The translations under genes and the position numbers were made by a program. This document shows positions 1-57,991 of a DNA stretch of 57,991 bases, piece by piece; position 1 is the first letter of the stretch; every line of letters starts with the position of its first letter. Where the stretch lies: positions 1-57,991 of the forward strand of contig NZ_JBBIAB010000029.1 in assembly GCF_039634785.1 (NCBI RefSeq), given 5' to 3'. Under the pieces are notes generated by a model. That model saw only the letters and a program-made list of their open reading frames with translations, was not told where the DNA came from and did not search any database. Origin of the DNA: Tistrella mobilis. GTDB taxonomy: Bacteria; Pseudomonadota; Alphaproteobacteria; Tistrellales; Tistrellaceae.

Positions 1-30
1 GCGCAGGTCGACGGAAAGAGCTTTCGCCAT
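1..30 (-). mobile_element. IS630-family transposase, N-terminal start only
   Basis: A leftward gene starts with ATG at 30 and leaves the window. The ten visible residues read MAKALSVDLR, which matches the usual beginning of one group of IS630-family transposases. A Shine-Dalgarno run (AAGGAGG read on the minus strand, about 40-46) lies at a suitable distance. The terminal repeat at 63-99 supports an insertion sequence end here. Only ten residues are visible, so completeness cannot be judged. Confidence 0.6.
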
Positions 31-62
31 ACAGGCTGGCCTCCTTCTCCAGCCTCTATCTT

Positions 63-99
63 GAATCACAACTGACGGCTGAGGGGAATCCCCTGATTC
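63..99. repeat. Terminal repeat of left IS630-like element
   Basis: Outer arm TGATTC (94-99) and inner arm GAATCA (63-68) are inverted around an AGGGGATTCCC core (minus-strand reading). The same architecture occurs in opposite orientation at 57897-57938, where GACTCAC and GTGAGTC flank AGGGGATTCCC. In both copies 12 bases separate the core from TTGTGA. The element probably ends near base 100. Confidence 0.55.
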
Positions 100-127
100 C
101 TATGCTGGGTAATTTGCTCTAGAGTTC

Positions 128-143
128 ATGCAACTGGTTGCAT
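128..143. promoter_or_regulatory. Operator-like dyad ahead of the reductase operon
   Basis: ATGCAAC and GTTGCAT are perfect 7-base arms separated by TG. The dyad lies 21 bases before the ATG of the first gene, where a repressor would block transcription. The PadR-type regulator at 4480-5010 is the closest candidate ligand, but no matching dyad was seen in front of that gene, so the pairing is a guess. Confidence 0.5.
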
Positions 144-164
144 AAAAGCCGGAGCGCGCCGAGG

Positions 165-2261
165 ATGACCGACGACCTGCCCACTCCCACCCCACTCTCC
201 CCTGCCCACCTCTCCCCTGCCCCGCCCTCCCCTCCCCTCTCATCCGCTTTCCCGGCCCTCACCCGGCCGCTGGATCTGGGCTTCATGACCCTGCCCAACC
301 GGGTGCTGATGGGCTCGATGCATCTGGGCCTGGAAGAGGCGCCGCAGGGGTTCGAGCGGATGGCCGCCTTCTATGCCGAACGGGCGCGCGGCGAAGTGGG
401 GCTGATCGTGACCGGCGGCATCGCGCCCAATGAACGGGGCCGGCCGCTGCCCGGGGGTGCGATGCTGACCACCACCGACGAGGCCCGCCGCCACCGGATC
501 GTGACCCACGCGGTGCATGCCGAAGGCGGCCGCATCGCCATGCAGATCCTGCATTTCGGCCGCTATGCCTATCATCCGGATCTGGTGGCGCCGAGTGCGG
601 TGCGCGCGCCGATCAACCCTGCCCGCCCCCATGCGCTGACCGGTGCCGAGGTCGAGGAGACGATCGCGGATTTCGTGCGCTGCGCCGCCCTCGCCCGCGA
701 GGCCGGCTATGACGGCGTCGAGATCATGGGATCGGAAGGCTATCTGATCAACGAGTTCATCGCCGCGCGCACCAACCACCGCGACGACGAGTGGGGCGGG
801 CCCTACGAGAACCGGATCCGCTTCCCGGTCGAGATCGTCAGGCGGGTGCGGGAAAAGCTCGGCCCCGACTTCATCATCATCTACCGTCTGTCGATGCTGG
901 ATCTGGTAGAGGGCGGATCGACCTTCGAGGAGGTGGCGATCCTGGCCCGCGCCATCGAGGCGGCCGGAGCCACCATCATCAACACCGGCATCGGCTGGCA
1001 CGAAGCGCGGGTGCCGACCATCGCGACCCGGGTGCCGCGCGGCGCCTTCGCCTGGGTGACGCAGCGGCTGAAGGGCATGGTCGGCCTGCCCCTGGTGGCG
1101 ACCAACCGAATCAACACGCCGGAGCTGGCCGAACGGCTGCTGGCAGAGGGGGCCTGCGACATGGTGTCGATGGCCCGCCCCTTCCTGGCCGATGCCGATT
1201 TCGTGCGCAAGGCCCGCACCGGCCGCGCCGATGAGATCAACACCTGCATCGGCTGCAACCAGGCCTGCCTGGACCATACTTTCGGTGGCAAGATCACCTC
1301 CTGCCTGGTCAATCCGCGGGCCTGCAACGAGACTGAGCTGGTGATTGCGCCGACCGCGGCGCCGAAGCGGCTGGCCGTGGTCGGTGCCGGCCCGGCCGGG
1401 CTCGCCTTCGCCACCACCGCCGCCGAGCGTGGCCATCAGGTGACGCTGTTCGAGGCCGACGACCAGATCGGCGGCCAGTTCAACCTGGCCAAGACCATCC
1501 CGGGCAAGGAGGAGTTCCACGAGACGCTGCGCTATTTCCGCAAGCGGATCGAGGTGACGGGGGTGGCGCTGCGGACCGGCCACCGGGTGACGGCGGAGGA
1601 GCTGGCCACCGGCGGTTTCGACGCCGTGATCCTGGCGACCGGCGTGGTGCCGCGCGAGCCCGAGATTGCCGGGCGCGACCATCCGAAGGTGCTGGGCTAT
1701 CTGGATGTGCTGCGCGACCGCAAGCCGGTGGGGGATCGGGTGGCGATCATCGGCGCCGGCGGCATCGGCTTCGACGTCGCCGAGCTGCTGACCCATGGCG
1801 AAACCCACGGACCCGATAGTATTAAAGATTTTTCCCGTGACTGGGGCGTGGACACCAACCCCGCGACGCCGGGCGGGCTGGGCAAGCCGGCCCCCCGCCC
1901 CGCCGCACGCCAGGTGCAGCTGCTCCAGCGCAAGGCCGGCCGGCCGGGCGCCGGGCTCGGCAAGACCACCGGCTGGATCCACCGCGCGGCCCTGCAGGCC
2001 CGGGGCGTGACCATGACCGGCGGCGTCACCTATGAGCGGATCGACGATGACGGGCTGGTGGTGACAGCGGGCGGCGAGACCCGGGTCATCCCCGCGGACA
2101 GCGTGGTGATCTGCGCCGGGCAGGAGCCGGAGCGCAGCCTGGCCGCGGCGCTGGAGGCGGCCGGCTGCACGGTTCATCTGATCGGCGGTGCCGATCTGGC
2201 CCTGGAACTCGACGCCAAGCGCGCCATCGACCAGGGCACACGCCTCGCCGCGACATTCTGA
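165..2261 (+). CDS. NADH:flavin oxidoreductase / 2,4-dienoyl-CoA reductase family
   Basis: 698 aa protein with the two-part architecture of bacterial 2,4-dienoyl-CoA reductase (FadH) and related enoate reductases. An old-yellow-enzyme FMN barrel fills about residues 30-370. A 4Fe-4S cluster motif follows (CIGCNQAC and a fourth Cys about 12 residues on, near 1245-1305). The C-terminal half binds FAD/NAD(P): VVGAGPAG near base 1380 and IIGAGGIG near 1750. These enzymes reduce activated C=C bonds of enoyl-CoAs or enoates in the cytoplasm. ATG at 165 is preferred over the TTG at 138 because a GAGG ribosome site sits just before it and 138 lies inside the upstream dyad. It heads a probable operon with a SnoaL-like protein and an acyl-CoA ligase, suggesting an unsaturated acid substrate. 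The TGA stop lies inside a parS-like palindrome. Confidence 0.85.
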   Translation: MTDDLPTPTPLSPAHLSPAPPSPPLSSAFPALTRPLDLGFMTLPNRVLMGSMHLGLEEAPQGFERMAAFYAERARGEVGLIVTGGIAPNERGRPLPGGAMLTTTDEARRHRIVTHAVHAEGGRIAMQILHFGRYAYHPDLVAPSAVRAPINPARPHALTGAEVEETIADFVRCAALAREAGYDGVEIMGSEGYLINEFIAARTNHRDDEWGGPYENRIRFPVEIVRRVREKLGPDFIIIYRLSMLDLVEGGSTFEEVAILARAIEAAGATIINTGIGWHEARVPTIATRVPRGAFAWVTQRLKGMVGLPLVATNRINTPELAERLLAEGACDMVSMARPFLADADFVRKARTGRADEINTCIGCNQACLDHTFGGKITSCLVNPRACNETELVIAPTAAPKRLAVVGAGPAGLAFATTAAERGHQVTLFEADDQIGGQFNLAKTIPGKEEFHETLRYFRKRIEVTGVALRTGHRVTAEELATGGFDAVILATGVVPREPEIAGRDHPKVLGYLDVLRDRKPVGDRVAIIGAGGIGFDVAELLTHGETHGPDSIKDFSRDWGVDTNPATPGGLGKPAPRPAARQVQLLQRKAGRPGAGLGKTTGWIHRAALQARGVTMTGGVTYERIDDDGLVVTAGGETRVIPADSVVICAGQEPERSLAAALEAAGCTVHLIGGADLALELDAKRAIDQGTRLAATF

Positions 2262-2270
2262 CGTCAGAAC
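2255..2270. other. parS-like palindrome, copy 1
   Basis: ATTCTGACGTCAGAAC; the inner 14 bases are a perfect palindrome. It overlaps the reductase stop codon. It matches the 16-base site inside parB (6621-6636) in 15 of 16 positions. Related copies lie at 5342-5357 and 10428-10443. The GTT-to-AAC dyad form resembles centromere sites of alphaproteobacterial repABC plasmids. Confidence 0.5.
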
Positions 2271-2303
2271 TTCCCCAACAAGACCGATACGAGGAAACGC
2301 GCC

Positions 2304-2750
2304 ATGACCGCTCTGCACATCCCCGAAGCCGCCGCCCCCGCCGTCAAAGCCTCGCTTCAGCTCTGGCACCAGATGATGGAGGCCCATGATCTCGGCCGCC
2401 TGCGCGAGATCGCCCATCCGGAGGCGGTGTTCCGCTCCCCCATGGCCCATAACGCCTATGCCTCTGCCGATGCGCTGGTGCTGGCGCTGAGCAATGTCAT
2501 CGAGGTCTTCGAGGATTTTACCTATCACCGCAGCTTCGTGTCGGATGACGGGCTGGATGTGGTGCTGGAATTTTCGGCCACGGTCGACGGCCGCAGCCTG
2601 AAGGGCATCGACATGATCCGTTTCGATGCCGACGGGCTGATCCGGGATTTCGAGGTCATGGTCCGGCCGATGAGCGGGTTGCAGGCGCTGGGCGCCCGCA
2701 TGGCGGCGCGGGTGGGCGGCAGCCTGCCGGCATTCAAGGCCAAGGCCTGA
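2304..2750 (+). CDS. SnoaL/NTF2-like family protein
   Basis: 148 aa. The pattern of an N-terminal helix (SLQLWHQMMEAHDLGRLREI), a HPEAVFRSPM segment and strands ending in FEVMVRPMSGLQAL fits the NTF2-like cone fold shared by SnoaL polyketide cyclases, ketosteroid isomerases and many uncharacterised proteins. It starts 42 bases after the reductase gene with a GAGGAAA ribosome site and is probably co-transcribed with both neighbours. Members of this fold may be isomerases, hydratases or ligand binders. The exact reaction cannot be read from the sequence; a small-molecule step on the unsaturated acid handled by its neighbours is plausible. Confidence 0.75.
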   Translation: MTALHIPEAAAPAVKASLQLWHQMMEAHDLGRLREIAHPEAVFRSPMAHNAYASADALVLALSNVIEVFEDFTYHRSFVSDDGLDVVLEFSATVDGRSLKGIDMIRFDADGLIRDFEVMVRPMSGLQALGARMAARVGGSLPAFKAKA

Positions 2751-2799
2751 TCCGCGGCCCAAACCTGATTCACGGCCCAAACCTGATCCACGGCCTTCC
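2746..2799. repeat. Three tandem copies of an 18-base unit
   Basis: Units at 2746-2763, 2764-2781 and 2782-2799 follow CCTGATYCRCGGCCCAAA, the third diverging in its last four bases. The first unit contains the stop codon of the SnoaL-like gene. The array fills the spacer before the ligase gene and looks like replication slippage. Confidence 0.75.
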
Positions 2800-2811
2800 T
2801 CGGAGCCACGC

Positions 2812-4422
2812 ATGCCCCCCTTTCATCCTGATTCCAGCGCCTGGCCCCGCCCGTGGTCGGCGCTGGAACCCGCATCCTTGCGCGATTTCCGGCCCGATCC
2901 GTCGCCGCCGGGCCTGGATGCCCTGTCGCGCGAGGCCGCGGCGCGCTTCGGCGATACCCAAGCCTTCGCCTTTCCGACCCCTGATGGCCGGCTCCAGAAC
3001 CTGAGCTTCGCCGAGGTCGATGCCCTCACCGACCGGCTCGCCATGGGGTTCATGCACGTTCTCGGCGTCGCACCCGGTACCGTGGTTGCGATCAGACTGC
3101 CCAACTGCCTGCACTATCCGCTGGCGGTGCTTGCCGCCTGGAAGGCCGGTGCCATCGTCTCGAACGTCAATCCGCTCTACACCGCCCGGGAGCTCAATCA
3201 TCAGCTGGAGGATTGCGGCGCCAGGGTACTGATCACGGCCCCGATCGGCCTGGACCAGCTTGAACAGGCCCTTGCGGATCCGAACCTCAGGGTGGTGATG
3301 ATCACACCGGGCGAGGCCCTGCCCTTTGCAGAGCTTCTGGCGGGTGATGCCCCACCCTCCCCTCTCCGCCTGCCGCCTCGTACCCGTGATGCCGTGGCCC
3401 TCTACCAGTATACCGGCGGCACCACGGGGCGGTCGAAAGGCGCGATCCTGACCGATCGCAATCTGCGCGCGGTGCTGGGCCAGACATGGGCGCATCTGCC
3501 GGCCGAAGACGGTGCGCCGCAGCCGGGGGAGACCATCCTGACCCTGCTGCCGATGTACCATATCTTCGCTTTCACCCTGAATTTCCTGCTGTTTTTCCAG
3601 GCCGGCGCCCGCAACCTGCTGATCGCCAATCCGCGCCCGCTGGCCACACTGGAGCCGGTGTTCAGGGACCATCGCATCGACTGGACCACCGGGGTCGACA
3701 CGCTTTTCGCCGGCCTGCTGGCGGAACCGTGGTTCATTGCCAACCCGCCACGGCTGCGCTTCGCCATCTCGGGCGGCACCGCCCTCCGGCCTGGCACCCA
3801 TACCGCCTGGAGCAGCCGGGTCGGGCCGGTGCTGGAAGGCTATGGGATGACGGAAACCTGCTGCATCATCGCCTGCAACCAGGCCAATCCGGCCCTGGTC
3901 CGGCCGGGCACGGTCGGCATCCCGATCCCCGGCTGCGAGGTGCGCCTGGTCGATGACGACGGTCGTCCTACGGCCCCCGGGGTACCGGGGGAGATCCTGG
4001 TGGCCGGCGCGCATGTCGTCTCAGGCTATCTCAACGCACCAGCGCAGACCGCAGAGGCCTTCATCGATGGCTGGCTGCGCACCGGCGATATCGGCGTCTG
4101 GGAGGACGGGCGGCTCAAAATCGTCGACCGCAAGAAGGACATGATCCTGGTCTCAGGCTTCAATGTCTATCCGAACGAGGTCGAAGCGGTGATCGCCGAG
4201 CACCCGGCGGTTGTCGATGTGGCGGTCATCGGCGTCCCCGACGACACCACCGGCGAAGCCCTGCGCGCCTTCGTCTCCGTCAGCCGGGAGATTGAGGCGG
4301 CAGAGCTGATCGCCCATTGCCGCAAGGCACTCACCGCCTACAAAGTGCCGAAACAGGTGGTGTTCAGAGAGGCCCTGCCTAAATCCCCGGTGGGCAAAAT
4401 CCTGCGGGCGGCCCTGCGTTAG
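2812..4422 (+). CDS. AMP-dependent acyl-CoA synthetase (FadD-like)
   Basis: 536 aa member of the adenylate-forming enzyme superfamily, which activates a carboxylic acid with ATP and joins it to CoA. Visible core motifs are the phosphate loop YTGGTTGRSKGAI, the A5 motif YGMTETC, the A7 motif RTGDIG, the hinge region DRKKDMIL and the catalytic lysine in PKSPVGKILR near the C-terminus. Length fits medium/long-chain fatty acid or aryl-acid ligases. It starts 61 bases after the SnoaL-like gene with a CGGAG ribosome site and is the last gene of the unit. With the enoate-type reductase at the front it would deliver the CoA thioester. The acid itself cannot be named. Confidence 0.85.
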   Translation: MPPFHPDSSAWPRPWSALEPASLRDFRPDPSPPGLDALSREAAARFGDTQAFAFPTPDGRLQNLSFAEVDALTDRLAMGFMHVLGVAPGTVVAIRLPNCLHYPLAVLAAWKAGAIVSNVNPLYTARELNHQLEDCGARVLITAPIGLDQLEQALADPNLRVVMITPGEALPFAELLAGDAPPSPLRLPPRTRDAVALYQYTGGTTGRSKGAILTDRNLRAVLGQTWAHLPAEDGAPQPGETILTLLPMYHIFAFTLNFLLFFQAGARNLLIANPRPLATLEPVFRDHRIDWTTGVDTLFAGLLAEPWFIANPPRLRFAISGGTALRPGTHTAWSSRVGPVLEGYGMTETCCIIACNQANPALVRPGTVGIPIPGCEVRLVDDDGRPTAPGVPGEILVAGAHVVSGYLNAPAQTAEAFIDGWLRTGDIGVWEDGRLKIVDRKKDMILVSGFNVYPNEVEAVIAEHPAVVDVAVIGVPDDTTGEALRAFVSVSREIEAAELIAHCRKALTAYKVPKQVVFREALPKSPVGKILRAALR

Positions 4423-4437
4423 AGCCATTTTCCGACA

Positions 4438-4459
4438 CGCCGGCGCCCGGAAACCGGCG
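4438..4459. terminator. Weak hairpin between convergent genes
   Basis: CGCCGG (4438-4443) and CCGGCG (4454-4459) form a six-base stem with a ten-base loop between the ligase and the convergent PadR gene. There is no T-run, so termination here is uncertain. Confidence 0.3.
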
Positions 4460-4479
4460 GGACGCGCGCTGTCGGCGGG

Positions 4480-5010
4480 TCAGTCCGCCAACAGAATCTC
4501 CAGAGCATCGACACAGAGATCAATCCAGTTGCTCTCGTGCCGGATGCCCGCCTTCAGCACCAGATGGCGAAGGCGGGCATCCCGCGTGGCCGGCGGCGGC
4601 GTGAAGTCCCGGGCCTCGATCTCGCGATAGCGGGCCAGCATGTCGCGGTGCCGCTGCAACCGGCTCCGGAGGTCCTCCGCCAGGCTGGTGGTGCCCAGAA
4701 CCGCGGCAGCGCGCAGCCGCACCATCAACTCATCCCTCAGCGGCCGGGGCTCCGACACCTCATCCACCCAGCGTGCAAGCTCGGCGCGCCCGGCCGGCAG
4801 CACCCGGTAGGCCCGCGGCCGGCCGCGGCTCGCCTCGGGTTCCAGCGCCTCGATCAATCCCCCCGCCTCCAGCCGCGAGAGTTCCCGGTAGATCTGCTGA
4901 TGGCTCGCCTGCCAGAAATAGCCGATCGAGCGGTCGAACCGGCCGGCCAGTTCCGACCCGGAACAGGGCCGCTCCAGCAGCGAGGTAAGCAGGGCATGGG
5001 GCAGGGACAT
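4480..5010 (-). CDS. PadR-family transcriptional regulator
   Basis: 176 aa. The N-terminus (MSLPHALLTSLLERPCSGSE, then FWQASHQQIYRELSRLEAGG and RGRPRAYRVL) is the PadR winged helix-turn-helix; the C-terminal part is the usual Vir_alpha-like helical dimerisation region. PadR proteins commonly repress genes for phenolic acid or drug handling and respond to those compounds. ATG at 5010 is preferred to the TTG directly before it. It converges with the reductase/ligase operon and is the most likely regulator of it, possibly through the dyad at 128-143. Confidence 0.85.
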   Translation of the reverse strand: MSLPHALLTSLLERPCSGSELAGRFDRSIGYFWQASHQQIYRELSRLEAGGLIEALEPEASRGRPRAYRVLPAGRAELARWVDEVSEPRPLRDELMVRLRAAAVLGTTSLAEDLRSRLQRHRDMLARYREIEARDFTPPPATRDARLRHLVLKAGIRHESNWIDLCVDALEILLAD

Positions 5011-5107
5011 CAAGGGCTCGGCTTTTGATGGGCAGCAGGCGCCGCCACTCTCCGGCTCCCGGCCGTCGACGTCAAGACCCGCGACCCTTAACGACGCTCT
5101 TCGGCAG

Positions 5108-5466
5108 CGCTGAACTCGTAACGCCAGGCGCTGAGTTTGATACGGCAGACCGCGGCCTCGATCATTATCGGGCCCTGATGTCCTGTTTCAGGGCGCGGAG
5201 ATGCCTGGGGCGCACCCCACAGCTCTGTTCGTAAACACGCTTTCAGGCCTTACAGCCCTCTTTCCAACGCTGAACTCGTAACGCCACGCCTCATCGGATG
5301 CCATCGGTCATGGTCTGCCCTCGCGGTTCCCTCAGCGCCCCATTCTGACATCAGAACACAGTGCCGCCGTATCGTCTTCAGCGAAGCCCGCGACCATGTG
5401 GAAGGGGTCGCTGAAGCTGATACGCCCGGCCCGGTCGTTTATCGGCCCCGCGTTACAAATTCAGCG
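5108..5466. repeat. Iteron cluster downstream of parB (six copies)
   Basis: Six copies of a 16-base iteron related to CGCTGAACTCGTAACG or its complement: 5108-5123, 5129-5144 (degenerate), 5268-5283, 5368-5383 (complement), 5409-5424 and 5451-5466 (complement). The same repeat occurs in parB, at the parB/GNAT terminator and upstream of repA. The 5011-5611 interval holds no convincing gene; the iterons and the palindrome at 5342 are its recognisable content. Confidence 0.8.
5342..5357. other. parS-like palindrome, copy 2
   Basis: ATTCTGACATCAGAAC differs from the copy at 2255 at one central base. It lies among iterons in the non-coding interval downstream of parB and upstream of the acetyltransferase gene. 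Confidence 0.5.
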
Positions 5467-5611
5467 TGGTCCGCCTCTGCCGCTGATCCCCAGGCAGTTT
5501 GACGCAGGAAGCCCAGCCCCGGATGGTTCTATGATGACGGAACGGCCGGGCGATGGCATCGCCCGCCCCTGCCCGGCTTTCAAGATCAGGACGGCGCTGC
5601 CGAGGACGGAC

Positions 5612-6154
5612 ATGATGACCATCGACCTGCCGGACGGCACCGGGGCCGGCCCCCGGGTGCCGTGCCACCAGCCACCAGCGCCGGCGCTCCGCCGGGCGAC
5701 GCTTCACGACGCCGCAGCGATCATCGATATCACGACGGCCGCCTACGCCCCCTGGATCCCGGTGATCGGGCGAGAGCCCGGGCCGATGGGTGACGATGTC
5801 CCTGCCCTGCTCGCCGATCCCGATGTCGAGGTCTGGCTGGCAGACGCTACCGGTCCGGCGGTCGGAACCGCGTCGGCTCCTGGCGGTCTGGTGATCCTGA
5901 TGCCGGACACCGACCATCTCCTCTTGCACAGCATCGCAGTGGCGCCCTCGGCCCAGGGCACCGGTCTCGGCGGCCAGCTGCTCGCCTTCACCGAAGCCCG
6001 GGCGGCCGAACTGAAGCTCCCGGAGGTCCGGCTCTACACCCATGTGCTGATGGCACGGAATGTCGCGATCTATGCGCGCCACGGCTATGTCGAGACCGGG
6101 CGCCGGATCGATAACGGGTTCTCGCGGGTCTTCATGACCAAGCGCATCGGCTGA
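5612..6154 (+). CDS. GNAT-family N-acetyltransferase
   Basis: 180 aa. The acetyl-CoA binding motif A is clear: LHSIAVAPSAQGTGLGGQLL, followed by NVAIYARHGYVETGRR, the usual motif B. Such proteins acetylate small amines or protein N-termini in the cytoplasm; the substrate is unknown. The reading frame stays open upstream to 5396, but that part carries two iterons and no family similarity. The ATG at 5612 has a GAGGA ribosome site six bases before it (ATG at 5615 is equally possible). It converges with parB across a shared terminator, so it is an accessory gene lodged between partition elements. Confidence 0.75.
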   Translation: MMTIDLPDGTGAGPRVPCHQPPAPALRRATLHDAAAIIDITTAAYAPWIPVIGREPGPMGDDVPALLADPDVEVWLADATGPAVGTASAPGGLVILMPDTDHLLLHSIAVAPSAQGTGLGGQLLAFTEARAAELKLPEVRLYTHVLMARNVAIYARHGYVETGRRIDNGFSRVFMTKRIG

Positions 6155-6222
6155 CACAAGGGAGGCATCCACGCGGCCGGTCCAGCCTGATATGAGATCC
6201 GGAAGCGCGACACCGGAACGAC

Positions 6223-6252
6223 AAACGGCAGGGCGCGAAGGCCCTGCCGTTT
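6223..6252. terminator. Bidirectional intrinsic terminator between GNAT gene and parB
   Basis: AAACGGCAGGGC (6223-6234) and GCCCTGCCGTTT (6241-6252) form a perfect 12-base stem with a six-base loop, with A-rich and T-rich stem ends. It can serve both convergent genes. Its right arm overlaps an iteron at 6248-6263. Confidence 0.8.
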
Positions 6253-6263
6253 CAACTTCAGCG
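6248..6263. repeat. Iteron at the parB terminator
   Basis: CGTTTCAACTTCAGCG, identical to the copy inside parB at 6442-6457. It begins inside the terminator stem and stops 14 bases before the parB stop codon. Confidence 0.75.
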
Positions 6264-6276
6264 TCGCCGTTCTGCG

Positions 6277-7179
6277 TCAGCTTCCGCTGAGCAGGGCCTC
6301 GATATGATGCCGGACGATTTCGAGACGCTCACGCTCGGCGGCGCTCAGGGGCGTGCCACGATGGGCGGCGGCTTCAAGCGCAAGCGCCAGACGATCGAGC
6401 TGCCGCAGCGACAGCTTGCCCGGCGCCGTGCGCGTGGCAGCCGTTTCAACTTCAGCGTCGTGCTCGGGCAGCCTCGGGGGTTTGCCACTATCCTCGGCCC
6501 GAGCGGCGCGGAGGGCGCGGACCGTCAGCTTGCCCTCGAAGGCGAGGGCGACCAGGCGGTCGCGAACGGCCGGGGTCTCGATGCGGGCCAGCTCGACCAG
6601 CACATTCTTGGGCAGGGTCAGTTCTGACGTCAGAACCGCATCAAGCAGATCATCCGGCAAGGTGAGGATCCGGAGCACGCCGCTGATCTCGCTCTTGGCC
6701 TTGCCCAGAACGCCGGCGGCCTCGGCCTGGCTCCAGCCGCGGCCTTCGATCAGGCGGGCGAGCCCGCGTGCCTCGTCCACCGGCGACAGGTCAACGCGCT
6801 GCAGGTTTTCGATCAGCGCCGCGATCTCGGGATCGGCATCGTGCTCGATGGCAAGCAGCGTGGGCCATCCGTTCAGCCGTGCAGCACGGTAGCGCCGCTC
6901 ACCGGCGACGATGACGTAGTGGCGCCGGTCGGCCGGATCGCGCCGCACCAGGATCGGCTGCAGCTGGCCGTGCTCTTCCATGGTGCGGGCCAGCTCGGCG
7001 ATCGCCTCGTCGTCGATATGCTTGCGCGGCTGATCCGGGTCGGGGCTGATCTTGTCGATCGCCACTTCGAACGTGTGCTTGAACCGGCTGTTCTCGGTAA
7101 CCAGCGTATCGGAGGCATCGGCGATCATCTCGCGCACGGCGCCGAGAATGGGGGAGGGGGCCTTGCGTCGCGGAGCCAT
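6277..7179 (-). CDS. parB: ParB partition protein
   Basis: 300 aa plasmid/chromid partition protein that binds parS and works with ParA to segregate the replicon. The ParB/Spo0J N-terminal nuclease-like fold is recognisable: PDPDQPRKH, then GQLQPILVRR, the CTP-binding box IVAGERRYRAARLNGW, and ENLQRVDLSPVDEARG. The helix-turn-helix follows (GWSQAEAAGVLGKAKSEISG). A charged tail forms the dimer region. Its ATG shares one base with the parA stop, so the two are translationally coupled. The gene itself contains a perfect parS-like palindrome (6621-6636) and one iteron (6442-6457), which is unusual and may matter for copy control or partition-complex nucleation. Confidence 0.93.
   Translation of the reverse strand: MAPRRKAPSPILGAVREMIADASDTLVTENSRFKHTFEVAIDKISPDPDQPRKHIDDEAIAELARTMEEHGQLQPILVRRDPADRRHYVIVAGERRYRAARLNGWPTLLAIEHDADPEIAALIENLQRVDLSPVDEARGLARLIEGRGWSQAEAAGVLGKAKSEISGVLRILTLPDDLLDAVLTSELTLPKNVLVELARIETPAVRDRLVALAFEGKLTVRALRAARAEDSGKPPRLPEHDAEVETAATRTAPGKLSLRQLDRLALALEAAAHRGTPLSAAERERLEIVRHHIEALLSGS
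6442..6457. repeat. Iteron inside parB
   Basis: CGTTTCAACTTCAGCG within the 3-prime third of the parB coding sequence, in the same orientation as the copy at 6248-6263. Confidence 0.7.
6621..6636. other. parS-like palindrome, copy 3 (inside parB)
   Basis: GTTCTGACGTCAGAAC is a perfect 16-base palindrome, the best conserved of four related sites spread over about 8 kb around parAB-repA. Position next to the partition genes and GTT/AAC ends make it the leading centromere candidate. Binding by this ParB is inference. Confidence 0.6.
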
Positions 7180-8219
7180 CAGACCTCGTCCTCATCAATG
7201 CCGGCATAGCTGACATCGACATCAGCGCGGGGCAGGGGGGTGTCGCCGATGATGCCGGCGGCCAGTCGCAGATAGACCGAAGGTGCGGCACTCGACGGCG
7301 AGGCTTCAAGGGCGATGCGGCCATTGCGGGCGGCATGGCCAAAGACGGCGCTGTTCGGCACCGGCTCCAGCACCGGCGCGATATCGCCCATCGCCTGGAC
7401 CAGATGGGCCAGCACTTCGCGGTCGACCGATTTCCGCCGCCCATACTGGGTGGGCAGGATACCGGCCAGCCGGAGGGCCGGGTTCAGTCGCCGCTGCACC
7501 TTGTTGATGGTGCCGAGAATAAGGCCCACACCCATGGTGTCGTAGGGTTCGGTGCGCACCGGGATCATCACGTCGTCGGCGGCCGCCAGCGACATCCAGG
7601 TCAGCATGCCCAGATTGGGCGGGGCATCGATGACGATGAAGTCATAGCGGTCGCGCACCTGCTCCAGCGCTTCGCGCAGGGTGATGTCGAAGCCGGGTTC
7701 GCGCCGGCCATCGGTCTCGGCCAGATCGATATGGCTGGCGGCAAGATCACAGAGCGGCGCCCGGTCGGGTATGATCTCTTCGCCGGCTTTGATGATGACC
7801 TCGGCGATCGGCACATCGCCCAGGATCACCTGCGCCATGGTCCGGCGCTGGCGATAGGCTTCGACGGCACCATCAGCCAGAAGGGCAACGGTGGCGGTGG
7901 CCTGGGGGTCCATATCGACCAGCAGCACCCGGTGATCCCCCCGGCTGAGGGCATAGGCCAGGTTCAGCGCGCTGGTGGTCTTGCCCACCCCGCCCTTCTG
8001 ATTGGCGAAAACAATCGTCCGCGCCTCGCGCCCCTTGCCTTCGACCAGGCGGTTCAGCGCCATCGAGACATCCGCCGGGATCGGATCGCGGCCGTTTTCC
8101 CAGCGCGAAATCTTGGGCTTGTCATAGCTGCGGCCAAGCATCTGGTTCAGGGCTTCCTTCAGGTCGGCCTGGCTGAAGCGCAGCTGCTGGCGAAGTTCGC
8201 GCATACGTTCGCCGTTCAT
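7179..8219 (-). CDS. parA: ParA partition ATPase, type Ia with N-terminal HTH
   Basis: 346 aa Walker-type partition ATPase. The deviant Walker A loop is NQKGGVGKTTSALN near residue 75; LLVDMDPQ is the A-prime motif and FIVIDAPPNLG the Walker B region. About 65 residues precede the ATPase core and contain a helix-turn-helix (FSQADLKEALNQML and KISRWENGRDPIPADV). This is the P1/type Ia layout, in which ParA also represses its own operon. The start at 8219 (MNGERMRELRQQ) is chosen because upstream residues in the open frame show no family similarity and run into the iteron zone. It is followed directly by parB (one-base overlap). Confidence 0.93.
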   Translation of the reverse strand: MNGERMRELRQQLRFSQADLKEALNQMLGRSYDKPKISRWENGRDPIPADVSMALNRLVEGKGREARTIVFANQKGGVGKTTSALNLAYALSRGDHRVLLVDMDPQATATVALLADGAVEAYRQRRTMAQVILGDVPIAEVIIKAGEEIIPDRAPLCDLAASHIDLAETDGRREPGFDITLREALEQVRDRYDFIVIDAPPNLGMLTWMSLAAADDVMIPVRTEPYDTMGVGLILGTINKVQRRLNPALRLAGILPTQYGRRKSVDREVLAHLVQAMGDIAPVLEPVPNSAVFGHAARNGRIALEASPSSAAPSVYLRLAAGIIGDTPLPRADVDVSYAGIDEDEV

Positions 8220-8862
8220 CGGGACAGCCTCATAAGGGGAGCCTTTCCGGATCGGATGATGGCCAGCCGGCGGGCGGCTGGAGCGTGACGGGATGGAAGC
8301 CGGTCTCGAGGGGGCGCGGTCCCCGTTACCGTTCGGCTGACAGCATCGCACGCCGCCATCAACGCATCAATCACGAAGTTGATGGTTGACCTGATTCCTG
8401 ATGTGGCCGCGCACATCGGTCGCAGGCCGGGCGTTACCAATTCAGCGTCGGACTCCGACAATCTGGCCGTTGCCTGAAGATCGGGCGGCGGGCGTTTCAA
8501 AATCAGCGAGAGCTGTGCCAAAAGAGCCGGAGTCCCGCAGAATTCCGTGACTCCGGACGCTGAACTCGTAACGCTTCGGCTGCCGGCAGCAGGGGAGGGG
8601 AGGGGACCGGGCGTTACCAATTCAGCGTGAAGATGACGGCGTCACGACCTGATACCGCGTATCGACTTCAGCGTCGAAATCGGCGACCGGCTGTGGACGA
8701 AACCCGGTACCCGACTGCCGGGTGATGCCTTGAAGGGGGAGGGGAGGGGTTGATGCAGGTCTCCCGTTTTGGCCGGCATCACAGACCCTTGTCCCAGGTC
8801 GTTGAGATGGGGCGGGAGGCGCCTGGACGCTGATGGCATGTACCATGCTGTGTCACCCTATC

Positions 8863-8899
8863 GGTAAGAAAGATCTATAGGGGACTCTCTATAGGAAGG
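8863..8899. other. AT-richer opening region with CTATAGG direct repeats
   Basis: A comparatively AT-rich stretch in a very GC-rich region. CTATAGG occurs at 8875-8881 and 8889-8895 (14-base spacing), immediately before the densest iteron group. This is the layout of a DNA unwinding element. Confidence 0.45.
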
Positions 8900-8913
8900 G
8901 GTATCGAGTTCAG

Positions 8914-8922
8914 CGTGGATAA
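8914..8922 (-). promoter_or_regulatory. Candidate DnaA box
   Basis: CGTGGATAA reads TTATCCACG on the minus strand, eight of nine matches to the DnaA box TTATCCACA. It sits between the AT-richer stretch and the second iteron of the dense group. Confidence 0.4.
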
Positions 8923-9385
8923 CCGGGGCAGGTGATTCGAGTTCAGCGCGGAGCGGGGCCCGCGACGTATCGAGATCAGCGCCGATGCGTTGCGTTTTCA
9001 GCGAAAGCCGGCCAACAGACCCCCGAACGTTACGAGTTCAGCGTGGAAAACCGAGGATATCCGCCATCTGTGGGGTAGCGACTGGCCGGGAACGGCAGGT
9101 GGGGCGGCGATGCGGCAACAACGCTGAACTTGAAACGGCGGTCATCCCCGCGTCATCATCCGACGGCAGGGCGCGGCAGCATCGCTGAACTTGTAACGGA
9201 TTCGTGGTGCGGCGCCGTTGCGGGGGCCTGACGGACTTCCGTCCGGCGGCCCGTCCTGTGTAAAGTCGGATCGTGACGGATCAGGCATGAACGGGTCGCC
9301 CCTTCGGCAGGGGCCGGCCGAAACCATGCGCGGGGCACGACCATGTGAGGAGCATGGCGCCCGGCGCGTGAGCCCGGAGGTCGAT

Positions 9386-10363
9386 ATGGCGGACGTGCAT
9401 CAGCAGCTCATGCTTCACGGCCTTGAACAGGTCATGGCGACGGCGGATTCTGCCGCCGAGCGGCGGCGGGTGCGCTGGGCCCACGAGATGATGTCGCTCG
9501 AGAACGAGACGATCAATTATCTCCATTCGGGTTTCGCCCAGGCGGCGCTGCCGCATCGTGAGCCGAAGAATCCGCTGGAGCCCTGGGTCCGCCGCAACGG
9601 CGCCTATCAGCTGATCATCCGCCCCGGCATCCTGCCGCTCAAGGACAAGATCGTCGACATCGGGGTGCCCTATGGCACCAAGGCGCGGCTGATCATGATC
9701 TATTTCCAGACCGAGGCGGTGCGCAGCCAGAGCCAGGTGGTCGATCTGGGGCCGACCATGGCCAGCTGGCTGCGCAAGATGGGTCTGTCGACCTCGGGCG
9801 GTCCGCGCGGTTCCTATGCGCCGGTTCGCGAGCAGGCGCTGCGCATCGCCCGGTGTGAGTTCACCATGCGCTTCGAACGCGGCAGCGCCGAGGCGCGGCT
9901 GGCCGATCAGCGCATCGTCGACGGCATGGATCTGTGGCGCGACGACAGCGATGCCGAGGACCTGTTCCGCACCGGCGGTGAATGGGTGCGGCATGTGAAG
10001 CTCTCCGAAGCCTTTTTCGAGCATCTGATGGAACACTCGGTGCCGCTGTCGGAAGAGGCGATCGCCCGGCTGAAGCATTCGAGCCTCGCCCTCGATCTCT
10101 ATGTCTGGCTGACCTATCGGCTGCATGCGCTGAAGCGCGAGATCACCGTGCCCTGGCATGCGCTGTCGGATCATTTCGGCAGCGAGAGCGGCCACCGGGT
10201 TCTGGCCTTCCGCCTGAAGGAAGTGCTGAAGGACGTGCTCGCCGTCTATCCGGAAGCCAATGTGGAGGCGTCCGGCCGCGGCCTGGTGCTGAAGCCTTCG
10301 AAGCCGTCGGTGGCGGTGTCGAGCGTGGCGGTCAAACTGCCGAGCCGCCTGAAGCGCGCCTGA
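9386..10363 (+). CDS. repA: Plasmid replication initiator, RepA_C family
   Basis: 325 aa protein resembling the RepA_C (plasmid-encoded RepA) family of alphaproteobacterial plasmids. Recognisable stretches are PWVRRNGAYQLIIRPGILPL, VPYGTKARLIMIYFQTEAV and SSLALDLYVWLTYRLHAL, with a winged-helix region near LSDHFGSESG. It would bind the iterons upstream and recruit host replication proteins. The open frame reaches back to a TTG at 9218, but ATG 9386 has a GGAGG ribosome site six bases upstream and the preceding 56 codons are not conserved-looking. It diverges from parAB, with the iteron array between them. Confidence 0.88.
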   Translation: MADVHQQLMLHGLEQVMATADSAAERRRVRWAHEMMSLENETINYLHSGFAQAALPHREPKNPLEPWVRRNGAYQLIIRPGILPLKDKIVDIGVPYGTKARLIMIYFQTEAVRSQSQVVDLGPTMASWLRKMGLSTSGGPRGSYAPVREQALRIARCEFTMRFERGSAEARLADQRIVDGMDLWRDDSDAEDLFRTGGEWVRHVKLSEAFFEHLMEHSVPLSEEAIARLKHSSLALDLYVWLTYRLHALKREITVPWHALSDHFGSESGHRVLAFRLKEVLKDVLAVYPEANVEASGRGLVLKPSKPSVAVSSVAVKLPSRLKRA

Positions 10364-10365
10364 AC

Positions 10366-10391
10366 TGGCGCCACCGATCCACGCGGCGCCA
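10366..10391. terminator. Hairpin after repA
   Basis: TGGCGCC (10366-10372) and GGCGCCA (10385-10391) form a seven-base stem with a 12-base loop three bases after the repA stop. There is no T-run, so this is a weak terminator candidate. Confidence 0.35.
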
Positions 10392-10427
10392 AAGATCCCG
10401 CAGCCTGCGTCACCACGCGCCGCGACG

Positions 10428-10443
10428 GTTCTGACATCTGAAC
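10428..10443. other. parS-like palindrome, copy 4 (degenerate)
   Basis: GTTCTGACATCTGAAC keeps both GTTC/GAAC ends and the TGAC core of the other copies but has imperfect symmetry. It lies in the short gap between the convergent repA and histidine-kinase genes. Confidence 0.4.
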
Positions 10444-10462
10444 ATCACCGCCGCCCGGCTGC

Positions 10463-11698
10463 TCAGGTCTCGAGGCCGGGCAGGGCAATCTGAATCCGGG
10501 TGAGCATGTCGCCGGGGCTGACGGTCATCCGGCCGCCATGCCGCTCGATCGCTTCCGCCACCAGCGGCAGATTGACCCCCGTGCTGTCCGCCTGACGGAT
10601 CGAGGGATCGACGTCATGGGCATCGGCCGTCGCCATGGTGTCGGCGCGGAGCATGACCGTAAGCCGTCCATCGGTTTCCACGTCGATATGCCCGGATCCG
10701 TCCTCTCGGGTTTTCGCCCGCAGCCGGATACCGCCGCCGGCGCGGCAGGCATGCAGGGCGTCGTCGAGCAGGCGCAGCATGGCCTGTTTCAGAATTGCGC
10801 CATCGGCGCGCAGGGGCGGCATGCCGGCGGGCATATCCACCTGCAGGGACAGACCGGCCCGTTCGGCGCGCTGACGAATGATGTCGAGCGGGGCATGGAG
10901 CAGGGCGGCCAGGTCCTGCAGGGCAGGCGCGATGGGCTGGGCATGGCCTTCGACCCGGGCGAGGTCGAGCAGGTCGTCGACCAGCCGTAACATCTCGCGG
11001 CCGCTGATATGAATGTCGTCGACATAGCGAAGATAGTGATCCATCGCCTGCGGCCCCAGGGCGCGCGTCCGGATCAGCTCTGAGAAGCCGATGATCGCGT
11101 TGAGCGGCGTGCGCAATTCATGGCTCATCCGCGCCAGGAACAGACGCCTTGCCGCCGCCACCGTCTCGGCCAGACGGTCGACATCGGCATCGATATGCGC
11201 CATGGCCGCGCGCCGGACCATTTCGGCGTCATGGCGGCGATACTGGCCGACAACATCGTCCAGCGCCGGGGCGATGTCCGACCAGGCGGTCAGGGCCCGG
11301 GTGCGGCCGGCGGCATCAGGCATGCCCGACCAGCCGAGCACGACGCGCAGATCACCGGAATCAAGCACCAGAACCACGTCGACCATGGCGGCCGGCAGGC
11401 CCAGCGCCGCCGGGCGGATATTGGTGCCGATCGCCACCGGTCGGGCGCCGGCATTGGGCGCCACCCAGTCCGGCAGCTGAAAGATCGGCGCCGGGATGCC
11501 CGGGATCGGCACCGCCTTGCCCAGCCGCCGGACCGACCCATCGGCCTGCATCAGCAGAAGGACGGCCTGTTCCGCACCCGACAGGGCGGCAAGGCTTCGC
11601 AAAAGACCGTTCACGGCATGAGCCGTCGGCCTTCCCATCGGCAGGGCCGGATCCGGGCTATCGCGGTCGGTGGCTGCGTCGGTCATGGTCGTGGTCAT
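10463..11698 (-). CDS. Histidine-kinase-like protein with degenerate ATPase domain
   Basis: 411 aa, soluble, no membrane segments. Residues 25-160 look like a divergent sensor region. A HisKA dimerisation/phosphoacceptor domain is clear, with His193 in MSHELRTPLNAIIGFSEL. The C-terminal domain keeps the general order of a HATPase_c fold, but the N-box (LRLLDDALHACRAGG) has Asp where Asn binds magnesium-ATP, and no DxGxG or GxGxG box is visible. It may therefore act as a phosphotransfer or scaffold protein rather than an autokinase. No response regulator is adjacent. Its gene diverges from the lasso-type B2 gene across a strong inverted repeat. Confidence 0.75.
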   Translation of the reverse strand: MTTTMTDAATDRDSPDPALPMGRPTAHAVNGLLRSLAALSGAEQAVLLLMQADGSVRRLGKAVPIPGIPAPIFQLPDWVAPNAGARPVAIGTNIRPAALGLPAAMVDVVLVLDSGDLRVVLGWSGMPDAAGRTRALTAWSDIAPALDDVVGQYRRHDAEMVRRAAMAHIDADVDRLAETVAAARRLFLARMSHELRTPLNAIIGFSELIRTRALGPQAMDHYLRYVDDIHISGREMLRLVDDLLDLARVEGHAQPIAPALQDLAALLHAPLDIIRQRAERAGLSLQVDMPAGMPPLRADGAILKQAMLRLLDDALHACRAGGGIRLRAKTREDGSGHIDVETDGRLTVMLRADTMATADAHDVDPSIRQADSTGVNLPLVAEAIERHGGRMTVSPGDMLTRIQIALPGLET

Positions 11699-11722
11699 CT
11701 GGCTGCTTCATCATTTATCTAA

Positions 11723-11759
11723 AATACACCCGAAACACAGTATACATTTAGGGTGTATT
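11723..11759. promoter_or_regulatory. AATACACCC inverted repeat between divergent genes
   Basis: AATACACCC (11723-11731) and GGGTGTATT (11751-11759) are perfect nine-base arms around 19 AT-rich bases. The position, 25 bases before the kinase start and 194 before the B2 gene, fits an operator that controls both directions. The rest of the 11699-11952 gap has no convincing gene. Confidence 0.5.
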
Positions 11760-11952
11760 CAAGTAATTGCCGATTTGCGACAGAAATCGCGCATGCGTGC
11801 AAAATACGCCGAAAGTCTGCTCTTGTCTTCCTTCAAGTTGTCGACACCCTTCTCCGGCGGACCCGGCGGGTTCGCGCGCGGCTTGGCGTGGTTCCGGCCT
11901 GCCGCTATGATGTCCGCATCCGTTCCACGTCTGCTTCCGGTGCCCCGTCCGC

Positions 11953-12477
11953 ATGACCACAGAGCCCGCCGCCCCGGCCGCCCCGGCCACCCGACCGCCG
12001 CGGCCCCGCGGAGATATCTGGATCCAGCGTCTGCTGTTGATCGAAGCGGCCTTTTGCCTGGCGCTGGCGGTGACGTCGGTGAAGCTGATCCCGTTTCGCC
12101 GGCTGGCGGCCTGGTCGTCGCGCCGGCCCGAGGGCGCCCGGCTGATGCCGCCCGACACCACCGATCTGGAGGTGCTGCGGGCGGATGCGGACTGGCGCCA
12201 GTCCTGGCGCATCGGCCGGCTGGTGGCGGTCGCGGCGCGCAAGGTGCCGTTCAAGGCGGTCTGCCTGCCTCAGGCGCTTGCCGGGCAGAGCATGCTCAGG
12301 CGTCGCGGCGTGCCGGTGGAGATCGTCTACGGTGTGAAGCGTGATACCGAAACCGGCGGCATCGCCGCCCATGCCTGGCTGGAATATCGCGGCCGGGGGT
12401 TTCTGGGCCACGAGGTGGCGCCGGATCACACGGAAATCGCCCGCTTTCCCTCAGACCGCGCCCGAGGCCCGGAATGA
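11953..12477 (+). CDS. Lasso peptide biosynthesis B2-like transglutaminase-fold protein
   Basis: 174 aa. The C-terminal two thirds match the B2 (Transglut_core3) family: catalytic Cys104 in AVCLPQALAGQSMLRRRGV, then His140 in GGIAAHAWLEYRG, with an acidic residue near D158 completing a Cys-His-Asp triad. In lasso peptide pathways this protease removes the leader peptide of the precursor. Here no precursor, asparagine-synthetase-like cyclase or PqqD-like B1 protein was found in the neighbouring sequence, so it is an orphan. A stretch around residues 23-48 is hydrophobic and could associate with the membrane. Its real substrate may be another peptide. Confidence 0.75.
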   Translation: MTTEPAAPAAPATRPPRPRGDIWIQRLLLIEAAFCLALAVTSVKLIPFRRLAAWSSRRPEGARLMPPDTTDLEVLRADADWRQSWRIGRLVAVAARKVPFKAVCLPQALAGQSMLRRRGVPVEIVYGVKRDTETGGIAAHAWLEYRGRGFLGHEVAPDHTEIARFPSDRARGPE

Positions 12478-12514
12478 CCACGGCCGCCTTTCGTCAGGGG
12501 CATTGACGGATGAC

Positions 12515-12544
12515 TTGACATGCGGTTGCACCGGCGGCCATGCT
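12515..12544 (+). promoter_or_regulatory. Promoter of the leu leader
   Basis: TTGACA (12515-12520) and CATGCT (12539-12544) are 18 bases apart. A start point six to seven bases after the -10 box would coincide with the ATG of the leader peptide at 12551, making the transcript leaderless. Confidence 0.55.
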
Positions 12545-12550
12545 GCACAG

Positions 12551-12619
12551 ATGACGACCGCATCCTTCGCAGCCCTGCTGCCGGCCAACCTGCTTCGACT
12601 TCGCCGCCCGGCCTCCTGA
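12551..12619 (+). CDS. leuL: Leucine-rich leader peptide of leuA
   Basis: 22 residues: MTTASFAALLPANLLRLRRP and AS. Five of 22 residues are leucine, in two LL pairs plus one single, which is the mark of a ribosome-sensing attenuator peptide for leucine biosynthesis. It lies between a good promoter and leuA, followed by stem-loops at 12633, 12715 and 12815. No Shine-Dalgarno sequence precedes it because the predicted transcription start is at or beside the ATG; leaderless leader peptides are known from rhizobial trpL. Stalling at leucine codons would favour read-through into leuA. The amino-acid pattern is seen; the mechanism is inferred. Confidence 0.65.
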   Translation: MTTASFAALLPANLLRLRRPAS

Positions 12620-12632
12620 GAGGTCGGGTGAT

Positions 12633-12831
12633 CCGGCATGTCTGCCGGCCGAAGTGATCCAGCATCTGTCCGTCGTCTGAAGTCATCTCCCCCATGTGTA
12701 CCGCCATATCCAGACCACCGGCCCGTGCCGGTGGCGCCTTGCGACCTCGTCTCCACTCTCTGCATGTCAATGTCCGGGACTATCTGGCCCGGTTCGATCT
12801 CGCACGTCGACTTAGCGCCGGCGGCCGGCGC
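12633..12831 (+). promoter_or_regulatory. Attenuator region with successive stem-loops before leuA
   Basis: Perfect hairpins are CCGGCA/TGCCGG (12633-12648, four-base loop), CCACCGGC/GCCGGTGG (12715-12734, four-base loop) and GCGCCGG/CCGGCGC (12815-12831, three-base loop). An imperfect direct repeat (GTGATCCGGCAT, GTGATCCAGCAT) follows the leader peptide and could provide alternative pairing. The second hairpin is the likeliest terminator, though its T-run is poor. Apart from the leader, the 12478-12926 gap holds no gene. Confidence 0.5.
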
Positions 12832-12926
12832 AGCTGACGCCGATCGCCCGCATCCGAATGACGGCTGTCTCCGGCGGCCCAGGGCCCGCCGTACCCATAT
12901 GTCGTGCAGAGACGAGAGCTTTCTTC

Positions 12927-14471
12927 ATGTTGACCGCCCCGCAGACGAAATACCGCCCCGCCGCCACCATGCCCGACATGGCCGATCGGCAATGGCCCTC
13001 GCGCAGCATCACCCAGGCGCCGCGCTGGCTGTCCACCGACCTCCGCGACGGCAATCAGGCGCTGATGAACCCCATGGACGTCCCGGCGAAGCTGAAGCTG
13101 TTCCGGCATCTGGTCGCGATCGGCTTCAAGGAGATCGAGGTGGCGTTTCCGGCGGCCTCGGACACCGATTTCCGCTTCGTCCGGACGCTGATCGACGAGC
13201 GGCTGATCCCCGACGACGTCACCATTCAGGTGCTGACCCAGTCGCGCCCCGATCTGATCGCCCGCAGCTTCGACGCGCTGGAGGGCGTACCGCGGGCCTG
13301 CGTGCATCTCTACAACGCCATCGCGCCGGAATTCCGGCGGATGGTGTTCAATGGCGGCCGGGCCGAGGTCAAGGCGCTGGCGGTGGAAGGCACGCGGCAG
13401 ATCCTGGCCGAAATGGCGCGCCGGCCGGGCACGCGGTGGACATATCAGTACTCGCCCGAAACCTTCAGTGCCACCGAGCCCGATTTCGCGATCGAGGTCT
13501 GTGCCGCGGTGATCGATCTGGTCCGGCCGACGCCCGAGGCAAAGATGATCATCAACCTGCCGGCCACGGTCGAGGTCTCGACCCCCAATATCTATGCCGA
13601 CCGGATCGAGCATGTCTGCCGCACCATCCCCCGGCGGGATGCGGTGGTGATCAGCGTGCATCCGCATAACGATCGCGGCACCGGCGTCGCCGCGGCCGAA
13701 CTGGCGGTGATGGCCGGCGCGGAGCGGGTGGAGGGCTGCCTGTTCGGCAATGGCGAACGCACCGGCAATGTCGATCTGGTGACGCTCGCGCTCAACCTCT
13801 ACACCCAGGGCGTGGCGCCGGGGCTGGATTTCTCGGACATCGATGCCAGCGTGCGTGCGGCGACCGAGGCGACCGGCCTGCCGGTCCATCCTCGCCACCC
13901 CTATGCCGGCGACCTGGTCTTCACCGCCTTTTCGGGCTCGCATCAGGATGCCATCCGCAAGGGCTTCGCCGATTGGGAGCGGCGCAATACCGGCATCTGG
14001 GATCTGCCCTATCTGCCGATCGACCCGGCGGATCTGGGCCGGTCTTACGAGGCGGTGATCCGGGTGAACGGCCAGTCGGGCAAGGCCGGCGCCAGCTGGG
14101 TGCTGCAGCACACCCAGGGGCTGGAGCTGCCGCGCTTCGTGCAGATCGATTTCGCCCGCCGCCTGCAGCAGCTGGCCGACGAGACCGGCCGCGAACTCGC
14201 CGCCGCCGAAATCTGGGCCGCCTTCACGGATGCCTATATGGCGGGTGCCGGCCGTGCCATGCCCGACCGGCCCGATGCCGCCTGGACGGTGATGCGCGGC
14301 GAGGCCCATACCCGGCGCATCGACGGTGCGGCGGCGGGGGTCGCCGCCTATGTCGAAATCGGTGACGAGGCGGGGGCGAGGGCGATCGGGGTCGGCTTCG
14401 GCCGCGATCGCAGCGAGGCTGAAGCCCGGGCGGAATGTGCCGCGGCGGCGAAGGCCCGCATGGTCTGCTGA
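12927..14471 (+). CDS. leuA: 2-isopropylmalate synthase (yeast/actinobacterial type)
   Basis: 514 aa. It condenses acetyl-CoA with 2-ketoisovalerate, the first step of leucine synthesis. The catalytic/metal motifs are [16 protein letters not shown] near the N-terminus and the [11 protein letters not shown] motif near residue 250. The opening [19 protein letters not shown] and the RDGNQ motif point to the LeuA type-2 (yeast-like) subgroup, about 515-560 aa. The C-terminal 120 residues form the regulatory domain that usually senses leucine. ATG 12927 is chosen over an upstream in-frame ATG at 12858 because family similarity starts at [11 protein letters not shown]. Expression probably depends on the attenuator upstream. 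Confidence 0.92.
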
Positions 14472-14536
14472 GCGGGTCGCCAGAGGTGCCGGACTGTGGC
14501 AGGATGCGGCACCTCTGGTTACTCGGGAGAGTGGAA

Positions 14537-15481
14537 ATGCGCGTCATGATCATGGGGGCCGGCGGACTCGGCGGCTATCTCGCCGCCTGCCTTGCCCGGG
14601 CGGGGGCCGATGTCTCGGTTGTCGGGCGCGGCGCCCATCTCCAGGCCATGGCGCGCGACGGCCTGACCCTGGTCTCGGGCGGTGGAAAGGAAAGGGTCGC
14701 GGTGCGCGCCGCTGCCGATCCGCAGGCGGCGGGGCCGGCCGATCTGATCATCCTGGCGGTGAAGCTGTATGACGTGGAAGCGGCGGTTGCGGCCGTAGCA
14801 CCCATGCTGGCCGAGGGCGGCGTGCTGGTGACGGTTCAGAACGGTGTCGACGCCCCGGCGATGGCGGCCCGGATCCTGGGGCCGGAGCGGGTGGCGGCGG
14901 CTGCCGCCTATGTCTCGGCCCGGATCGAGACGCCCGGGGTCGTGCTGCACACCGGCGCACATGCACGGCTGGATCTGGGCAGCCGGGCCGCACCGCCGGC
15001 GGTGATGGCGGCCATTGCCGATCTCGGCCGCCGCGCCGGGCTCGACGTGGTGGAGGCCCCGGATATCGAGACGGCACTCTGGGAGAAATTCACCTTCTTC
15101 TCGGCATCGAGCGGGGTGACCGCACTGACCCGCCTGCCGCTGGGGCCGCTGCGCGACGACCCGCTGACCGCCGGCCTGCTGACCCGGGCGATCGCCGAGG
15201 CGGCGGCGGTGGCGCGCGCATTGGGGGTGGCGGTGCCGGATGATCTGGAGGCCCGTACCGCCGCGGTCATGGCCGGCAAGTCACCGGCGCTGAAGCCGTC
15301 GCTGCTGGTGGATCTGGAGCGCGGCCGCCGGCTGGAAGTGGACTGGATTGCGGGCACCATCCACCGCGCCGGCCTTGCGACCGGCATCGATACCCCCGTC
15401 CAGTCCTGCATCTATGCCGCGCTTAAGCCTTTTTCTGGTGGTGGGCTGCCCGGCGAAAAAGCGCCGCCGGCGTCCAGTTGA
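14537..15481 (+). CDS. panE: 2-dehydropantoate 2-reductase
   Basis: 314 aa ketopantoate reductase family protein, the NADPH-dependent step of pantothenate (CoA) synthesis. MRVMIMGAGGLGGYLA is the Rossmann dinucleotide loop; LAVKLYDVEAA supplies the conserved lysine region; EKFTFFSASSGVTALTR and KPSLLVDLERGRRLEVDWI are typical C-terminal ApbA_C motifs. ATG 14537 follows a GGGAGAGTGG ribosome site 66 bases after leuA. LeuA and ketopantoate synthesis both draw on 2-ketoisovalerate, so the pairing makes metabolic sense. The last 20 codons overlap a fragment on the other strand. Confidence 0.85.
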   Translation: MRVMIMGAGGLGGYLAACLARAGADVSVVGRGAHLQAMARDGLTLVSGGGKERVAVRAAADPQAAGPADLIILAVKLYDVEAAVAAVAPMLAEGGVLVTVQNGVDAPAMAARILGPERVAAAAAYVSARIETPGVVLHTGAHARLDLGSRAAPPAVMAAIADLGRRAGLDVVEAPDIETALWEKFTFFSASSGVTALTRLPLGPLRDDPLTAGLLTRAIAEAAAVARALGVAVPDDLEARTAAVMAGKSPALKPSLLVDLERGRRLEVDWIAGTIHRAGLATGIDTPVQSCIYAALKPFSGGGLPGEKAPPASS

Positions 15482-15611
15482 GGCTGGTGCCCGGAAAATG
15501 GCCGTCCCCGGCCAGGCCGCTTTCGATCCGGTCCAGGGCGCCGGAAACGGCGCGATCGAGAATGGCCAGGCCGCGGCGCAGCCCGTCTTCCACGATGGTC
15601 AGTGGTGCCAC
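15423..15611 (-). pseudogene. Possible C-terminal fragment of a class III aminotransferase
   Basis: A 62-codon minus-strand frame (GTG at 15611) reads VAPLTIVEDGLRRGLAILDR near its start. This resembles the penultimate segment of class III PLP aminotransferases, where a PPL-T/N-I motif is followed by GL-ILE. No other part of such an enzyme is present. It overlaps the end of panE and lies directly downstream of a truncated SDR fragment, so it is best read as gene debris. The similarity is short and the identification weak. Confidence 0.3.
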
Positions 15612-15627
15612 AAGATGTTTTGCCGGT

Positions 15628-15852
15628 TCAGGCGTTGTATCCGCCGTCCACCGTCATGGCCGAGCCGGTCATGAAGCCGGCCGACGGTCCGGCCAGGAAG
15701 GTGACCGCGGCGGCGATGTCTTCCGGCCGGCCATAGCGGCCGAGCGGCGTGTGCGGGATGATCATCTGCGCCATCTCGCCATCGGCGGGGTTCATGTCGG
15801 TATCGATCGGGCCCGGCTGGACCAGATTGACGGTGATGCCCTGTGGCCCCGG
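15628..15852 (-). pseudogene. C-terminal remnant of an SDR oxidoreductase
   Basis: About 75 codons encode the end of a classical short-chain dehydrogenase: GITVNLVQPGPIDTDMNP, then PLGRYGRPEDIAAAVTFLAG and the terminal MTVDGGYNA. The nucleotide-binding loop, catalytic Ser and YxxxK are absent. Homology stops within a few bases of the LysR stop codon at 15855, which marks a recombination junction. It has no plausible start codon and is not expected to be functional. Confidence 0.75.
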
Positions 15853-15854
15853 CC

Positions 15855-16757
15855 TCAACGCCCTGTGTTGTCGGCGCTTTTCATCACATCGATAAACGCC
15901 CGAAGCGTCGCCGGCATGTGCCGGTTGCGGGGGTAGTAGAGCGCGAGACCGGGTATCGGTGGGCACCAGGGGTCGAGGACGGTCACCAGCTGCCCCGACG
16001 CCAGACGGGCCCGGGCGACGGGTTCCGGGACATAGGCAATGCCGTGTCCGGCCGCCGCGGCCTGTACCAGAAGATCGTTGTCGTCGAGGGTGAGGGTGCC
16101 CGGGACGTCGATGGTGACCTCGGCTCCGTGTCTTGAGAACTCCCACCGATAGCGCTTTCCGCTCGGCAGGCGCTGGCGGATGCAGGCATGGGCCTGAAGG
16201 TCGTCGGGGGTTTGGGGCGGTTCGCAGTTCTGGAGATAGGACGGGGCTGCAACCGCGATGAAGCGGATGTCGCCGCCGAATTTCACCGCGACCATGTCCC
16301 GCGGCACGGCTTCGAAAAGGCGCACGCCGGCATCGAACCCGTGCTCGACGATGTCGATCAGCCGGCCCTCGGAGACCAGATCAAGCTCGACCTCGGGATG
16401 CAGATCGAGGAAACGCGGGACGACCTGGTTCAGAAGGAATTCAGCGCCGCTCTTGTTGGCATTGATCCGCAGCAGGCCCCGCGGCGCCCCGCGCGCATCC
16501 GAGAGGGCATCGAGGGCCTGGTCGAGATCCTGAAGAACCGGATCGAGCCGTTCGAGGAGCTGCGCGCCGGCCGGGGTCAGCGACACGCTGCGCGTGGTGC
16601 GGTTGAGCAGGCGGATGCCCAGCTTCCGCTCCAGCCCGGTGATGGTGTGGCTGAGCGCCGAACGCGACACCCCCATGGCGTCGGCGGCCTTGCGAAAGCT
16701 GTGGTGGCCGGCCACGGCCGCGAAGGCGGCGAGGTCGTTCAGGCTGGGGCGCGTCAT
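15855..16757 (-). CDS. LysR-family transcriptional regulator
   Basis: 300 aa. The N-terminal winged helix is typical (FAAVAGHHSFRKAADAMGVS, then LSHTITGLERKLGIRLLNRT and SVSLTPAGAQLL); residues 90-290 form the periplasmic-binding-like effector domain. It is divergent from the SDR gene at 16855 with a 97-base shared promoter region, the usual arrangement for a LysR activator and its target. The effector cannot be inferred. The gene end abuts the truncated SDR remnant, so the LysR/SDR pair seems to have replaced older sequence. Confidence 0.9.
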   Translation of the reverse strand: MTRPSLNDLAAFAAVAGHHSFRKAADAMGVSRSALSHTITGLERKLGIRLLNRTTRSVSLTPAGAQLLERLDPVLQDLDQALDALSDARGAPRGLLRINANKSGAEFLLNQVVPRFLDLHPEVELDLVSEGRLIDIVEHGFDAGVRLFEAVPRDMVAVKFGGDIRFIAVAAPSYLQNCEPPQTPDDLQAHACIRQRLPSGKRYRWEFSRHGAEVTIDVPGTLTLDDNDLLVQAAAAGHGIAYVPEPVARARLASGQLVTVLDPWCPPIPGLALYYPRNRHMPATLRAFIDVMKSADNTGR

Positions 16758-16796
16758 ATGTGAAATTTCCTCACCAGGTCATCCCATCCTGGAAAT

Positions 16797-16813
16797 CTTA
16801 TCTCACCAATAAG
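16797..16813. promoter_or_regulatory. LysR-type binding site candidate
   Basis: CTTAT and ATAAG (16797-16801, 16809-16813) flank seven bases in the divergent LysR/SDR promoter. The spacing fits the T-N11-A core of LysR recognition sites. Confidence 0.5.
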
Positions 16814-16854
16814 CCCGATCTACCTTGGAGATGACCACCAGAAAGGTAATCCTC

Positions 16855-17688
16855 ATGACGAAAACATGGGTCATCACCGGGGCATCCTCAGGGCTCGGCC
16901 TCGACATGGCGCGGCAGCTTCTTGCAAAAGGCGACAGTGTCGTCGCCACCACGCGCCGGGCGGATCCGCTGTCGGATTTGCAGCGGCAGTATGGGGACCG
17001 TCTCGACGTCGTTCGGCTCGATCTGACCGAGGTGTCGGAGATCTACGGCACCATCGACGATGCGTTCCGCCGGCATCCGCGGATCGATGTCGTCGTCAGC
17101 AATGCGGCCTATGGTCTGTTCGGCGCCGCCGAAGAGCTGACGACCGCGCAGATCGACCTGCAGATCGCCACCAACCTCGCCGGATCGATCCACCTGATCC
17201 GCGCCGCCCTGCCGCATCTCCGTCGCCAGGGCGGCGGGCGCATCCTGCGGGTCTCGTCTGAAGGCGGGCAGATCGCCTATCCCTGCTTCAGCCTCTATCA
17301 CGCCACCAAATGGGGTATCGAAGGGTTCATCGAATCGGTCGCCCAGGAAGTGAAGCCCTTCGGGATCGATGTCATCATCGCGGAACCCGGCCCCACGGCG
17401 ACGAATTTCGGGGCGAACCTCGTGCGCGCCGATGCACTGGATGTCTATGAGCAGACATCCGCCGGCGATGTGCGGCGCGCGATCGGCGATGGCAGTTTCG
17501 TGGTGAAGGGCGATGCGGCCCGAACCGTGGCTGCGATGATCGCTGCGGCCGAAAGTGCCGCCCCGCCGCTGCGGCTGACCCTGGGCAGCACGGCCTATGC
17601 CTCGGTCTCGGCGGCGCTTTCGGCGCGCCTGGCCGCTCTTGCCGCCCAGAAGGAGGTGGCGGAGTCGGCCGATCGTCCGGATCTCTGA
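16855..17688 (+). CDS. SDR-family oxidoreductase
   Basis: 277 aa NAD(P)-dependent short-chain dehydrogenase/reductase. TWVITGASSGLG is the cofactor loop, SNAAYGLFG the NNAG-like motif, VSSEGG carries the catalytic Ser and YHATKWG the catalytic Tyr/Lys. The long C-terminal part (IIAEPGPTATNFG, then a helical tail) is usual for the subgroup of single-gene SDRs annotated as oxidoreductase. ATG 16855 has an AAAGG ribosome site eight bases upstream; an upstream in-frame ATG at 16831 is less well placed. It is probably controlled by the divergent LysR gene. The substrate is unknown. Confidence 0.85.
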   Translation: MTKTWVITGASSGLGLDMARQLLAKGDSVVATTRRADPLSDLQRQYGDRLDVVRLDLTEVSEIYGTIDDAFRRHPRIDVVVSNAAYGLFGAAEELTTAQIDLQIATNLAGSIHLIRAALPHLRRQGGGRILRVSSEGGQIAYPCFSLYHATKWGIEGFIESVAQEVKPFGIDVIIAEPGPTATNFGANLVRADALDVYEQTSAGDVRRAIGDGSFVVKGDAARTVAAMIAAAESAAPPLRLTLGSTAYASVSAALSARLAALAAQKEVAESADRPDL

Positions 17689-17719
17689 CGGGTGGCGGCG
17701 GCGGCCCGATCCCTCGCCG

Positions 17720-18274
17720 TCACCGGCTGCTCGCCTTCCTCATCTTTTCATAGCGCTTGTGCAGCCGGTCGCGGCGGAGCCTGGACAGGCGGCGGGTCCA
17801 GAAGATGCCGTCCAGCTGGTCGATTTCGTGCTGCAGGCAGATGGCGAGCAGGCCATCGGCCTCGGCCTCGTGTGCAGCACCTGTCAGGTCCTGCCAGGTG
17901 AGGCGGATGCGCGCCGGGCGTTCCACCTCTTCGCTGACGCCGGGCATGGAGATGCTGCCTTCTTCGTGGATCACGGTGTCGTCCGACGACCAGGTGATGC
18001 GCGGGTTGACATAGATGCGCACGTCTTCCGGGTGGTCGGCTGCCGGATCGCCGGCTTCCGCGTCCCCGGCTTCCGTGTCATTGGGCAATTCGATCACCAC
18101 CAGGCGGTGCGGAAGGCCCAGATGCGGCGCGGTGATGCCGATGCCGGGGGCGTCGCGCATCGTGTCCAGCAGGTCGTCGGCCAGTGCGGCGAGGGCGGCA
18201 TCGAAGCTGGTGACCTCGGCCGCGGGCGAGGTGAGGCGCGGGTCGGGAAACATCACGATCGGGCGGACAGGCAT
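17720..18274 (-). CDS. Peptide deformylase paralogue lacking metal ligands
   Basis: 184 aa with the full deformylase fold: motif 1 GIGITAPHLG, motif 2 EEGSISMPG and motif 3 QHEIDQLDGIFW. Active deformylases use Cys of EGCLS and the two His of HEXXH to hold Fe or Zn. Here Ser107 replaces the Cys and Gln153 replaces the second His; the codons (AGC and CAG) are unambiguous. The catalytic Glu150 and one His149 remain. It is therefore unlikely to be a normal deformylase and may have another role on ribosomes or N-termini. The ATG at 18274 follows an AGGAG ribosome site. It is convergent with the SDR gene and divergent from the EamA exporter. Confidence 0.85.
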   Translation of the reverse strand: MPVRPIVMFPDPRLTSPAAEVTSFDAALAALADDLLDTMRDAPGIGITAPHLGLPHRLVVIELPNDTEAGDAEAGDPAADHPEDVRIYVNPRITWSSDDTVIHEEGSISMPGVSEEVERPARIRLTWQDLTGAAHEAEADGLLAICLQHEIDQLDGIFWTRRLSRLRRDRLHKRYEKMRKASSR

Positions 18275-18477
18275 CGGGGGCTCCTGAGACCGGAAGGGCG
18301 GACGGCGTGGCCAGGATGTGCCACGATGGCGGCCGCATCGCAAGCCGGCATCCCCGCAGCCTGCCCCCGCTTCGGGCCCCGGTGCAACCATATGGGAGGG
18401 TCGCCGATGTTGAATGCCGTGCTCTGCCATGATCGAGGTATATCGGCAGGATCCCGGCCGACGCCGGGCGTGCTGCC

Positions 18478-19368
18478 ATGATCGCGGGCGATCGCCCCCG
18501 CATCATCGGCTGGACGGTGGTGGCGATGATCGCCTTCGCGGCCAATTCGGTACTGTGCCGCTGGGCGCTGGACCGGACCGCGATCGATCCCGCCGCCTTC
18601 ACCGGCATCCGGCTGGCCGCGGGCGCGGTGATGCTGTGGCTTTGTCTCCGAGCAGGCCGGCGGACCGGCGGGGGCGTCTGGCGCGGATCCTGGCCCGGAT
18701 CCTGGTCAGGATCCTGGGCAGGGGCCGCGGCGCTGTCGGCCTATGCGGCGGCCTTCTCTTTCGCCTATGTCGGCCTGCCCGCCGCTTCAGGCGCGCTGCT
18801 GCTGTTCGGGGCGGTGCAGGTGACGATGATCGCGGCCGGGCTGATCCGCGGCGAGCGGCTGCGGCCGCTGCAATGGCTGGGGATCGCGCTGGCCGCGGGC
18901 GGGCTGGTGGCGCTGCTTGCCCCCGGGGCGCAGATATCGCAGGCGCCCGATCCGATTGCGGCGGTGCTGATGCTGGCGAGCGGCGCCGCCTGGGGCGCCT
19001 ATTCGCTGATCGGCCGGCGGAGCCGCGATCCGCTGGCGACCACCGCCGGCAATTTCATGCGCAGCCTGCCGCTGGCGGTGCTGCTGCTGGTGCCGGCGCT
19101 GCTGCGGATGGAGATCGATCTGCAGGGCGTGGCGCTTGCGGTCGCCTCGGGTGCCGTTGCCTCGGGCCTCGGCTATGCCGTCTGGTATGCGGTGCTGCCG
19201 GCGCTGGGCGCCGCACAAGCGGCCTCGGTCCAGCTGTCGGTGCCGGTGATCGCGGCGCTCGGCGGCACGGTGCTGCTGGGCGAGGCGATCACCTGGCATC
19301 TGGTCGTGGTGTCGGTCGCGGTGCTGGGGGGGATCGCGCTGGTGATCAGGCCTGCTGCACGCGGCTGA
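18478..19368 (+). CDS. EamA/DMT-family transporter
   Basis: 296 aa with about ten predicted membrane segments arranged as two EamA repeats, typical of drug/metabolite exporters of the inner membrane. Recognisable stretches are [17 protein letters not shown] (repeat 1) and [19 protein letters not shown] (repeat 2). The loop near residues 68-82 is a small tandem repeat (G-S-W units). The 3-prime end overlaps the chemoreceptor gene on the other strand by 23 bases. The substrate cannot be predicted. Confidence 0.85.
18685..18717. repeat. In-frame 12-base minisatellite in the EamA gene
   Basis: GGATCCTGG occurs at 18685, 18697 and 18709, a 12-base period encoding G-S-W-x repeats. It lies in a loop between membrane segments and could vary in copy number without shifting the frame. 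Confidence 0.7.
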
Positions 19369-21421
19369 GGAAGTCGCCCACCGCCCGTTGCAGCACCTCC
19401 TGTTCGTGGACCACCTCTTCGACCGAGCCGGTGACCTCGGTCGCGGCCCGGCCGGTTTCGCCGCTCGACCGGGCGACCTCGGCGATGATGTCCTGAACCT
19501 CGCCGGTGGCGGTCGCCACCTGCTGGACCGAGCCCGAGATTTCGCCGGTGGCGGCACCCTGTTCCTCCACCGCGGCGGCGATGGCGGCACTGTCCTGGTT
19601 GACCCTGCGGATCGCGGCCTGGACCTGATCCATCGACCCGGCGGCCTCGCCGGTGCGGCGCTGGATGTCGGCAACCAGCGCCGTGATTTCCTCGGTCGCC
19701 TTCGATGTCTGGTTGGCGAGGTTCTTCACCTCCGAGGCGACGACCGCGAAGCCCTTGCCGGCCTCTCCGGCACGGGCCGCCTCGATCGTGGCGTTGAGCG
19801 CCAGAAGATTGGTCTGGGCGGCGATGTCGGTGATCAGCCCGACGACGTCGCCGATCCGCCGCGCCGCTTCGACCAGCGCATCGAAGCTGCGACCGGTGGC
19901 CGCCACCTGATCCACCGCCTCTCGTGCACCGGTGGCGCTGGCCTGGACGCGGGCGCTGATTTCCGAGATCGAGGCCGCGAGTTCCTCGGTGGCCGCCGCC
20001 ACGGTCTGCACGCTGGAGGCCGCCTCGGCGGTGGCCCCGGCGCCGGTGGTGGCACGTTCGCTGGCGGCATCGGCCAGCGCACGCATATGGCTGGCGGTGT
20101 TCCTGAGCGTGCGGCCGGCATGGCTGATGCCGGCGAGTGCCGCGGTCACCTCTCCCTCGAAACTGCGGCTGAGATCGCGGATGGTTTCGGCGCGGGCGAT
20201 ATCGCGGGCCCGGGCGGCGGCGGCTTCGGCTTCCAGCCGCTCGGCCTCGCGGGCGCTGACCCGCAGATCTTCGAGCGCGATGGCGAGCCGGCCGATTTCG
20301 TCGGGATGGCGCGGCGCGGGGACCGGGGTTTCGAAATCGCGCCCGCCCAGCCGGCCGACCGCGGTCATCAGGGTCGACATCGGCCGACGGAAGCGGCGGG
20401 CGATCACCACCAGGCCCAGAACCGACAGCGCGAGCGCGAGCGCCAGCCCGGCCAGGGTGAGGCCGAGATTACGGGTGGCGACCGACTGCCGGTCTTCCGC
20501 CAGCCGGACCGCTTCGTCGAGGGCTGCGGTGCTGATCGCCAGAATGGCGTCGAAGGGGCCGTTGCACATCGCCGTGTAGGCCCGTGCCTCCATGGCCGCC
20601 GTGCCGCTGCCGTCGAGGCCGGCGATCAGGGCATCCATGCGCGCCTGGGTGTCGGTCACCTGGCCGCGCGCGGTCCCCACCCGGGCGACGACCGCCGCGG
20701 GGGCGCCGGGGCGGGCGATCAGGGCATCGATGCCGGCAAGTGCGGCCCGCCAGCCGCCGATGCCGGCGGCCCAGGTGGTGCGGGTTTCGGGCGGGATCGG
20801 CGTGCTGGTGGCGACCAGCGGGCGGAGGAGAGAGCATTGGCCGCCGAACTGGTCACGCAGCTGCCAGGCGAAGCGGCGGATCTGGACCAGCTCGGCGATC
20901 GCCGGATCGGTCATGCGCAGCTCGTCGCCGATCAGGTCGGACAGGGCGAGCATGGCATTGACGCTGGCATAGACGCTCTCGCGCCAGGGGGAGCTGTCCG
21001 ACAGCTGGCGCTGATCCCGCGGCCGGGCGGCAAGGGTATCGATGGTGGTCCGCTTCGCCTGCATCGCGGCAATGGCGGCGGTGACGGCCTCGGTGCCGCG
21101 GCGGGCCTCGTCCCCGGTCATCCGCCGGGCGAAATCGACGGCGCCGGCCGCCGCGGCATCGGCCTTGTCGCGGACCCGGGAGATCGTGGTCTGGGGGGCG
21201 TCTTCGGTGAGCAGGGCGGTCTGGACGGCGGCGATCTGTGCGCGGGTGTCGATCACGCCGGCGAACAGTGCCCGGTCGGTGCGGGCGGCATCCACCACCC
21301 GTTCGGCCGCGGCCCGATCCCACCAGGCATTGGTTGCCAGGATCAAGGCGGCCGCCAGCAGGCCGGCCAGCATGGCGAGCTGGATGGTGGTCAACAGCCC
21401 CGAAATCGATGTCTTGAACAT
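19346..21421 (-). CDS. Methyl-accepting chemotaxis protein
   Basis: 691 aa transmembrane chemoreceptor. A membrane segment near residues 9-30 precedes a large periplasmic domain of about 285 residues, helical and without a recognised binding motif. A second membrane segment (about 318-340) leads into HAMP. The cytoplasmic signalling domain carries the conserved hairpin tip [16 protein letters not shown] followed by [15 protein letters not shown]. It would couple to CheA/CheW and control flagellar rotation. No other chemotaxis gene is nearby, and no CheR-tethering pentapeptide is seen at the C-terminus (DFLSRVQQA). It stands alone, its end overlapping the EamA gene. Confidence 0.9.
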
Positions 21422-21538
21422 CCCGCATCCCCCGCCCGGCGCCGCCTGGTTGTGTTTCTGCGGCCGTAGCTGAGTTTAGGAAGCAGGTGGTTACGTGGGT
21501 GTTAATGGTGTCGTGCCATGAAACCCTGACGGAAAGGC

Positions 21539-21615
21539 AGCCCGGGCGGCGGCGCGACGCTCTCAACACGCCGCCGTCCGGGCTGTAACACGCAGCCGGA
21601 CCCGGACCGGCTGCG
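21539..21615. terminator. Two tandem hairpins ending the CoA-transferase operon
   Basis: Hairpin 1 pairs 21539-21554 with 21569-21584 over 16 bases (one wobble) around a 14-base loop. Hairpin 2 pairs CGCAGCCGG (21591-21599) with CCGGCTGCG (21607-21615). They lie between the end of the leftward operon at 21631 and the chemoreceptor start at 21421, separating the two units. Confidence 0.6.
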
Positions 21616-21630
21616 CGCGACCGGGGCCGG

Positions 21631-22725
21631 TCAGCGCGGGGGGAGGGGCTCCCGCGCCGGGACCCTGGTGTCGATACGGCCGGGCTCGTCCAGGAAGCGG
21701 ATCGGCGTGCCGACATGGAGATTGCCCTCGGCATCGCGGATCAGCATCTCGCGGGCCTGAACCTGCGGTCGGGCGAAGGCCTCGGCCAGGTCGAGCAGGG
21801 GGGCGAAACACACGTCGCGGCCTTCGAACCAGGCCTCCCAATCGGCCCGGCTGCGGGTGCGGAAAACACCGCGCAGGAATGCCGTGGTCTCGGCATGGGC
21901 GGGGCCGGGCGGGCTGGAGGCGGCGGGGATCAGATCCTCGCGGCCGAGCGCCTTGAGCAGGGTTTCGACGAATTTATGCTCGCTGCCGCCCAGCACGATA
22001 TGGTGACCGTCGGCGGTCTCGTAGATCTGATAGAACGAGCCGCCGCCCCATTGGCGCTGCTCCTTCACCACCGGCGGCCGACCGGTGGCGAACAGATCGC
22101 CGGTGGCATTGGGCAGCCAGGCCATGGTCGCATCCAGCATCGCGATATCGATATAGTCGCCGCGCCCGGTGGTCGTCCGCCGTAGCAGCGCCATCAGCAC
22201 GCCGGCCAGGCCCAGCAGGGCCGCATTGGCATCGGCGACGGGGATATGCGGATGGGTGGGCTTGCCGTCCTGACCCAGATTGAGGCTGAGCACGCCGGCC
22301 AGCGCCTCGACCGCGATGTCATGGGCCGGGCGGTCGCGATCGGGCCCGGTCTGGCCGAAGGCCGAGATCGCGCAATAGACGATGCGCGGGTTGATCGCCC
22401 TCACCGTCTCGTAATCGATGCCGAGACGGGCGGCGACGCCGGGGCGGAAGGCCTCGACCATCACATCGGCCTCGGCCAGCATTTCGAACAGCCGCGCCTT
22501 GTCGTCGGGATGTTTGAGGTCGAGCGTGACGCAGCGCTTGCCGCGATGGGTGTTGCGGAACCAGACGCTGGTGCCGCCGGCCTTGGCGCCGATGTCGCGG
22601 GTCGGCTCCCCCGACGGCGGCTCGACCTTGATCACCTCGGCACCGTGATCGGCCATCACCATGGTGAGATACGGGCCGGGCAGGAACAGCGACAGGTCGA
22701 CGACCTTAATGCCCTGAAGCTTCAT
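21631..22725 (-). CDS. CaiB/BaiF family CoA-transferase
   Basis: 364 aa family III CoA-transferase, moving CoA between an acyl-CoA and a free acid. KVVDLSLFLPGPYLTMVMAD, then GAEVIKVEPPSGEPTRD, and RPAHDIAVEALAGVL with the expected catalytic Asp are visible; RGDYIDIAMLDATMAWLP is typical of the family. Its ATG at 22725 overlaps the stop of the preceding gene by four bases (ATGA). It is the last of three coupled genes with another CaiB homologue and an acyl-CoA dehydrogenase. Two family III subunits side by side could act as a heteromer or on successive substrates. Confidence 0.85.
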   Translation of the reverse strand: MKLQGIKVVDLSLFLPGPYLTMVMADHGAEVIKVEPPSGEPTRDIGAKAGGTSVWFRNTHRGKRCVTLDLKHPDDKARLFEMLAEADVMVEAFRPGVAARLGIDYETVRAINPRIVYCAISAFGQTGPDRDRPAHDIAVEALAGVLSLNLGQDGKPTHPHIPVADANAALLGLAGVLMALLRRTTTGRGDYIDIAMLDATMAWLPNATGDLFATGRPPVVKEQRQWGGGSFYQIYETADGHHIVLGGSEHKFVETLLKALGREDLIPAASSPPGPAHAETTAFLRGVFRTRSRADWEAWFEGRDVCFAPLLDLAEAFARPQVQAREMLIRDAEGNLHVGTPIRFLDEPGRIDTRVPAREPLPPR

Positions 22726-23984
22726 GCCACGGCCCCTTCGGCACGCAGGGCGGCGATCGCGGCCGGATCGTAGCCAAGTTCGCCCAGCAGCGCATCGGTA
22801 TCGGCACCGAGCCCGGGGCCGGGCTTTGCCTTCATCACCGCCCCATCCAGCCGGATGGGGTTGGAGAGCACCCGCATGCCCGGCTTTGCCGGATGGTCGA
22901 CATTCTGGATGCCGCCGCGTTCGGCCAGGAACGGGTTGTCCAGCGCCTGGGCGAGGGAGAGCACCGGTGCCGCCGGCAGCCGGCCCGCGAAGGCGGCCAC
23001 CCAGTCGGCCATGGTCCGGGTGGCGAAAACCGGATCCAGGATGGCGGCGAGGGCATCGCGGTTGCGGAAACGCGACGGCACGTCGGCGAAGCGCGGATCG
23101 GCGGCAAGATCGGGCAGGCCTGTGATCTCGCAGAGTGCGCGCCAGAATTTGGGCAGCATGCACATCACATAGATCGCCCCATCTGCCACCGGGAACTGCT
23201 CGCAGGGCACGACCGCGGGATGGCCGCCGCGCGGCCGCCGTTCGGTGGTGGTGCCCTCGTTCAGATACCAGATCGCCGGATAGGTCAGCTGGTGCACCGC
23301 GACATCGTAGAGGGTGACGTCGACATCGCGGCCGCGGCCGGTGCGCATGGCACCGAACAGGGCCGAGGTCAGCGCGAAGGCGGTGGTCAGCCCGGTCAGA
23401 TAGTCGACCACCGACAGCCCCATCCGCGTGCCGCCGCCGTCCGGGTCGCCGGTCAGCGCAATGAAGCCGGCTTCGGCCTGCATCAGATAGTCATAGGCCG
23501 GCCAGGCCGCGCGCGGGCCGCTGCGGCCATAGCCCGACAGATGGGCGCAGACGATCGACGGCTTGACCGCCTTCAGCGCCTGATGGGTGATGCCGAGCTT
23601 GTCGGGCTGGTCGCCACGCAGATTGTTCATCACCGCATCGGCGGTTCCGACCAGCTTTTCGAACACCGCGCGGCCGGCGGGCGATTTGAGGTCGAGCGCG
23701 ATGCTGCGCTTGCCCAGGTTGAAGGTCTGAAAGAACTGGCTGTCGTTCTCGCCCAGGAAATGCGGGCCGCTCTGGCGGGCGCTGTCGCCGCCCTTCTGCG
23801 TGCCTGAAGGCGTGGGCTCGATCTTGATGACCTCGGCGCCCATGTCGGAAAGATAGAGGCTGGCGAAGGGGCCGGCCCCGTACTGCTCGATCGCCAGCAC
23901 CCGGATGCCGGCCAGCGGACGATCATCGTCCGCGGCCGGGCCGGTCGGGGTGGCGGCGGTGGGGATGTCGCCGCCGATGGTCAT
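22722..23984 (-). CDS. CaiB/BaiF family CoA-transferase
   Basis: 420 aa. GIRVLAIEQYGAGPFASLYL, then GAEVIKIEPTPSGTQK and PAYDYLMQAEAGFIALTGD with the catalytic Asp mark a family III CoA-transferase. GRGRDVDVTLYDVAVHQLTY aligns with the dimer-interface region. It is coupled by four-base overlaps to the acyl-CoA dehydrogenase before it and the second CoA-transferase after it. The N-terminal 25 residues are Thr/Pro/Ala-rich and not conserved-looking. The substrate is unknown, most likely a carboxylic acid that is then oxidised by the adjacent dehydrogenase. Confidence 0.85.
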   Translation of the reverse strand: MTIGGDIPTAATPTGPAADDDRPLAGIRVLAIEQYGAGPFASLYLSDMGAEVIKIEPTPSGTQKGGDSARQSGPHFLGENDSQFFQTFNLGKRSIALDLKSPAGRAVFEKLVGTADAVMNNLRGDQPDKLGITHQALKAVKPSIVCAHLSGYGRSGPRAAWPAYDYLMQAEAGFIALTGDPDGGGTRMGLSVVDYLTGLTTAFALTSALFGAMRTGRGRDVDVTLYDVAVHQLTYPAIWYLNEGTTTERRPRGGHPAVVPCEQFPVADGAIYVMCMLPKFWRALCEITGLPDLAADPRFADVPSRFRNRDALAAILDPVFATRTMADWVAAFAGRLPAAPVLSLAQALDNPFLAERGGIQNVDHPAKPGMRVLSNPIRLDGAVMKAKPGPGLGADTDALLGELGYDPAAIAALRAEGAVA

Positions 23985-25150
23985 GCCGGGTTCCGCGCGA
24001 TCAGCTGCTTGGCGATGATCATGCGCTGGATCTCGTTGGTGCCCTCGCCGATGCACATCAGCGGCGCGTCGCGGAAATAACGCTCGACGTCGTATTCCTT
24101 GGAATAGCCATAGCCGCCATGGATGCGCATCGCTTCCAGGCTGTTGGCGACCGCGGCCTCCGAGGCGAAATATTTGGCCATGCCGGCTTCCATGTCGCAG
24201 CGCTCGCCGCGGTCATAGGCGCGGGCGGCGTCATAGGTCAGCAGCCGTGCCGCCTGCAGACGGGTCGCCATCTCGCCCAGCTTCAGCTGGATTGCCTGAT
24301 GCTCGGCGATCGGCTTGCCGAAGGTCTTGCGGATCTGGGCATAGCGCACCGAATCCTTCAGCGAGGCCGAGGCGAGGCCGCAGCCGCGGGCGGCGATGTT
24401 GATCCGGCCAAGCTCCAGCCCGCCCAGCGCCGCCTGCATGCCCTGGCCTTCCACACCGCCGATCAGCCGGTCGGCCGGGATGCGGTAGTCCTCGAAGACC
24501 AGTTCGGCCGAATCGATGCCCTTGTAGCCCAGCTTTTCCAGCTTCTTCGACACCGTGAAGCCGGGGCCCTTCTCGGCGATGAACATCGACATGCCCTTGT
24601 GGCGCGGGTTCGCCTCGGGGTCGGTCTTGACCAGCAGCGCGAAGCATGAACCTTCGATGCCGTTGGTGATCCAGGTCTTGGTACCGTTGACGATATAGTG
24701 GTCGCCATCGCGCCGCGCCCGGGTGCGGATGCCCTGAAGATCGGTGCCGGCATCGGGCTCGGTGAGCGCCAGGCCGCCGCGCAGGTCGCCGGTGGCGAAT
24801 TTCGGCAGGTAATACGCCTTCTGTTCGGGCGTGCCCTGGCGGGCGACGCAGGCCGACATGATCAGATGGCTGTTGATGATGCCCGACAGCGACATCCAGG
24901 TCTCGGCGATGGTCTCGACGATCTTCGCATAGGTCGTCGCGTTCAGGCCCAGCCCGCCATATTCGACCGGAATGGTGGCGCCGAACAGGCCCAGCTCCTT
25001 CATCTGGGCGACGATTTCGTGCGGGTACTCATCGGCATGATCGAGCTTCAGCACATGGGGCCGCACATCGCGGGCGAGCCACTTGTCGATCGTGGCGAGG
25101 ATCTCGCCGTCCTCGGTGTCGGCGGCAGCGGCGGTGGTCTGGTCAACCAT
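23981..25150 (-). CDS. Acyl-CoA dehydrogenase
   Basis: 389 aa flavin enzyme forming a 2,3-double bond in an acyl-CoA. LTEPDAGTDLQGIRTRA and [11 protein letters not shown] are FAD/substrate motifs; RKTFGKPIAEHQAIQLKL and the end motif CIGEGTNEIQRMIIAKQL, with GEGTNEIQR following the catalytic region, fit the family. Length is standard. ATG 25150 (MVDQTTAAAAD) is used; the longer frame begins inside the operator. It is the first gene of an operon with two CoA-transferases. The palindrome TGTCCGGACA lies 77 bases upstream, shared with the TRAP operon. Confidence 0.9.
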   Translation of the reverse strand: MVDQTTAAAADTEDGEILATIDKWLARDVRPHVLKLDHADEYPHEIVAQMKELGLFGATIPVEYGGLGLNATTYAKIVETIAETWMSLSGIINSHLIMSACVARQGTPEQKAYYLPKFATGDLRGGLALTEPDAGTDLQGIRTRARRDGDHYIVNGTKTWITNGIEGSCFALLVKTDPEANPRHKGMSMFIAEKGPGFTVSKKLEKLGYKGIDSAELVFEDYRIPADRLIGGVEGQGMQAALGGLELGRINIAARGCGLASASLKDSVRYAQIRKTFGKPIAEHQAIQLKLGEMATRLQAARLLTYDAARAYDRGERCDMEAGMAKYFASEAAVANSLEAMRIHGGYGYSKEYDVERYFRDAPLMCIGEGTNEIQRMIIAKQLIARNPA

Positions 25151-25226
25151 GTCTCGGGTCTTTCGAAGGGCGCCTGAAGCGGCAGGGGGGTGGCGCCGGA
25201 GGAGGCGCCAAGGGTGCAACCTTAAA

Positions 25227-25236
25227 TGTCCGGACA
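25227..25236. promoter_or_regulatory. TGTCCGGACA operator upstream of acyl-CoA dehydrogenase operon
   Basis: A perfect ten-base palindrome embedded in AATGTCCGGACAAATT, between the MmgE/PrpD stop and the dehydrogenase start. The same palindrome, extended to TTGTCCGGACAA, occurs at 30711-30722. GntR-family regulators often bind such TTGT/ACAA dyads. Confidence 0.6.
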
Positions 25237-25321
25237 AATTATGGTCCGAAAAACGGCGCCGTCAATGCCCGACCGCAGCATGCGGTACAAAGCCCTGCCG
25301 GCGCCGCGGGAGAGGCGGTGG

Positions 25322-26731
25322 TCAGCCGTCCGAAACCATCAGCTTCGCGATCTGGCCGACATCGGTGACGTCTTCGATCTCGTCGACCATGCGCTCGATT
25401 TCGGCGCGGCGGGCATCCGGCACCGGCGGCACCGCCCAGCCGCAGCAGCGGGCGAATTTGGCGCGGTTCTCGGCATCGGTCAGCGGGGCCTCGGGATGGC
25501 CATAGACCTCCGGCAGGTCGATCACCCTGGCGCGGCCCGATGTCAGGCGGACGATCACCCGCTGCGGGGCCAGCGCGTTCTGATCGGGATTGCCGTCGTC
25601 GACCACGCTGATCCGCCTGGCATAGGCATGGATTTCGGGGTCGTTCAGCACGGTGTCGCCGGCGAATTCGGGCACGTCGACCCGGCCGCGCAGCAGCAGG
25701 GTGGCGGCCACGAAAGACAGGCAGAGCTTGGCGTAATTGGCCGGCGGATTGTCCAGATCGGGCCGGCCGACCAGCCGCTTCACCAGCGGCGGCGCCTGGA
25801 TCTCGACCGAGGCGATGTCGGCGGCGGTGATCCCCTCGGCCATCACCTGACGCAGCCCGTCGAGCGCGCCATGGGTCAGCCGGCCGCTGGGGAAGGGCTT
25901 GTGCGACAGCCGGGCGATCTGCCAGACCCGGCCCAGTTCGTCGGGGATGACCTCGGGCGAATACTGGCCGAGTTCGAACAGGTTGTAATAGCCGTACTGG
26001 CCGGTGAGCACGTCATGCGGCCCGTCGAATCCCGCCTCGACCAGATCGGCCGAGGTGATGGCGGCACGGGCGTTGAAGCCGATCTGCAGCGGCAGCAGGC
26101 CCGAGCCTTCGGCATGGGGTTGCAGCGTGCCGGCGCATTGCCCGTACTGGATGCCATAGGCATCGGCCATCTGGGCGGCGGTAAAGCCCGCGGCACTGCC
26201 GATGGCCGAAACCGCGCCGAAGCCGCCGGCCACCGCCGGGCGGAAGAAGCGGATCGGCGCCGTGGTGGCGGACCCCAACAGGCCCGACATGTCGACGCCG
26301 ACCGCAAGCGAGGTCAGCAGCTGGCGACCGTCGACCGGCCGGCCGCGACCGCCGGATCGCTCCGCCCAGGCGAAGAAGGCCGACAGAATGGTCGCCATCG
26401 GGTGGACGACGGCGCGTTCATGCACGCAGTCATATTCCAGGCAATGGATCAGATAGGCGTTCACCATCGCGGCCGAAGGGGCGGGCAGTTTCAGCCCGCT
26501 GCCCCAGACCGTCGCCTCTTCGCCCCGGCCCCAGGCCTCTGCCGCCCTGGAAATGCGGGCGAAATGGGGGCCCGAGGTGCCGGCCAGCCCGACCCCGATG
26601 GTGTCGAGCAGGAAGGTCTTGGCCTTGGCCACGGCAAGCGGCGGCAGATGTTCGTAACGGGTGCGCGCCACATGTGTCGCGAAGGCGTCGACGATACCGG
26701 TCGGCAGGGCGGGCGGGGAGGCGACGGTCAT
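25322..26731 (-). CDS. MmgE/PrpD family protein
   Basis: 469 aa. AKTFLLDTIGVGLAGTSGPH, then MVNAYLIHCLEYDCVHERAV and VHPMATILSAFFAWAE are the hallmark stretches of the MmgE/PrpD family, which contains 2-methylcitrate dehydratase, cis-aconitate decarboxylase and iminodisuccinate epimerase. It would act on a polycarboxylic or 2-substituted acid. No other methylcitrate-cycle gene is present, so PrpD function is unlikely. It follows the TRAP binding protein by 15 bases and ends that operon, suggesting that it acts on the imported acid. Confidence 0.85.
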   Translation of the reverse strand: MTVASPPALPTGIVDAFATHVARTRYEHLPPLAVAKAKTFLLDTIGVGLAGTSGPHFARISRAAEAWGRGEEATVWGSGLKLPAPSAAMVNAYLIHCLEYDCVHERAVVHPMATILSAFFAWAERSGGRGRPVDGRQLLTSLAVGVDMSGLLGSATTAPIRFFRPAVAGGFGAVSAIGSAAGFTAAQMADAYGIQYGQCAGTLQPHAEGSGLLPLQIGFNARAAITSADLVEAGFDGPHDVLTGQYGYYNLFELGQYSPEVIPDELGRVWQIARLSHKPFPSGRLTHGALDGLRQVMAEGITAADIASVEIQAPPLVKRLVGRPDLDNPPANYAKLCLSFVAATLLLRGRVDVPEFAGDTVLNDPEIHAYARRISVVDDGNPDQNALAPQRVIVRLTSGRARVIDLPEVYGHPEAPLTDAENRAKFARCCGWAVPPVPDARRAEIERMVDEIEDVTDVGQIAKLMVSDG

Positions 26732-26746
26732 GAGGGGCTCCGCTGA

Positions 26747-27793
26747 TTACTTGATCTGCATGTCGACGACCTTGCCGACGGTGGCGTTCCAGTCCGCCAC
26801 GCAGTCGGCACCGCAGCGCGCGGCCCATTTGGGCAGCACCGCCTCGACCAGCGCCTTGCGGCGCAGGGCCTCGTCTTCAGGCCCCGGGTCGACGCGGGTC
26901 ATGCCGGCCGGCTCTCCCAGCGGGCAGGGGCCGGTGGTGTTGCAGGCGATGCCCATGGCGTCTTCGTCCATGTTCAGCTGCCACATCCGCTCGTTGGCCT
27001 TGGCGAGTTCGGTTGTGATGAAGGTCTGAACGCTGTCGGGCAGCTTCTTCCAGCCGCCGATATTGGCGGCGGTGACACCGGCGCCGTAATTGATCGGCAG
27101 GGTGTAGAGATAGCGCGCGCCCTCGTTCCACTTGGCGCTGTAGCCGCCCAGCGTGCCGGTGATCGCGCAATCGATCGTGCCCTGGGCCAGCGCCTGCTGC
27201 ACCTCGCCGAAGGCCATGTCGACCGGAGAGCCGCCGAAATAGCTGACGAAATCGCCCTGCGAGGCGCCCGAGGTGCGGATGCGCTTGCCCTTCAGATCCG
27301 CCAGGCCCTTGATCTCGCTCCGGCAATAGAGGATCTGGCTCTGGAAGGACTGCATGGTCAGGATTTCGATGCCGAACTTCTTGTTCAGGGCATCGTTCAG
27401 CGCCGGGCGGAAGGCTTCGGAAACCTTGCGGAAGGTCGCCATGTCGGGCGACAGGCCGGCGAGGTCGGTGCCGTCGTTGATCGGCGCGTCACCGGCATGA
27501 TGGCCGAGCTGCGCGGTGGCGATCAGCGCCTGGCCGCGGCTCAGGATCCGGAAGACCTCGGGCCCCTTCAGGCCAAGCTCGTTCCAGGGCTTGAAGTTGA
27601 CCGAGATCGCCCCGCCCGAGGCCTCGGGCAGTTCCTTCGTCCAGAACGGCGCCTCGATCTGGCGGCTCTGGGTGGTGATGCCCAGATTGCCGATCACGGT
27701 GATGTCGGTCTTGGGCAGATCCCGGGCGACGGCCGCCCCGGCGGCCAGCACGAGGCAGAGCCCCGCGCCGGCGGCAATGGCTTTCCCTGTCAT
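26747..27793 (-). CDS. TRAP transporter substrate-binding protein, DctP family
   Basis: 348 aa periplasmic binding protein of a tripartite ATP-independent transporter for organic acids. A Sec signal peptide is obvious (residues 1-23: MTGKAIAAGAGLCLVLAAGA and VAR). IRTSGASQGDFVSYFGGSPV and FGEVQQALAQGTIDCAITG carry the conserved substrate-carboxylate region, although the usual Arg motif is not exact. Four Cys near the C-terminus (ACNTTGPCP, RCGADC) may form disulfides, which is uncommon. It lies with DctQ and DctM genes in one leftward operon. Confidence 0.88.
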   Translation of the reverse strand: MTGKAIAAGAGLCLVLAAGAAVARDLPKTDITVIGNLGITTQSRQIEAPFWTKELPEASGGAISVNFKPWNELGLKGPEVFRILSRGQALIATAQLGHHAGDAPINDGTDLAGLSPDMATFRKVSEAFRPALNDALNKKFGIEILTMQSFQSQILYCRSEIKGLADLKGKRIRTSGASQGDFVSYFGGSPVDMAFGEVQQALAQGTIDCAITGTLGGYSAKWNEGARYLYTLPINYGAGVTAANIGGWKKLPDSVQTFITTELAKANERMWQLNMDEDAMGIACNTTGPCPLGEPAGMTRVDPGPEDEALRRKALVEAVLPKWAARCGADCVADWNATVGKVVDMQIK

Positions 27794-27858
27794 GGTGTCG
27801 GTTTCCGTTGTTCTTGATGGGCCTGATGCTTGACGAGAGTCGACGGCCGGGCGGATGG

Positions 27859-29142
27859 TCACCCGCCCTTGAAGGCCGCCGGCAGCCAGAGGGCGAGATC
27901 GGGCCAGACGATCAGCAGCACGATCATCGCCATCATGACGAAGAGGAAGGGCAGGGAGCCTGCGACCACGTCGCGGAACGGCCCGCCGCCGCGCACCGCC
28001 TGGACGATGAACAGGTTCATGCCGACGGGGGGTGTGATCAGGGCCGCTTCGATCAGGATCACGAAGACGACGCCGAACCACAGCGGATCGAACCCGGCCT
28101 GAACCACGATCGGCACGATGATCGGCGTGGTCGCGATCATCATCGACAGCGTGTCCATGAAGCAGCCGAGGATCAGATAGAGCAGCACGATCGCGCCCAG
28201 GATCATCAACGGCGACAGGTCGAGATCGGCGATCAGGCCGGTGACGGCCGTGGTCAGCCCGATATTGACCATGACGAAGTTGAGGAAATAGGCCGCGAGC
28301 ACGATGAACATGACCATGGCCGTGGTGCGCGCGGTGCCTTCGAAGGCGGCGAGCAGGGTGGCGCGGTCCAGCCTGCGACGGGCAGCGGCGATGGCGAAGG
28401 CACCGAGCAGGCCCAGCGCCGCGGCTTCGGTGGGGGTGGCGAGCCCGGCATAGATCGAGCCCACGACCAGGGCGAACAGCACCAGGATCGGCAGCAGCCC
28501 CAGCAGCCCCTTGAGCGTGGGGCGGTTGCCGGTCGACCGGCCGGCGAGGGCGGGGTTGATCAGGCAGGAGACGGCGATGATGCCGGAAAACAGCGCCGCC
28601 ATCAGCAGCCCCGGCAGCATGCCCGCGGCATAAAGATCGCCCACCGAGACATCGGCCAGCACGCCGTAGAGGATCATGTTGATCGAGGGCGGGATCAGGA
28701 TGCCCAGCGTGCCGCCGGCCGCGAGCGAGCCCAGGAACAGCGGCGGGTTGTAGCCCAGCCGGTTCATGTTGGGCACAGCCAGCGTGCTGATCGTCGCCGC
28801 GGTCGCGACCGACGAGCCGGAGGTGGCGGCGAACAGCGCGCAGGAGGCGATGTTGGTGTGCATGATGCCGCCGGGCACGCGGCTGACATAGGGGTCGATG
28901 CCGTCATAGGTTTCGGCCGCCACGCCCGAGCGCAGCAGCAGTTCACCCATCAGGATGAACATCGGCACCGAGGTCAGCAGAAAATCGGTCGAGGCCCCCC
29001 ACATGATGTCGCCGAGCGCCGGCAGCGGCGACAGGAAGCCGTAGAGATCGCCCAGGATCACCGCCAGGATGCCGAGCGCCACGCCGACCGGCAGGCCCAG
29101 CGCCAGAAGGATCAGAAGGGAACCGCCTGCGACGCCGATCAT
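27859..29142 (-). CDS. TRAP transporter large permease, DctM family
   Basis: 427 aa inner-membrane protein with about 12 hydrophobic segments. SVPMFILMGELLLRSGVA, AATSGSSVATAATI and LGILIPPSINMILYGVLADV are the signature stretches of DctM, the subunit that moves the acid with sodium. The start overlaps the DctQ stop by four bases (ATGA). The length is normal. Binding protein, permease and small subunit form a complete transporter. Confidence 0.92.
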   Translation of the reverse strand: MIGVAGGSLLILLALGLPVGVALGILAVILGDLYGFLSPLPALGDIMWGASTDFLLTSVPMFILMGELLLRSGVAAETYDGIDPYVSRVPGGIMHTNIASCALFAATSGSSVATAATISTLAVPNMNRLGYNPPLFLGSLAAGGTLGILIPPSINMILYGVLADVSVGDLYAAGMLPGLLMAALFSGIIAVSCLINPALAGRSTGNRPTLKGLLGLLPILVLFALVVGSIYAGLATPTEAAALGLLGAFAIAAARRRLDRATLLAAFEGTARTTAMVMFIVLAAYFLNFVMVNIGLTTAVTGLIADLDLSPLMILGAIVLLYLILGCFMDTLSMMIATTPIIVPIVVQAGFDPLWFGVVFVILIEAALITPPVGMNLFIVQAVRGGGPFRDVVAGSLPFLFVMMAMIVLLIVWPDLALWLPAAFKGG

Positions 29143-29741
29143 CCTGCGGCCTCCATCTGAAGTTTGCCGGATCCGGCGCCCGCGTCATGGGCAAGGTCGG
29201 CGACCTCGGTGCCTTCGCCGCCGAAATCCGGCAGGCCCACGATGCGGCCGACCTCGGCATCGCGGCCGCGGACCAGGGCGACAAGGGCCAGCACCGCAAG
29301 CGCCAGGGCGATGAGCGCGAACCAGGTCATGCCGACCGCCCAGATCGCCTGCGGGATCCATTGTTGCAGCCCGAGGGGGGAATTGGAGATGGCGCCCAGC
29401 TCAGCACTCTGAACGGTCAGGTCCCAGGCATACCAGGCGATGGCACCGGCCACCGGTACGGTGGCGAGGATGGCGAAGACGTCCATCAGCGACCGCAGCC
29501 GCCCGCGGGTCAGCTTGACCAGCGGGTCGATACGGATATGGGCACGTTCGACCAGCGCGAAAGAGAGCCCGAAGGCGACCGTGGCGCCGAACAGATAGCG
29601 CGAGATTTCAAAGCTGTAGAAGGGGCTGGTCGACCAGATGTTGCGGGCGATCACGTCGCCGGCGATCAGCAGACCGGCCGCCAGGACCAGGATGCCGGCG
29701 ATCCAGGCGGACCAGCGCGACAGTCGGATGATGAGGGTCAT
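29139..29741 (-). CDS. TRAP transporter small permease, DctQ family
   Basis: 200 aa with four membrane helices (near LILAAGLLIAGDVIARNIW, YLFGATVAFGLSFALVERAH, FAILATVPVAGAIAWYAWDL and WFALIALALAVLALVALV). ERAHIRIDPL is the conserved DctQ loop. A charged extension of about 40 residues follows the fourth helix. It is 79 bases after the deacetylase-like gene and coupled to DctM. Confidence 0.85.
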   Translation of the reverse strand: MTLIIRLSRWSAWIAGILVLAAGLLIAGDVIARNIWSTSPFYSFEISRYLFGATVAFGLSFALVERAHIRIDPLVKLTRGRLRSLMDVFAILATVPVAGAIAWYAWDLTVQSAELGAISNSPLGLQQWIPQAIWAVGMTWFALIALALAVLALVALVRGRDAEVGRIVGLPDFGGEGTEVADLAHDAGAGSGKLQMEAAG

Positions 29742-29820
29742 GAGGGCCGGCCTCCTTCGGCTTGGCCGCGCATGCGGCCGATGGCTGCGGGGGCGAAGCG
29801 GGTGACCGTGGCGGCCGGCC

Positions 29821-30687
29821 TCAGACCGGCGGCGGAACCTCGGCGGCGAAGTGGCGGGCCATGTCGAGCCGGCTGGTCACCCAGACATCGGGGCGGCTCG
29901 CCACATGGGCCATGAAGCGGTCGAGCGCCCATATCCGGCCCGGGCGGCCGATGATGCGCAGATGCAGGCCCAGCGACATCATCCGCGGTGCGTCCGCACC
30001 TTCCTCGTACAGCTGCTCGAAAGTGGCGATCGCATAGTCCAGCCACTGCTGCGGGGTATAGCCCGGCGCCAGCCAGAACTTCATGTCGTTGGTGTCCAGC
30101 GCATAGGGCATGATCACGATCGGCTTGGGGCCCCGGGCGGTTTCCACCACATCCCAGCGCGGCACGTCGTCGCTGTAATCGTCCATGTGATAGACGAAGC
30201 CTTCCTCGGCCAGCGTCTTGCGCAGGAAGGGCGTGTGCATGTAGCGCGACAGCCAGCCATGGGGGCGGGTGCCGGTGGTGGCCTCGATGCTGGCGATCGC
30301 CTTTTTCACGAAGTCCCGCTCGCGCTCTTCGCCATAGCTGAACTGGTGGATCCAGCGCCAGCCATGCGAACAGGCCTCGTGGCCACCCTTTGCGATCGCC
30401 TTCGCCAGTTCCGGTGCCTGTTCCAGCGCGGTGGCGGCGGCCGTGAAGGTCACCTTGAAGCCGTAGCGGTCCAGCAGCTTCAGCACCCGCGGGGCACCGG
30501 CGCGGATGCCGTAGTCGTAATTGCTTTCGTTGCCGTAATTCCGGATCGGAATCTTCAGCGATACGCCCAGCTCGTCGACCGGCTCGGGGCCCTTGTCGCC
30601 GCGCGCGATCGACATCTCCGCACCCTCTTCGACGTTCACGACGATCGACATCGCGAGCCGCGCGCCGTTCGGCCAACGGAAGCTCAT
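29821..30687 (-). CDS. Polysaccharide deacetylase fold protein, PuuE/allantoinase-like
   Basis: 288 aa carbohydrate-esterase-4 (NodB) fold. AMSIVVNVEEGAEMSIARGD resembles the NYEEGGE motif of PuuE-type, metal-independent allantoinases rather than the TFDDG motif of chitin deacetylases. GHEACSHGWRWIHQFSY and LGLHLRIIGRPGRIWALDRF are also typical of that branch. It probably hydrolyses a C-N bond in a small molecule in the cytoplasm; no signal peptide is present. It is the first gene of the TRAP/MmgE operon. The operator TTGTCCGGACAA starts 24 bases before its ATG. Confidence 0.8.
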   Translation of the reverse strand: MSFRWPNGARLAMSIVVNVEEGAEMSIARGDKGPEPVDELGVSLKIPIRNYGNESNYDYGIRAGAPRVLKLLDRYGFKVTFTAAATALEQAPELAKAIAKGGHEACSHGWRWIHQFSYGEERERDFVKKAIASIEATTGTRPHGWLSRYMHTPFLRKTLAEEGFVYHMDDYSDDVPRWDVVETARGPKPIVIMPYALDTNDMKFWLAPGYTPQQWLDYAIATFEQLYEEGADAPRMMSLGLHLRIIGRPGRIWALDRFMAHVASRPDVWVTSRLDMARHFAAEVPPPV

Positions 30688-30710
30688 CCCAGATCCCCTG
30701 CATGTGTTAT

Positions 30711-30722
30711 TTGTCCGGACAA
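30711..30722. promoter_or_regulatory. TTGTCCGGACAA operator upstream of TRAP operon
   Basis: A perfect 12-base palindrome 24 bases before the deacetylase-like start, in the divergent region shared with the YciI gene. It matches the palindrome at 25227-25236, so both leftward operons may answer to one regulator. The HutC-type GntR gene at 31276 is the nearest candidate. Confidence 0.65.
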
Positions 30723-30890
30723 CTCTCAGGCCGTGACGGCATGATGTCAACCGATTGTTTGCACGCCGCAGCACGCCCCGCCACAATCGGCGGCCGGAAA
30801 CCGCTGCACCTCGCGCGGGGGTGAAGCCAGCCCGCGCAACCACACGCAACGGGCGGTGACCGGGAACCGCAAAGACCAGGAGGCGCGCCG

Positions 30891-31184
30891 ATGTATATTC
30901 TGTTGTTGACCTATACGGCCCCGCTCGAGGCGGTGGATGCCGAGCTGGAGGCGCATAAGGCCTGGGTGGGCGAGCATTTCGCCACCGGCGCCTTCGTGCT
31001 GGCCGGCCGGCGGGTGCCGCGCAGCGGCGGCTTCATCCTGGCGACCGGCATCGGGCGGGAAGAGCTGGACCGGATCATCGCCGCCGATCCATTCGTGACC
31101 GCGGGCGTTGCGGTCTACGACGTTTACGAGGTGGCGCCGACCAGGGCGGCCGATGCGCTGAAGGGCCTGCTGCCGGCCGGTTGA
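30891..31184 (+). CDS. YciI-like protein
   Basis: 97 aa with the YCII ferredoxin-like fold: MYILLLTYTAPLEAVDAEL, AHKAWVGEHFATGAFVLAGR and DPFVTAGVAVYDVYEV. Conserved His/Asp residues of this family suggest a small enzyme or lactonase-like role; related domains appear in muconolactone isomerase-like proteins. It diverges from the TRAP operon and precedes the GntR gene, with which it may be co-transcribed. Confidence 0.8.
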   Translation: MYILLLTYTAPLEAVDAELEAHKAWVGEHFATGAFVLAGRRVPRSGGFILATGIGREELDRIIAADPFVTAGVAVYDVYEVAPTRAADALKGLLPAG

Positions 31185-31275
31185 TCCGACCATCTTGCCG
31201 CGGCGGGGCAATTGTCTATGCTTATTCCGATCCCGCGGCGCCGGCCGCGGGCCACCGGTTTCGGGATGCCCCGCC

Positions 31276-32004
31276 GTGCCAGACGCGCCCGCCGCCTCGC
31301 TCCATCAGCGCATCTATGGCGACATAGAGGGCGGCATTCTGGGCGGCCGGCTGAAGCCGGGGGATCGCATCCCCTCTGAACACGAGCTGATGGAGGTCTA
31401 TGGCTGCTCGCGCATGACCGTGAGCAAGGCCCTGACCGCACTGGCGGCGGCCGGGCTGATCGAGCGGCGACGCCGCGCCGGATCCTTCGTCACCCGCCCG
31501 CGGATCGAGCGCACGGTGATGGAGATCCAGGATTTCGCGGTGGAGGCGGCGCGCGCCGGCCGCAGCTACGCCTATGAACAGCTGTCGCGCGAGGTGCTGC
31601 GCCTGCCCGAAGCCCAGGGCAGTGCCTTCCCGGTGCCGGCCGGCACCGAGGTGTTGCGGATGGAAGGGCTGCACCGGATCGACGGGGTGGCGGTGGCGCT
31701 GGAACGGCGGCTGGTGATGCTGGATGCCGTGCCGGCGGCGCGGGGCATGGATTTCTCCGCCACGGCCCCCGGCCGCTGGCTGTTGCAGCAGGTGCCGTGG
31801 TCGGATGCCGTGCATGTGATCGGCGCGGGCCTTGCCGACGCGCCGACCGCACGGCTGCTCAACCTGGATCGCGGCGATGCGCTGCTGATCCTGGATCGCG
31901 AAACCCGGCAGGGGGCGCGGACCATCACCCAGGTCCGCCTGTTCCACCCCGCCGGGCTTTACCGGTTCGTCGGCCGGTTCAGCCCGGGCACCGCCGGCGG
32001 CTGA
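31276..32004 (+). CDS. GntR-family regulator, HutC/UTRA type
   Basis: 242 aa. The GntR winged helix is clear (GGRLKPGDRIPSEHELMEVY, then GCSRMTVSKALTALAAAGLI and RRRAGSFVTRP); residues 75-235 form the UTRA effector domain seen in histidine-utilisation repressor HutC. The likely start is GTG 31276 because similarity begins at once after it. Such regulators bind TTGT/ACAA dyads, consistent with the two TTGTCCGGACAA-type sites upstream of the adjacent catabolic operons. The effector is probably the transported acid or its CoA ester, not histidine, since no hut gene is present. Its end overlaps the convergent ligase gene by 46 bases. Confidence 0.85.
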   Translation: MPDAPAASLHQRIYGDIEGGILGGRLKPGDRIPSEHELMEVYGCSRMTVSKALTALAAAGLIERRRRAGSFVTRPRIERTVMEIQDFAVEAARAGRSYAYEQLSREVLRLPEAQGSAFPVPAGTEVLRMEGLHRIDGVAVALERRLVMLDAVPAARGMDFSATAPGRWLLQQVPWSDAVHVIGAGLADAPTARLLNLDRGDALLILDRETRQGARTITQVRLFHPAGLYRFVGRFSPGTAGG

Positions 32005-33497
32005 TCGGCCGCCATCGCCCTGAGCTCGGTTTTCAGCACCTTGCCGTAATTGTTCTTGGGCAGGGCATCGACGAAGACATAGCGCTTCGGCCGCTTGAAG
32101 GCGGCGATCTGCTGCCGGCACCAGAGGTCGAGCGTGGCGGCATCTGCGGCGTCGGTGCCGGCGGTCACCACGAAGGCCACCACCCGCTCGCCCCAGTCGT
32201 CGTCATGCTCGCCGATCACCGCCACCTCGAACACGGCGGGGTGCAGCAGCAGGGCCTCTTCCACCTCGCGCGGGTAGATATTGGTGCCGCCCGAGATGAT
32301 GACGTCCTTGGACCGGTCGGTGAGGTGCAGGAAGCCCTCGGCATCCAGATGGCCCAGATCGCCGGTGTGCAGCCAGCCATCCTTCAGGGTTTCGGCCGTC
32401 GCCTCGGGGCGGTTCCAGTAGCCGCGCATGACCGTGGGGCCCTCGACGCAGATCTCGCCGGTCTCTCCCGGCGCCAGCTCCCGGCCATCGGCATCGCGGA
32501 TGCTGACCGCGACGGCGCCATGGGCGAAGCCGACCGAGGCGCGCCTGGCCTGCCAGTTCGGATGGCTGCGGTCGGCGACCAGCGCCCGGGGCAGGACCGA
32601 GATGGTCATCGGCGATTCGCCCTGGCCGTAGATCTGCACGAAGCGCGGCCCGAAGGCCGCCACCGCCTCGTCGATATCGGCCGCATACATCGGGCCGCCG
32701 CCATAGATGATCGTGCGGATGCCGCTGCCGTCATAGCCGGCGGCGCGGGCGGCGGTGACCAGCCGCTTGACCATGGTGGGGGCGGCGAAGAACACCAGAT
32801 CGCCATGGCTGCGGGCCAGCGCCATGATCTCGGCCGGATCGAAGCCATGCGAGGCCGGCACCAGATGTGCGCCACCCGCACGGATCTGCGCAAACATATA
32901 GAGCCCCGCGCCGTGCGACATGGGTGCCGCATAAAGCATGTGGTCGCCGGCCCGTGGCTGATCGACGTCGAGCGCATAGCACAGCGTCATCTGGCGGAGA
33001 TTGTCGTGGGTGAGCATCACCCCCTTGGGCCGACCGGTGGTGCCCGAGGTGTAGAACAGCCAGGCCAGATCGTTCCGGTCGCAGGCGACCGGTGCCGTGC
33101 GTGGGCCGCCCGTCGGCACCGGTGCGCCGAGGGCGAGTTCGGTGAGGCCCGGGCAGGCGCCCAGCACCTCGCCCGTGTCGGTGAAGGCGAGTTTCGCGCC
33201 GGAATCCCGGACGATCCAGGCGGCCTCGGCCGGGTGGAGCTTGCCGTTGATCGGCACCGCGACGGCGCCGATCCACCAGCAGGCATGCAGGGTTTCAAGA
33301 TAGGCGGCCGCATTCTTGGCGAAGATCGCCACGCGGTCGCCCTTGACGATGCCGTGCACCCGGGCCAGGTGGCGGGCGCGGTCCGATACCGCGCCCGCCA
33401 GGCCGTCATAGCTCTGGTGCAGGCGATCGCCTTCGAACACCGCCGGCCGGTCGGGCCAGCAGAGGGCGGTCTGGTGGAGCCAGCTTGCGATGTTCAT
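31959..33497 (-). CDS. AMP-dependent acyl-CoA synthetase
   Basis: 512 aa adenylate-forming CoA ligase. Motifs in order are FYTSGTTGRPKGVMLTH (phosphate loop), YGQGESPMT (A5 position, with QGES where TE is usual), WLHTGDLGHLD, DRSKDVIISGGTNIYPREVE (hinge) and NNYGKVLKTELR with the catalytic lysine. The size fits medium-chain or aryl acid ligases. ATG 33497 is used; the longer open frame lies in the thiolase gene. It follows the thiolase by ten bases, so the two form an operon for activation and thiolysis of an acid. Confidence 0.88.
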   Translation of the reverse strand: MNIASWLHQTALCWPDRPAVFEGDRLHQSYDGLAGAVSDRARHLARVHGIVKGDRVAIFAKNAAAYLETLHACWWIGAVAVPINGKLHPAEAAWIVRDSGAKLAFTDTGEVLGACPGLTELALGAPVPTGGPRTAPVACDRNDLAWLFYTSGTTGRPKGVMLTHDNLRQMTLCYALDVDQPRAGDHMLYAAPMSHGAGLYMFAQIRAGGAHLVPASHGFDPAEIMALARSHGDLVFFAAPTMVKRLVTAARAAGYDGSGIRTIIYGGGPMYAADIDEAVAAFGPRFVQIYGQGESPMTISVLPRALVADRSHPNWQARRASVGFAHGAVAVSIRDADGRELAPGETGEICVEGPTVMRGYWNRPEATAETLKDGWLHTGDLGHLDAEGFLHLTDRSKDVIISGGTNIYPREVEEALLLHPAVFEVAVIGEHDDDWGERVVAFVVTAGTDAADAATLDLWCRQQIAAFKRPKRYVFVDALPKNNYGKVLKTELRAMAADQPPAVPGLNRPTNR

Positions 33498-33507
33498 GCG
33501 GCTGCAC

Positions 33508-34683
33508 TCAGGCCCGGTCGGCCTGCAGGATGGTGGCGTAATTGGCGACCGCCGCCCCGCCCATGTTGAAGGTGAGGCCCCATTCGGCGCCGGCCCGCTG
33601 CATCTCGCCGGCCTGGCCGGTGAGCTGACGGAAGCCCAGCGCCAGCATCGAGACACCGGTGGCGCCCACCGGATGGCCCTTGGCCTTGAGCCCGCCCGAA
33701 AGGTTGACCGGCAGCCTGCCGTCGGCGAAGACGGTGCCGTCTTCCAGCGCCCGCGCACCCTGGCCCTGGGGTGCCAGGCCCATGGCTTCATAGATCAGCA
33801 GTTCGGCGATGGTGAAGCAGTCATGGACCTCGGCGAAGTCCAGCTGCTCCAGGCCGATGCCGGCGGCGGCATAGGCGGCGCGGATCGCACGGGCCGGGCC
33901 CTCGAAGGCGATCAGGTCGCGCCCGGCCATCGGCAGGGTGTCCGAGACCTGCTCGGCGGCGGCGATGCGCACCCGCCGGGCGGCCGAGGCGGCATTGCCC
34001 TGCTCGCTGCTGAGCACGATCGCAGCCGCACCGTCGGTGACCAGAGAGCAGTCGCTGAGCCGGAGCGGCGGGGCGATCAGCTGGTTGCGCTCGCTCACCT
34101 CGCGGCAGAATTCGTAAGGCAGCGGCTTGTGCATCTGGGCCAGCGGGTTGGCCATGGCATTGGCATGGTTCTTCGCCGCGATCCGGGCCATGGCGTCCAG
34201 CGGGTCGCCATGGCGATCGGCATAGGCGCGGGCGGCGATGCCGAAGACCTGCGGGAAGCTGAGGGCGGCCTCTTCCGGGTCGTTCTGATAGCCGGCACCG
34301 GCGAGAGCCCGGGTGACGTCTTCAGTGGTGCGGTGGGTCATCTTTTCGGCGCCGACCACCAGCACGTTGCGGGCCTTGCCGGCGGCGATGCGCATCATGC
34401 CGGCCTGAAAGGCCGCCGCACCCGAGGCGCAGGCATTCTCGCAGCGCGAGGCGGGGGTGAAGCGCAGGGCAGGATCGGCACCCTTGACCAGCGACGAGGC
34501 GAAGCCGTCGGACACCAGGCCCGAATTGAAATGGCCCAGATAGATCGCATCGATCTCGGCCGGATCGATACCGGCCTCGTCGATCGCCTCACGCGCGGCT
34601 TCGACGATCAGCTCTTCCAGGGTCTGGGACAGGCGGCCGAAACGGGTATGGCCGCTGCCGGTGATGTAGATCTGCGGGTCCAT
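33508..34683 (-). CDS. Thiolase family protein (acetyl-CoA acetyltransferase-like)
   Basis: 391 aa. TPASRCENACASGAAAFQAG holds the nucleophilic Cys, EVHDCFTIAELLIYEAMG and GGLKAKGHPVGATGVSML contain the other catalytic Cys/His positions. The HDCFT form rather than NEAFA places it in the SCP2/sterol-carrier-like thiolase branch, often found in steroid, aromatic or branched-chain acid degradation. It would cleave a 3-ketoacyl-CoA. It is the first gene of a two-gene unit with the acyl-CoA ligase and divergent from the PAS-LuxR regulator. Confidence 0.88.
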   Translation of the reverse strand: MDPQIYITGSGHTRFGRLSQTLEELIVEAAREAIDEAGIDPAEIDAIYLGHFNSGLVSDGFASSLVKGADPALRFTPASRCENACASGAAAFQAGMMRIAAGKARNVLVVGAEKMTHRTTEDVTRALAGAGYQNDPEEAALSFPQVFGIAARAYADRHGDPLDAMARIAAKNHANAMANPLAQMHKPLPYEFCREVSERNQLIAPPLRLSDCSLVTDGAAAIVLSSEQGNAASAARRVRIAAAEQVSDTLPMAGRDLIAFEGPARAIRAAYAAAGIGLEQLDFAEVHDCFTIAELLIYEAMGLAPQGQGARALEDGTVFADGRLPVNLSGGLKAKGHPVGATGVSMLALGFRQLTGQAGEMQRAGAEWGLTFNMGGAAVANYATILQADRA

Positions 34684-34703
34684 GGGCGCTCTCCGCGTTC
34701 ATT

Positions 34704-34753
34704 GTCTGACGGCTGCCATTATATGACAGACATCATTATTATTCGACAGCCGT
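34704..34753. promoter_or_regulatory. Nested inverted repeats at the thiolase promoter
   Basis: TGTCTG (34704-34709) pairs with CAGACA (34727-34732), and ACGGCTG (34709-34715) pairs with CAGCCGT (34747-34753). The AT-rich core lies 20-70 bases before the thiolase start, within the divergent promoter region. Confidence 0.4.
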
Positions 34754-34812
34754 GATGGGCCTGCCTCGCCCAACAGGTAAAGCTTTGCAGCGCGCCCGAC
34801 AATCAGGGGATA

Positions 34813-34830
34813 TACGTAGAAGGCTACGTA
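34813..34830. promoter_or_regulatory. TACGTAG inverted repeat before PAS-LuxR gene
   Basis: TACGTAG and CTACGTA, seven-base perfect arms with a four-base spacer, directly upstream of the ribosome site of the regulator. Its two TACGTA half-sites fit a LuxR/FixJ-type dimer. Autoregulation and control of the divergent thiolase/ligase genes are plausible. Confidence 0.5.
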
Positions 34831-34845
34831 AGCGGGAGGATGGCG

Positions 34846-35412
34846 ATGCAGCCGGAGGATCTGTCGACCGAAGGGCTGGAACTGGCCGGCTTCATGAACG
34901 CGCCGGTCGGCATCATGGTGCTGTCGCACCGCCGGATCCTGCGGGTGAACGCCGAGATCGAGGCGATCTTCGGCTGGCGCCGCACCGAGCTGGAGGGCCG
35001 GTCGGTGCGCATGCTCTACCCGTCGAGCGTCGATTACGAAAAGACCGGCGCCCGCTGGCATCGCTGGCTGGAGAACAGCCCCCGCTACGAGGACGAGCGG
35101 TTCATGCAGTGCAAAAGCGGCGAAATCATCTGGACCCGCGCCCGTGGCCGCACGCTCACCCCCGACGACCCGTTCCGCCTGATCGTCTGGACCTTCGACC
35201 GGCTTGAAGACCGGGCGCCGGGCTCGGCCGCGCTCACCCCGCGCGAACGCGAGGTGACCCGCTATGTGGTCAACGGCCTGACCAGCAAACAGATCGCCCA
35301 GGCGCTGGCCATCTCGCCACGCACGGTGGAGGTGCATCGCAGCGCGATCATGCGCAAGCTGGGCGTCGCCAACACTGCCGAGCTGATCGCCAAGGTCATC
35401 GTCGAGCGCTGA
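34846..35412 (+). CDS. PAS-LuxR family transcriptional regulator
   Basis: 188 aa. Residues 10-120 form one PAS sensory domain (GIMVLSHRRILRVNAEIEAI, FGWRRTELEGRS, then WTRARGRTLTP). The C-terminus is a LuxR helix-turn-helix (LTPREREVTRYVVNGLTSKQ, IAQALAISPRTVEVHRSAIM, RKLG). There is no receiver domain, so a ligand or redox signal may be read directly by PAS. ATG 34846 is preferred since GGGAGGA lies five to six bases before it; the ATG at 34840 is too close. It is divergent from the thiolase gene and its end overlaps the AHSA1 gene by 17 bases. Confidence 0.85.
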   Translation: MQPEDLSTEGLELAGFMNAPVGIMVLSHRRILRVNAEIEAIFGWRRTELEGRSVRMLYPSSVDYEKTGARWHRWLENSPRYEDERFMQCKSGEIIWTRARGRTLTPDDPFRLIVWTFDRLEDRAPGSAALTPREREVTRYVVNGLTSKQIAQALAISPRTVEVHRSAIMRKLGVANTAELIAKVIVER

Positions 35413-35893
35413 CCGCCGCCAGCCCCGCCAGCTGCCGCCGCCAGAAGCTGCCATGGCGGTGCAGAAATATGCCGTCGGGGAAATGGTGACGGGCAGCATG
35501 GCTGATCGGGATCGCATCCCAGCCCAGATGTTCCACCGTCACCCTTGTGCCGTCCTCGACCGGGTCGAAGGCGACAGACACGCGGGTTTCCTGGTCGGCG
35601 GCGAAACTCGCCTGGCGCCAGGTCAGGGCCAGGCGGCCGGCTGTGCCCGGTGCGGGCGGGGCTTCCCAGGTCAGGATGCGACCGATCTCGAACCGGCCGC
35701 CATCGGGTTTTTCTTCGATCAACCGCCCCTCCGGCCCCTTCGGATCGAAGGTGAGCCGGCCGGGCGGGCCGGGGGTGAAGGCGAACAGCCCGTCCGCCTG
35801 CCACCAGAGGCCGATCTCGTCGGTGAAGGCGCGGAAGAACCGCGGCGTGGGTGCCGCGATGCGCAGCGCGACCAGGATTTTCGAGCCGGTCAT
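35396..35893 (-). CDS. SRPBCC/AHSA1-domain protein
   Basis: 165 aa START/Bet v1-like fold protein of the Aha1-C (AHSA1) type: RIAAPTPRFFRAFTDEIGLW, LTWEAPPAPG and HLGWDAIPISH. Such proteins bind hydrophobic ligands and are very often encoded directly after an ArsR gene, as here. The ATG at 35893 overlaps the ArsR stop (ATGA). Function is unknown; stress or small-molecule response is likely. Confidence 0.8.
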   Translation of the reverse strand: MTGSKILVALRIAAPTPRFFRAFTDEIGLWWQADGLFAFTPGPPGRLTFDPKGPEGRLIEEKPDGGRFEIGRILTWEAPPAPGTAGRLALTWRQASFAADQETRVSVAFDPVEDGTRVTVEHLGWDAIPISHAARHHFPDGIFLHRHGSFWRRQLAGLAAVSARR

Positions 35894-36231
35894 TCTTCCG
35901 TCGCCTCCGCCTCCAGATGCGCCTTCAGGGCCAGCAGCTGGTGCGACCACATCCGCTCGGTCTCGTCGACCCAGGATTTGAGCGCCGAGAAGGGTTCGGG
36001 ACGCAGCCGGTAGATCCGCACCCGGGCATCGAAATCGGGATGGCTTTCCTCGATCAGCCCCGCCCGACGCAGCGCCTTCAGGTGGCGGCTGGCCGCGGGC
36101 GGGCTGAGGCCGATGGCCTCGGCCAGCTCTCCCGCCCGCTGCGGGCGGGCGCGCAACAGCTCCACCACCTGCCGGCGATGCGGGTCGGCGAGGGCCGCAA
36201 GAACGGTGTCGAGAGAGGCGACGGCCGTCAT
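35890..36231 (-). CDS. ArsR-family transcriptional regulator
   Basis: 113 aa winged helix: VLAALADPHRRQVVELLRAR, then GELAEAIGLSPPAASRHLKA and LRRAGLIEE. No ELCVCDL-type metal-binding Cys are present, which places it with the metal-independent ArsR group paired with AHSA1 proteins. It is coupled by four-base overlaps to the VOC gene before it and the AHSA1 gene after it and probably represses this operon through the dyad at 36740-36761. Confidence 0.87.
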   Translation of the reverse strand: MTAVASLDTVLAALADPHRRQVVELLRARPQRAGELAEAIGLSPPAASRHLKALRRAGLIEESHPDFDARVRIYRLRPEPFSALKSWVDETERMWSHQLLALKAHLEAEATEE

Positions 36232-36704
36232 TCGGGACCGGTCTCGAACCAGCCGTCGATCTTCAGCCCGCTCGCCGCCTCGGCCTCGGTGCGGCCGACG
36301 ACGGCCACGGTCTGGCCGAAGCTCCAGACATGCCCCTCGGGGTCGCGGGCGCAATAGGTGAGATCGCCATAGAACTGCCGCTCCAGCGGCCGGGTGATCA
36401 CCGCACCCGCCTTGACCGCCCGGTCGTGATGCGCCTCGATCCCGTCTTTCAGCTGAACATGCACGGTCTGGGTATTGCGCCCGCCGGTCTGGCGGGGGCT
36501 GGCGACGCCATCGGTCCAGATGGGGCCGATCATGACGTAGCCGTCGCCGAAGCTCATCTCGGAATGGGCGAGATTGCCGTCGGTATCGGTGACGACCAGG
36601 CTGCGCTCGAAGCCGAAGGCGGCCTCCAGCCAGTCGAGGGCGGCGAAGGGGTCTTCATAGAACACGGCGGACCCGAAGGTCGGCCGGCGGAAGGGGTCGT
36701 CCAT
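36228..36704 (-). CDS. VOC (glyoxalase/bleomycin-resistance) family protein
   Basis: 158 aa with the beta-alpha-beta-beta-beta repeats of the vicinal oxygen chelate fold: GSAVFYEDPFAALDWLEAAF, HSEMSFGDGYVMIGPIW and CARDPEGHVWSFGQTV. The family holds dioxygenases, glyoxalase I and antibiotic-binding proteins. ATG 36704 has an AGGGAG ribosome site eight bases upstream; the GTG at 36713 is too close. It heads the VOC-ArsR-AHSA1 operon. Confidence 0.82.
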   Translation of the reverse strand: MDDPFRRPTFGSAVFYEDPFAALDWLEAAFGFERSLVVTDTDGNLAHSEMSFGDGYVMIGPIWTDGVASPRQTGGRNTQTVHVQLKDGIEAHHDRAVKAGAVITRPLERQFYGDLTYCARDPEGHVWSFGQTVAVVGRTEAEAASGLKIDGWFETGPE

Positions 36705-36739
36705 GGCGGTCACTCCCTATCAGTTTCTGGTAATATTTA

Positions 36740-36764
36740 ACGATAGGGTGAATTATATCGTCAA
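36740..36764 (-). promoter_or_regulatory. Promoter and ArsR-type dyad of the VOC operon
   Basis: On the minus strand a TTGACG -35 box (36759-36764) precedes a TTAAAT -10 box at 18-base spacing. ACGATA (36740-36745) and TATCGT (36756-36761) are inverted repeats ten bases apart that cover the promoter, a typical placement for ArsR autorepression. Confidence 0.5.
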
Positions 36765-36765
36765 G

Positions 36766-37115
36766 GGGATTTTGAGGAGTCATCTGACGTTCACGGGTGT
36801 GGAGGATGATCTGCTGGCGCCGCTTGCGATGAAGGCTAGTGAAGGATGTCCAGACCACCATCGACTTCGCGGGAAGCCCCCTTTTACGCCGCAGGCGTCA
36901 CGCTCCTCATCCGGCGGATCGCCAGTGCAGGGTGAGTTTCGATTCGGGCTCTCAACAACCGATGAGACTCGCCATGCATCAGAGTTAGCGCAAAGCGCAT
37001 CGAATTTCTATGGATCTGCAACGATGATGTTCCGTGGCGCACTAAATCCTCTTGAATTGCAACATTCTGCGTGATATACGCATCGAACATAAGTTTTTCG
37101 CAACGAACCTCCGGG
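36766..37115. other. AT-richer boundary region before ietA, no gene seen
   Basis: About 350 bases with visibly lower GC than the surroundings and no convincing reading frame. A short minus-strand stretch (about 36785-36861) reads like coding debris, but no family was recognised. It may mark the left boundary of the transferred ietAS island and holds its promoter. Confidence 0.4.
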
Positions 37116-38318
37116 ATGACGCAAGTGGATCACTTCTCAATTATCCAGGCCTTGTGCCGATCTGCGATGGCAGACCCATCCCCTGCGGTTCGCAAGCAGG
37201 TTGAACGGTTGCGCGTCGCTCTTGAGAAGGAAGGGAACGAGAAACAGGCAGCCTCGATCGCGGGCATCCTGGCAACGGCACAACGAGCTAAGGAAGTGGC
37301 CCCGAGCCGTATCGAACGGTCACGCGCTCAATTGACCGGCGAAACGCTCGGCCCTAACACGCCGGTGCCCGTTGATCGCGAAACCGCAGCCTCCCTGGCC
37401 CAGATTATGTTCCCAAACGATATTGCGTCGCGCCCACCCCTGTTCAATCCGACCGTGACCCAGGCAGTTGGAACGATCATCGAAGAGTGGGCAAACTTCG
37501 ATGCCTTCGCCGACATCGGCATCGCGCCGTCCAAGACCTGCCTGATCTATGGCGCGCCGGGGACCGGTAAGACACGGCTTGCGCTTTGGATCGCGCGCGA
37601 GCTGAGCCTGCCCGTCGTGCTGGTTAAGCTCGATGGCTTGGTGTCATCCTTCCTCGGGACGACGGCACGCAACATCGGGAACCTGTTCGCTTTCGCCAAC
37701 CGCTATCGCTGCGTGCTGCTGCTTGACGAGTTCGATGCGATCGCGAAGGTTCGCGACGACCCGCAGGAGGTCGGCGAGATCAAGCGCGTCGTGAACGCCC
37801 TGCTCCAGAACCTCGACTCGCGCCGCGACGTCGGATTCACGATCGGCATCACCAACCATCCGAAGCTGCTTGACCCCGCCGTCTGGCGGCGGTTCGAGGT
37901 GCAACTCGAGATCCCGAAGCCAGACTTTGAGATGCGCAAGGCGATCGCCTCGCATTTCATGCCTCCTATCATCGCACCTGATAGTCATCTGCGTCTGATC
38001 GCTTGGTTCACCGAAGGATCCACGGGTGCGGAGATCGAATCGCTCGTCCGCACCTATAAGAAGGCGATGGCCGTGCGCGAATCAGAGCGCCTCGACCTGC
38101 TCGGCACCCTCCGACAGTTCGCAACGCTCAACGCCGCGCGCGTGCAGAGCGAGCGCCGCGCCTTGCTATTCGAAGAGCCGACCACCCTGTTCCGTGCAAT
38201 GCGCGATGATCCTATGCTCGGCTTCTCGATGACTGACATTGGAGAGATCGCTGGCAAGGACAAATCCACTGTCAGTCGCCAGCTCGGCAAGGCACTCAAG
38301 CACGACGAGGAGCGCTAA
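37116..38318 (+). CDS. ietA: AAA ATPase, IetA-like
   Basis: 400 aa cytoplasmic AAA ATPase. Residues 1-130 are helical. Walker A is YGAPGTGKTR (about 145-154), Walker B is CVLLLDEFDAIAK, sensor 1 is IGITNHP, and WRRFEVQLEIPKPD carries the arginine-finger region, as in FtsH/spastin-like AAA proteins. The C-terminal 30 residues form a helix-turn-helix (TDIGEIAGKDKSTVSRQLGK). It is three bases ahead of a subtilisin-like protease gene; this ATPase-protease pair corresponds to IetAS, first described as a rhizobial plasmid stability/incompatibility determinant and later reported as an anti-phage system. GC content is lower than in the flanking genes. The start is uncertain: GTG 37071 and ATG 37167 are alternatives. 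Confidence 0.82.
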   Translation: MTQVDHFSIIQALCRSAMADPSPAVRKQVERLRVALEKEGNEKQAASIAGILATAQRAKEVAPSRIERSRAQLTGETLGPNTPVPVDRETAASLAQIMFPNDIASRPPLFNPTVTQAVGTIIEEWANFDAFADIGIAPSKTCLIYGAPGTGKTRLALWIARELSLPVVLVKLDGLVSSFLGTTARNIGNLFAFANRYRCVLLLDEFDAIAKVRDDPQEVGEIKRVVNALLQNLDSRRDVGFTIGITNHPKLLDPAVWRRFEVQLEIPKPDFEMRKAIASHFMPPIIAPDSHLRLIAWFTEGSTGAEIESLVRTYKKAMAVRESERLDLLGTLRQFATLNAARVQSERRALLFEEPTTLFRAMRDDPMLGFSMTDIGEIAGKDKSTVSRQLGKALKHDEER

Positions 38319-38321
38319 GCG

Positions 38322-40823
38322 ATGGCAAGTCCGGTTCAAATCGTGCTCAATCCCGAGAACTACGAGGAAGCCCGGGAGGCTGGCGGTGGGGGTGGGCGCA
38401 AAGATTTCTTCGCTCACAAAGATCGAGAATTTGTCGCGCATCGGGCCGCCCTCATCAGCGAAATCGACTCCATCTCCGGTATTCTTTCCGCTCAAGCGCA
38501 GGGACCTGTTGGCTTTGCCAAGGTAATTCTCCGTCGTGAAGCTTGGGCAAAAAGCCATCGACCGGTGGCGACGCTGTTCCGCCCAGATCGCGTGCCAGTC
38601 GTTGGAGGCGGCGATCTCGGCGTCATGATCGTCGAAGTGCAGCCCAACACGCTTCAGCAGGTCGCGGCCGAAATGCAGAAGGCCGAAACTCACACTGAGA
38701 TGCGTTTTGATCCCAAACGGGAGAAGGAAATCCCCTATCCCTCAAGCCGAAAGAGCGAGACAGGCGCGATCGAGCGCATCGAACTTTACGGCGCTGCCGA
38801 CCGCCGCCGCTTCTCGGTCGAAGAGGCAGTCGCGTGGCTGTCCAATCCGATGACCGGTAGCGGCTATGAGGTCGAACTGTTCTATGCGGTTCCGCCTCGC
38901 GGCGATTGGGACCGGCTCGACACAGCCCATCGGAGGCTCGTCGAGTCTTTCCTTACCGGCTTCCGCGAACTCGGCTTTGGCGTATCGGTCGAACGCCTGT
39001 CGTATCTGCGTCGGCACCAGCCATTGCTTTCAGTGCGGGTCGACGAAGGCGCAGATGGCGCAGTCTTCTTGCTTCTCGATGGACCAGCAGGCGAACGCCG
39101 CAAGGTCCTTGCACCGTTTAGCGCTGATATCGACCGGCACATTCGGCTGCTGGCCTTCCTTGACAAACATCCCCTTGTTCGACGCATCGGACTGCCCGGC
39201 ATCGTTGTCCGTTCGATGCCGCAGGCAGGTGAGGCTAGAGCCCGCCCCGCAGGCGTGACAATGCCGCTGCGCGACACACGGCGCAGCCATCCGCGCCTGG
39301 GCGTTATTGATGGCGGCATCAGCGAGGTGCTATCGGACTGGGTGATCGACCGGTGGGACATCCTCGCCAACGAGGACATGAACTATGACCACGGCACTTT
39401 CATCGGTGGGCTCGCGGTCGCCGGCGCTAGCCTGAATGGCTCGGAAAACTGCCCGGAAGCCGACGGCGCCGAATTGGTGGATATCGCGATATTCCCAAAC
39501 GAAGCCAGTGGCTCTTTCGCAACCTACTATTCCGGCGGCCTTCCGCAGTTCTTTGACGAAATGGAGTCGGCTGTGACCGACGCGCGTGCACGCCACGACG
39601 TCCGCGTCTTCAACATGAGCCTCAACATCCTTCAGCCCGCTGCTCCTGACGCCTATAGCGCCCACGCCGTGCGGCTAGACCGGATCGCGGAGGACAATAA
39701 TGCAGTGATCATCATGTCGGCCGGCAACACCCGGCCACAGGACTTGCGGTCGGAATGGTCGACCGATCCTGCAACCTCGCTCTCTGGGCTCGCTTTGGCC
39801 CGCAACGATGGACTTCTGACGCCCGCGGAAAGCGCTCGGAACGTCGCGGTCGCAGCAGTGAACCCTATCGGACATGACGGCTGCGTGGCGCGCGCGCCGG
39901 CTCGTTACAGTCGACGTGGTCCAGGGCTGCGCTCGGGCGTGAAGCCCGATCTTGCCCATATCGGCGGTTCGGGCACGCGGCACCCCGTTCTTGGCCACGG
40001 TCTGTTCTCGGTGTTGCCCGATGGCACAATCGTCGATGGTTGTGGCACCAGCTATGCAGCGCCGCTGGTCGCCAAGACCGCCGCGGCACTCGATCATGCC
40101 ATCGAAGGCGAAGTTTCGCGTGAGACGTTGATTGGACTCCTCGTTCACAGCGCAAGATTGCCAGAGCCGCTTGCGCACAAGTTGTTGGCGCCTGTCGCTC
40201 GTGATCTCGTCGGGTTCGGTATACCGCCGTCGGCGGATCGCATTATGGAGACTGGCGATCACGCGATTACCCTGGTGTTCGCTTCGCGGATTCAACAGGG
40301 CCAGCAGATCAACTTCCGTTTCCCATGGCCGGCATCGCTCGTGAGCCCGGGCGGCAAATGCCGTGGCCATGCGCGATTGACCCTGGTCGCTACGCCGCCG
40401 CTCGATCCGCGTTTCGGTGCCGAGTTCGTCCGTGTGAACGTTAACGCCGCCCTACAGCAGGAACAGGACGGTGGCCGCTGGAAGGGCCGGCTCGATCCTC
40501 TCTACCTTCCCTCGAAACGGGAGTCGCCCGCCGTCGAGGCCGAACTGATTGAGCATGATCTGAAGTGGAGCCCGGTGAAGGTCTATGAGAAGACCTTCCC
40601 GCAGGGCGTGGGCCCGTCCTCAAACTGGCGCCTGTTCATCGACTATCTGACCCGCACCGGCGAAGTGATGCCCGAGGGCGGTGTGCCGTTCACGGCGATC
40701 ATCACCATTAGCGACCCCGACGGCGAGAAGCCCGTCTTCAACGACATGCGCCAGAATCTCCAGTCACTTGGCACCACCATCGCGGATATCCGAACGGCTG
40801 CCCGCGTCACCTCGCGCGTTTAG
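38322..40823 (+). CDS. ietS: Subtilisin-like S8 serine protease, IetS-like
   Basis: 833 aa. Residues 1-310 have no recognised domain. The S8 protease core follows, with a complete triad: Asp330 (LGVIDGG), His357 (YDHGTFIGG) and Ser577 (GTSYAAPLVA), plus the oxyanion Asn469 (MSAGNT). A beta-rich region of about 230 residues ends the protein. No signal peptide is present, so it works inside the cell, which fits a toxin-like protease controlled by the partner ATPase. The ATG follows the ietA stop by three bases with a GAGGAG ribosome site. Codon use is less GC-biased than in neighbouring genes, indicating transfer as a unit with ietA. Confidence 0.85.
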   Translation: MASPVQIVLNPENYEEAREAGGGGGRKDFFAHKDREFVAHRAALISEIDSISGILSAQAQGPVGFAKVILRREAWAKSHRPVATLFRPDRVPVVGGGDLGVMIVEVQPNTLQQVAAEMQKAETHTEMRFDPKREKEIPYPSSRKSETGAIERIELYGAADRRRFSVEEAVAWLSNPMTGSGYEVELFYAVPPRGDWDRLDTAHRRLVESFLTGFRELGFGVSVERLSYLRRHQPLLSVRVDEGADGAVFLLLDGPAGERRKVLAPFSADIDRHIRLLAFLDKHPLVRRIGLPGIVVRSMPQAGEARARPAGVTMPLRDTRRSHPRLGVIDGGISEVLSDWVIDRWDILANEDMNYDHGTFIGGLAVAGASLNGSENCPEADGAELVDIAIFPNEASGSFATYYSGGLPQFFDEMESAVTDARARHDVRVFNMSLNILQPAAPDAYSAHAVRLDRIAEDNNAVIIMSAGNTRPQDLRSEWSTDPATSLSGLALARNDGLLTPAESARNVAVAAVNPIGHDGCVARAPARYSRRGPGLRSGVKPDLAHIGGSGTRHPVLGHGLFSVLPDGTIVDGCGTSYAAPLVAKTAAALDHAIEGEVSRETLIGLLVHSARLPEPLAHKLLAPVARDLVGFGIPPSADRIMETGDHAITLVFASRIQQGQQINFRFPWPASLVSPGGKCRGHARLTLVATPPLDPRFGAEFVRVNVNAALQQEQDGGRWKGRLDPLYLPSKRESPAVEAELIEHDLKWSPVKVYEKTFPQGVGPSSNWRLFIDYLTRTGEVMPEGGVPFTAIITISDPDGEKPVFNDMRQNLQSLGTTIADIRTAARVTSRV

Positions 40824-41193
40824 AGATAAAACATCATAGGCGATATCGATTGGGACAATCTGCCGCCCCTCCACAGGGCCGACAAGCCTACAAGTGTGTG
40901 TACAAGGCGTTGCCAACGACGATGTGGCGTCGCGCTCGGCACGGTGCTCGGATGACCTTTGGTTCTCTGGGGACCACTAGCCGGCATGATACGACCGGTG
41001 TCGACCATGATGTCGCGTTGGCAGCATCGACCAGAGCCTCGGAAACTTGCACCCACTCCATCGCATCTACGCCGAGGATTGTGTCACGCCCGTGGCTTAG
41101 CTCGAGCGTGTCGCTCCAAGAACGTCTACATCCGGTCATCAATCGGCCAATTCCCTCCGACGCCCTCGGCCAGAAGCCTACTTCAACATGTCC
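40824..41193. other. Unassigned region after ietS
   Basis: About 370 bases of lower-GC sequence. A 106-codon minus-strand frame (40888-41208, starting MNISLGHVEVGFWPRASEGI) is open but lacks a ribosome site and resembles no family I recognise. No hairpin terminator or insertion-sequence end was seen. It probably represents the right edge of the ietAS island. Confidence 0.35.
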
Positions 41194-41217
41194 TAATGAT
41201 ATATTCATATAGCATTA
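41194..41217. promoter_or_regulatory. 24-base dyad before the GntR/hydantoinase genes
   Basis: TAATG-A-TATAT-TC-ATATA-G-CATTA: five-base outer arms and five-base inner arms all match, with one mismatch pair between them. It lies 28 bases before the GntR start in an AT-rich patch and probably overlaps its promoter. Confidence 0.55.
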
Positions 41218-41244
41218 TGCCATCACCCGCGCTAAGCTCCCTCC

Positions 41245-42090
41245 ATGAGCGACACCGGGGGTGGGATCCGGGATATGGATGAAGGCGGAGCGGTCGGGGA
41301 AGGCGGGCGGGCGGCGCTGGGGCGCGAGGGGCCGACGCCGCTCTATCACCGGCTCTATGTCATCTTTCGCGAGAAGATTCTGGGTGGGGAGCTGCGCGAC
41401 GGCGATGTGCTGCCGGCGGAGCTGGATATCGCGCGCGATTACGGCGTGTCGCGGATCACCGCCAAGCGGGCGCTGGACGATCTGGCGGCGGAAGGGCTGG
41501 TGTCGCGCCAGCGCGGCCGCGGCACCATGGTGACGCATCACTACCGGCCGGCGCCGATCCGGGCGCCGCTGGACGGGCTGATCGCGACCATTCAGAACAT
41601 CGGCGCGCGGTCGGGCGTGCGGCTGGTGTCGCTGGCGCGCGTTGCGGCGCCGGCGGCGATCGCCGAGGAACTGACGATCGATCCGGGCACTGAACTGGTC
41701 GCGGCCGAGCGGGTGCGGTCGGCCGACGGGCGGCCCTTCGCGCTGCTTGCAACCCATACCCTGCCGGCCGCGGCCGCCGCCTTCACCGAGCGGAGCCTGG
41801 CGCATCGTCCGCGCCTGGGCCTGTTCGAGGAGGCGGGCTTCGCGGTTGCGGCCGCGCGTCAGAAGCTGTCGGCGCAGCTGGCCGACGACCGGCTGGCGGT
41901 GCTTCTGGAGGTCGAGCCCGGGGCGGCGCTGCTCCGGCTGACCCGAACCATGTACGACCAGGCCATGCGGCCCTTCGACCATCTGGTCTCGCTCTACGTG
42001 CCCGGCCGGTTCGAATACCGCATGGACCTGACCCGCAGCGACGACGAGGACGGCGGCTGGAAGCCCGCGCGCCTGTCGGTCGGCGAATGA
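41245..42090 (+). CDS. GntR-family regulator, HutC/UTRA type
   Basis: 281 aa. After a Gly-rich N-terminal extension of about 25 residues comes the winged helix (GGELRDGDVLPAELDIARDY, then GVSRITAKRALDDLAAEGLV and RQRGRGTMVTH), and a UTRA effector domain (residues 115-265). It precedes the hydantoinase-to-LeuCD gene series in the same direction with an 85-base gap, so it probably regulates that operon and itself through the dyad at 41194-41217. The ATG at 41275 is an alternative start, nearer to the conserved part. The effector is unknown. Confidence 0.85.
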   Translation: MSDTGGGIRDMDEGGAVGEGGRAALGREGPTPLYHRLYVIFREKILGGELRDGDVLPAELDIARDYGVSRITAKRALDDLAAEGLVSRQRGRGTMVTHHYRPAPIRAPLDGLIATIQNIGARSGVRLVSLARVAAPAAIAEELTIDPGTELVAAERVRSADGRPFALLATHTLPAAAAAFTERSLAHRPRLGLFEEAGFAVAAARQKLSAQLADDRLAVLLEVEPGAALLRLTRTMYDQAMRPFDHLVSLYVPGRFEYRMDLTRSDDEDGGWKPARLSVGE

Positions 42091-42175
42091 CGGATCAGAC
42101 CGCATAAGAGATCAGAACGCGTCGGCGGCCATCGATACCGCCGGCCGGATGCATGCCTCTGGGAGACCACGTGAC

Positions 42176-43855
42176 GTGAGTGCCATCGATCCCGTGACGC
42201 TGGCGGTGCTCGCCGGCCGCATGGAACAGATCGCCGACGAAATGGACGCGACCCTGTTCCGCAGCGCCTTCAACCCGATCATCGCCGAGGCGCATGACGC
42301 CTCCCACGGCCTTTACGATCCTTTGAGCGGCGCGACGCTGGTTCAGGGCAAGTCGGGACTGCCGATCTTCGTGGGCGTGATGGCCTTCGCGGTCAAATCG
42401 GTGATCGACAAGGCCGCCCACGACGGCGACCTGGAAGACGGCGACGTCTACATCTTCAACGAGGCCTATGCCGGCGGCACCCATTTCTCGGATATGCGGC
42501 TGGTCCGGCCCTATTTCCGTGACGGCCGGGTCTTCTGCTATCTGGCGTCGGTCGGCCATTGGCATGATGTCGGCGGCAATGTGCCGGGCAATTACAACCC
42601 GGTCGCGACCGAAGCCTTTCAGGAAGCGGTGGTCATCCCGCCGGTCAAGGTGATGCGGGCGGGGAAGCTCAACCGCGACATCGTCGACATCCTGCTGATG
42701 AATTCCCGCCAGCCCAATTCGGCCTTCGGCGACCTGAACGGCCAGCTGAACGCGCTGGATCTGGGCGTGAAGCGGCTGGATGCGCTGCTCGACGAATATG
42801 GCCCCGATCTGGTCAAGGCGGCGCTCGATGCGCTGGGCGACCGGGCCGAGACGCTGATGCGCGCCGCCATTTCGGGCCTGCCCGACGGCAGCTGGCAGGC
42901 CGAGGATTTCCTGGACAATGACGGCATTTCCGACGAGCCGCTGCCGATCCGGCTGACGCTGACCATCAGGGGCGACCGGCTGACGCTCGATTTCACCGGC
43001 TCGGCCGGGCCGGCGCAGGGGCCGATCAACATCAGCCGCTCCACCTCCATCGCCTGCTGCTATGTGGCGATCAAGCACATCTTCCCGGACCTGCCGGCGA
43101 ATGCGGGCGTGATGCGGCCGATCGACTTCGTGATCCCGGACAAGTCCCTGCTCTCGGCCGAATTCCCCAAGCCGGTCGGCGGCTATACCGAGACGATTTT
43201 GCGCATGATCGACGTGATCTTCGCAGCCTTCGCAAATGCCGCCCCCGACCGGGTGAACGGCAATGCCTATGGCACGATCAACGCCCTGTCGCTGGCCGGC
43301 CACCGGGCCGATGGCCGGCGCTGGGTGATGTTCTCTTTCTATGGCGGCGGGCTGGGCGGCAGCCCGGCGGGCGACGGGCTGAACCACGGCAATGCGCCGA
43401 TCTCCACCGCCACCATCCCGCCGGTCGAGATTCTGGAAGCGGCCTATCCGGTGATGTTCACCGAATGGGCGCTGCGCCCCGACAGCGCCGGCCCCGGCCA
43501 GGCGCGCGGCGGCGTGGGTGCGGTCTACGAGATCGAGCTGCTGGAACAGGACGCCCAGGTCTTCCTGTTCGGCGAGCGCGGCAAGTTCGCGCCCAAGGGC
43601 GTGGTCGGCGGCGGCGAGGCGGCGCTCAACCGCTTTCACTATCAGCAGGATGACGGCTGGCACGAGCCGGAGAAGGTCTCCAAGACCATCGGCGTGAAGC
43701 TGGTCCGCGGCCAGCGGGTGCGGCTGGAAACCCCGGGCGGCGGCGGTTACGGTGACCCGGCGAAGCGCGACCCCCAGGCGATCGCCCGCGACATCCGGCT
43801 CGGCTACCTGACGCCCGAGGCGGCCGCCCGCGATTACGGCTACACGCCCGAATAA
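42176..43855 (+). CDS. Hydantoinase B/oxoprolinase family protein
   Basis: About 559 aa, standard for the HyuB subunit of ATP-dependent N-methylhydantoinase, 5-oxoprolinase and related carboxylases. DPVTLAVLAGRMEQIADEMD at the N-terminus and GNVPGNYNPVATEAFQEAVV, then GGGGYGDPAKRDPQAIARDI at the end, are family signatures. Together with HyuA it typically hydrolyses a cyclic amide or imide, or carboxylates a ketone, using ATP. GTG 42176 has GGGAG nine bases upstream; ATG 42149 is possible. It is the first structural gene of a seven-gene operon. Confidence 0.88.
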   Translation: MSAIDPVTLAVLAGRMEQIADEMDATLFRSAFNPIIAEAHDASHGLYDPLSGATLVQGKSGLPIFVGVMAFAVKSVIDKAAHDGDLEDGDVYIFNEAYAGGTHFSDMRLVRPYFRDGRVFCYLASVGHWHDVGGNVPGNYNPVATEAFQEAVVIPPVKVMRAGKLNRDIVDILLMNSRQPNSAFGDLNGQLNALDLGVKRLDALLDEYGPDLVKAALDALGDRAETLMRAAISGLPDGSWQAEDFLDNDGISDEPLPIRLTLTIRGDRLTLDFTGSAGPAQGPINISRSTSIACCYVAIKHIFPDLPANAGVMRPIDFVIPDKSLLSAEFPKPVGGYTETILRMIDVIFAAFANAAPDRVNGNAYGTINALSLAGHRADGRRWVMFSFYGGGLGGSPAGDGLNHGNAPISTATIPPVEILEAAYPVMFTEWALRPDSAGPGQARGGVGAVYEIELLEQDAQVFLFGERGKFAPKGVVGGGEAALNRFHYQQDDGWHEPEKVSKTIGVKLVRGQRVRLETPGGGGYGDPAKRDPQAIARDIRLGYLTPEAAARDYGYTPE

Positions 43856-43883
43856 CCCACGCCAGACACGGATATTGCGACCC

Positions 43884-45965
43884 ATGAGCAAGGATTTCGT
43901 CATCGGCGTGGACGTCGGCGGCACCTTCACCGACGTCTTCTTCCTGAACGAGGCCGAGGGCACCGCCCAGGTTTCCAAGGTGCCGACCTCGCGCCCCGAC
44001 CAGTCGGCGGGCTTTCTGGACGGCATCTCGACCCGGGTGCCCGACAAGGCGCGGATCGCCACCGTCGTTCACGGCACCACCGCCGGCACCAATGCGCTGC
44101 TGGAGCGCAAGGGCGCGCGGATCGGCGTGATCACCACGCGCGGCTTCCGCGACGTGCTGGAAATGCGCCGCCGCGACCGGCCCAAAACCTGGGGGCTTTG
44201 GGGCGCGTTCGAGCCGGTGGTGCCGCGCGATCTGCGCCGCGAGGTGCCCGAGCGCGTGCTGGCCGACGGCACGCTGCGCGAGGCGGTGGACCTGGCCGCG
44301 GTGGAGGCCGAGGCCCGTGCGCTGATCGAGGCGGGCTGTGCCGCCATCGCCATCCTGTTCGTCAACGCCTATGCCAACCCGGCCAATGAACGCGCAGCGG
44401 TGGCGGCGGTGCGCGCGCTCTGGCCCAACGACCATGTCACCTGCTCGACCGAGATCCTGCCCGAGATCCGCGAATTCGAGCGCTTTTCGACCACCGCGCT
44501 CAACGCCTATCTCCAGCCCGAGGTCGGCGGCTATCTGAAGCGGCTGGAAGATGCGCTGACCGCCGACGGTTTCGGCGGCGAATTCCTGATCGTGCAGTCC
44601 AATGGCGGCGTGATGTCGGTGGATACCGCCCGCCGCCTGCCGGTGCGGACCGCGCTGTCGGGCCCGGCGGCGGGCGTGATCGCGGCCGGCTATATCGCCG
44701 ATCAGGCCGGCTTCCCCAACGTCATCACCGGCGATATCGGCGGCACCAGCTTCGACGTCTCGCTGATCGCCGACGGCCGCACCGTGCTGTCGCCCCAGAC
44801 CTCGATCGATTACGGCATGGTCGTGCGCACGCCGATGATCGAGATCACCACCATCGGTGCCGGCGGCGGGTCGATCGCCTGGGTCGACAAGGGCGGGATG
44901 CTGAATATCGGCCCGGAAAGCGCCGGGTCGACCCCGGGCCCGGTCTGCTATGGCAATGGCGGCGACCGGCCGACGGTGACCGATGCCAATGTCGTGCTGG
45001 GCCGGATCAATGCCGACCGGCCGATCGGCGGCAAGCTTGCCCGGCTGGACCGCGAGGCGGCGCTGGCGGCGATCGAGGCACAGGTGGCCAGGCCGCTGGG
45101 GCTGGAGCCGATGGCGGCGGCCGAGGCCATCATCCGGGTGGCGAATTCGCGCATGGCCGGCGCCATCCGCCTGGTGTCGATCGAACGCGGCTACGACCCG
45201 AAGCGCTTTGCGCTGATGCCCTTCGGCGGCGGCGGCTCGCTGCATGTGGGCGCGCTGATGAAGGATGTCGGGCTGGGCCGGGCCCTGGTGCCGCGCTATC
45301 CGGGCGTCACCTCGGCGCTGGGTTGCGTGATCGCCGATATGCGTCACGACTATGTCCAGACGATCAATGCGGTGCTGGATGCGGTCGACCCCGCCATGCT
45401 GGCCGGGGCAATGCGCGAGCATGCGGCCGGCGGGCTGAAGCTGCTGGCGGCGGCGGGCGTGACCCTGGACGCCAAGACCGTGCGCTTCGAATTCGACATG
45501 GCCTATCTGGGCCAGACCCACACGGTGCCGGTGCCGTTCGAGATCGCGGTCGATGCGGCCGGCGATCCGGCGCCGTTCAGCATCGCCGACATCGCGGCCG
45601 CCTTCGAGGAGGCCTATCGCGGCGTTTATGGCCGGCTGCTGGAGGGCGGCACCATGCGGGTGCTGAACCTGCGCACCGCCGTGATCGGCACCCGGCCCAA
45701 ATTCGATCTGGGCGTGCTGGCCCCCACCACCACAGGCGGCGCCGATCTGGCCCGCACCGGCACCCGGCCGGTCTATGTCGACGGCGCCTGGCACGATGCC
45801 GGCATCTATGCCCGGCTGGAGCTGCCGGTCGACAGCGTGGTGGAGGGGCCGGCGATCCTGGAACAGCCCGACACCACCATCTTCGTCGAACCCGACCTTT
45901 ATGCCACGGTCGACCGGTTCGGCAACCTGGTCATCGCCCGCAAGAGCGACCGTGAGGGAGCCTGA
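43884..45965 (+). CDS. Hydantoinase A/oxoprolinase family protein
   Basis: 693 aa HyuA subunit with the actin-like ATPase fold: FVIGVDVGGTFTDVFFLNEA is phosphate loop 1, HGTTAGTNALLERKGARIGV follows, and ITGDIGGTSFDVSLIADG is phosphate loop 2. FALMPFGGGGSLHVGALMKD is a conserved C-terminal stretch. It phosphorylates the amide substrate that HyuB helps to open. It starts 28 bases after the HyuB gene and ends three bases before the next. A/B gene order is inverted (B first), which is common in this family. Confidence 0.9.
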   Translation: MSKDFVIGVDVGGTFTDVFFLNEAEGTAQVSKVPTSRPDQSAGFLDGISTRVPDKARIATVVHGTTAGTNALLERKGARIGVITTRGFRDVLEMRRRDRPKTWGLWGAFEPVVPRDLRREVPERVLADGTLREAVDLAAVEAEARALIEAGCAAIAILFVNAYANPANERAAVAAVRALWPNDHVTCSTEILPEIREFERFSTTALNAYLQPEVGGYLKRLEDALTADGFGGEFLIVQSNGGVMSVDTARRLPVRTALSGPAAGVIAAGYIADQAGFPNVITGDIGGTSFDVSLIADGRTVLSPQTSIDYGMVVRTPMIEITTIGAGGGSIAWVDKGGMLNIGPESAGSTPGPVCYGNGGDRPTVTDANVVLGRINADRPIGGKLARLDREAALAAIEAQVARPLGLEPMAAAEAIIRVANSRMAGAIRLVSIERGYDPKRFALMPFGGGGSLHVGALMKDVGLGRALVPRYPGVTSALGCVIADMRHDYVQTINAVLDAVDPAMLAGAMREHAAGGLKLLAAAGVTLDAKTVRFEFDMAYLGQTHTVPVPFEIAVDAAGDPAPFSIADIAAAFEEAYRGVYGRLLEGGTMRVLNLRTAVIGTRPKFDLGVLAPTTTGGADLARTGTRPVYVDGAWHDAGIYARLELPVDSVVEGPAILEQPDTTIFVEPDLYATVDRFGNLVIARKSDREGA

Positions 45966-45968
45966 CCC

Positions 45969-46592
45969 ATGGCCGATTTCTTCGCCGACTTCCAGCCCGC
46001 CCGCACCGCCCTGCTGATCGTCGACCTGCAGAACGACTTTCTGCACCCGGACGGCGCCTATGCCCGCGGCGGCGCCGGTGCGCCCGAAATCGCCGCCCTG
46101 CCGGCGCGGGTGAAGCCGGTGGCCGATGCCCTGCGCGCGGCCGGCGGCTTCGTCATCTCCACCCAGTTCACCCTGGTGCCCGGGCGGGGCGGCGAGCCGA
46201 TGATCGCCGATCATCTGCGCCAGATCCGCCCCTTCCTGCGCCGGGGCGATTTTCTGCCCGGCGGCTGGGGCCATGCCCTGGTCGACGAGCTGCAGCCGGC
46301 CGATTTCACCGTCGAGAAGGTCGCCTACAGCGCCTTCTATCAGTCGCGGCTGGATTTCGTGCTGGCGCGTGCCGGCATCGACCGGCTGATCGCCTGCGGC
46401 ATCGTCACCAATGGCGGCGTGGCGAGCACGGTGCGCGAGGCCCATGTCCGTGGCCTGCCCACACTGGTACTCTCCGACGGCTGTGCGGCGATGAAGCCGG
46501 ATCTGCACGACGCCACCATCACCGTGCTCTCGTCCATCGGGCCGGTGATGAGCTGCGCCGAGGCCGAAACCCGCATCCGCGCCGCAATCTGA
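45969..46592 (+). CDS. Isochorismatase-fold hydrolase lacking the nucleophilic Cys
   Basis: 207 aa of the isochorismatase/cysteine hydrolase superfamily. [20 protein letters not shown] holds Asp19, VEKVAYSAF holds Lys117. The third position of the triad, Cys in the usual TNVCVEST motif, reads TNGGVAST, so Gly150 replaces it. Loss of Cys is a feature of true isochorismatases (EntB, PhzD), which do not form a thioester intermediate, whereas amidases need it. Amide hydrolysis as in N-carbamoylsarcosine amidase is therefore doubtful. It sits between HyuA and the glutaryl-CoA dehydrogenase in the operon. Confidence 0.82.
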
Positions 46593-46623
46593 GCCCCCCG
46601 ACCTGACCCGAGGACAACACCCC

Positions 46624-47811
46624 ATGGCCCGTGAAACCCGCCCCGCCTTCCAGTGGGAAGATCCGCTGAACCTTGCCGGCGAGCTGTCGGAAGAGGAGCG
46701 GATGATCCGCGACACCGCGCATGACTACGCGCAGGAGAAGCTCCAGACCCGGGTGCTGGAGGCCAATCGTCACGAGATCTTCCATCGCGAGATCATGACC
46801 GAAATGGGCGCGCTGGGCCTGCTGGGCTGCACCCTGCCCGAGGAGTATGGCTGCGCGGGCCTGTCTTATGTGGCCTATGGCCTGGTGGCGCGCGAGGTGG
46901 AGCGGGTCGACAGCGGCTATCGCTCGGCGATGAGCGTGCAGTCCTCGCTGGTGATGTATCCGATCTATGCCTTCGGCACCGAAGAGCAGCGCCGCAAATA
47001 CCTGCCGCGCCTGGCGACCGGCGAACTGGTCGGCTGCTTCGGCCTGACCGAGCCCGATGCCGGCTCGGACCCCTCGTCGATGCGCACCCGCGCCCGCAAG
47101 GTCGATGGCGGCTACGAGATTTCGGGCACCAAGACCTGGATCACCAATGCGCCGATCGCCGATGTCTTCGTGGTCTGGGCCAAGGATGATCACGGCTCGA
47201 TCCGCGGCTTCGTGCTGGAAAAGGGCATGACGGGGCTGAGCGCGCCCAAGATCGAGGGCAAGTTCTCGCTGCGCGCCTCGATCACCGGCCAGATCGCCAT
47301 GGATCAGGTCTTCGTGCCCGAAGAGAACGCCTTCCCCGAGGTCCGCGGCCTGACCGGCCCGTTCTCGTGTCTGAACAATGCCCGCTACGGCATCGCCTGG
47401 GGGGCGATGGGTGCTGCGGAATTCTGCTGGCATGCCGCGCGTCAGTACACCATGGACCGGATCATGTTCGGCCGGCCGCTGGCGGCCACCCAGCTGATCC
47501 AGAAGAAGCTGGCCGATATGCAGACGGAAATCGCGCTCGGCCTGACCGCGGCGCTGCAGCTGGGCCGGCTGAAGGATCGCGGCACCGCGGCGCCCGAGGC
47601 GATCAGCCTGCTGAAGCGCAACAATTGCGGCAAGGCGCTGGAGATTGCCCGGGTCGCCCGCGACATGCATGGCGGCAACGGCATCGCCGACGAGTATCAT
47701 GTGATCCGTCACATGTGCAATCTGGAGGCCGTGAATACCTATGAAGGCACGCACGACGTCCATGCGCTGATCCTGGGCCGCGCCCAGACCGGCATCGCCG
47801 CCTTCGGCTGA
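46624..47811 (+). CDS. gcdH: Glutaryl-CoA dehydrogenase
   Basis: 395 aa acyl-CoA dehydrogenase that oxidises and decarboxylates glutaryl-CoA to crotonyl-CoA. [20 protein letters not shown] at the N-terminus, [35 protein letters not shown] and especially the end [19 protein letters not shown] are hallmarks of GcdH; the Glu of YEGTHD is the catalytic base. It is followed, 78 bases on, by a CoA-transferase of the glutarate type, the standard glutarate-oxidation pair. The spacer holds short imperfect CCACTG-containing repeats. Confidence 0.9.
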
Positions 47812-47889
47812 TCCGGCCTGCCGGCGACGCCTCCCGCCACTGGCCCCCCGCCACTGAACGCCCGACACTGAACCACGGAGCCCGACCCT

Positions 47890-49128
47890 ATGGCGACCCC
47901 CCGAGCCGAAGGTGCCCTCTCTCACATCCGCGTGCTCGATCTCAGCCGCGTCCTTGCCGGCCCCTGGGCCAGCCAGATCCTTGGCGATCTGGGGGCGGAG
48001 GTGCTGAAGATCGAACGGCCGGGTGCGGGCGACGACACCCGCGGCTGGGGGCCGCCCTATGCCGAGGCGGCCGACGGTTCGGCGCGGGAGGCGGCCTATT
48101 TCCTGACCACCAACCGCAACAAATCCTCGGTCGCGATCGATATGGGCACCGCGGAGGGGGCGGCGCTGATCCGGCGTCTGGCCGCCGAATCGGATGTGGT
48201 GATCGAGAATTTCAAGGTCGGCGGTCTGAAGAAATACGGGCTCGACCAGGAGAGCCTCAGGGCGCTCAATCCGCGGCTGATCTATTGCTCGATCACCGGT
48301 TTCGGCCAGACGGGGCCCTACGCGCCGCGCGCCGGTTATGACTTCATGATCCAGGCCATGGGCGGGCTGATGTCGGTGACCGGAGAGCCCGACGAGGTGC
48401 CGGGTGGCGGGCCGGTCAAGGTGGGGGTCGCCCTGGTCGACGTGATGACCGGGCTTTATGCGACCATCGGCGTGCTGGCGGCGCTGGCCCATCGCGAGCG
48501 GACGGGGGCGGGGCAGCATATCGATCTGGCCCTGCTCGACGTCTCGGTCGCAACGCTCGCCAATCAGGCGATGAACTATCTGGTATCGGGCAAGGCGCCG
48601 GGGCGGATGGGCAATGCCCATCCCAATATCGTGCCCTATCAGGCCTTCGCGACCCAGGACGGCCATCTGGTGCTGGCGATCGGCAATGACGAGCAGTTCC
48701 GCCGCTTTGCCGCCGAGGCCGGCCATCCGGAGTGGGCAGCCGATCCGCGCTTTGCGACCAACGCCCAGCGCGTCGCCAACCGTGCCGCCCTGGTGCCGCT
48801 GGTGGCGGGGGCGGTCGCTACCCGCACCACCGACGACTGGATCGCGGCGCTGGAAAGCAAGGCCGTGCCCTGCGGGCCGATCAACACGCTCGACCGGGTG
48901 TTTGCCGATCCGCAGGTGCAGGCCCGCGGCCTGGCGCGGCAGATCGCCCATCCGGCGCTGGGATCGGTGCCGACGGTGGCCAATCCGCTCAATCTGTCGG
49001 CGACGCCGGTCGATTACGCCCGCGCAGCGCCCCGTCTCGGTGCCGATACCGACGAGACGCTGGGCCGGCTGCTGGGGCTGGATGCCGACGCCCTGGCCGA
49101 CCTCCGCAAAAAAGGTGTCATCGGATGA
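47890..49128 (+). CDS. CaiB/BaiF CoA-transferase, succinyl-CoA:glutarate type
   Basis: 412 aa. [20 protein letters not shown], then [40 protein letters not shown] (catalytic Asp) and [20 protein letters not shown] closely follow the SugCT-like branch found beside gcdH in many bacteria. It would transfer CoA from succinyl-CoA to glutarate, feeding GcdH. The substrate is inferred from sequence and context. Its stop overlaps the start of the LeuC-like gene (ATGA). Confidence 0.88.
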
Positions 49129-50519
49129 CCCTGCCCGCGACCGTTTCGGGGGCGCCGCGCACGGTGTTCGACCGGATCTGGGATGCGCATGTCGTGCAGG
49201 CCCATCCGGCCGGCCAGCGCCTGCTGTGGATCGACCGCCATTTCACCCATGAAGGCAGTTTCCATGCCTATGGCAAGCTGGCCGGGATGGGCCGGCGGGT
49301 GGCGCGGCCGGATCTGACCTTCGGGGTTGCCGATCATTACGTGCCGACCCGCAACCGCGATGCCGAGCCGGCGGACCCCGATGTCGGCCGGGTGATCCGG
49401 CTGCTGCGCGACAACACGGCGGCCAATGCGGTGCGGCTGTTCGATCTGGGCGACGAGGAACAGGGCATCGTCCATGTGGTCGGGCCCGAACAGGGGCTGA
49501 CCCTGCCGGGGCTGACTATCGTCTGCGGCGACAGCCATACTTCCACCCATGGCGCCTTCGGTGCGTTGGCCTTCGGCATCGGTGCCTCGGAGGTCGCCCA
49601 TGTGCTGGCGACCCAGACGCTGTGGCAGCGCCGGCCGAAGACCTTCCGGGTGCGGGTGGATGGCCGGCTGGGGACCGGCGTTTCGGCCAAGGATCTGATC
49701 CTGCACCTGATTTCGGTGATCGGTACCGATGGTGCCACCGGCCATGTGATCGAATATGCCGGGCCGGCGATCCGGGCGCTGGGCATGGAAGCGCGGATGA
49801 CGGTGTGCAACATGTCGATCGAGGCCGGTGCCCGCGCCGGCATGATCGCCCCCGACGAGACCACCTTCGCCTGGCTGAAGGGCCGGCCTGCCGCCCCGGT
49901 GGGGGCGCTGTTCGATCGGGCGGTGGCGCATTGGTCGGCACTGCGCAGCGATGACGAGGCCGTCTTCGACCGCGAGATCGTGATCGACGGCAGCGCCGTT
50001 GCACCGGTCGTCACCTGGGGGACGGCGCCCGAAGAGGCGGTGGCGATCGACGGCCATGTGCCCGGCGATGCCGATCCGGCGACGCTCGATTATATGGGGC
50101 TGGTGCCGGGGCAGAAGCTGGAAGGCCTGCCGGTCGACCGGGTGTTCATCGGATCCTGCACCAATGGCCGGATCGAGGATCTGCGTGCGGCGGCGGCCCT
50201 GCTGAAAGGGCGGCGGCTGACGGTGCCGATGCTGGTCTCCCCCGGATCGGCCAGAGTGAAGCGCCAGGCCGAGGCGGAAGGCCTGGCCCGGATCTTCGTC
50301 GAGGCCGGGGCCGATTGGGTGGAGAGCGGCTGTTCGATGTGTGTGGGCATGAACGGGGATCTGGCGGCGCCGGGCGAGCGGGTGGCATCGACCACCAATC
50401 GCAATTTCCGCGGCCGCCAGGGGCCGGGGGCGCGCACCCATCTGATGAGCCCGGCCATGGCCGCAGCGGCGGGTGTGACCGGCCGGCTGGCCGATATCCG
50501 CCGGCTGGCGGAGGGCTGA
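49125..50519 (+). CDS. Aconitase-family hydro-lyase large subunit, LeuC-like
   Basis: 464 aa, the size of 3-isopropylmalate dehydratase Leu[21 protein letters not shown] and the three cluster Cys ([13 protein letters not shown], then [10 protein letters not shown]) for a 4Fe-4S centre are intact; [20 protein letters not shown] lies at the end, preceded by TNRNF. It pairs with the LeuD-like protein. Being in a catabolic operon away from leuA, it may hydrate an unsaturated dicarboxylate (maleate, citraconate or similar) as in maleate hydratase and dimethylmaleate hydratase, rather than serve leucine synthesis. The latter cannot be excluded. Confidence 0.85.
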
Positions 50520-50523
50520 TCCC

Positions 50524-51171
50524 ATGGCCCAGGCGACGCTCCGCCCGCTCACCCGGCTGACCGCGATTGCAGCACCACTGCCGCTTGCGAATGTCGATAC
50601 CGACCAGCTGCTGCCGGCCCGCTTCATGCGCCGGCCGCGCGGCGATGGCTATCACCCCTATCTGCTGCACGATCTGGCCCATGATGCCGAGGGCCGGCCC
50701 GACCCGGATTTCGTGCTCAACCGCCCGGACTATGCCGGCGCCGGCATCCTGGTGGCGCGGCGCAATTTCGGCGGCGGCTCGTCGCGCGAGGGCGCCGTCT
50801 ATGCCCTGGTCGATGCGGGTTTCCGGGTAGTGATCGCGCCCGGTTTCGGCGACATCTTCCGCGCCAATGCGCTGAAGAACGGCATGCTGCCGGTGGCGCT
50901 GGACGAGGCGGTGGTCGACCGGCTGCTGGCCGCCCTGGCCGCAAGCCCCGGTGCCACCATCTCGGTCGATCTGCCCGAACAGACCGTCACCCTGCCGATG
51001 GGGGCGGGCAGGGTCGAGGTCTTCGGCTTCGAGGTCGACCCCTTCCGCAAGGACCTGCTGGTCCGCGGCCTGGACGAGATCGGGCTGACCCTGTCGCTGG
51101 CGGAGGAGATTGCCCGATATGCCGCCGATCGTGCGGCAGCCGAACCCTGGGTGCTGCCCGGCGCCGGCTGA
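50524..51171 (+). CDS. Aconitase-family hydro-lyase small subunit, LeuD-like
   Basis: 215 aa swivel-domain subunit. ANVDTDQLLPARFMRRPRGD, then GAGILVARRNFGGGSSREGA and APGFGDIFRANALKNGMLPV are the substrate-recognition stretches of LeuD. The insert RRPRGDGYHPYLLHDL differs from leucine-pathway enzymes and may alter specificity. It begins four bases after the large-subunit stop and is the last gene of the operon before a strong terminator. Confidence 0.87.
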   Translation: MAQATLRPLTRLTAIAAPLPLANVDTDQLLPARFMRRPRGDGYHPYLLHDLAHDAEGRPDPDFVLNRPDYAGAGILVARRNFGGGSSREGAVYALVDAGFRVVIAPGFGDIFRANALKNGMLPVALDEAVVDRLLAALAASPGATISVDLPEQTVTLPMGAGRVEVFGFEVDPFRKDLLVRGLDEIGLTLSLAEEIARYAADRAAAEPWVLPGAG

Positions 51172-51204
51172 ACGCCACCGCTTCGCACCATGCCCGGCCC
51201 GACC

Positions 51205-51238
51205 CGGCCCGGCCAGCACTGCGCTGGCCGGGCCGTTT
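51205..51238 (+). terminator. Strong intrinsic terminator after the LeuD-like gene
   Basis: CGGCCCGGCCAGC (51205-51217) and GCTGGCCGGGCCG (51223-51235) form a 13-base perfect stem with a five-base loop, followed by TTT. It closes the hydantoinase-to-LeuD operon. Confidence 0.85.
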
Positions 51239-51417
51239 CATTGCCGGCTGCAACACATCCGCACGTAATAGTGCTTCAATGAAGACGTGTGTTTCCGTTA
51301 TGGTGCACACGCAGCGGCGGCGTCACGCCGCGGCATGTCCTCTTCCGATCCCCCCAGCTGATATCCGGGGCCGGCTCTCGATCGATCTTTGCGAGATGCC
51401 GCCCCTGGCCTGTCCTC

Positions 51418-51609
51418 ATGTTCAGATTACGGAACAAGAAGCGAACATCGCGCCGCCGCAAATCCTCGCCGCGCCGCCGGGCGCCCGTCAGACGGGCGCC
51501 GCGGCGTCGGCTGTCGTTGACCGACTGGATGTTCCGGAAATTCAGGAAGTACCTGAAGATGGGCTGGCGTCTGCTGGTGCTGTACTACATGTCGCATATG
51601 GGGGACTGA
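51418..51609 (+). CDS. Possible small Arg-rich protein
   Basis: A 63-codon frame (MFRLRNKKRTSRRRKSSPRR at the start, KMGWRLLVLYYMSHMGD at the end) with a strikingly basic N-terminal half and a hydrophobic C-terminal segment. It lies in the 476-base gap between the LeuD-like terminator and soxG. No Shine-Dalgarno sequence precedes it and no family is recognised. Arg-rich shadow frames are common in GC-rich DNA, so it may be spurious. Confidence 0.25.
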   Translation: MFRLRNKKRTSRRRKSSPRRRAPVRRAPRRRLSLTDWMFRKFRKYLKMGWRLLVLYYMSHMGD

Positions 51610-51640
51610 CCGTCCTGCGAACGGAAGGTCGCGTATAGTC

Positions 51641-51655
51641 GTTCGTATTACGAAC
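51641..51655. promoter_or_regulatory. GTTCGT-ATT-ACGAAC inverted repeat at soxG end
   Basis: Perfect six-base arms around three bases, overlapping the soxG stop codon (51648-51650). It could be an operator for an unseen rightward transcript or part of a terminator; there is no T-run. The rest of 51239-51640 has no other clear signal. Confidence 0.35.
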
Positions 51656-52202
51656 CAACCGCCAGTTCGGCGCAGCCGTTGCGCAGAAGGTCGATGACAT
51701 GGGGCGCGAACGAGCGCCAGATGTCGAGGCGGAACCGGTCGGGCGCGTCGCGGCGGAGCAGGACGGTCACGCCGTCCATGACCGTCCTGCCGCCGCGGCC
51801 GGGGGCGATGCGGTCGATGTCGCGCGGGCAGCCGAGGGTGAGCAGCTCGGATGCCGCCGGCCCCTCGATCAGAACCGAAACCTCGCGGTCCGAGATGTCG
51901 GTCAGGCTGTGGGGTGCTGCGTCATAGATGGCGGCACAGGCACTGGCCAGACCCGCGGCATCGGTTTCGGCGGCCAGAATGTGCCATTCATCCGGGCCGA
52001 GGCACAGCACCCCGGTGGTGCCCGCCCGGGCCCGATCGCCGATCGTCTGCGGCAGATCCAGGCCCAGCGCCTGGCCCAGCGCCGGCAGGTCGGCGGCACG
52101 CGCCCTGAGCGAGAAACGCGCGACGGGGGCGAGGAGGGCGACACGGACCGCGCTGCTCCGGGCGATCGGGCCGGGTTCGAAGATCGGATCGGAGGTCGTC
52201 AT
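51648..52202 (-). CDS. soxG: Sarcosine oxidase gamma subunit
   Basis: 184 aa. SLRARAADLPALGQALGLDL, LGPDEWHILAAE and SLTDISDREVSVLIEGP fit the SoxG family, the structural subunit that packs against the folate domain of SoxA. GCPRDIDRIAPG and RFRLDIWRSFAPHVIDLL complete the pattern. It is the last gene of the soxBDAG unit, 15 bases after soxA. Confidence 0.88.
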   Translation of the reverse strand: MTTSDPIFEPGPIARSSAVRVALLAPVARFSLRARAADLPALGQALGLDLPQTIGDRARAGTTGVLCLGPDEWHILAAETDAAGLASACAAIYDAAPHSLTDISDREVSVLIEGPAASELLTLGCPRDIDRIAPGRGGRTVMDGVTVLLRRDAPDRFRLDIWRSFAPHVIDLLRNGCAELAVGS

Positions 52203-52217
52203 GGCAGCCTCTCCCTG

Positions 52218-55200
52218 TCAGAGCTTCAGCCGGTCGCCGGCGGGGTCGTAGAAGACGGTGCCGGTCACCTCGGCCTCGATCACCCGGTCGGGCATGGGGA
52301 TCCAGACCGTCTCACCCATCCGGTCATGGCCGCCCTCCAGCAGGGCCAGCGCGATCGGCCGGCCGAGCGCGACGCTCTGATAGGCCGAGGTGACGTGACC
52401 GACCATCTTCATCGGGATCGGCTGGGCCGGGTCGAGCACGATCTGCGCGCCTTCCTCCAGCCGGGTCCGTCCATCGCGGGTCAGCAGCCCGACCAGTTGC
52501 CGGCGGCCGGGGGCTGTCAGATCCGGGCGCTGCAGGCCGCGCTTGCCGACGAAATCCGGCTTCTTCTGCCCCACCGCCCAGCCGAGGCCGGCATCGAAGG
52601 GGGTGACGGTGCCGTCGGTGTCCTGGCCGACGATGATGTAACCCTTTTCGGCCCGCAGCACATGCATGGTCTCTGTCCCATAGGCACAGATGTCGTAGCG
52701 CTGGCCGGCCGCCCACAGCATGTCCCACAACGCCCGGCCGTGGCGGGCCGGAACGTTGACTTCGAAGCCGAGTTCGCCGGTGAAGCTCACCCGGAACAGA
52801 CGGGCCGGGAAGCCGCCGACGCGGCATTCGGCGACCGACATATGCGGGAAGGCGGCATCCGAAATGTCCAGCCCCTCGACGAAGGGGCTGAGCAGATTGC
52901 GGGCATTGGGGCCGTTGAGGGCGATGGTCGCCCACTGCTCGGTGGTGGAGGTCAGCCAGACCCTGAGGTCCGGCCATTCCGTCTGGAGATAGTCCTCCAT
53001 CATGTTGAGCACGCGGGCGGCACCGCCGGTGGTGGTGGTGACGTGGAAGCGGTCGGTGGTCAGCCGTCCGATAACGCCGTCGTCGCGGATGAAGCCGTCA
53101 TCGCCCAGCAGCAGGCCATAGCGCGTGCGGCCCGGGGCGAGTTTGCTCCAGGGGTTGGTATACATGCGGTTCATGAACTCGACCGCATCGGGGCCCACCA
53201 CCTCGATCTTGCCGAGCGTGGAGGCATCGAAGATGCCGAGGCTCGCCCGGGTGGCACGGCATTCGCGGGCGACCGCCGCCTCCATGTCCTCGCCCGGTTT
53301 CGGGAAATAGCGCGCCCGGCGCCAGAGCCCGACCGGTTCGAAGACGGCGCCATGATCGACGGCCCAACCGTCGATCGGCGTCTTGCGGGTGACGTCGAAA
53401 TGCGCGCCGCGATGATAGCCGGCCAGCGCGCCGAAGGTGGTGGGGGTATAGGGCGGGCGGAAGGTGGTGAGCCCCACCTCGGGCTGGCTGCGGCCCAGCG
53501 CATCGGCGGCGATGTTGAGGCCGTTGATGTTCGACAGCTTGCCCTGATCGGTGGCCATGCCGTTGGTGGTGTAGCGCTTGACATGCTCGATCGAGCGCAT
53601 GCCCTCGCGCACCGCCAGCCGCAGATCCTTGGCGGTGACGTCGTTCTGATAGTCGACGAAGGCGCGCACCCGGGCGGGTTCGCGATCGGTCGGAAGCTCG
53701 GTCACGCTCTCCCCCGTCCCCGGCCGGTCGCCGGTGACGGTGTGGCGGCCGGCGGCGGCGGGGTCCCGGCCCAGCTCGCGGATGGCGGCCGCCCCCATCG
53801 CGGCGCCGTCATCCAGCGCCGCGGCGATGCCCCAGAGCCCGCGGGCGGCCCCGGCGATCTGGCAGGCCTCGGTGCGGGTGCCGGGCAGGAAGGTCTCTGC
53901 GGCCGCATCCCAGACAAGGCTGCCCTTGGTGTGCGAGAAAAGATGCAGCGACGGCGTCCAGCCGCCCGAGATCAGCAGGCAGTCGCAATCCAGCCGGATC
54001 GCAGCCCCCACACGGCCATCGGTCACCGGGTTGACCTGCACCGCGCGGATCCTGAGCCGGCCCCGGGTATCGGTGACGGTGTGGCCCGCAAGGATGGGGA
54101 TGCCGCGCGCTTCGGCCGCGGCCGTCAGCGCGGCCGCCACCTCGGGGCGGGTGTCGACGATCGCCGCGATCGCCGTGCCGGCATCGGCCAGGTCGAAGGC
54201 GGTGTACCAGGCGCTGTCATGGCTGGTGACGATCACGGCGCGCCGGCCGACCCGCACGCCATAGCGGTTCAGATAGGTCTGGGCCGCGCCGGCCAGCATC
54301 ACCCCCGGCCGGTCGTTGCCGTTGAAGACCAGCGGCTTTTCGATGGCGCCCTGGGCCAGCACCACCTGGCCCGCCCGCACCCGCCACAGCCGTTCGCGCG
54401 GCTGGCCGGCGGCTGGGGCGTCCAGGTGATCGGTCAGCCGCTGGCAGAGCCCGACCATGTTCTGATGGTAATAGCCGATCGCGGTGGTGCGGGTCAGGAT
54501 CCGCACGCCCAGGCCGGAAAGCTCCGCCAGGGTCGCCGCCAGCCAGTCCCAGGCCGGGCGGCCGTCGATCACCGCCTGCGGCTCGCTGAGCAGGCTGCCG
54601 CCGGCCTCGGCGGTCTCGTCGACCAGGGTGACCCGCAGCCCGGCCCGGGCCGCGGCCAGTGCCGCCGCCAGGCCGGCGGGACCGGCGCCCACCACCAGTA
54701 GGTCGGTGTGCAGATAGCGCGAGGCATAGCCGTCCGGATCGGGTTCGGTGGGCGAGACGCCCAGCCCCGCCGCCGCGCGGATGAAGGGCTCGTAGAACCG
54801 GTCCCAGAAGCTCTTCGGCCACATGAAGGTCTTGTAGTAGAAGCCGGCCGGCAGCAGCATGTGCAGGCTGTCGTTGATCGCGCCCAGATCCAGCTTCAGG
54901 TTCGGATAGCGGTTCTGGCTGGTGACCTCCAGCCCGGCGCGGAGTTCCTGAACCGTGGCGCGGGTATTGGGCTCGGCGCGGCCGGGGCCGCGGCGGGTGC
55001 CGACCAGGGCGTTCGGCTCTTCCGATCCGGCGGTCAGCACGCCGCGCGGGCGGTGATATTTGAACGACCGGCCCATCAGATGCACGCCATTGGCCAGCAG
55101 GGCCGAGGCGACGGTGTCGCCGGCAAGGCCCTGATAGCGCCTGCCGTCGAAGGTGAAGGTGACCGGCCGGCCGTGATCGACCCGGCCGCGGCCCGGAACG

Positions 55201-55220
55201 CGAAAACCGGCGGGGCTCAT
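52218..55220 (-). CDS. soxA: Sarcosine oxidase alpha subunit
   Basis: 1000 aa, the normal size. The order is an N-terminal ferredoxin-like region (GRPVTFTFDGRRYQGLAGDT and FKYHRPRGVLTAGSEEPNAL), an NAD-binding Rossmann domain (LLVVGAGPAGLAAALAAARA) and a C-terminal aminomethyltransferase-like folate domain (about residues 610-990; VTTTTGGAARVLNMMEDYLQ). In heterotetrameric sarcosine oxidase this subunit binds NAD and tetrahydrofolate and receives the methyl carbon as 5,10-methylene-THF. The start overlaps the soxD stop by four bases. Confidence 0.95.
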   Translation of the reverse strand: MSPAGFRVPGRGRVDHGRPVTFTFDGRRYQGLAGDTVASALLANGVHLMGRSFKYHRPRGVLTAGSEEPNALVGTRRGPGRAEPNTRATVQELRAGLEVTSQNRYPNLKLDLGAINDSLHMLLPAGFYYKTFMWPKSFWDRFYEPFIRAAAGLGVSPTEPDPDGYASRYLHTDLLVVGAGPAGLAAALAAARAGLRVTLVDETAEAGGSLLSEPQAVIDGRPAWDWLAATLAELSGLGVRILTRTTAIGYYHQNMVGLCQRLTDHLDAPAAGQPRERLWRVRAGQVVLAQGAIEKPLVFNGNDRPGVMLAGAAQTYLNRYGVRVGRRAVIVTSHDSAWYTAFDLADAGTAIAAIVDTRPEVAAALTAAAEARGIPILAGHTVTDTRGRLRIRAVQVNPVTDGRVGAAIRLDCDCLLISGGWTPSLHLFSHTKGSLVWDAAAETFLPGTRTEACQIAGAARGLWGIAAALDDGAAMGAAAIRELGRDPAAAGRHTVTGDRPGTGESVTELPTDREPARVRAFVDYQNDVTAKDLRLAVREGMRSIEHVKRYTTNGMATDQGKLSNINGLNIAADALGRSQPEVGLTTFRPPYTPTTFGALAGYHRGAHFDVTRKTPIDGWAVDHGAVFEPVGLWRRARYFPKPGEDMEAAVARECRATRASLGIFDASTLGKIEVVGPDAVEFMNRMYTNPWSKLAPGRTRYGLLLGDDGFIRDDGVIGRLTTDRFHVTTTTGGAARVLNMMEDYLQTEWPDLRVWLTSTTEQWATIALNGPNARNLLSPFVEGLDISDAAFPHMSVAECRVGGFPARLFRVSFTGELGFEVNVPARHGRALWDMLWAAGQRYDICAYGTETMHVLRAEKGYIIVGQDTDGTVTPFDAGLGWAVGQKKPDFVGKRGLQRPDLTAPGRRQLVGLLTRDGRTRLEEGAQIVLDPAQPIPMKMVGHVTSAYQSVALGRPIALALLEGGHDRMGETVWIPMPDRVIEAEVTGTVFYDPAGDRLKL

Positions 55221-55516
55221 TCTGCGCGCTCCTTCAGGGCGGCGAGATCGGGGCGGGGATCGCTGACCCGATAGGTCGTCAGGAAGCGGTCGCTCACCGT
55301 GTCGCGCACGGCATTGAAGAACCGGCCGCAGCCATGGACGTGACGCCAGCGTTCGAAATGGGCGCCGCGGATGTTGTTGCGGATGAACAGAAAGTCGCGC
55401 CAGTCCTCGTCGGTCGCCGTGGCGGGGTCGGGCCGGGCGATATGGGCCTCGCCCGCATAGACGAATTCCAGCTCGGGCAGGGTTTCCCCGCAATAGGGGC
55501 AGTGGATCAGAAGCAT
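55217..55516 (-). CDS. soxD: Sarcosine oxidase delta subunit
   Basis: 99 aa zinc-binding subunit. The ligands are visible: Cys6 and Cys9 (HCPYCGE) and His59 and Cys63 (WRHVHGCGRFF). DFLFIRNNIRGAHFERW is the family core. It lies between soxB (ten bases) and soxA (four-base overlap) and stabilises the alpha/beta interface. Confidence 0.93.
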   Translation of the reverse strand: MLLIHCPYCGETLPELEFVYAGEAHIARPDPATATDEDWRDFLFIRNNIRGAHFERWRHVHGCGRFFNAVRDTVSDRFLTTYRVSDPRPDLAALKERAE

Positions 55517-55526
55517 GGGGCGATCC

Positions 55527-56780
55527 TCAATGCGCGACGGCGGCGGCCGCGGCTTCGTCGATCAGACGGCCGGTGGTGAACCGCTCCAGCGTGAAGGGGG
55601 CGTTGATCGGGTGCGGCTCGTCTTTCGCCACCGTCCAGGCCAGCGTATGGGCGGCGCCGGGCGTCGCCTTGAAGCCGCCGGTGCCCCAGCCGCAATTCAC
55701 ATAAAGCCCCGGCACCGGCGTCTTGCCCAGGATCGCCGAGCGGTCGGGCGTCACGTCGACGATGCCGCCCCATTTGCGCAGCATGCGCATGCGATTGAAG
55801 ATCGGGAAGATCTCGCAGATCGCCGCCACGGTGTGTTCGATCAGCGGCAGGCCGCCGCGCTGGGAATAGCTGGTATACTGGTCGGTGCCCGATCCGATCA
55901 CGAGCTCGCCCTTGTCGGACTGGCTGATATAGGCATGCACCGTGTTCGACATCACCACGCAGGGGAAGATCGGCTTCACCGGCTCCGACACCAGCGCCTG
56001 CAACGGGTAGCTTTCCAGCGGCAGCCGGACACCGGCGCTCTGCATCACCACGCTGGTGTTGCCGGCAGCCGAGACCGCCACCTTTTTCGCGCGGATGAAG
56101 CCCTTCGCGGTCTCGACCCCGGTCACCCGGCCATCGGCGCCGCGGCGGATTTCGGTCACCGGGCAGTTCTGGATGATGTCGACGCCGCGCGCGGCGGCGG
56201 CGCGGGCATAGCCCCAGGCGACCGCATCATGGCGGGCGGTGCCGGCGCGTTCCTGCAGGGCGGCGCCCACCACCGGATATCGGGCGCGGGGGGAGATGTC
56301 GAGCGGCGGGCAATAAGCCTTGGCCTCTTCGGGCGTCAGCCAGCGGTTGTCGACGCCGTTCAGGCGGTTGGCGTGGATGTGGCGCTTGAAACTCTGGATG
56401 TCGTGCACGGTATGCGCCAGCATCAGCACGCCGCGCTTGGAATACATGACGTTATAGTTCAGATCCTGCGACAGCCCGTCCCAGAGATCGACGGCGTGAT
56501 CGTAAAGCCGGGCGCTTTCGTCATAAAGATAGTTCGACCGGATGATCGTGGTGTTGCGGCCGGTATTGCCGCCGCCCAGCCAGCCCTTGTCGATGACCGC
56601 GACATTGGTGATGCCGTGCTCTTTCGCCAGGTAATAGGCGGCCCCCAGCCCATGGCCGCCGGCGCCGACGATCACCACGTCGTATTCCGGTTTGGGGTCG
56701 CATTCGGGCCATTGTGCCGTCCAGCCCTTGTGGCCGGTCAGGGCATTCTTCAACAGCGACATGGCGGAAAAACGGGTCAT
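55527..56780 (-). CDS. soxB: Sarcosine oxidase beta subunit
   Basis: 417 aa flavoprotein that oxidises sarcosine to glycine. DVVIVGAGGHGLGAAYYLAK binds FAD; GWLGGGNTGRNTTIIRSNYL is conserved. The TARHDAVAWGYARA stretch holds the His region for covalent FMN (His184 here). The C-terminal GGIVDVTPDRSAILG and GWGTGGFKATPGAAHTLAW close the flavin fold. It is the first gene of soxBDAG and is divergent from a GlxA/AraC-type regulator, the likely activator. Confidence 0.95.
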   Translation of the reverse strand: MTRFSAMSLLKNALTGHKGWTAQWPECDPKPEYDVVIVGAGGHGLGAAYYLAKEHGITNVAVIDKGWLGGGNTGRNTTIIRSNYLYDESARLYDHAVDLWDGLSQDLNYNVMYSKRGVLMLAHTVHDIQSFKRHIHANRLNGVDNRWLTPEEAKAYCPPLDISPRARYPVVGAALQERAGTARHDAVAWGYARAAAARGVDIIQNCPVTEIRRGADGRVTGVETAKGFIRAKKVAVSAAGNTSVVMQSAGVRLPLESYPLQALVSEPVKPIFPCVVMSNTVHAYISQSDKGELVIGSGTDQYTSYSQRGGLPLIEHTVAAICEIFPIFNRMRMLRKWGGIVDVTPDRSAILGKTPVPGLYVNCGWGTGGFKATPGAAHTLAWTVAKDEPHPINAPFTLERFTTGRLIDEAAAAAVAH

Positions 56781-56849
56781 GGCGGCCAGCCCTCAACGCT
56801 CCAGCTTTGCGGGTATTCTAGGCGCGGGACCCTGCCTCAGGACTGGAAG

Positions 56850-56871
56850 CCTGCGACAGATGTGTTGTAGG
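56850..56871. promoter_or_regulatory. Imperfect dyad between soxB and the GlxA-type regulator
   Basis: CCTGCGACA (56850-56858) and TGTTGTAGG (56863-56871) pair at seven of nine positions around GATG. It lies 70-90 bases upstream of the soxB start and just before the regulator ATG. The position suits an activator that limits its own synthesis. Confidence 0.4.
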
Positions 56872-56879
56872 ATTGCGTC

Positions 56880-57869
56880 ATGACACCTGCCCGGAAACGC
56901 CTGCGCGTCGCCTTCCTGCTCGCGGACCGGTTCACGCTCTCGGCCTTCGCAAATTTCGTGGATGTTCTGCGACTTGCGGCCGACGAGGCGGACCGCTCGC
57001 GGCCCATCCTGTGCGACTGGACGGTGCTCTCCGACGATATGAGCCCGATCCGGTCGAGCTGCGGCGTGAAGGTGCAGCCCGACACCCGCCTCGACCGGGC
57101 CGGGACCTGTGATTATCTCGTGGTGGTGGGCGGCCTGATCCAGGAGGCGAGCGGCTTGTCACCGCCGGCCATGCAGTTCTTGCAGGCGGCGGCGGGGCGG
57201 GGCGTGAAGCTGGTCGGCCTGTGTACGGGGGTGTTCCTGCTGCACGAGGCGGGGCTGCTCGACGGCTATCGCTGCTGCGTCAGCTGGTTCCACCACGACG
57301 ATTTTCTCGAACGCTTCGGCTCGGCCCGGCCGGTCTCGGACCAGATCTTCGTGGTCGACCGCGACCGGCTGACCTGTTCGGGCGGCCACAGTGCGGCGCA
57401 TCTGGCGGCCTGGCTGGTCGAAACCCATATCGGCCGGGTTGCGGCCGTCAAGAGCCTCAGCATCCTGATCATCGACGAGGCGATGGCCGGCGACAAACCC
57501 CAGCCCGGCGCCGGCAGCCCGCTGACCGCGCGCGACCCGCTGGTGCGCAAGGCGCTGATCCGGATGCGCCAGCGGCTGGAGGACCCGGCGACCGTCGACG
57601 AACTGGCCGCCGATCTGGGCGTGGGCCGCCGCAAGCTGGAACGCAGCTTCCAGGCCGATCTCGGCCTCTCCCCGGCCCGGGCCGGCCAACGCCTGCGACT
57701 GGAGGCCGCCCGCCACCTGCTGGAAACGACCCCCCGCACCGTCACCCAGATCGCCCATGCGACGGGTTTTTGCGATGCGTCGCATCTGATCAATATGTTC
57801 AGGGGGGCGTTTGGGGTGTCGCCGGCGGAGTATCGGCGGGGTGAACTATTACCTATGTCTCCGGTCTGA
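56880..57869 (+). CDS. GlxA-family transcriptional regulator (DJ-1/AraC)
   Basis: 329 aa. Residues 9-195 form a DJ-1/PfpI-like amidotransferase fold without enzymatic triad (VGLCTGVFLLHEAGLLDGY carries the nucleophile-elbow Cys; SGGHSAAHLAAWLVE follows). The C-terminus is an AraC double helix-turn-helix (DPATVDELAADLGVGRRKLE and TQIAHATGFCDASHLINMFR). This architecture includes GbdR, CdhR and SouR, regulators of betaine, carnitine and sarcosine use, which matches the divergent soxBDAG operon. Direct sensing of sarcosine or a related methylated amine is inferred. Confidence 0.88.
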   Translation: MTPARKRLRVAFLLADRFTLSAFANFVDVLRLAADEADRSRPILCDWTVLSDDMSPIRSSCGVKVQPDTRLDRAGTCDYLVVVGGLIQEASGLSPPAMQFLQAAAGRGVKLVGLCTGVFLLHEAGLLDGYRCCVSWFHHDDFLERFGSARPVSDQIFVVDRDRLTCSGGHSAAHLAAWLVETHIGRVAAVKSLSILIIDEAMAGDKPQPGAGSPLTARDPLVRKALIRMRQRLEDPATVDELAADLGVGRRKLERSFQADLGLSPARAGQRLRLEAARHLLETTPRTVTQIAHATGFCDASHLINMFRGAFGVSPAEYRRGELLPMSPV

Positions 57870-57896
57870 AGTGTTATACCAATGAGCGCTGACCCC

Positions 57897-57938
57897 GACT
57901 CACGATAGGGGATTCCCAAGACCCGCGGATTGTGAGTC
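57897..57938. repeat. Terminal repeat of right IS630-like element
   Basis: GACTCAC (57897-57903) and GTGAGTC (57932-57938) are inverted around AGGGGATTCCC (57907-57917). The layout and spacing match the left copy at 63-99, in inverse orientation. The regulator gene ends 27 bases earlier, so the element sits immediately after it. Confidence 0.55.
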
Positions 57939-57966
57939 ACTCTGGCAAACAGCCGGAGCGATCCCC

Positions 57967-57991
57967 ATGGCAGCACCGATCCCCCTTCGCC
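57967..57991 (+). mobile_element. IS630-family transposase, N-terminal start only
   Basis: ATG at 57967 opens a frame reading MAAPIPLR before the window ends. This matches the start of a second IS630 transposase group (sequences beginning with a short Ala/Pro stretch then LR and an acidic segment). A GCCGGAGCG ribosome-site region lies just upstream. With eight residues the call rests mainly on the terminal repeat beside it. Confidence 0.5.

Follow-up and report, generated by a model that had tools for sequence, protein, structure and literature searches.

A putative two-step leucine leader made of two related reading frames upstream of leuA in Tistrella mobilis and other Alphaproteobacteria

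How does leucine reach a leuA gene whose product appears to lack the domain for allosteric control? This question is raised by a stretch of 57,991 nucleotides from Tistrella mobilis (contig NZ_JBBIAB010000029.1 of assembly GCF_039634785.1; hereafter the window), in which a short leucine-rich frame lies upstream of leuA. Here we report a comparative analysis which suggests, with a probability of about 0.5 and on the strength of sequence comparison, that the leuA mRNA begins with a leucine-sensing leader composed of two related units in a row, working as a two-step translational relay.

12927-14471, + strand: leuA, yeast-type 2-isopropylmalate synthase, 514 aa
12901-12926, + strand: ribosome-binding region of leuA, kept at 26/26 and 23/26 positions in the other Tistrella

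The best model for the leuA product in a profile search was PRK03739 (738 bits), and its domains are HMGL and IPMS_D2. A domain search found no LeuA_dimer (allosteric) domain in this protein or in its orthologue from T. mobilis KA081020-065, so control by leucine may rest on RNA; the domain is present in the homologues of two relatives (L006 and L009). Elsewhere in the genome, contig C14 has a leuA of bacterial type (TIGR00973, score above the cut-off) and contig C12 a gene for citramalate synthase. In KA081020-065 the corresponding region lies on plasmid pTM2.

12515-12520, + strand: -35 box TTGACA; TTGACATG unchanged (8/8) in KA081020 and in G002, a different Tistrella species
12539-12544, + strand: -10 box CATGCT, 6 nt before the ATG of ORF1; 6/6 kept in KA081020 and G002
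12551-12619, + strand: ORF1, putative leaderless leucine leader, 22 aa, MTTASFAALLPANLLRLRRPAS
12593-12601, + strand: CTTCGACTT motif in ORF1 (Leu-Arg-Leu codons)

The original prediction had named a 22-residue frame with LL, LL and L and a promoter placed so that transcription starts at its ATG, and both are present. The Leu codons of ORF1 are CTG CTG, CTG CTT and CTT, the two boxes are separated by 18 nt, and +1 is presumed to be at or adjoining 12551. The promoter pattern, which was written after seeing the sequence, occurs once in the window (0.02 expected), and a stock sigma-70 scan did not call the TTGACA/CATGCT promoter of ORF1. ORF1 and the following 13 nt are identical in KA081020 and in G002 (82/82 each; in G002 69/69 and 13/13, with both hexamers intact). 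The promoter boxes and the leader thus stand out as conserved in diverged surroundings: between the window and G002 the 16 spacer bases agree at 11/16, the six bases before the ATG of ORF1 at 2/6, and the first 1074 nt of leuA are 92.5% identical, with 81.3% at third positions. This conserved placement of the promoter, with +1 predicted to fall on the ATG, supports a leaderless start, and as a short frame with Leu codons directly upstream of a leucine-biosynthesis gene ORF1 is a leucine leader in the broad sense.

Genus, family and order were each represented by three genomes, and the class was therefore sampled. The best 80 of 471 named loci were combined with 121 leuA-bearing genomes out of 387 from the class; G290, whose match starts at a contig end, was excluded. 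This gave 199 loci with the window and the two other Tistrella included, 198 of them with at least 150 nt upstream. A Leu-rich ORF, defined as an ATG ORF of 7-60 aa with at least 4 Leu in eight residues, was found upstream of yeast-type leuA in 125 of the 198 regions (reverse complement, 6), and 21 regions had two or more (reverse complement, 0). With leader ORFs chosen without regard to promoters, the best promoter lay 5-8 nt before the ATG in 40/80 alphaproteobacterial leaders (shuffles 3.6%), so that the predicted geometry recurs outside Tistrella, and in 22/33 beta-, gammaproteobacterial and other leaders (shuffles 2.9%); the control values were 2/61 for the starts of the second frame described below and 6/127 for leuA starts. 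The leaderless geometry was found in 0/10 leuA leaders of cyanobacteria. Among 94 hand-curated leaders CTT and CTA account for 245 of the 424 Leu codons; for comparison, the opening 30 codons of leuA contributed 110 Leu codons, of which 2 are CTT or CTA.

Two Leu-rich ORFs before leuA were also seen in betaproteobacterial loci of the genera Massilia, Herbaspirillum and Pseudoduganella (L007, L020, L022, L029, L071). Filamentous cyanobacteria (L013, L015, L040, L047, L048, L051, L083) have mutually similar Leu-rich ORFs before leuA, e.g. MFTKQLSLQVTSSLLSGLGLLLCLG.

The gene directly upstream of the leader brings up another role for ORF1.

11953-12477: lasso-B2-like gene (NCBIfam lasso_biosyn_B2, 73.6 bits); its product is a lasso-B2-like transglutaminase-core protein

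As this gene adjoins ORF1, ORF1 might be the precursor of a peptide modified with the lasso-B2-like protein and have no leader role. We find this hardly credible: leader ORFs with a similar ending stand before leuA in many other genomes, and no lasso precursor or cyclase is among the 30 genes displayed for the neighbourhood of the KA081020 locus.

A second frame, which the original prediction overlooked together with the signature that it shares with ORF1, lies between ORF1 and leuA; the stretch given there ends inside this frame.

12694-12837, + strand: ORF2, second leader, 47 codons
12808-12815, + strand: CGACTTAG motif in ORF2

The frame of ORF2 is open in all three Tistrella and ends, like ORF1, in CGACUU with a hairpin around the stop codon. 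In the window it has no clear Shine-Dalgarno sequence and its Leu codons are sparse, and among the three Tistrella its N-terminal half is poorly conserved and not kept as a peptide. Both frames are missing from the PLSDB gene table of KA081020, which is described as incomplete. In G002 (L003), ORF2 carries an 18-nt in-frame tandem duplication of CCTCGTCTCCACTCTCTG, the very segment that can pair with the leuA ribosome-binding region.

12605-12630, + strand: hairpin 1, with the ORF1 stop codon TGA (12617-12619) in its loop; G-U pairs present
12633-12648, + strand: hairpin CCGGCA-TGTC-TGCCGG, 6 bp; 15/16 kept in G002
12598-12655, + strand: predicted closing stem of ACTTCG (12598-12603) with CGAAGT (12650-12655)
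12746-12753, + strand: CTCGTCTC, perfect complement of GAGACGAG (12909-12916), upstream of leuA

Three perfect hairpins had been described behind ORF1. Those at 12633-12648 and 12715-12734 are perfect (the latter an 8-bp inverted repeat that is imperfect in KA081020); the inverted repeat at 12815-12831 also matches perfectly over 8 bp, but a single base separates its arms and full closure is therefore impossible. In folding models the hairpin with most meaning in the leader is the one at 12605-12630. The arm of the closing stem has an alternative predicted partner (GAAGTC, 12679-12684). Segments 12746-12753 and 12909-12916 form a candidate sequestering stem, with which a predicted pairing of 12757-12769 with 12900-12912 competes.

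The ending common to both frames was characterized from an alignment of 30 ORF2 ends, chosen by eye out of 68 motif matches. In all 30, CGACUU is invariant and is followed by an 11-bp hairpin in which 92.1% of cells pair (shuffled 84.4%; slid versions 24-55%), a fraction inflated by the choice by eye. Changes on both sides were found in 9 of the 11 pairs, and 35 cells were changed on both sides (12.1 in shuffled alignments; 0/500); the number of further pair types was less striking (19, 16.6 shuffled; 33/500). The ORF1 stop codon falls into a hairpin loop, by a strict rule, in 36/91 leaders (4.5 shuffled). This hairpin too has many compensating pairs, and with swapped 3' arms its native mean stem length was reached in 0/1000 rounds.

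A covariance model of the element (R1), from whose training the window was absent, was run on 387 genomes and matched 64 times at E<=0.01, in 58 of them. A position at most 400 nt upstream of leuA, on the leuA strand, was found for 51 matches, 25 in training genomes and 26 new. All 45 matches with E<=5e-4 are upstream of leuA, and the 13 off-site matches all have E>=5.9e-4.

12794-12858, + strand: best R1 match in the leader, ORF2 end, 13.8 bits
12582-12637, + strand: second-best R1 match in the leader, ORF1 end, 12.9 bits

These two are the top two of 21 matches in a local, unfiltered search; the genome-wide search of the window's own genome gave 0 matches at E<=0.01, and the Tistrella copies are therefore divergent. 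No Rfam 15 family reached its gathering threshold in the window or in 17 relatives, and a match to ncS16 in the window (25.9 bits, threshold 48) was taken as chance. The pattern CTNCGACTTA, from which each of the window's two signature copies differs, occurs twice elsewhere in the assembly (reversed control pattern, 25). On contig C14, one of the two occurrences falls within the leader that precedes the bacterial-type leuA and has a frame ending in VIVILLGLALSLRLIGP; the signature is therefore common to leaders of both leuA types.

The Leu/Ile/Val-rich frame before this bacterial-type leuA (L084, G000:C14, about 36774-36783) ends in LSLRLIGP with CTTCGACTTA, which is followed by a CCCCTGAGCG/CGCTCAGGGG repeat. 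Frames ending in LLRLTGP and LLRLIGP stand before similar gene starts in G196 and G268.

The invariance of CGACUU could also mean that a protein reads this motif with its hairpin and that the ORFs are secondary, as with the LEU element of Actinobacteria, for which such a reading is discussed (PMC1262725, as excerpted). This was weighed against the reading frame at 74 CGACTT sites located 45-260 nt from leuA, with recognised ORF1s excluded: the CGA-CTT frame meets a stop within 45 nt at 60 sites, the other frames at 9 and 38, the latter count being helped by CTTAG itself. This preference for one frame and the strong bias of the leader Leu codons to CTT and CTA both speak against protein recognition, which we judge to be very improbable. 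The peptide ends at these sites are often of the forms LRLSGGRRV, RLIGGR or RLTSGR, and the end of ORF2 in the window is alike.

An ORF2 was accepted where a stop within 48 nt and an in-frame start were present. Excluded by name were L004, L113, L117, L123, L052, L091, L102, L121, L145, L157 and L189, together with one L114 site, all of them duplicates or first leaders. ORF2 was thus recognised in 48 loci, with a doubtful start in some (L122, L124, L164), and in 43 of them it is preceded by ORF1. The 43 tandem loci are those of the window and G002, six named alphaproteobacterial MAG loci (L006, L009, L030, L032, L054, L073) and 35 class-sampled genomes, and with the window's own they carry 21 family labels among the sampled genomes. 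Four loci with R1 matches (L087-L090), for three of which a similar second ORF without CGACTT is listed, were left out of this count.

Complementarity between the segments was tested by swapping partners between loci of like GC content (10,000 permutations). The leucine-codon segment of ORF1 is more complementary to the stretch before ORF2 than permuted partners are (-17.20 native, -14.15 permuted, sd 0.56; 0/10,000, 43 loci), also when the ORF2 start is taken as the farthest in-frame ATG (0/10,000, 40 loci), and the leucine-codon segment of ORF2 is likewise complementary to the 30 nt before leuA (-18.59 against -17.00, sd 0.48; 3/10,000, 48 loci). Neighbouring controls were flat (ORF2 with -60..-31, 4606/10,000; ORF1 with leuA, 6745/10,000). 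Loci with a single leader (31) showed weak complementarity between that leader and the leuA region (505/10,000; control 2614/10,000), and 28 beta- and gammaproteobacterial loci gave no excess of complementarity between leader and leuA (1712/10,000). Clear single-locus cases are L073, L104 and L120. In the window the duplex of ORF1 with the ORF2 start is weak (-10.5, rank 37/43), and pairing of Leu codons with the leuA Shine-Dalgarno sequence, above permutations in alphaproteobacterial relatives, is not convincing there. When the ORF1 or ORF2 segment was blocked in partition-function folds, accessibility of the next start rose slightly, with borderline significance (p 0.058 and 0.063); in the window it did not rise.

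A leaderless leucine leader followed by hairpins calls to mind a classical transcription attenuator, in which the position of the ribosome on ORF1 would determine whether an antiterminator or an intrinsic terminator forms ahead of leuA. U-tract terminators occur in 17 of 94 leader loci, the three Tistrella included, as compared with 14 of 94 after shuffling. In 13 of the 17 a hairpin with a T-tract lies 10-49 nt after the ORF1 stop, and strong terminators stand 22-27 nt after the stop codon in L006, L009, L154, L156 and L171. Against this, there is no U-tract terminator in 12400-13000 or after ORF1 in the three Tistrella, and the classical scheme leaves ORF2 unexplained; we regard it as unlikely. 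What stands of the leucine attenuator originally proposed is a Leu-rich, apparently leaderless leader of leuA, by position and conservation; the classical terminator type is not supported.

The lack of an intrinsic terminator in the window would also fit Rho-dependent attenuation, in which Rho acts on a C-rich stretch when ORF1 and ORF2 are free of ribosomes and transcription stops before leuA. Positions 12681-12758 hold 34 C and 17 G, but a C excess is a weak sign, and we consider this explanation distinctly unlikely; it could also go along with a relay. The translational relay is favoured because complementarity exceeds that of permuted partners and because no intrinsic terminator was found in the Tistrella leaders, and relatives have about as many as shuffled sequence.

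From what the comparison with relatives has given, namely promoter geometry, codon bias, conservation of motif and hairpin, tandem order and above-control complementarity, we infer the transcription start, translation, stalling and relay logic as follows. RNA polymerase would start at the A of the ORF1 ATG, and ribosomes would bind directly at the 5' terminus of the transcript, needing no Shine-Dalgarno sequence. ORF2 would be the second unit, ending in the same way with Leu and Arg codons, CGACUU and a hairpin around the stop codon. With leucine plentiful, ribosomes would complete ORF1 and leave, its leucine-codon segment would pair with the sequence preceding ORF2, and that of ORF2 would pair with the leuA ribosome-binding region, so that leuA would be translated poorly; the leader RNA may additionally be lost to Rho. 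With leucyl-tRNA short, a ribosome stalled on ORF1 would free the ORF2 start, and a second ribosome stalled on ORF2 would free leuA. Most likely, the tandem leader thus makes ribosome stalling the switch that turns on leucine synthesis during a leucine shortage. More tentatively, the two frames may be described as paralogous leader ORFs, the first leaderless, that form a translational attenuator with two steps answering to the same signal, centred on a new RNA element and present in at least 21 alphaproteobacterial families.

The usual textbook picture of an amino-acid leader is that of a single ORF with a single terminator under its control. The enterobacterial leuL, the Leu-rich leader peptide of the leu operon, has a Shine-Dalgarno sequence and an intrinsic terminator, and resembles ORF1 in being a Leu-rich leader peptide of leucine genes. 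The ermA leader works as a stepwise relay with a Shine-Dalgarno start. According to excerpts of PMC8274638 and PMC12698558, ermA and ermB have two tandem leader peptides and the gene is controlled at translation; erm attenuators sense macrolides, whereas the leuA leader would sense an amino acid. The Salmonella leader before mgtCBR, as excerpted, also contains two short ORFs, mgtM and mgtP, one of which senses charged tRNA, but the two respond to different signals (ATP and proline) and control transcription, while the leuA leader ORFs bear the same kind of signature (PMC3641672).

The original prediction likened the leader to the leaderless trpL of rhizobia. A leaderless start is shared with trpL, which is established in Sinorhizobium meliloti and thus offers a leaderless attenuator ORF in an alphaproteobacterium, but rnTrpL, as the excerpt describes it, has one ORF, concerns tryptophan and is an attenuator sRNA with a functional peptide (PMC10117765). 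The nearest known case is instead the leuA leader of Actinobacteria. Excerpts describe the LEU element, in which a Leu-rich ORF stands upstream of leuA and its Leu codons base-pair with the Shine-Dalgarno sequence of that gene, and Leu-codon mutations in Streptomyces coelicolor that went against the prediction of classical attenuation, a protein being proposed instead (PMC1262725); LeuL1 of Streptomyces lividans is transcribed as a leaderless frame and has no typical Rho-independent terminator (PMC8079986, in excerpt). The Leu-rich ORF and, in S. lividans, the leaderless start and the lack of a typical Rho-independent terminator are shared, and Leu-codon/Shine-Dalgarno pairing may be; compared by description, the actinobacterial leader has one ORF and a pseudoknot, and the alphaproteobacterial one has two ORFs in a row, both bearing CGACUU and a hairpin around the stop codon. 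Excerpts of further papers list a leader peptide for leuA of Corynebacterium glutamicum (PMC3890552) and report leucine leaders in Epsilonproteobacteria (PMC3847290). No mention of leuA was found in the available part of a survey that reports other uORF motifs of Alphaproteobacteria (PMC8632094), and that of an earlier survey names an ilvB leader peptide and not leuA (PMC1273637). A literature search, mostly without subscription papers, found no report of tandem leucine leaders of alphaproteobacterial leuA; a single leader may have been predicted earlier.

This study adds to the known leaders a conserved, structured RNA element without an Rfam 15 match in the sequences searched. If the relay is true, the element would belong to a cascaded form of leader logic for an ordinary nutrient signal, acting on translation starts and widespread, and the tandem arrangement makes it testable why a cell would check leucine twice.
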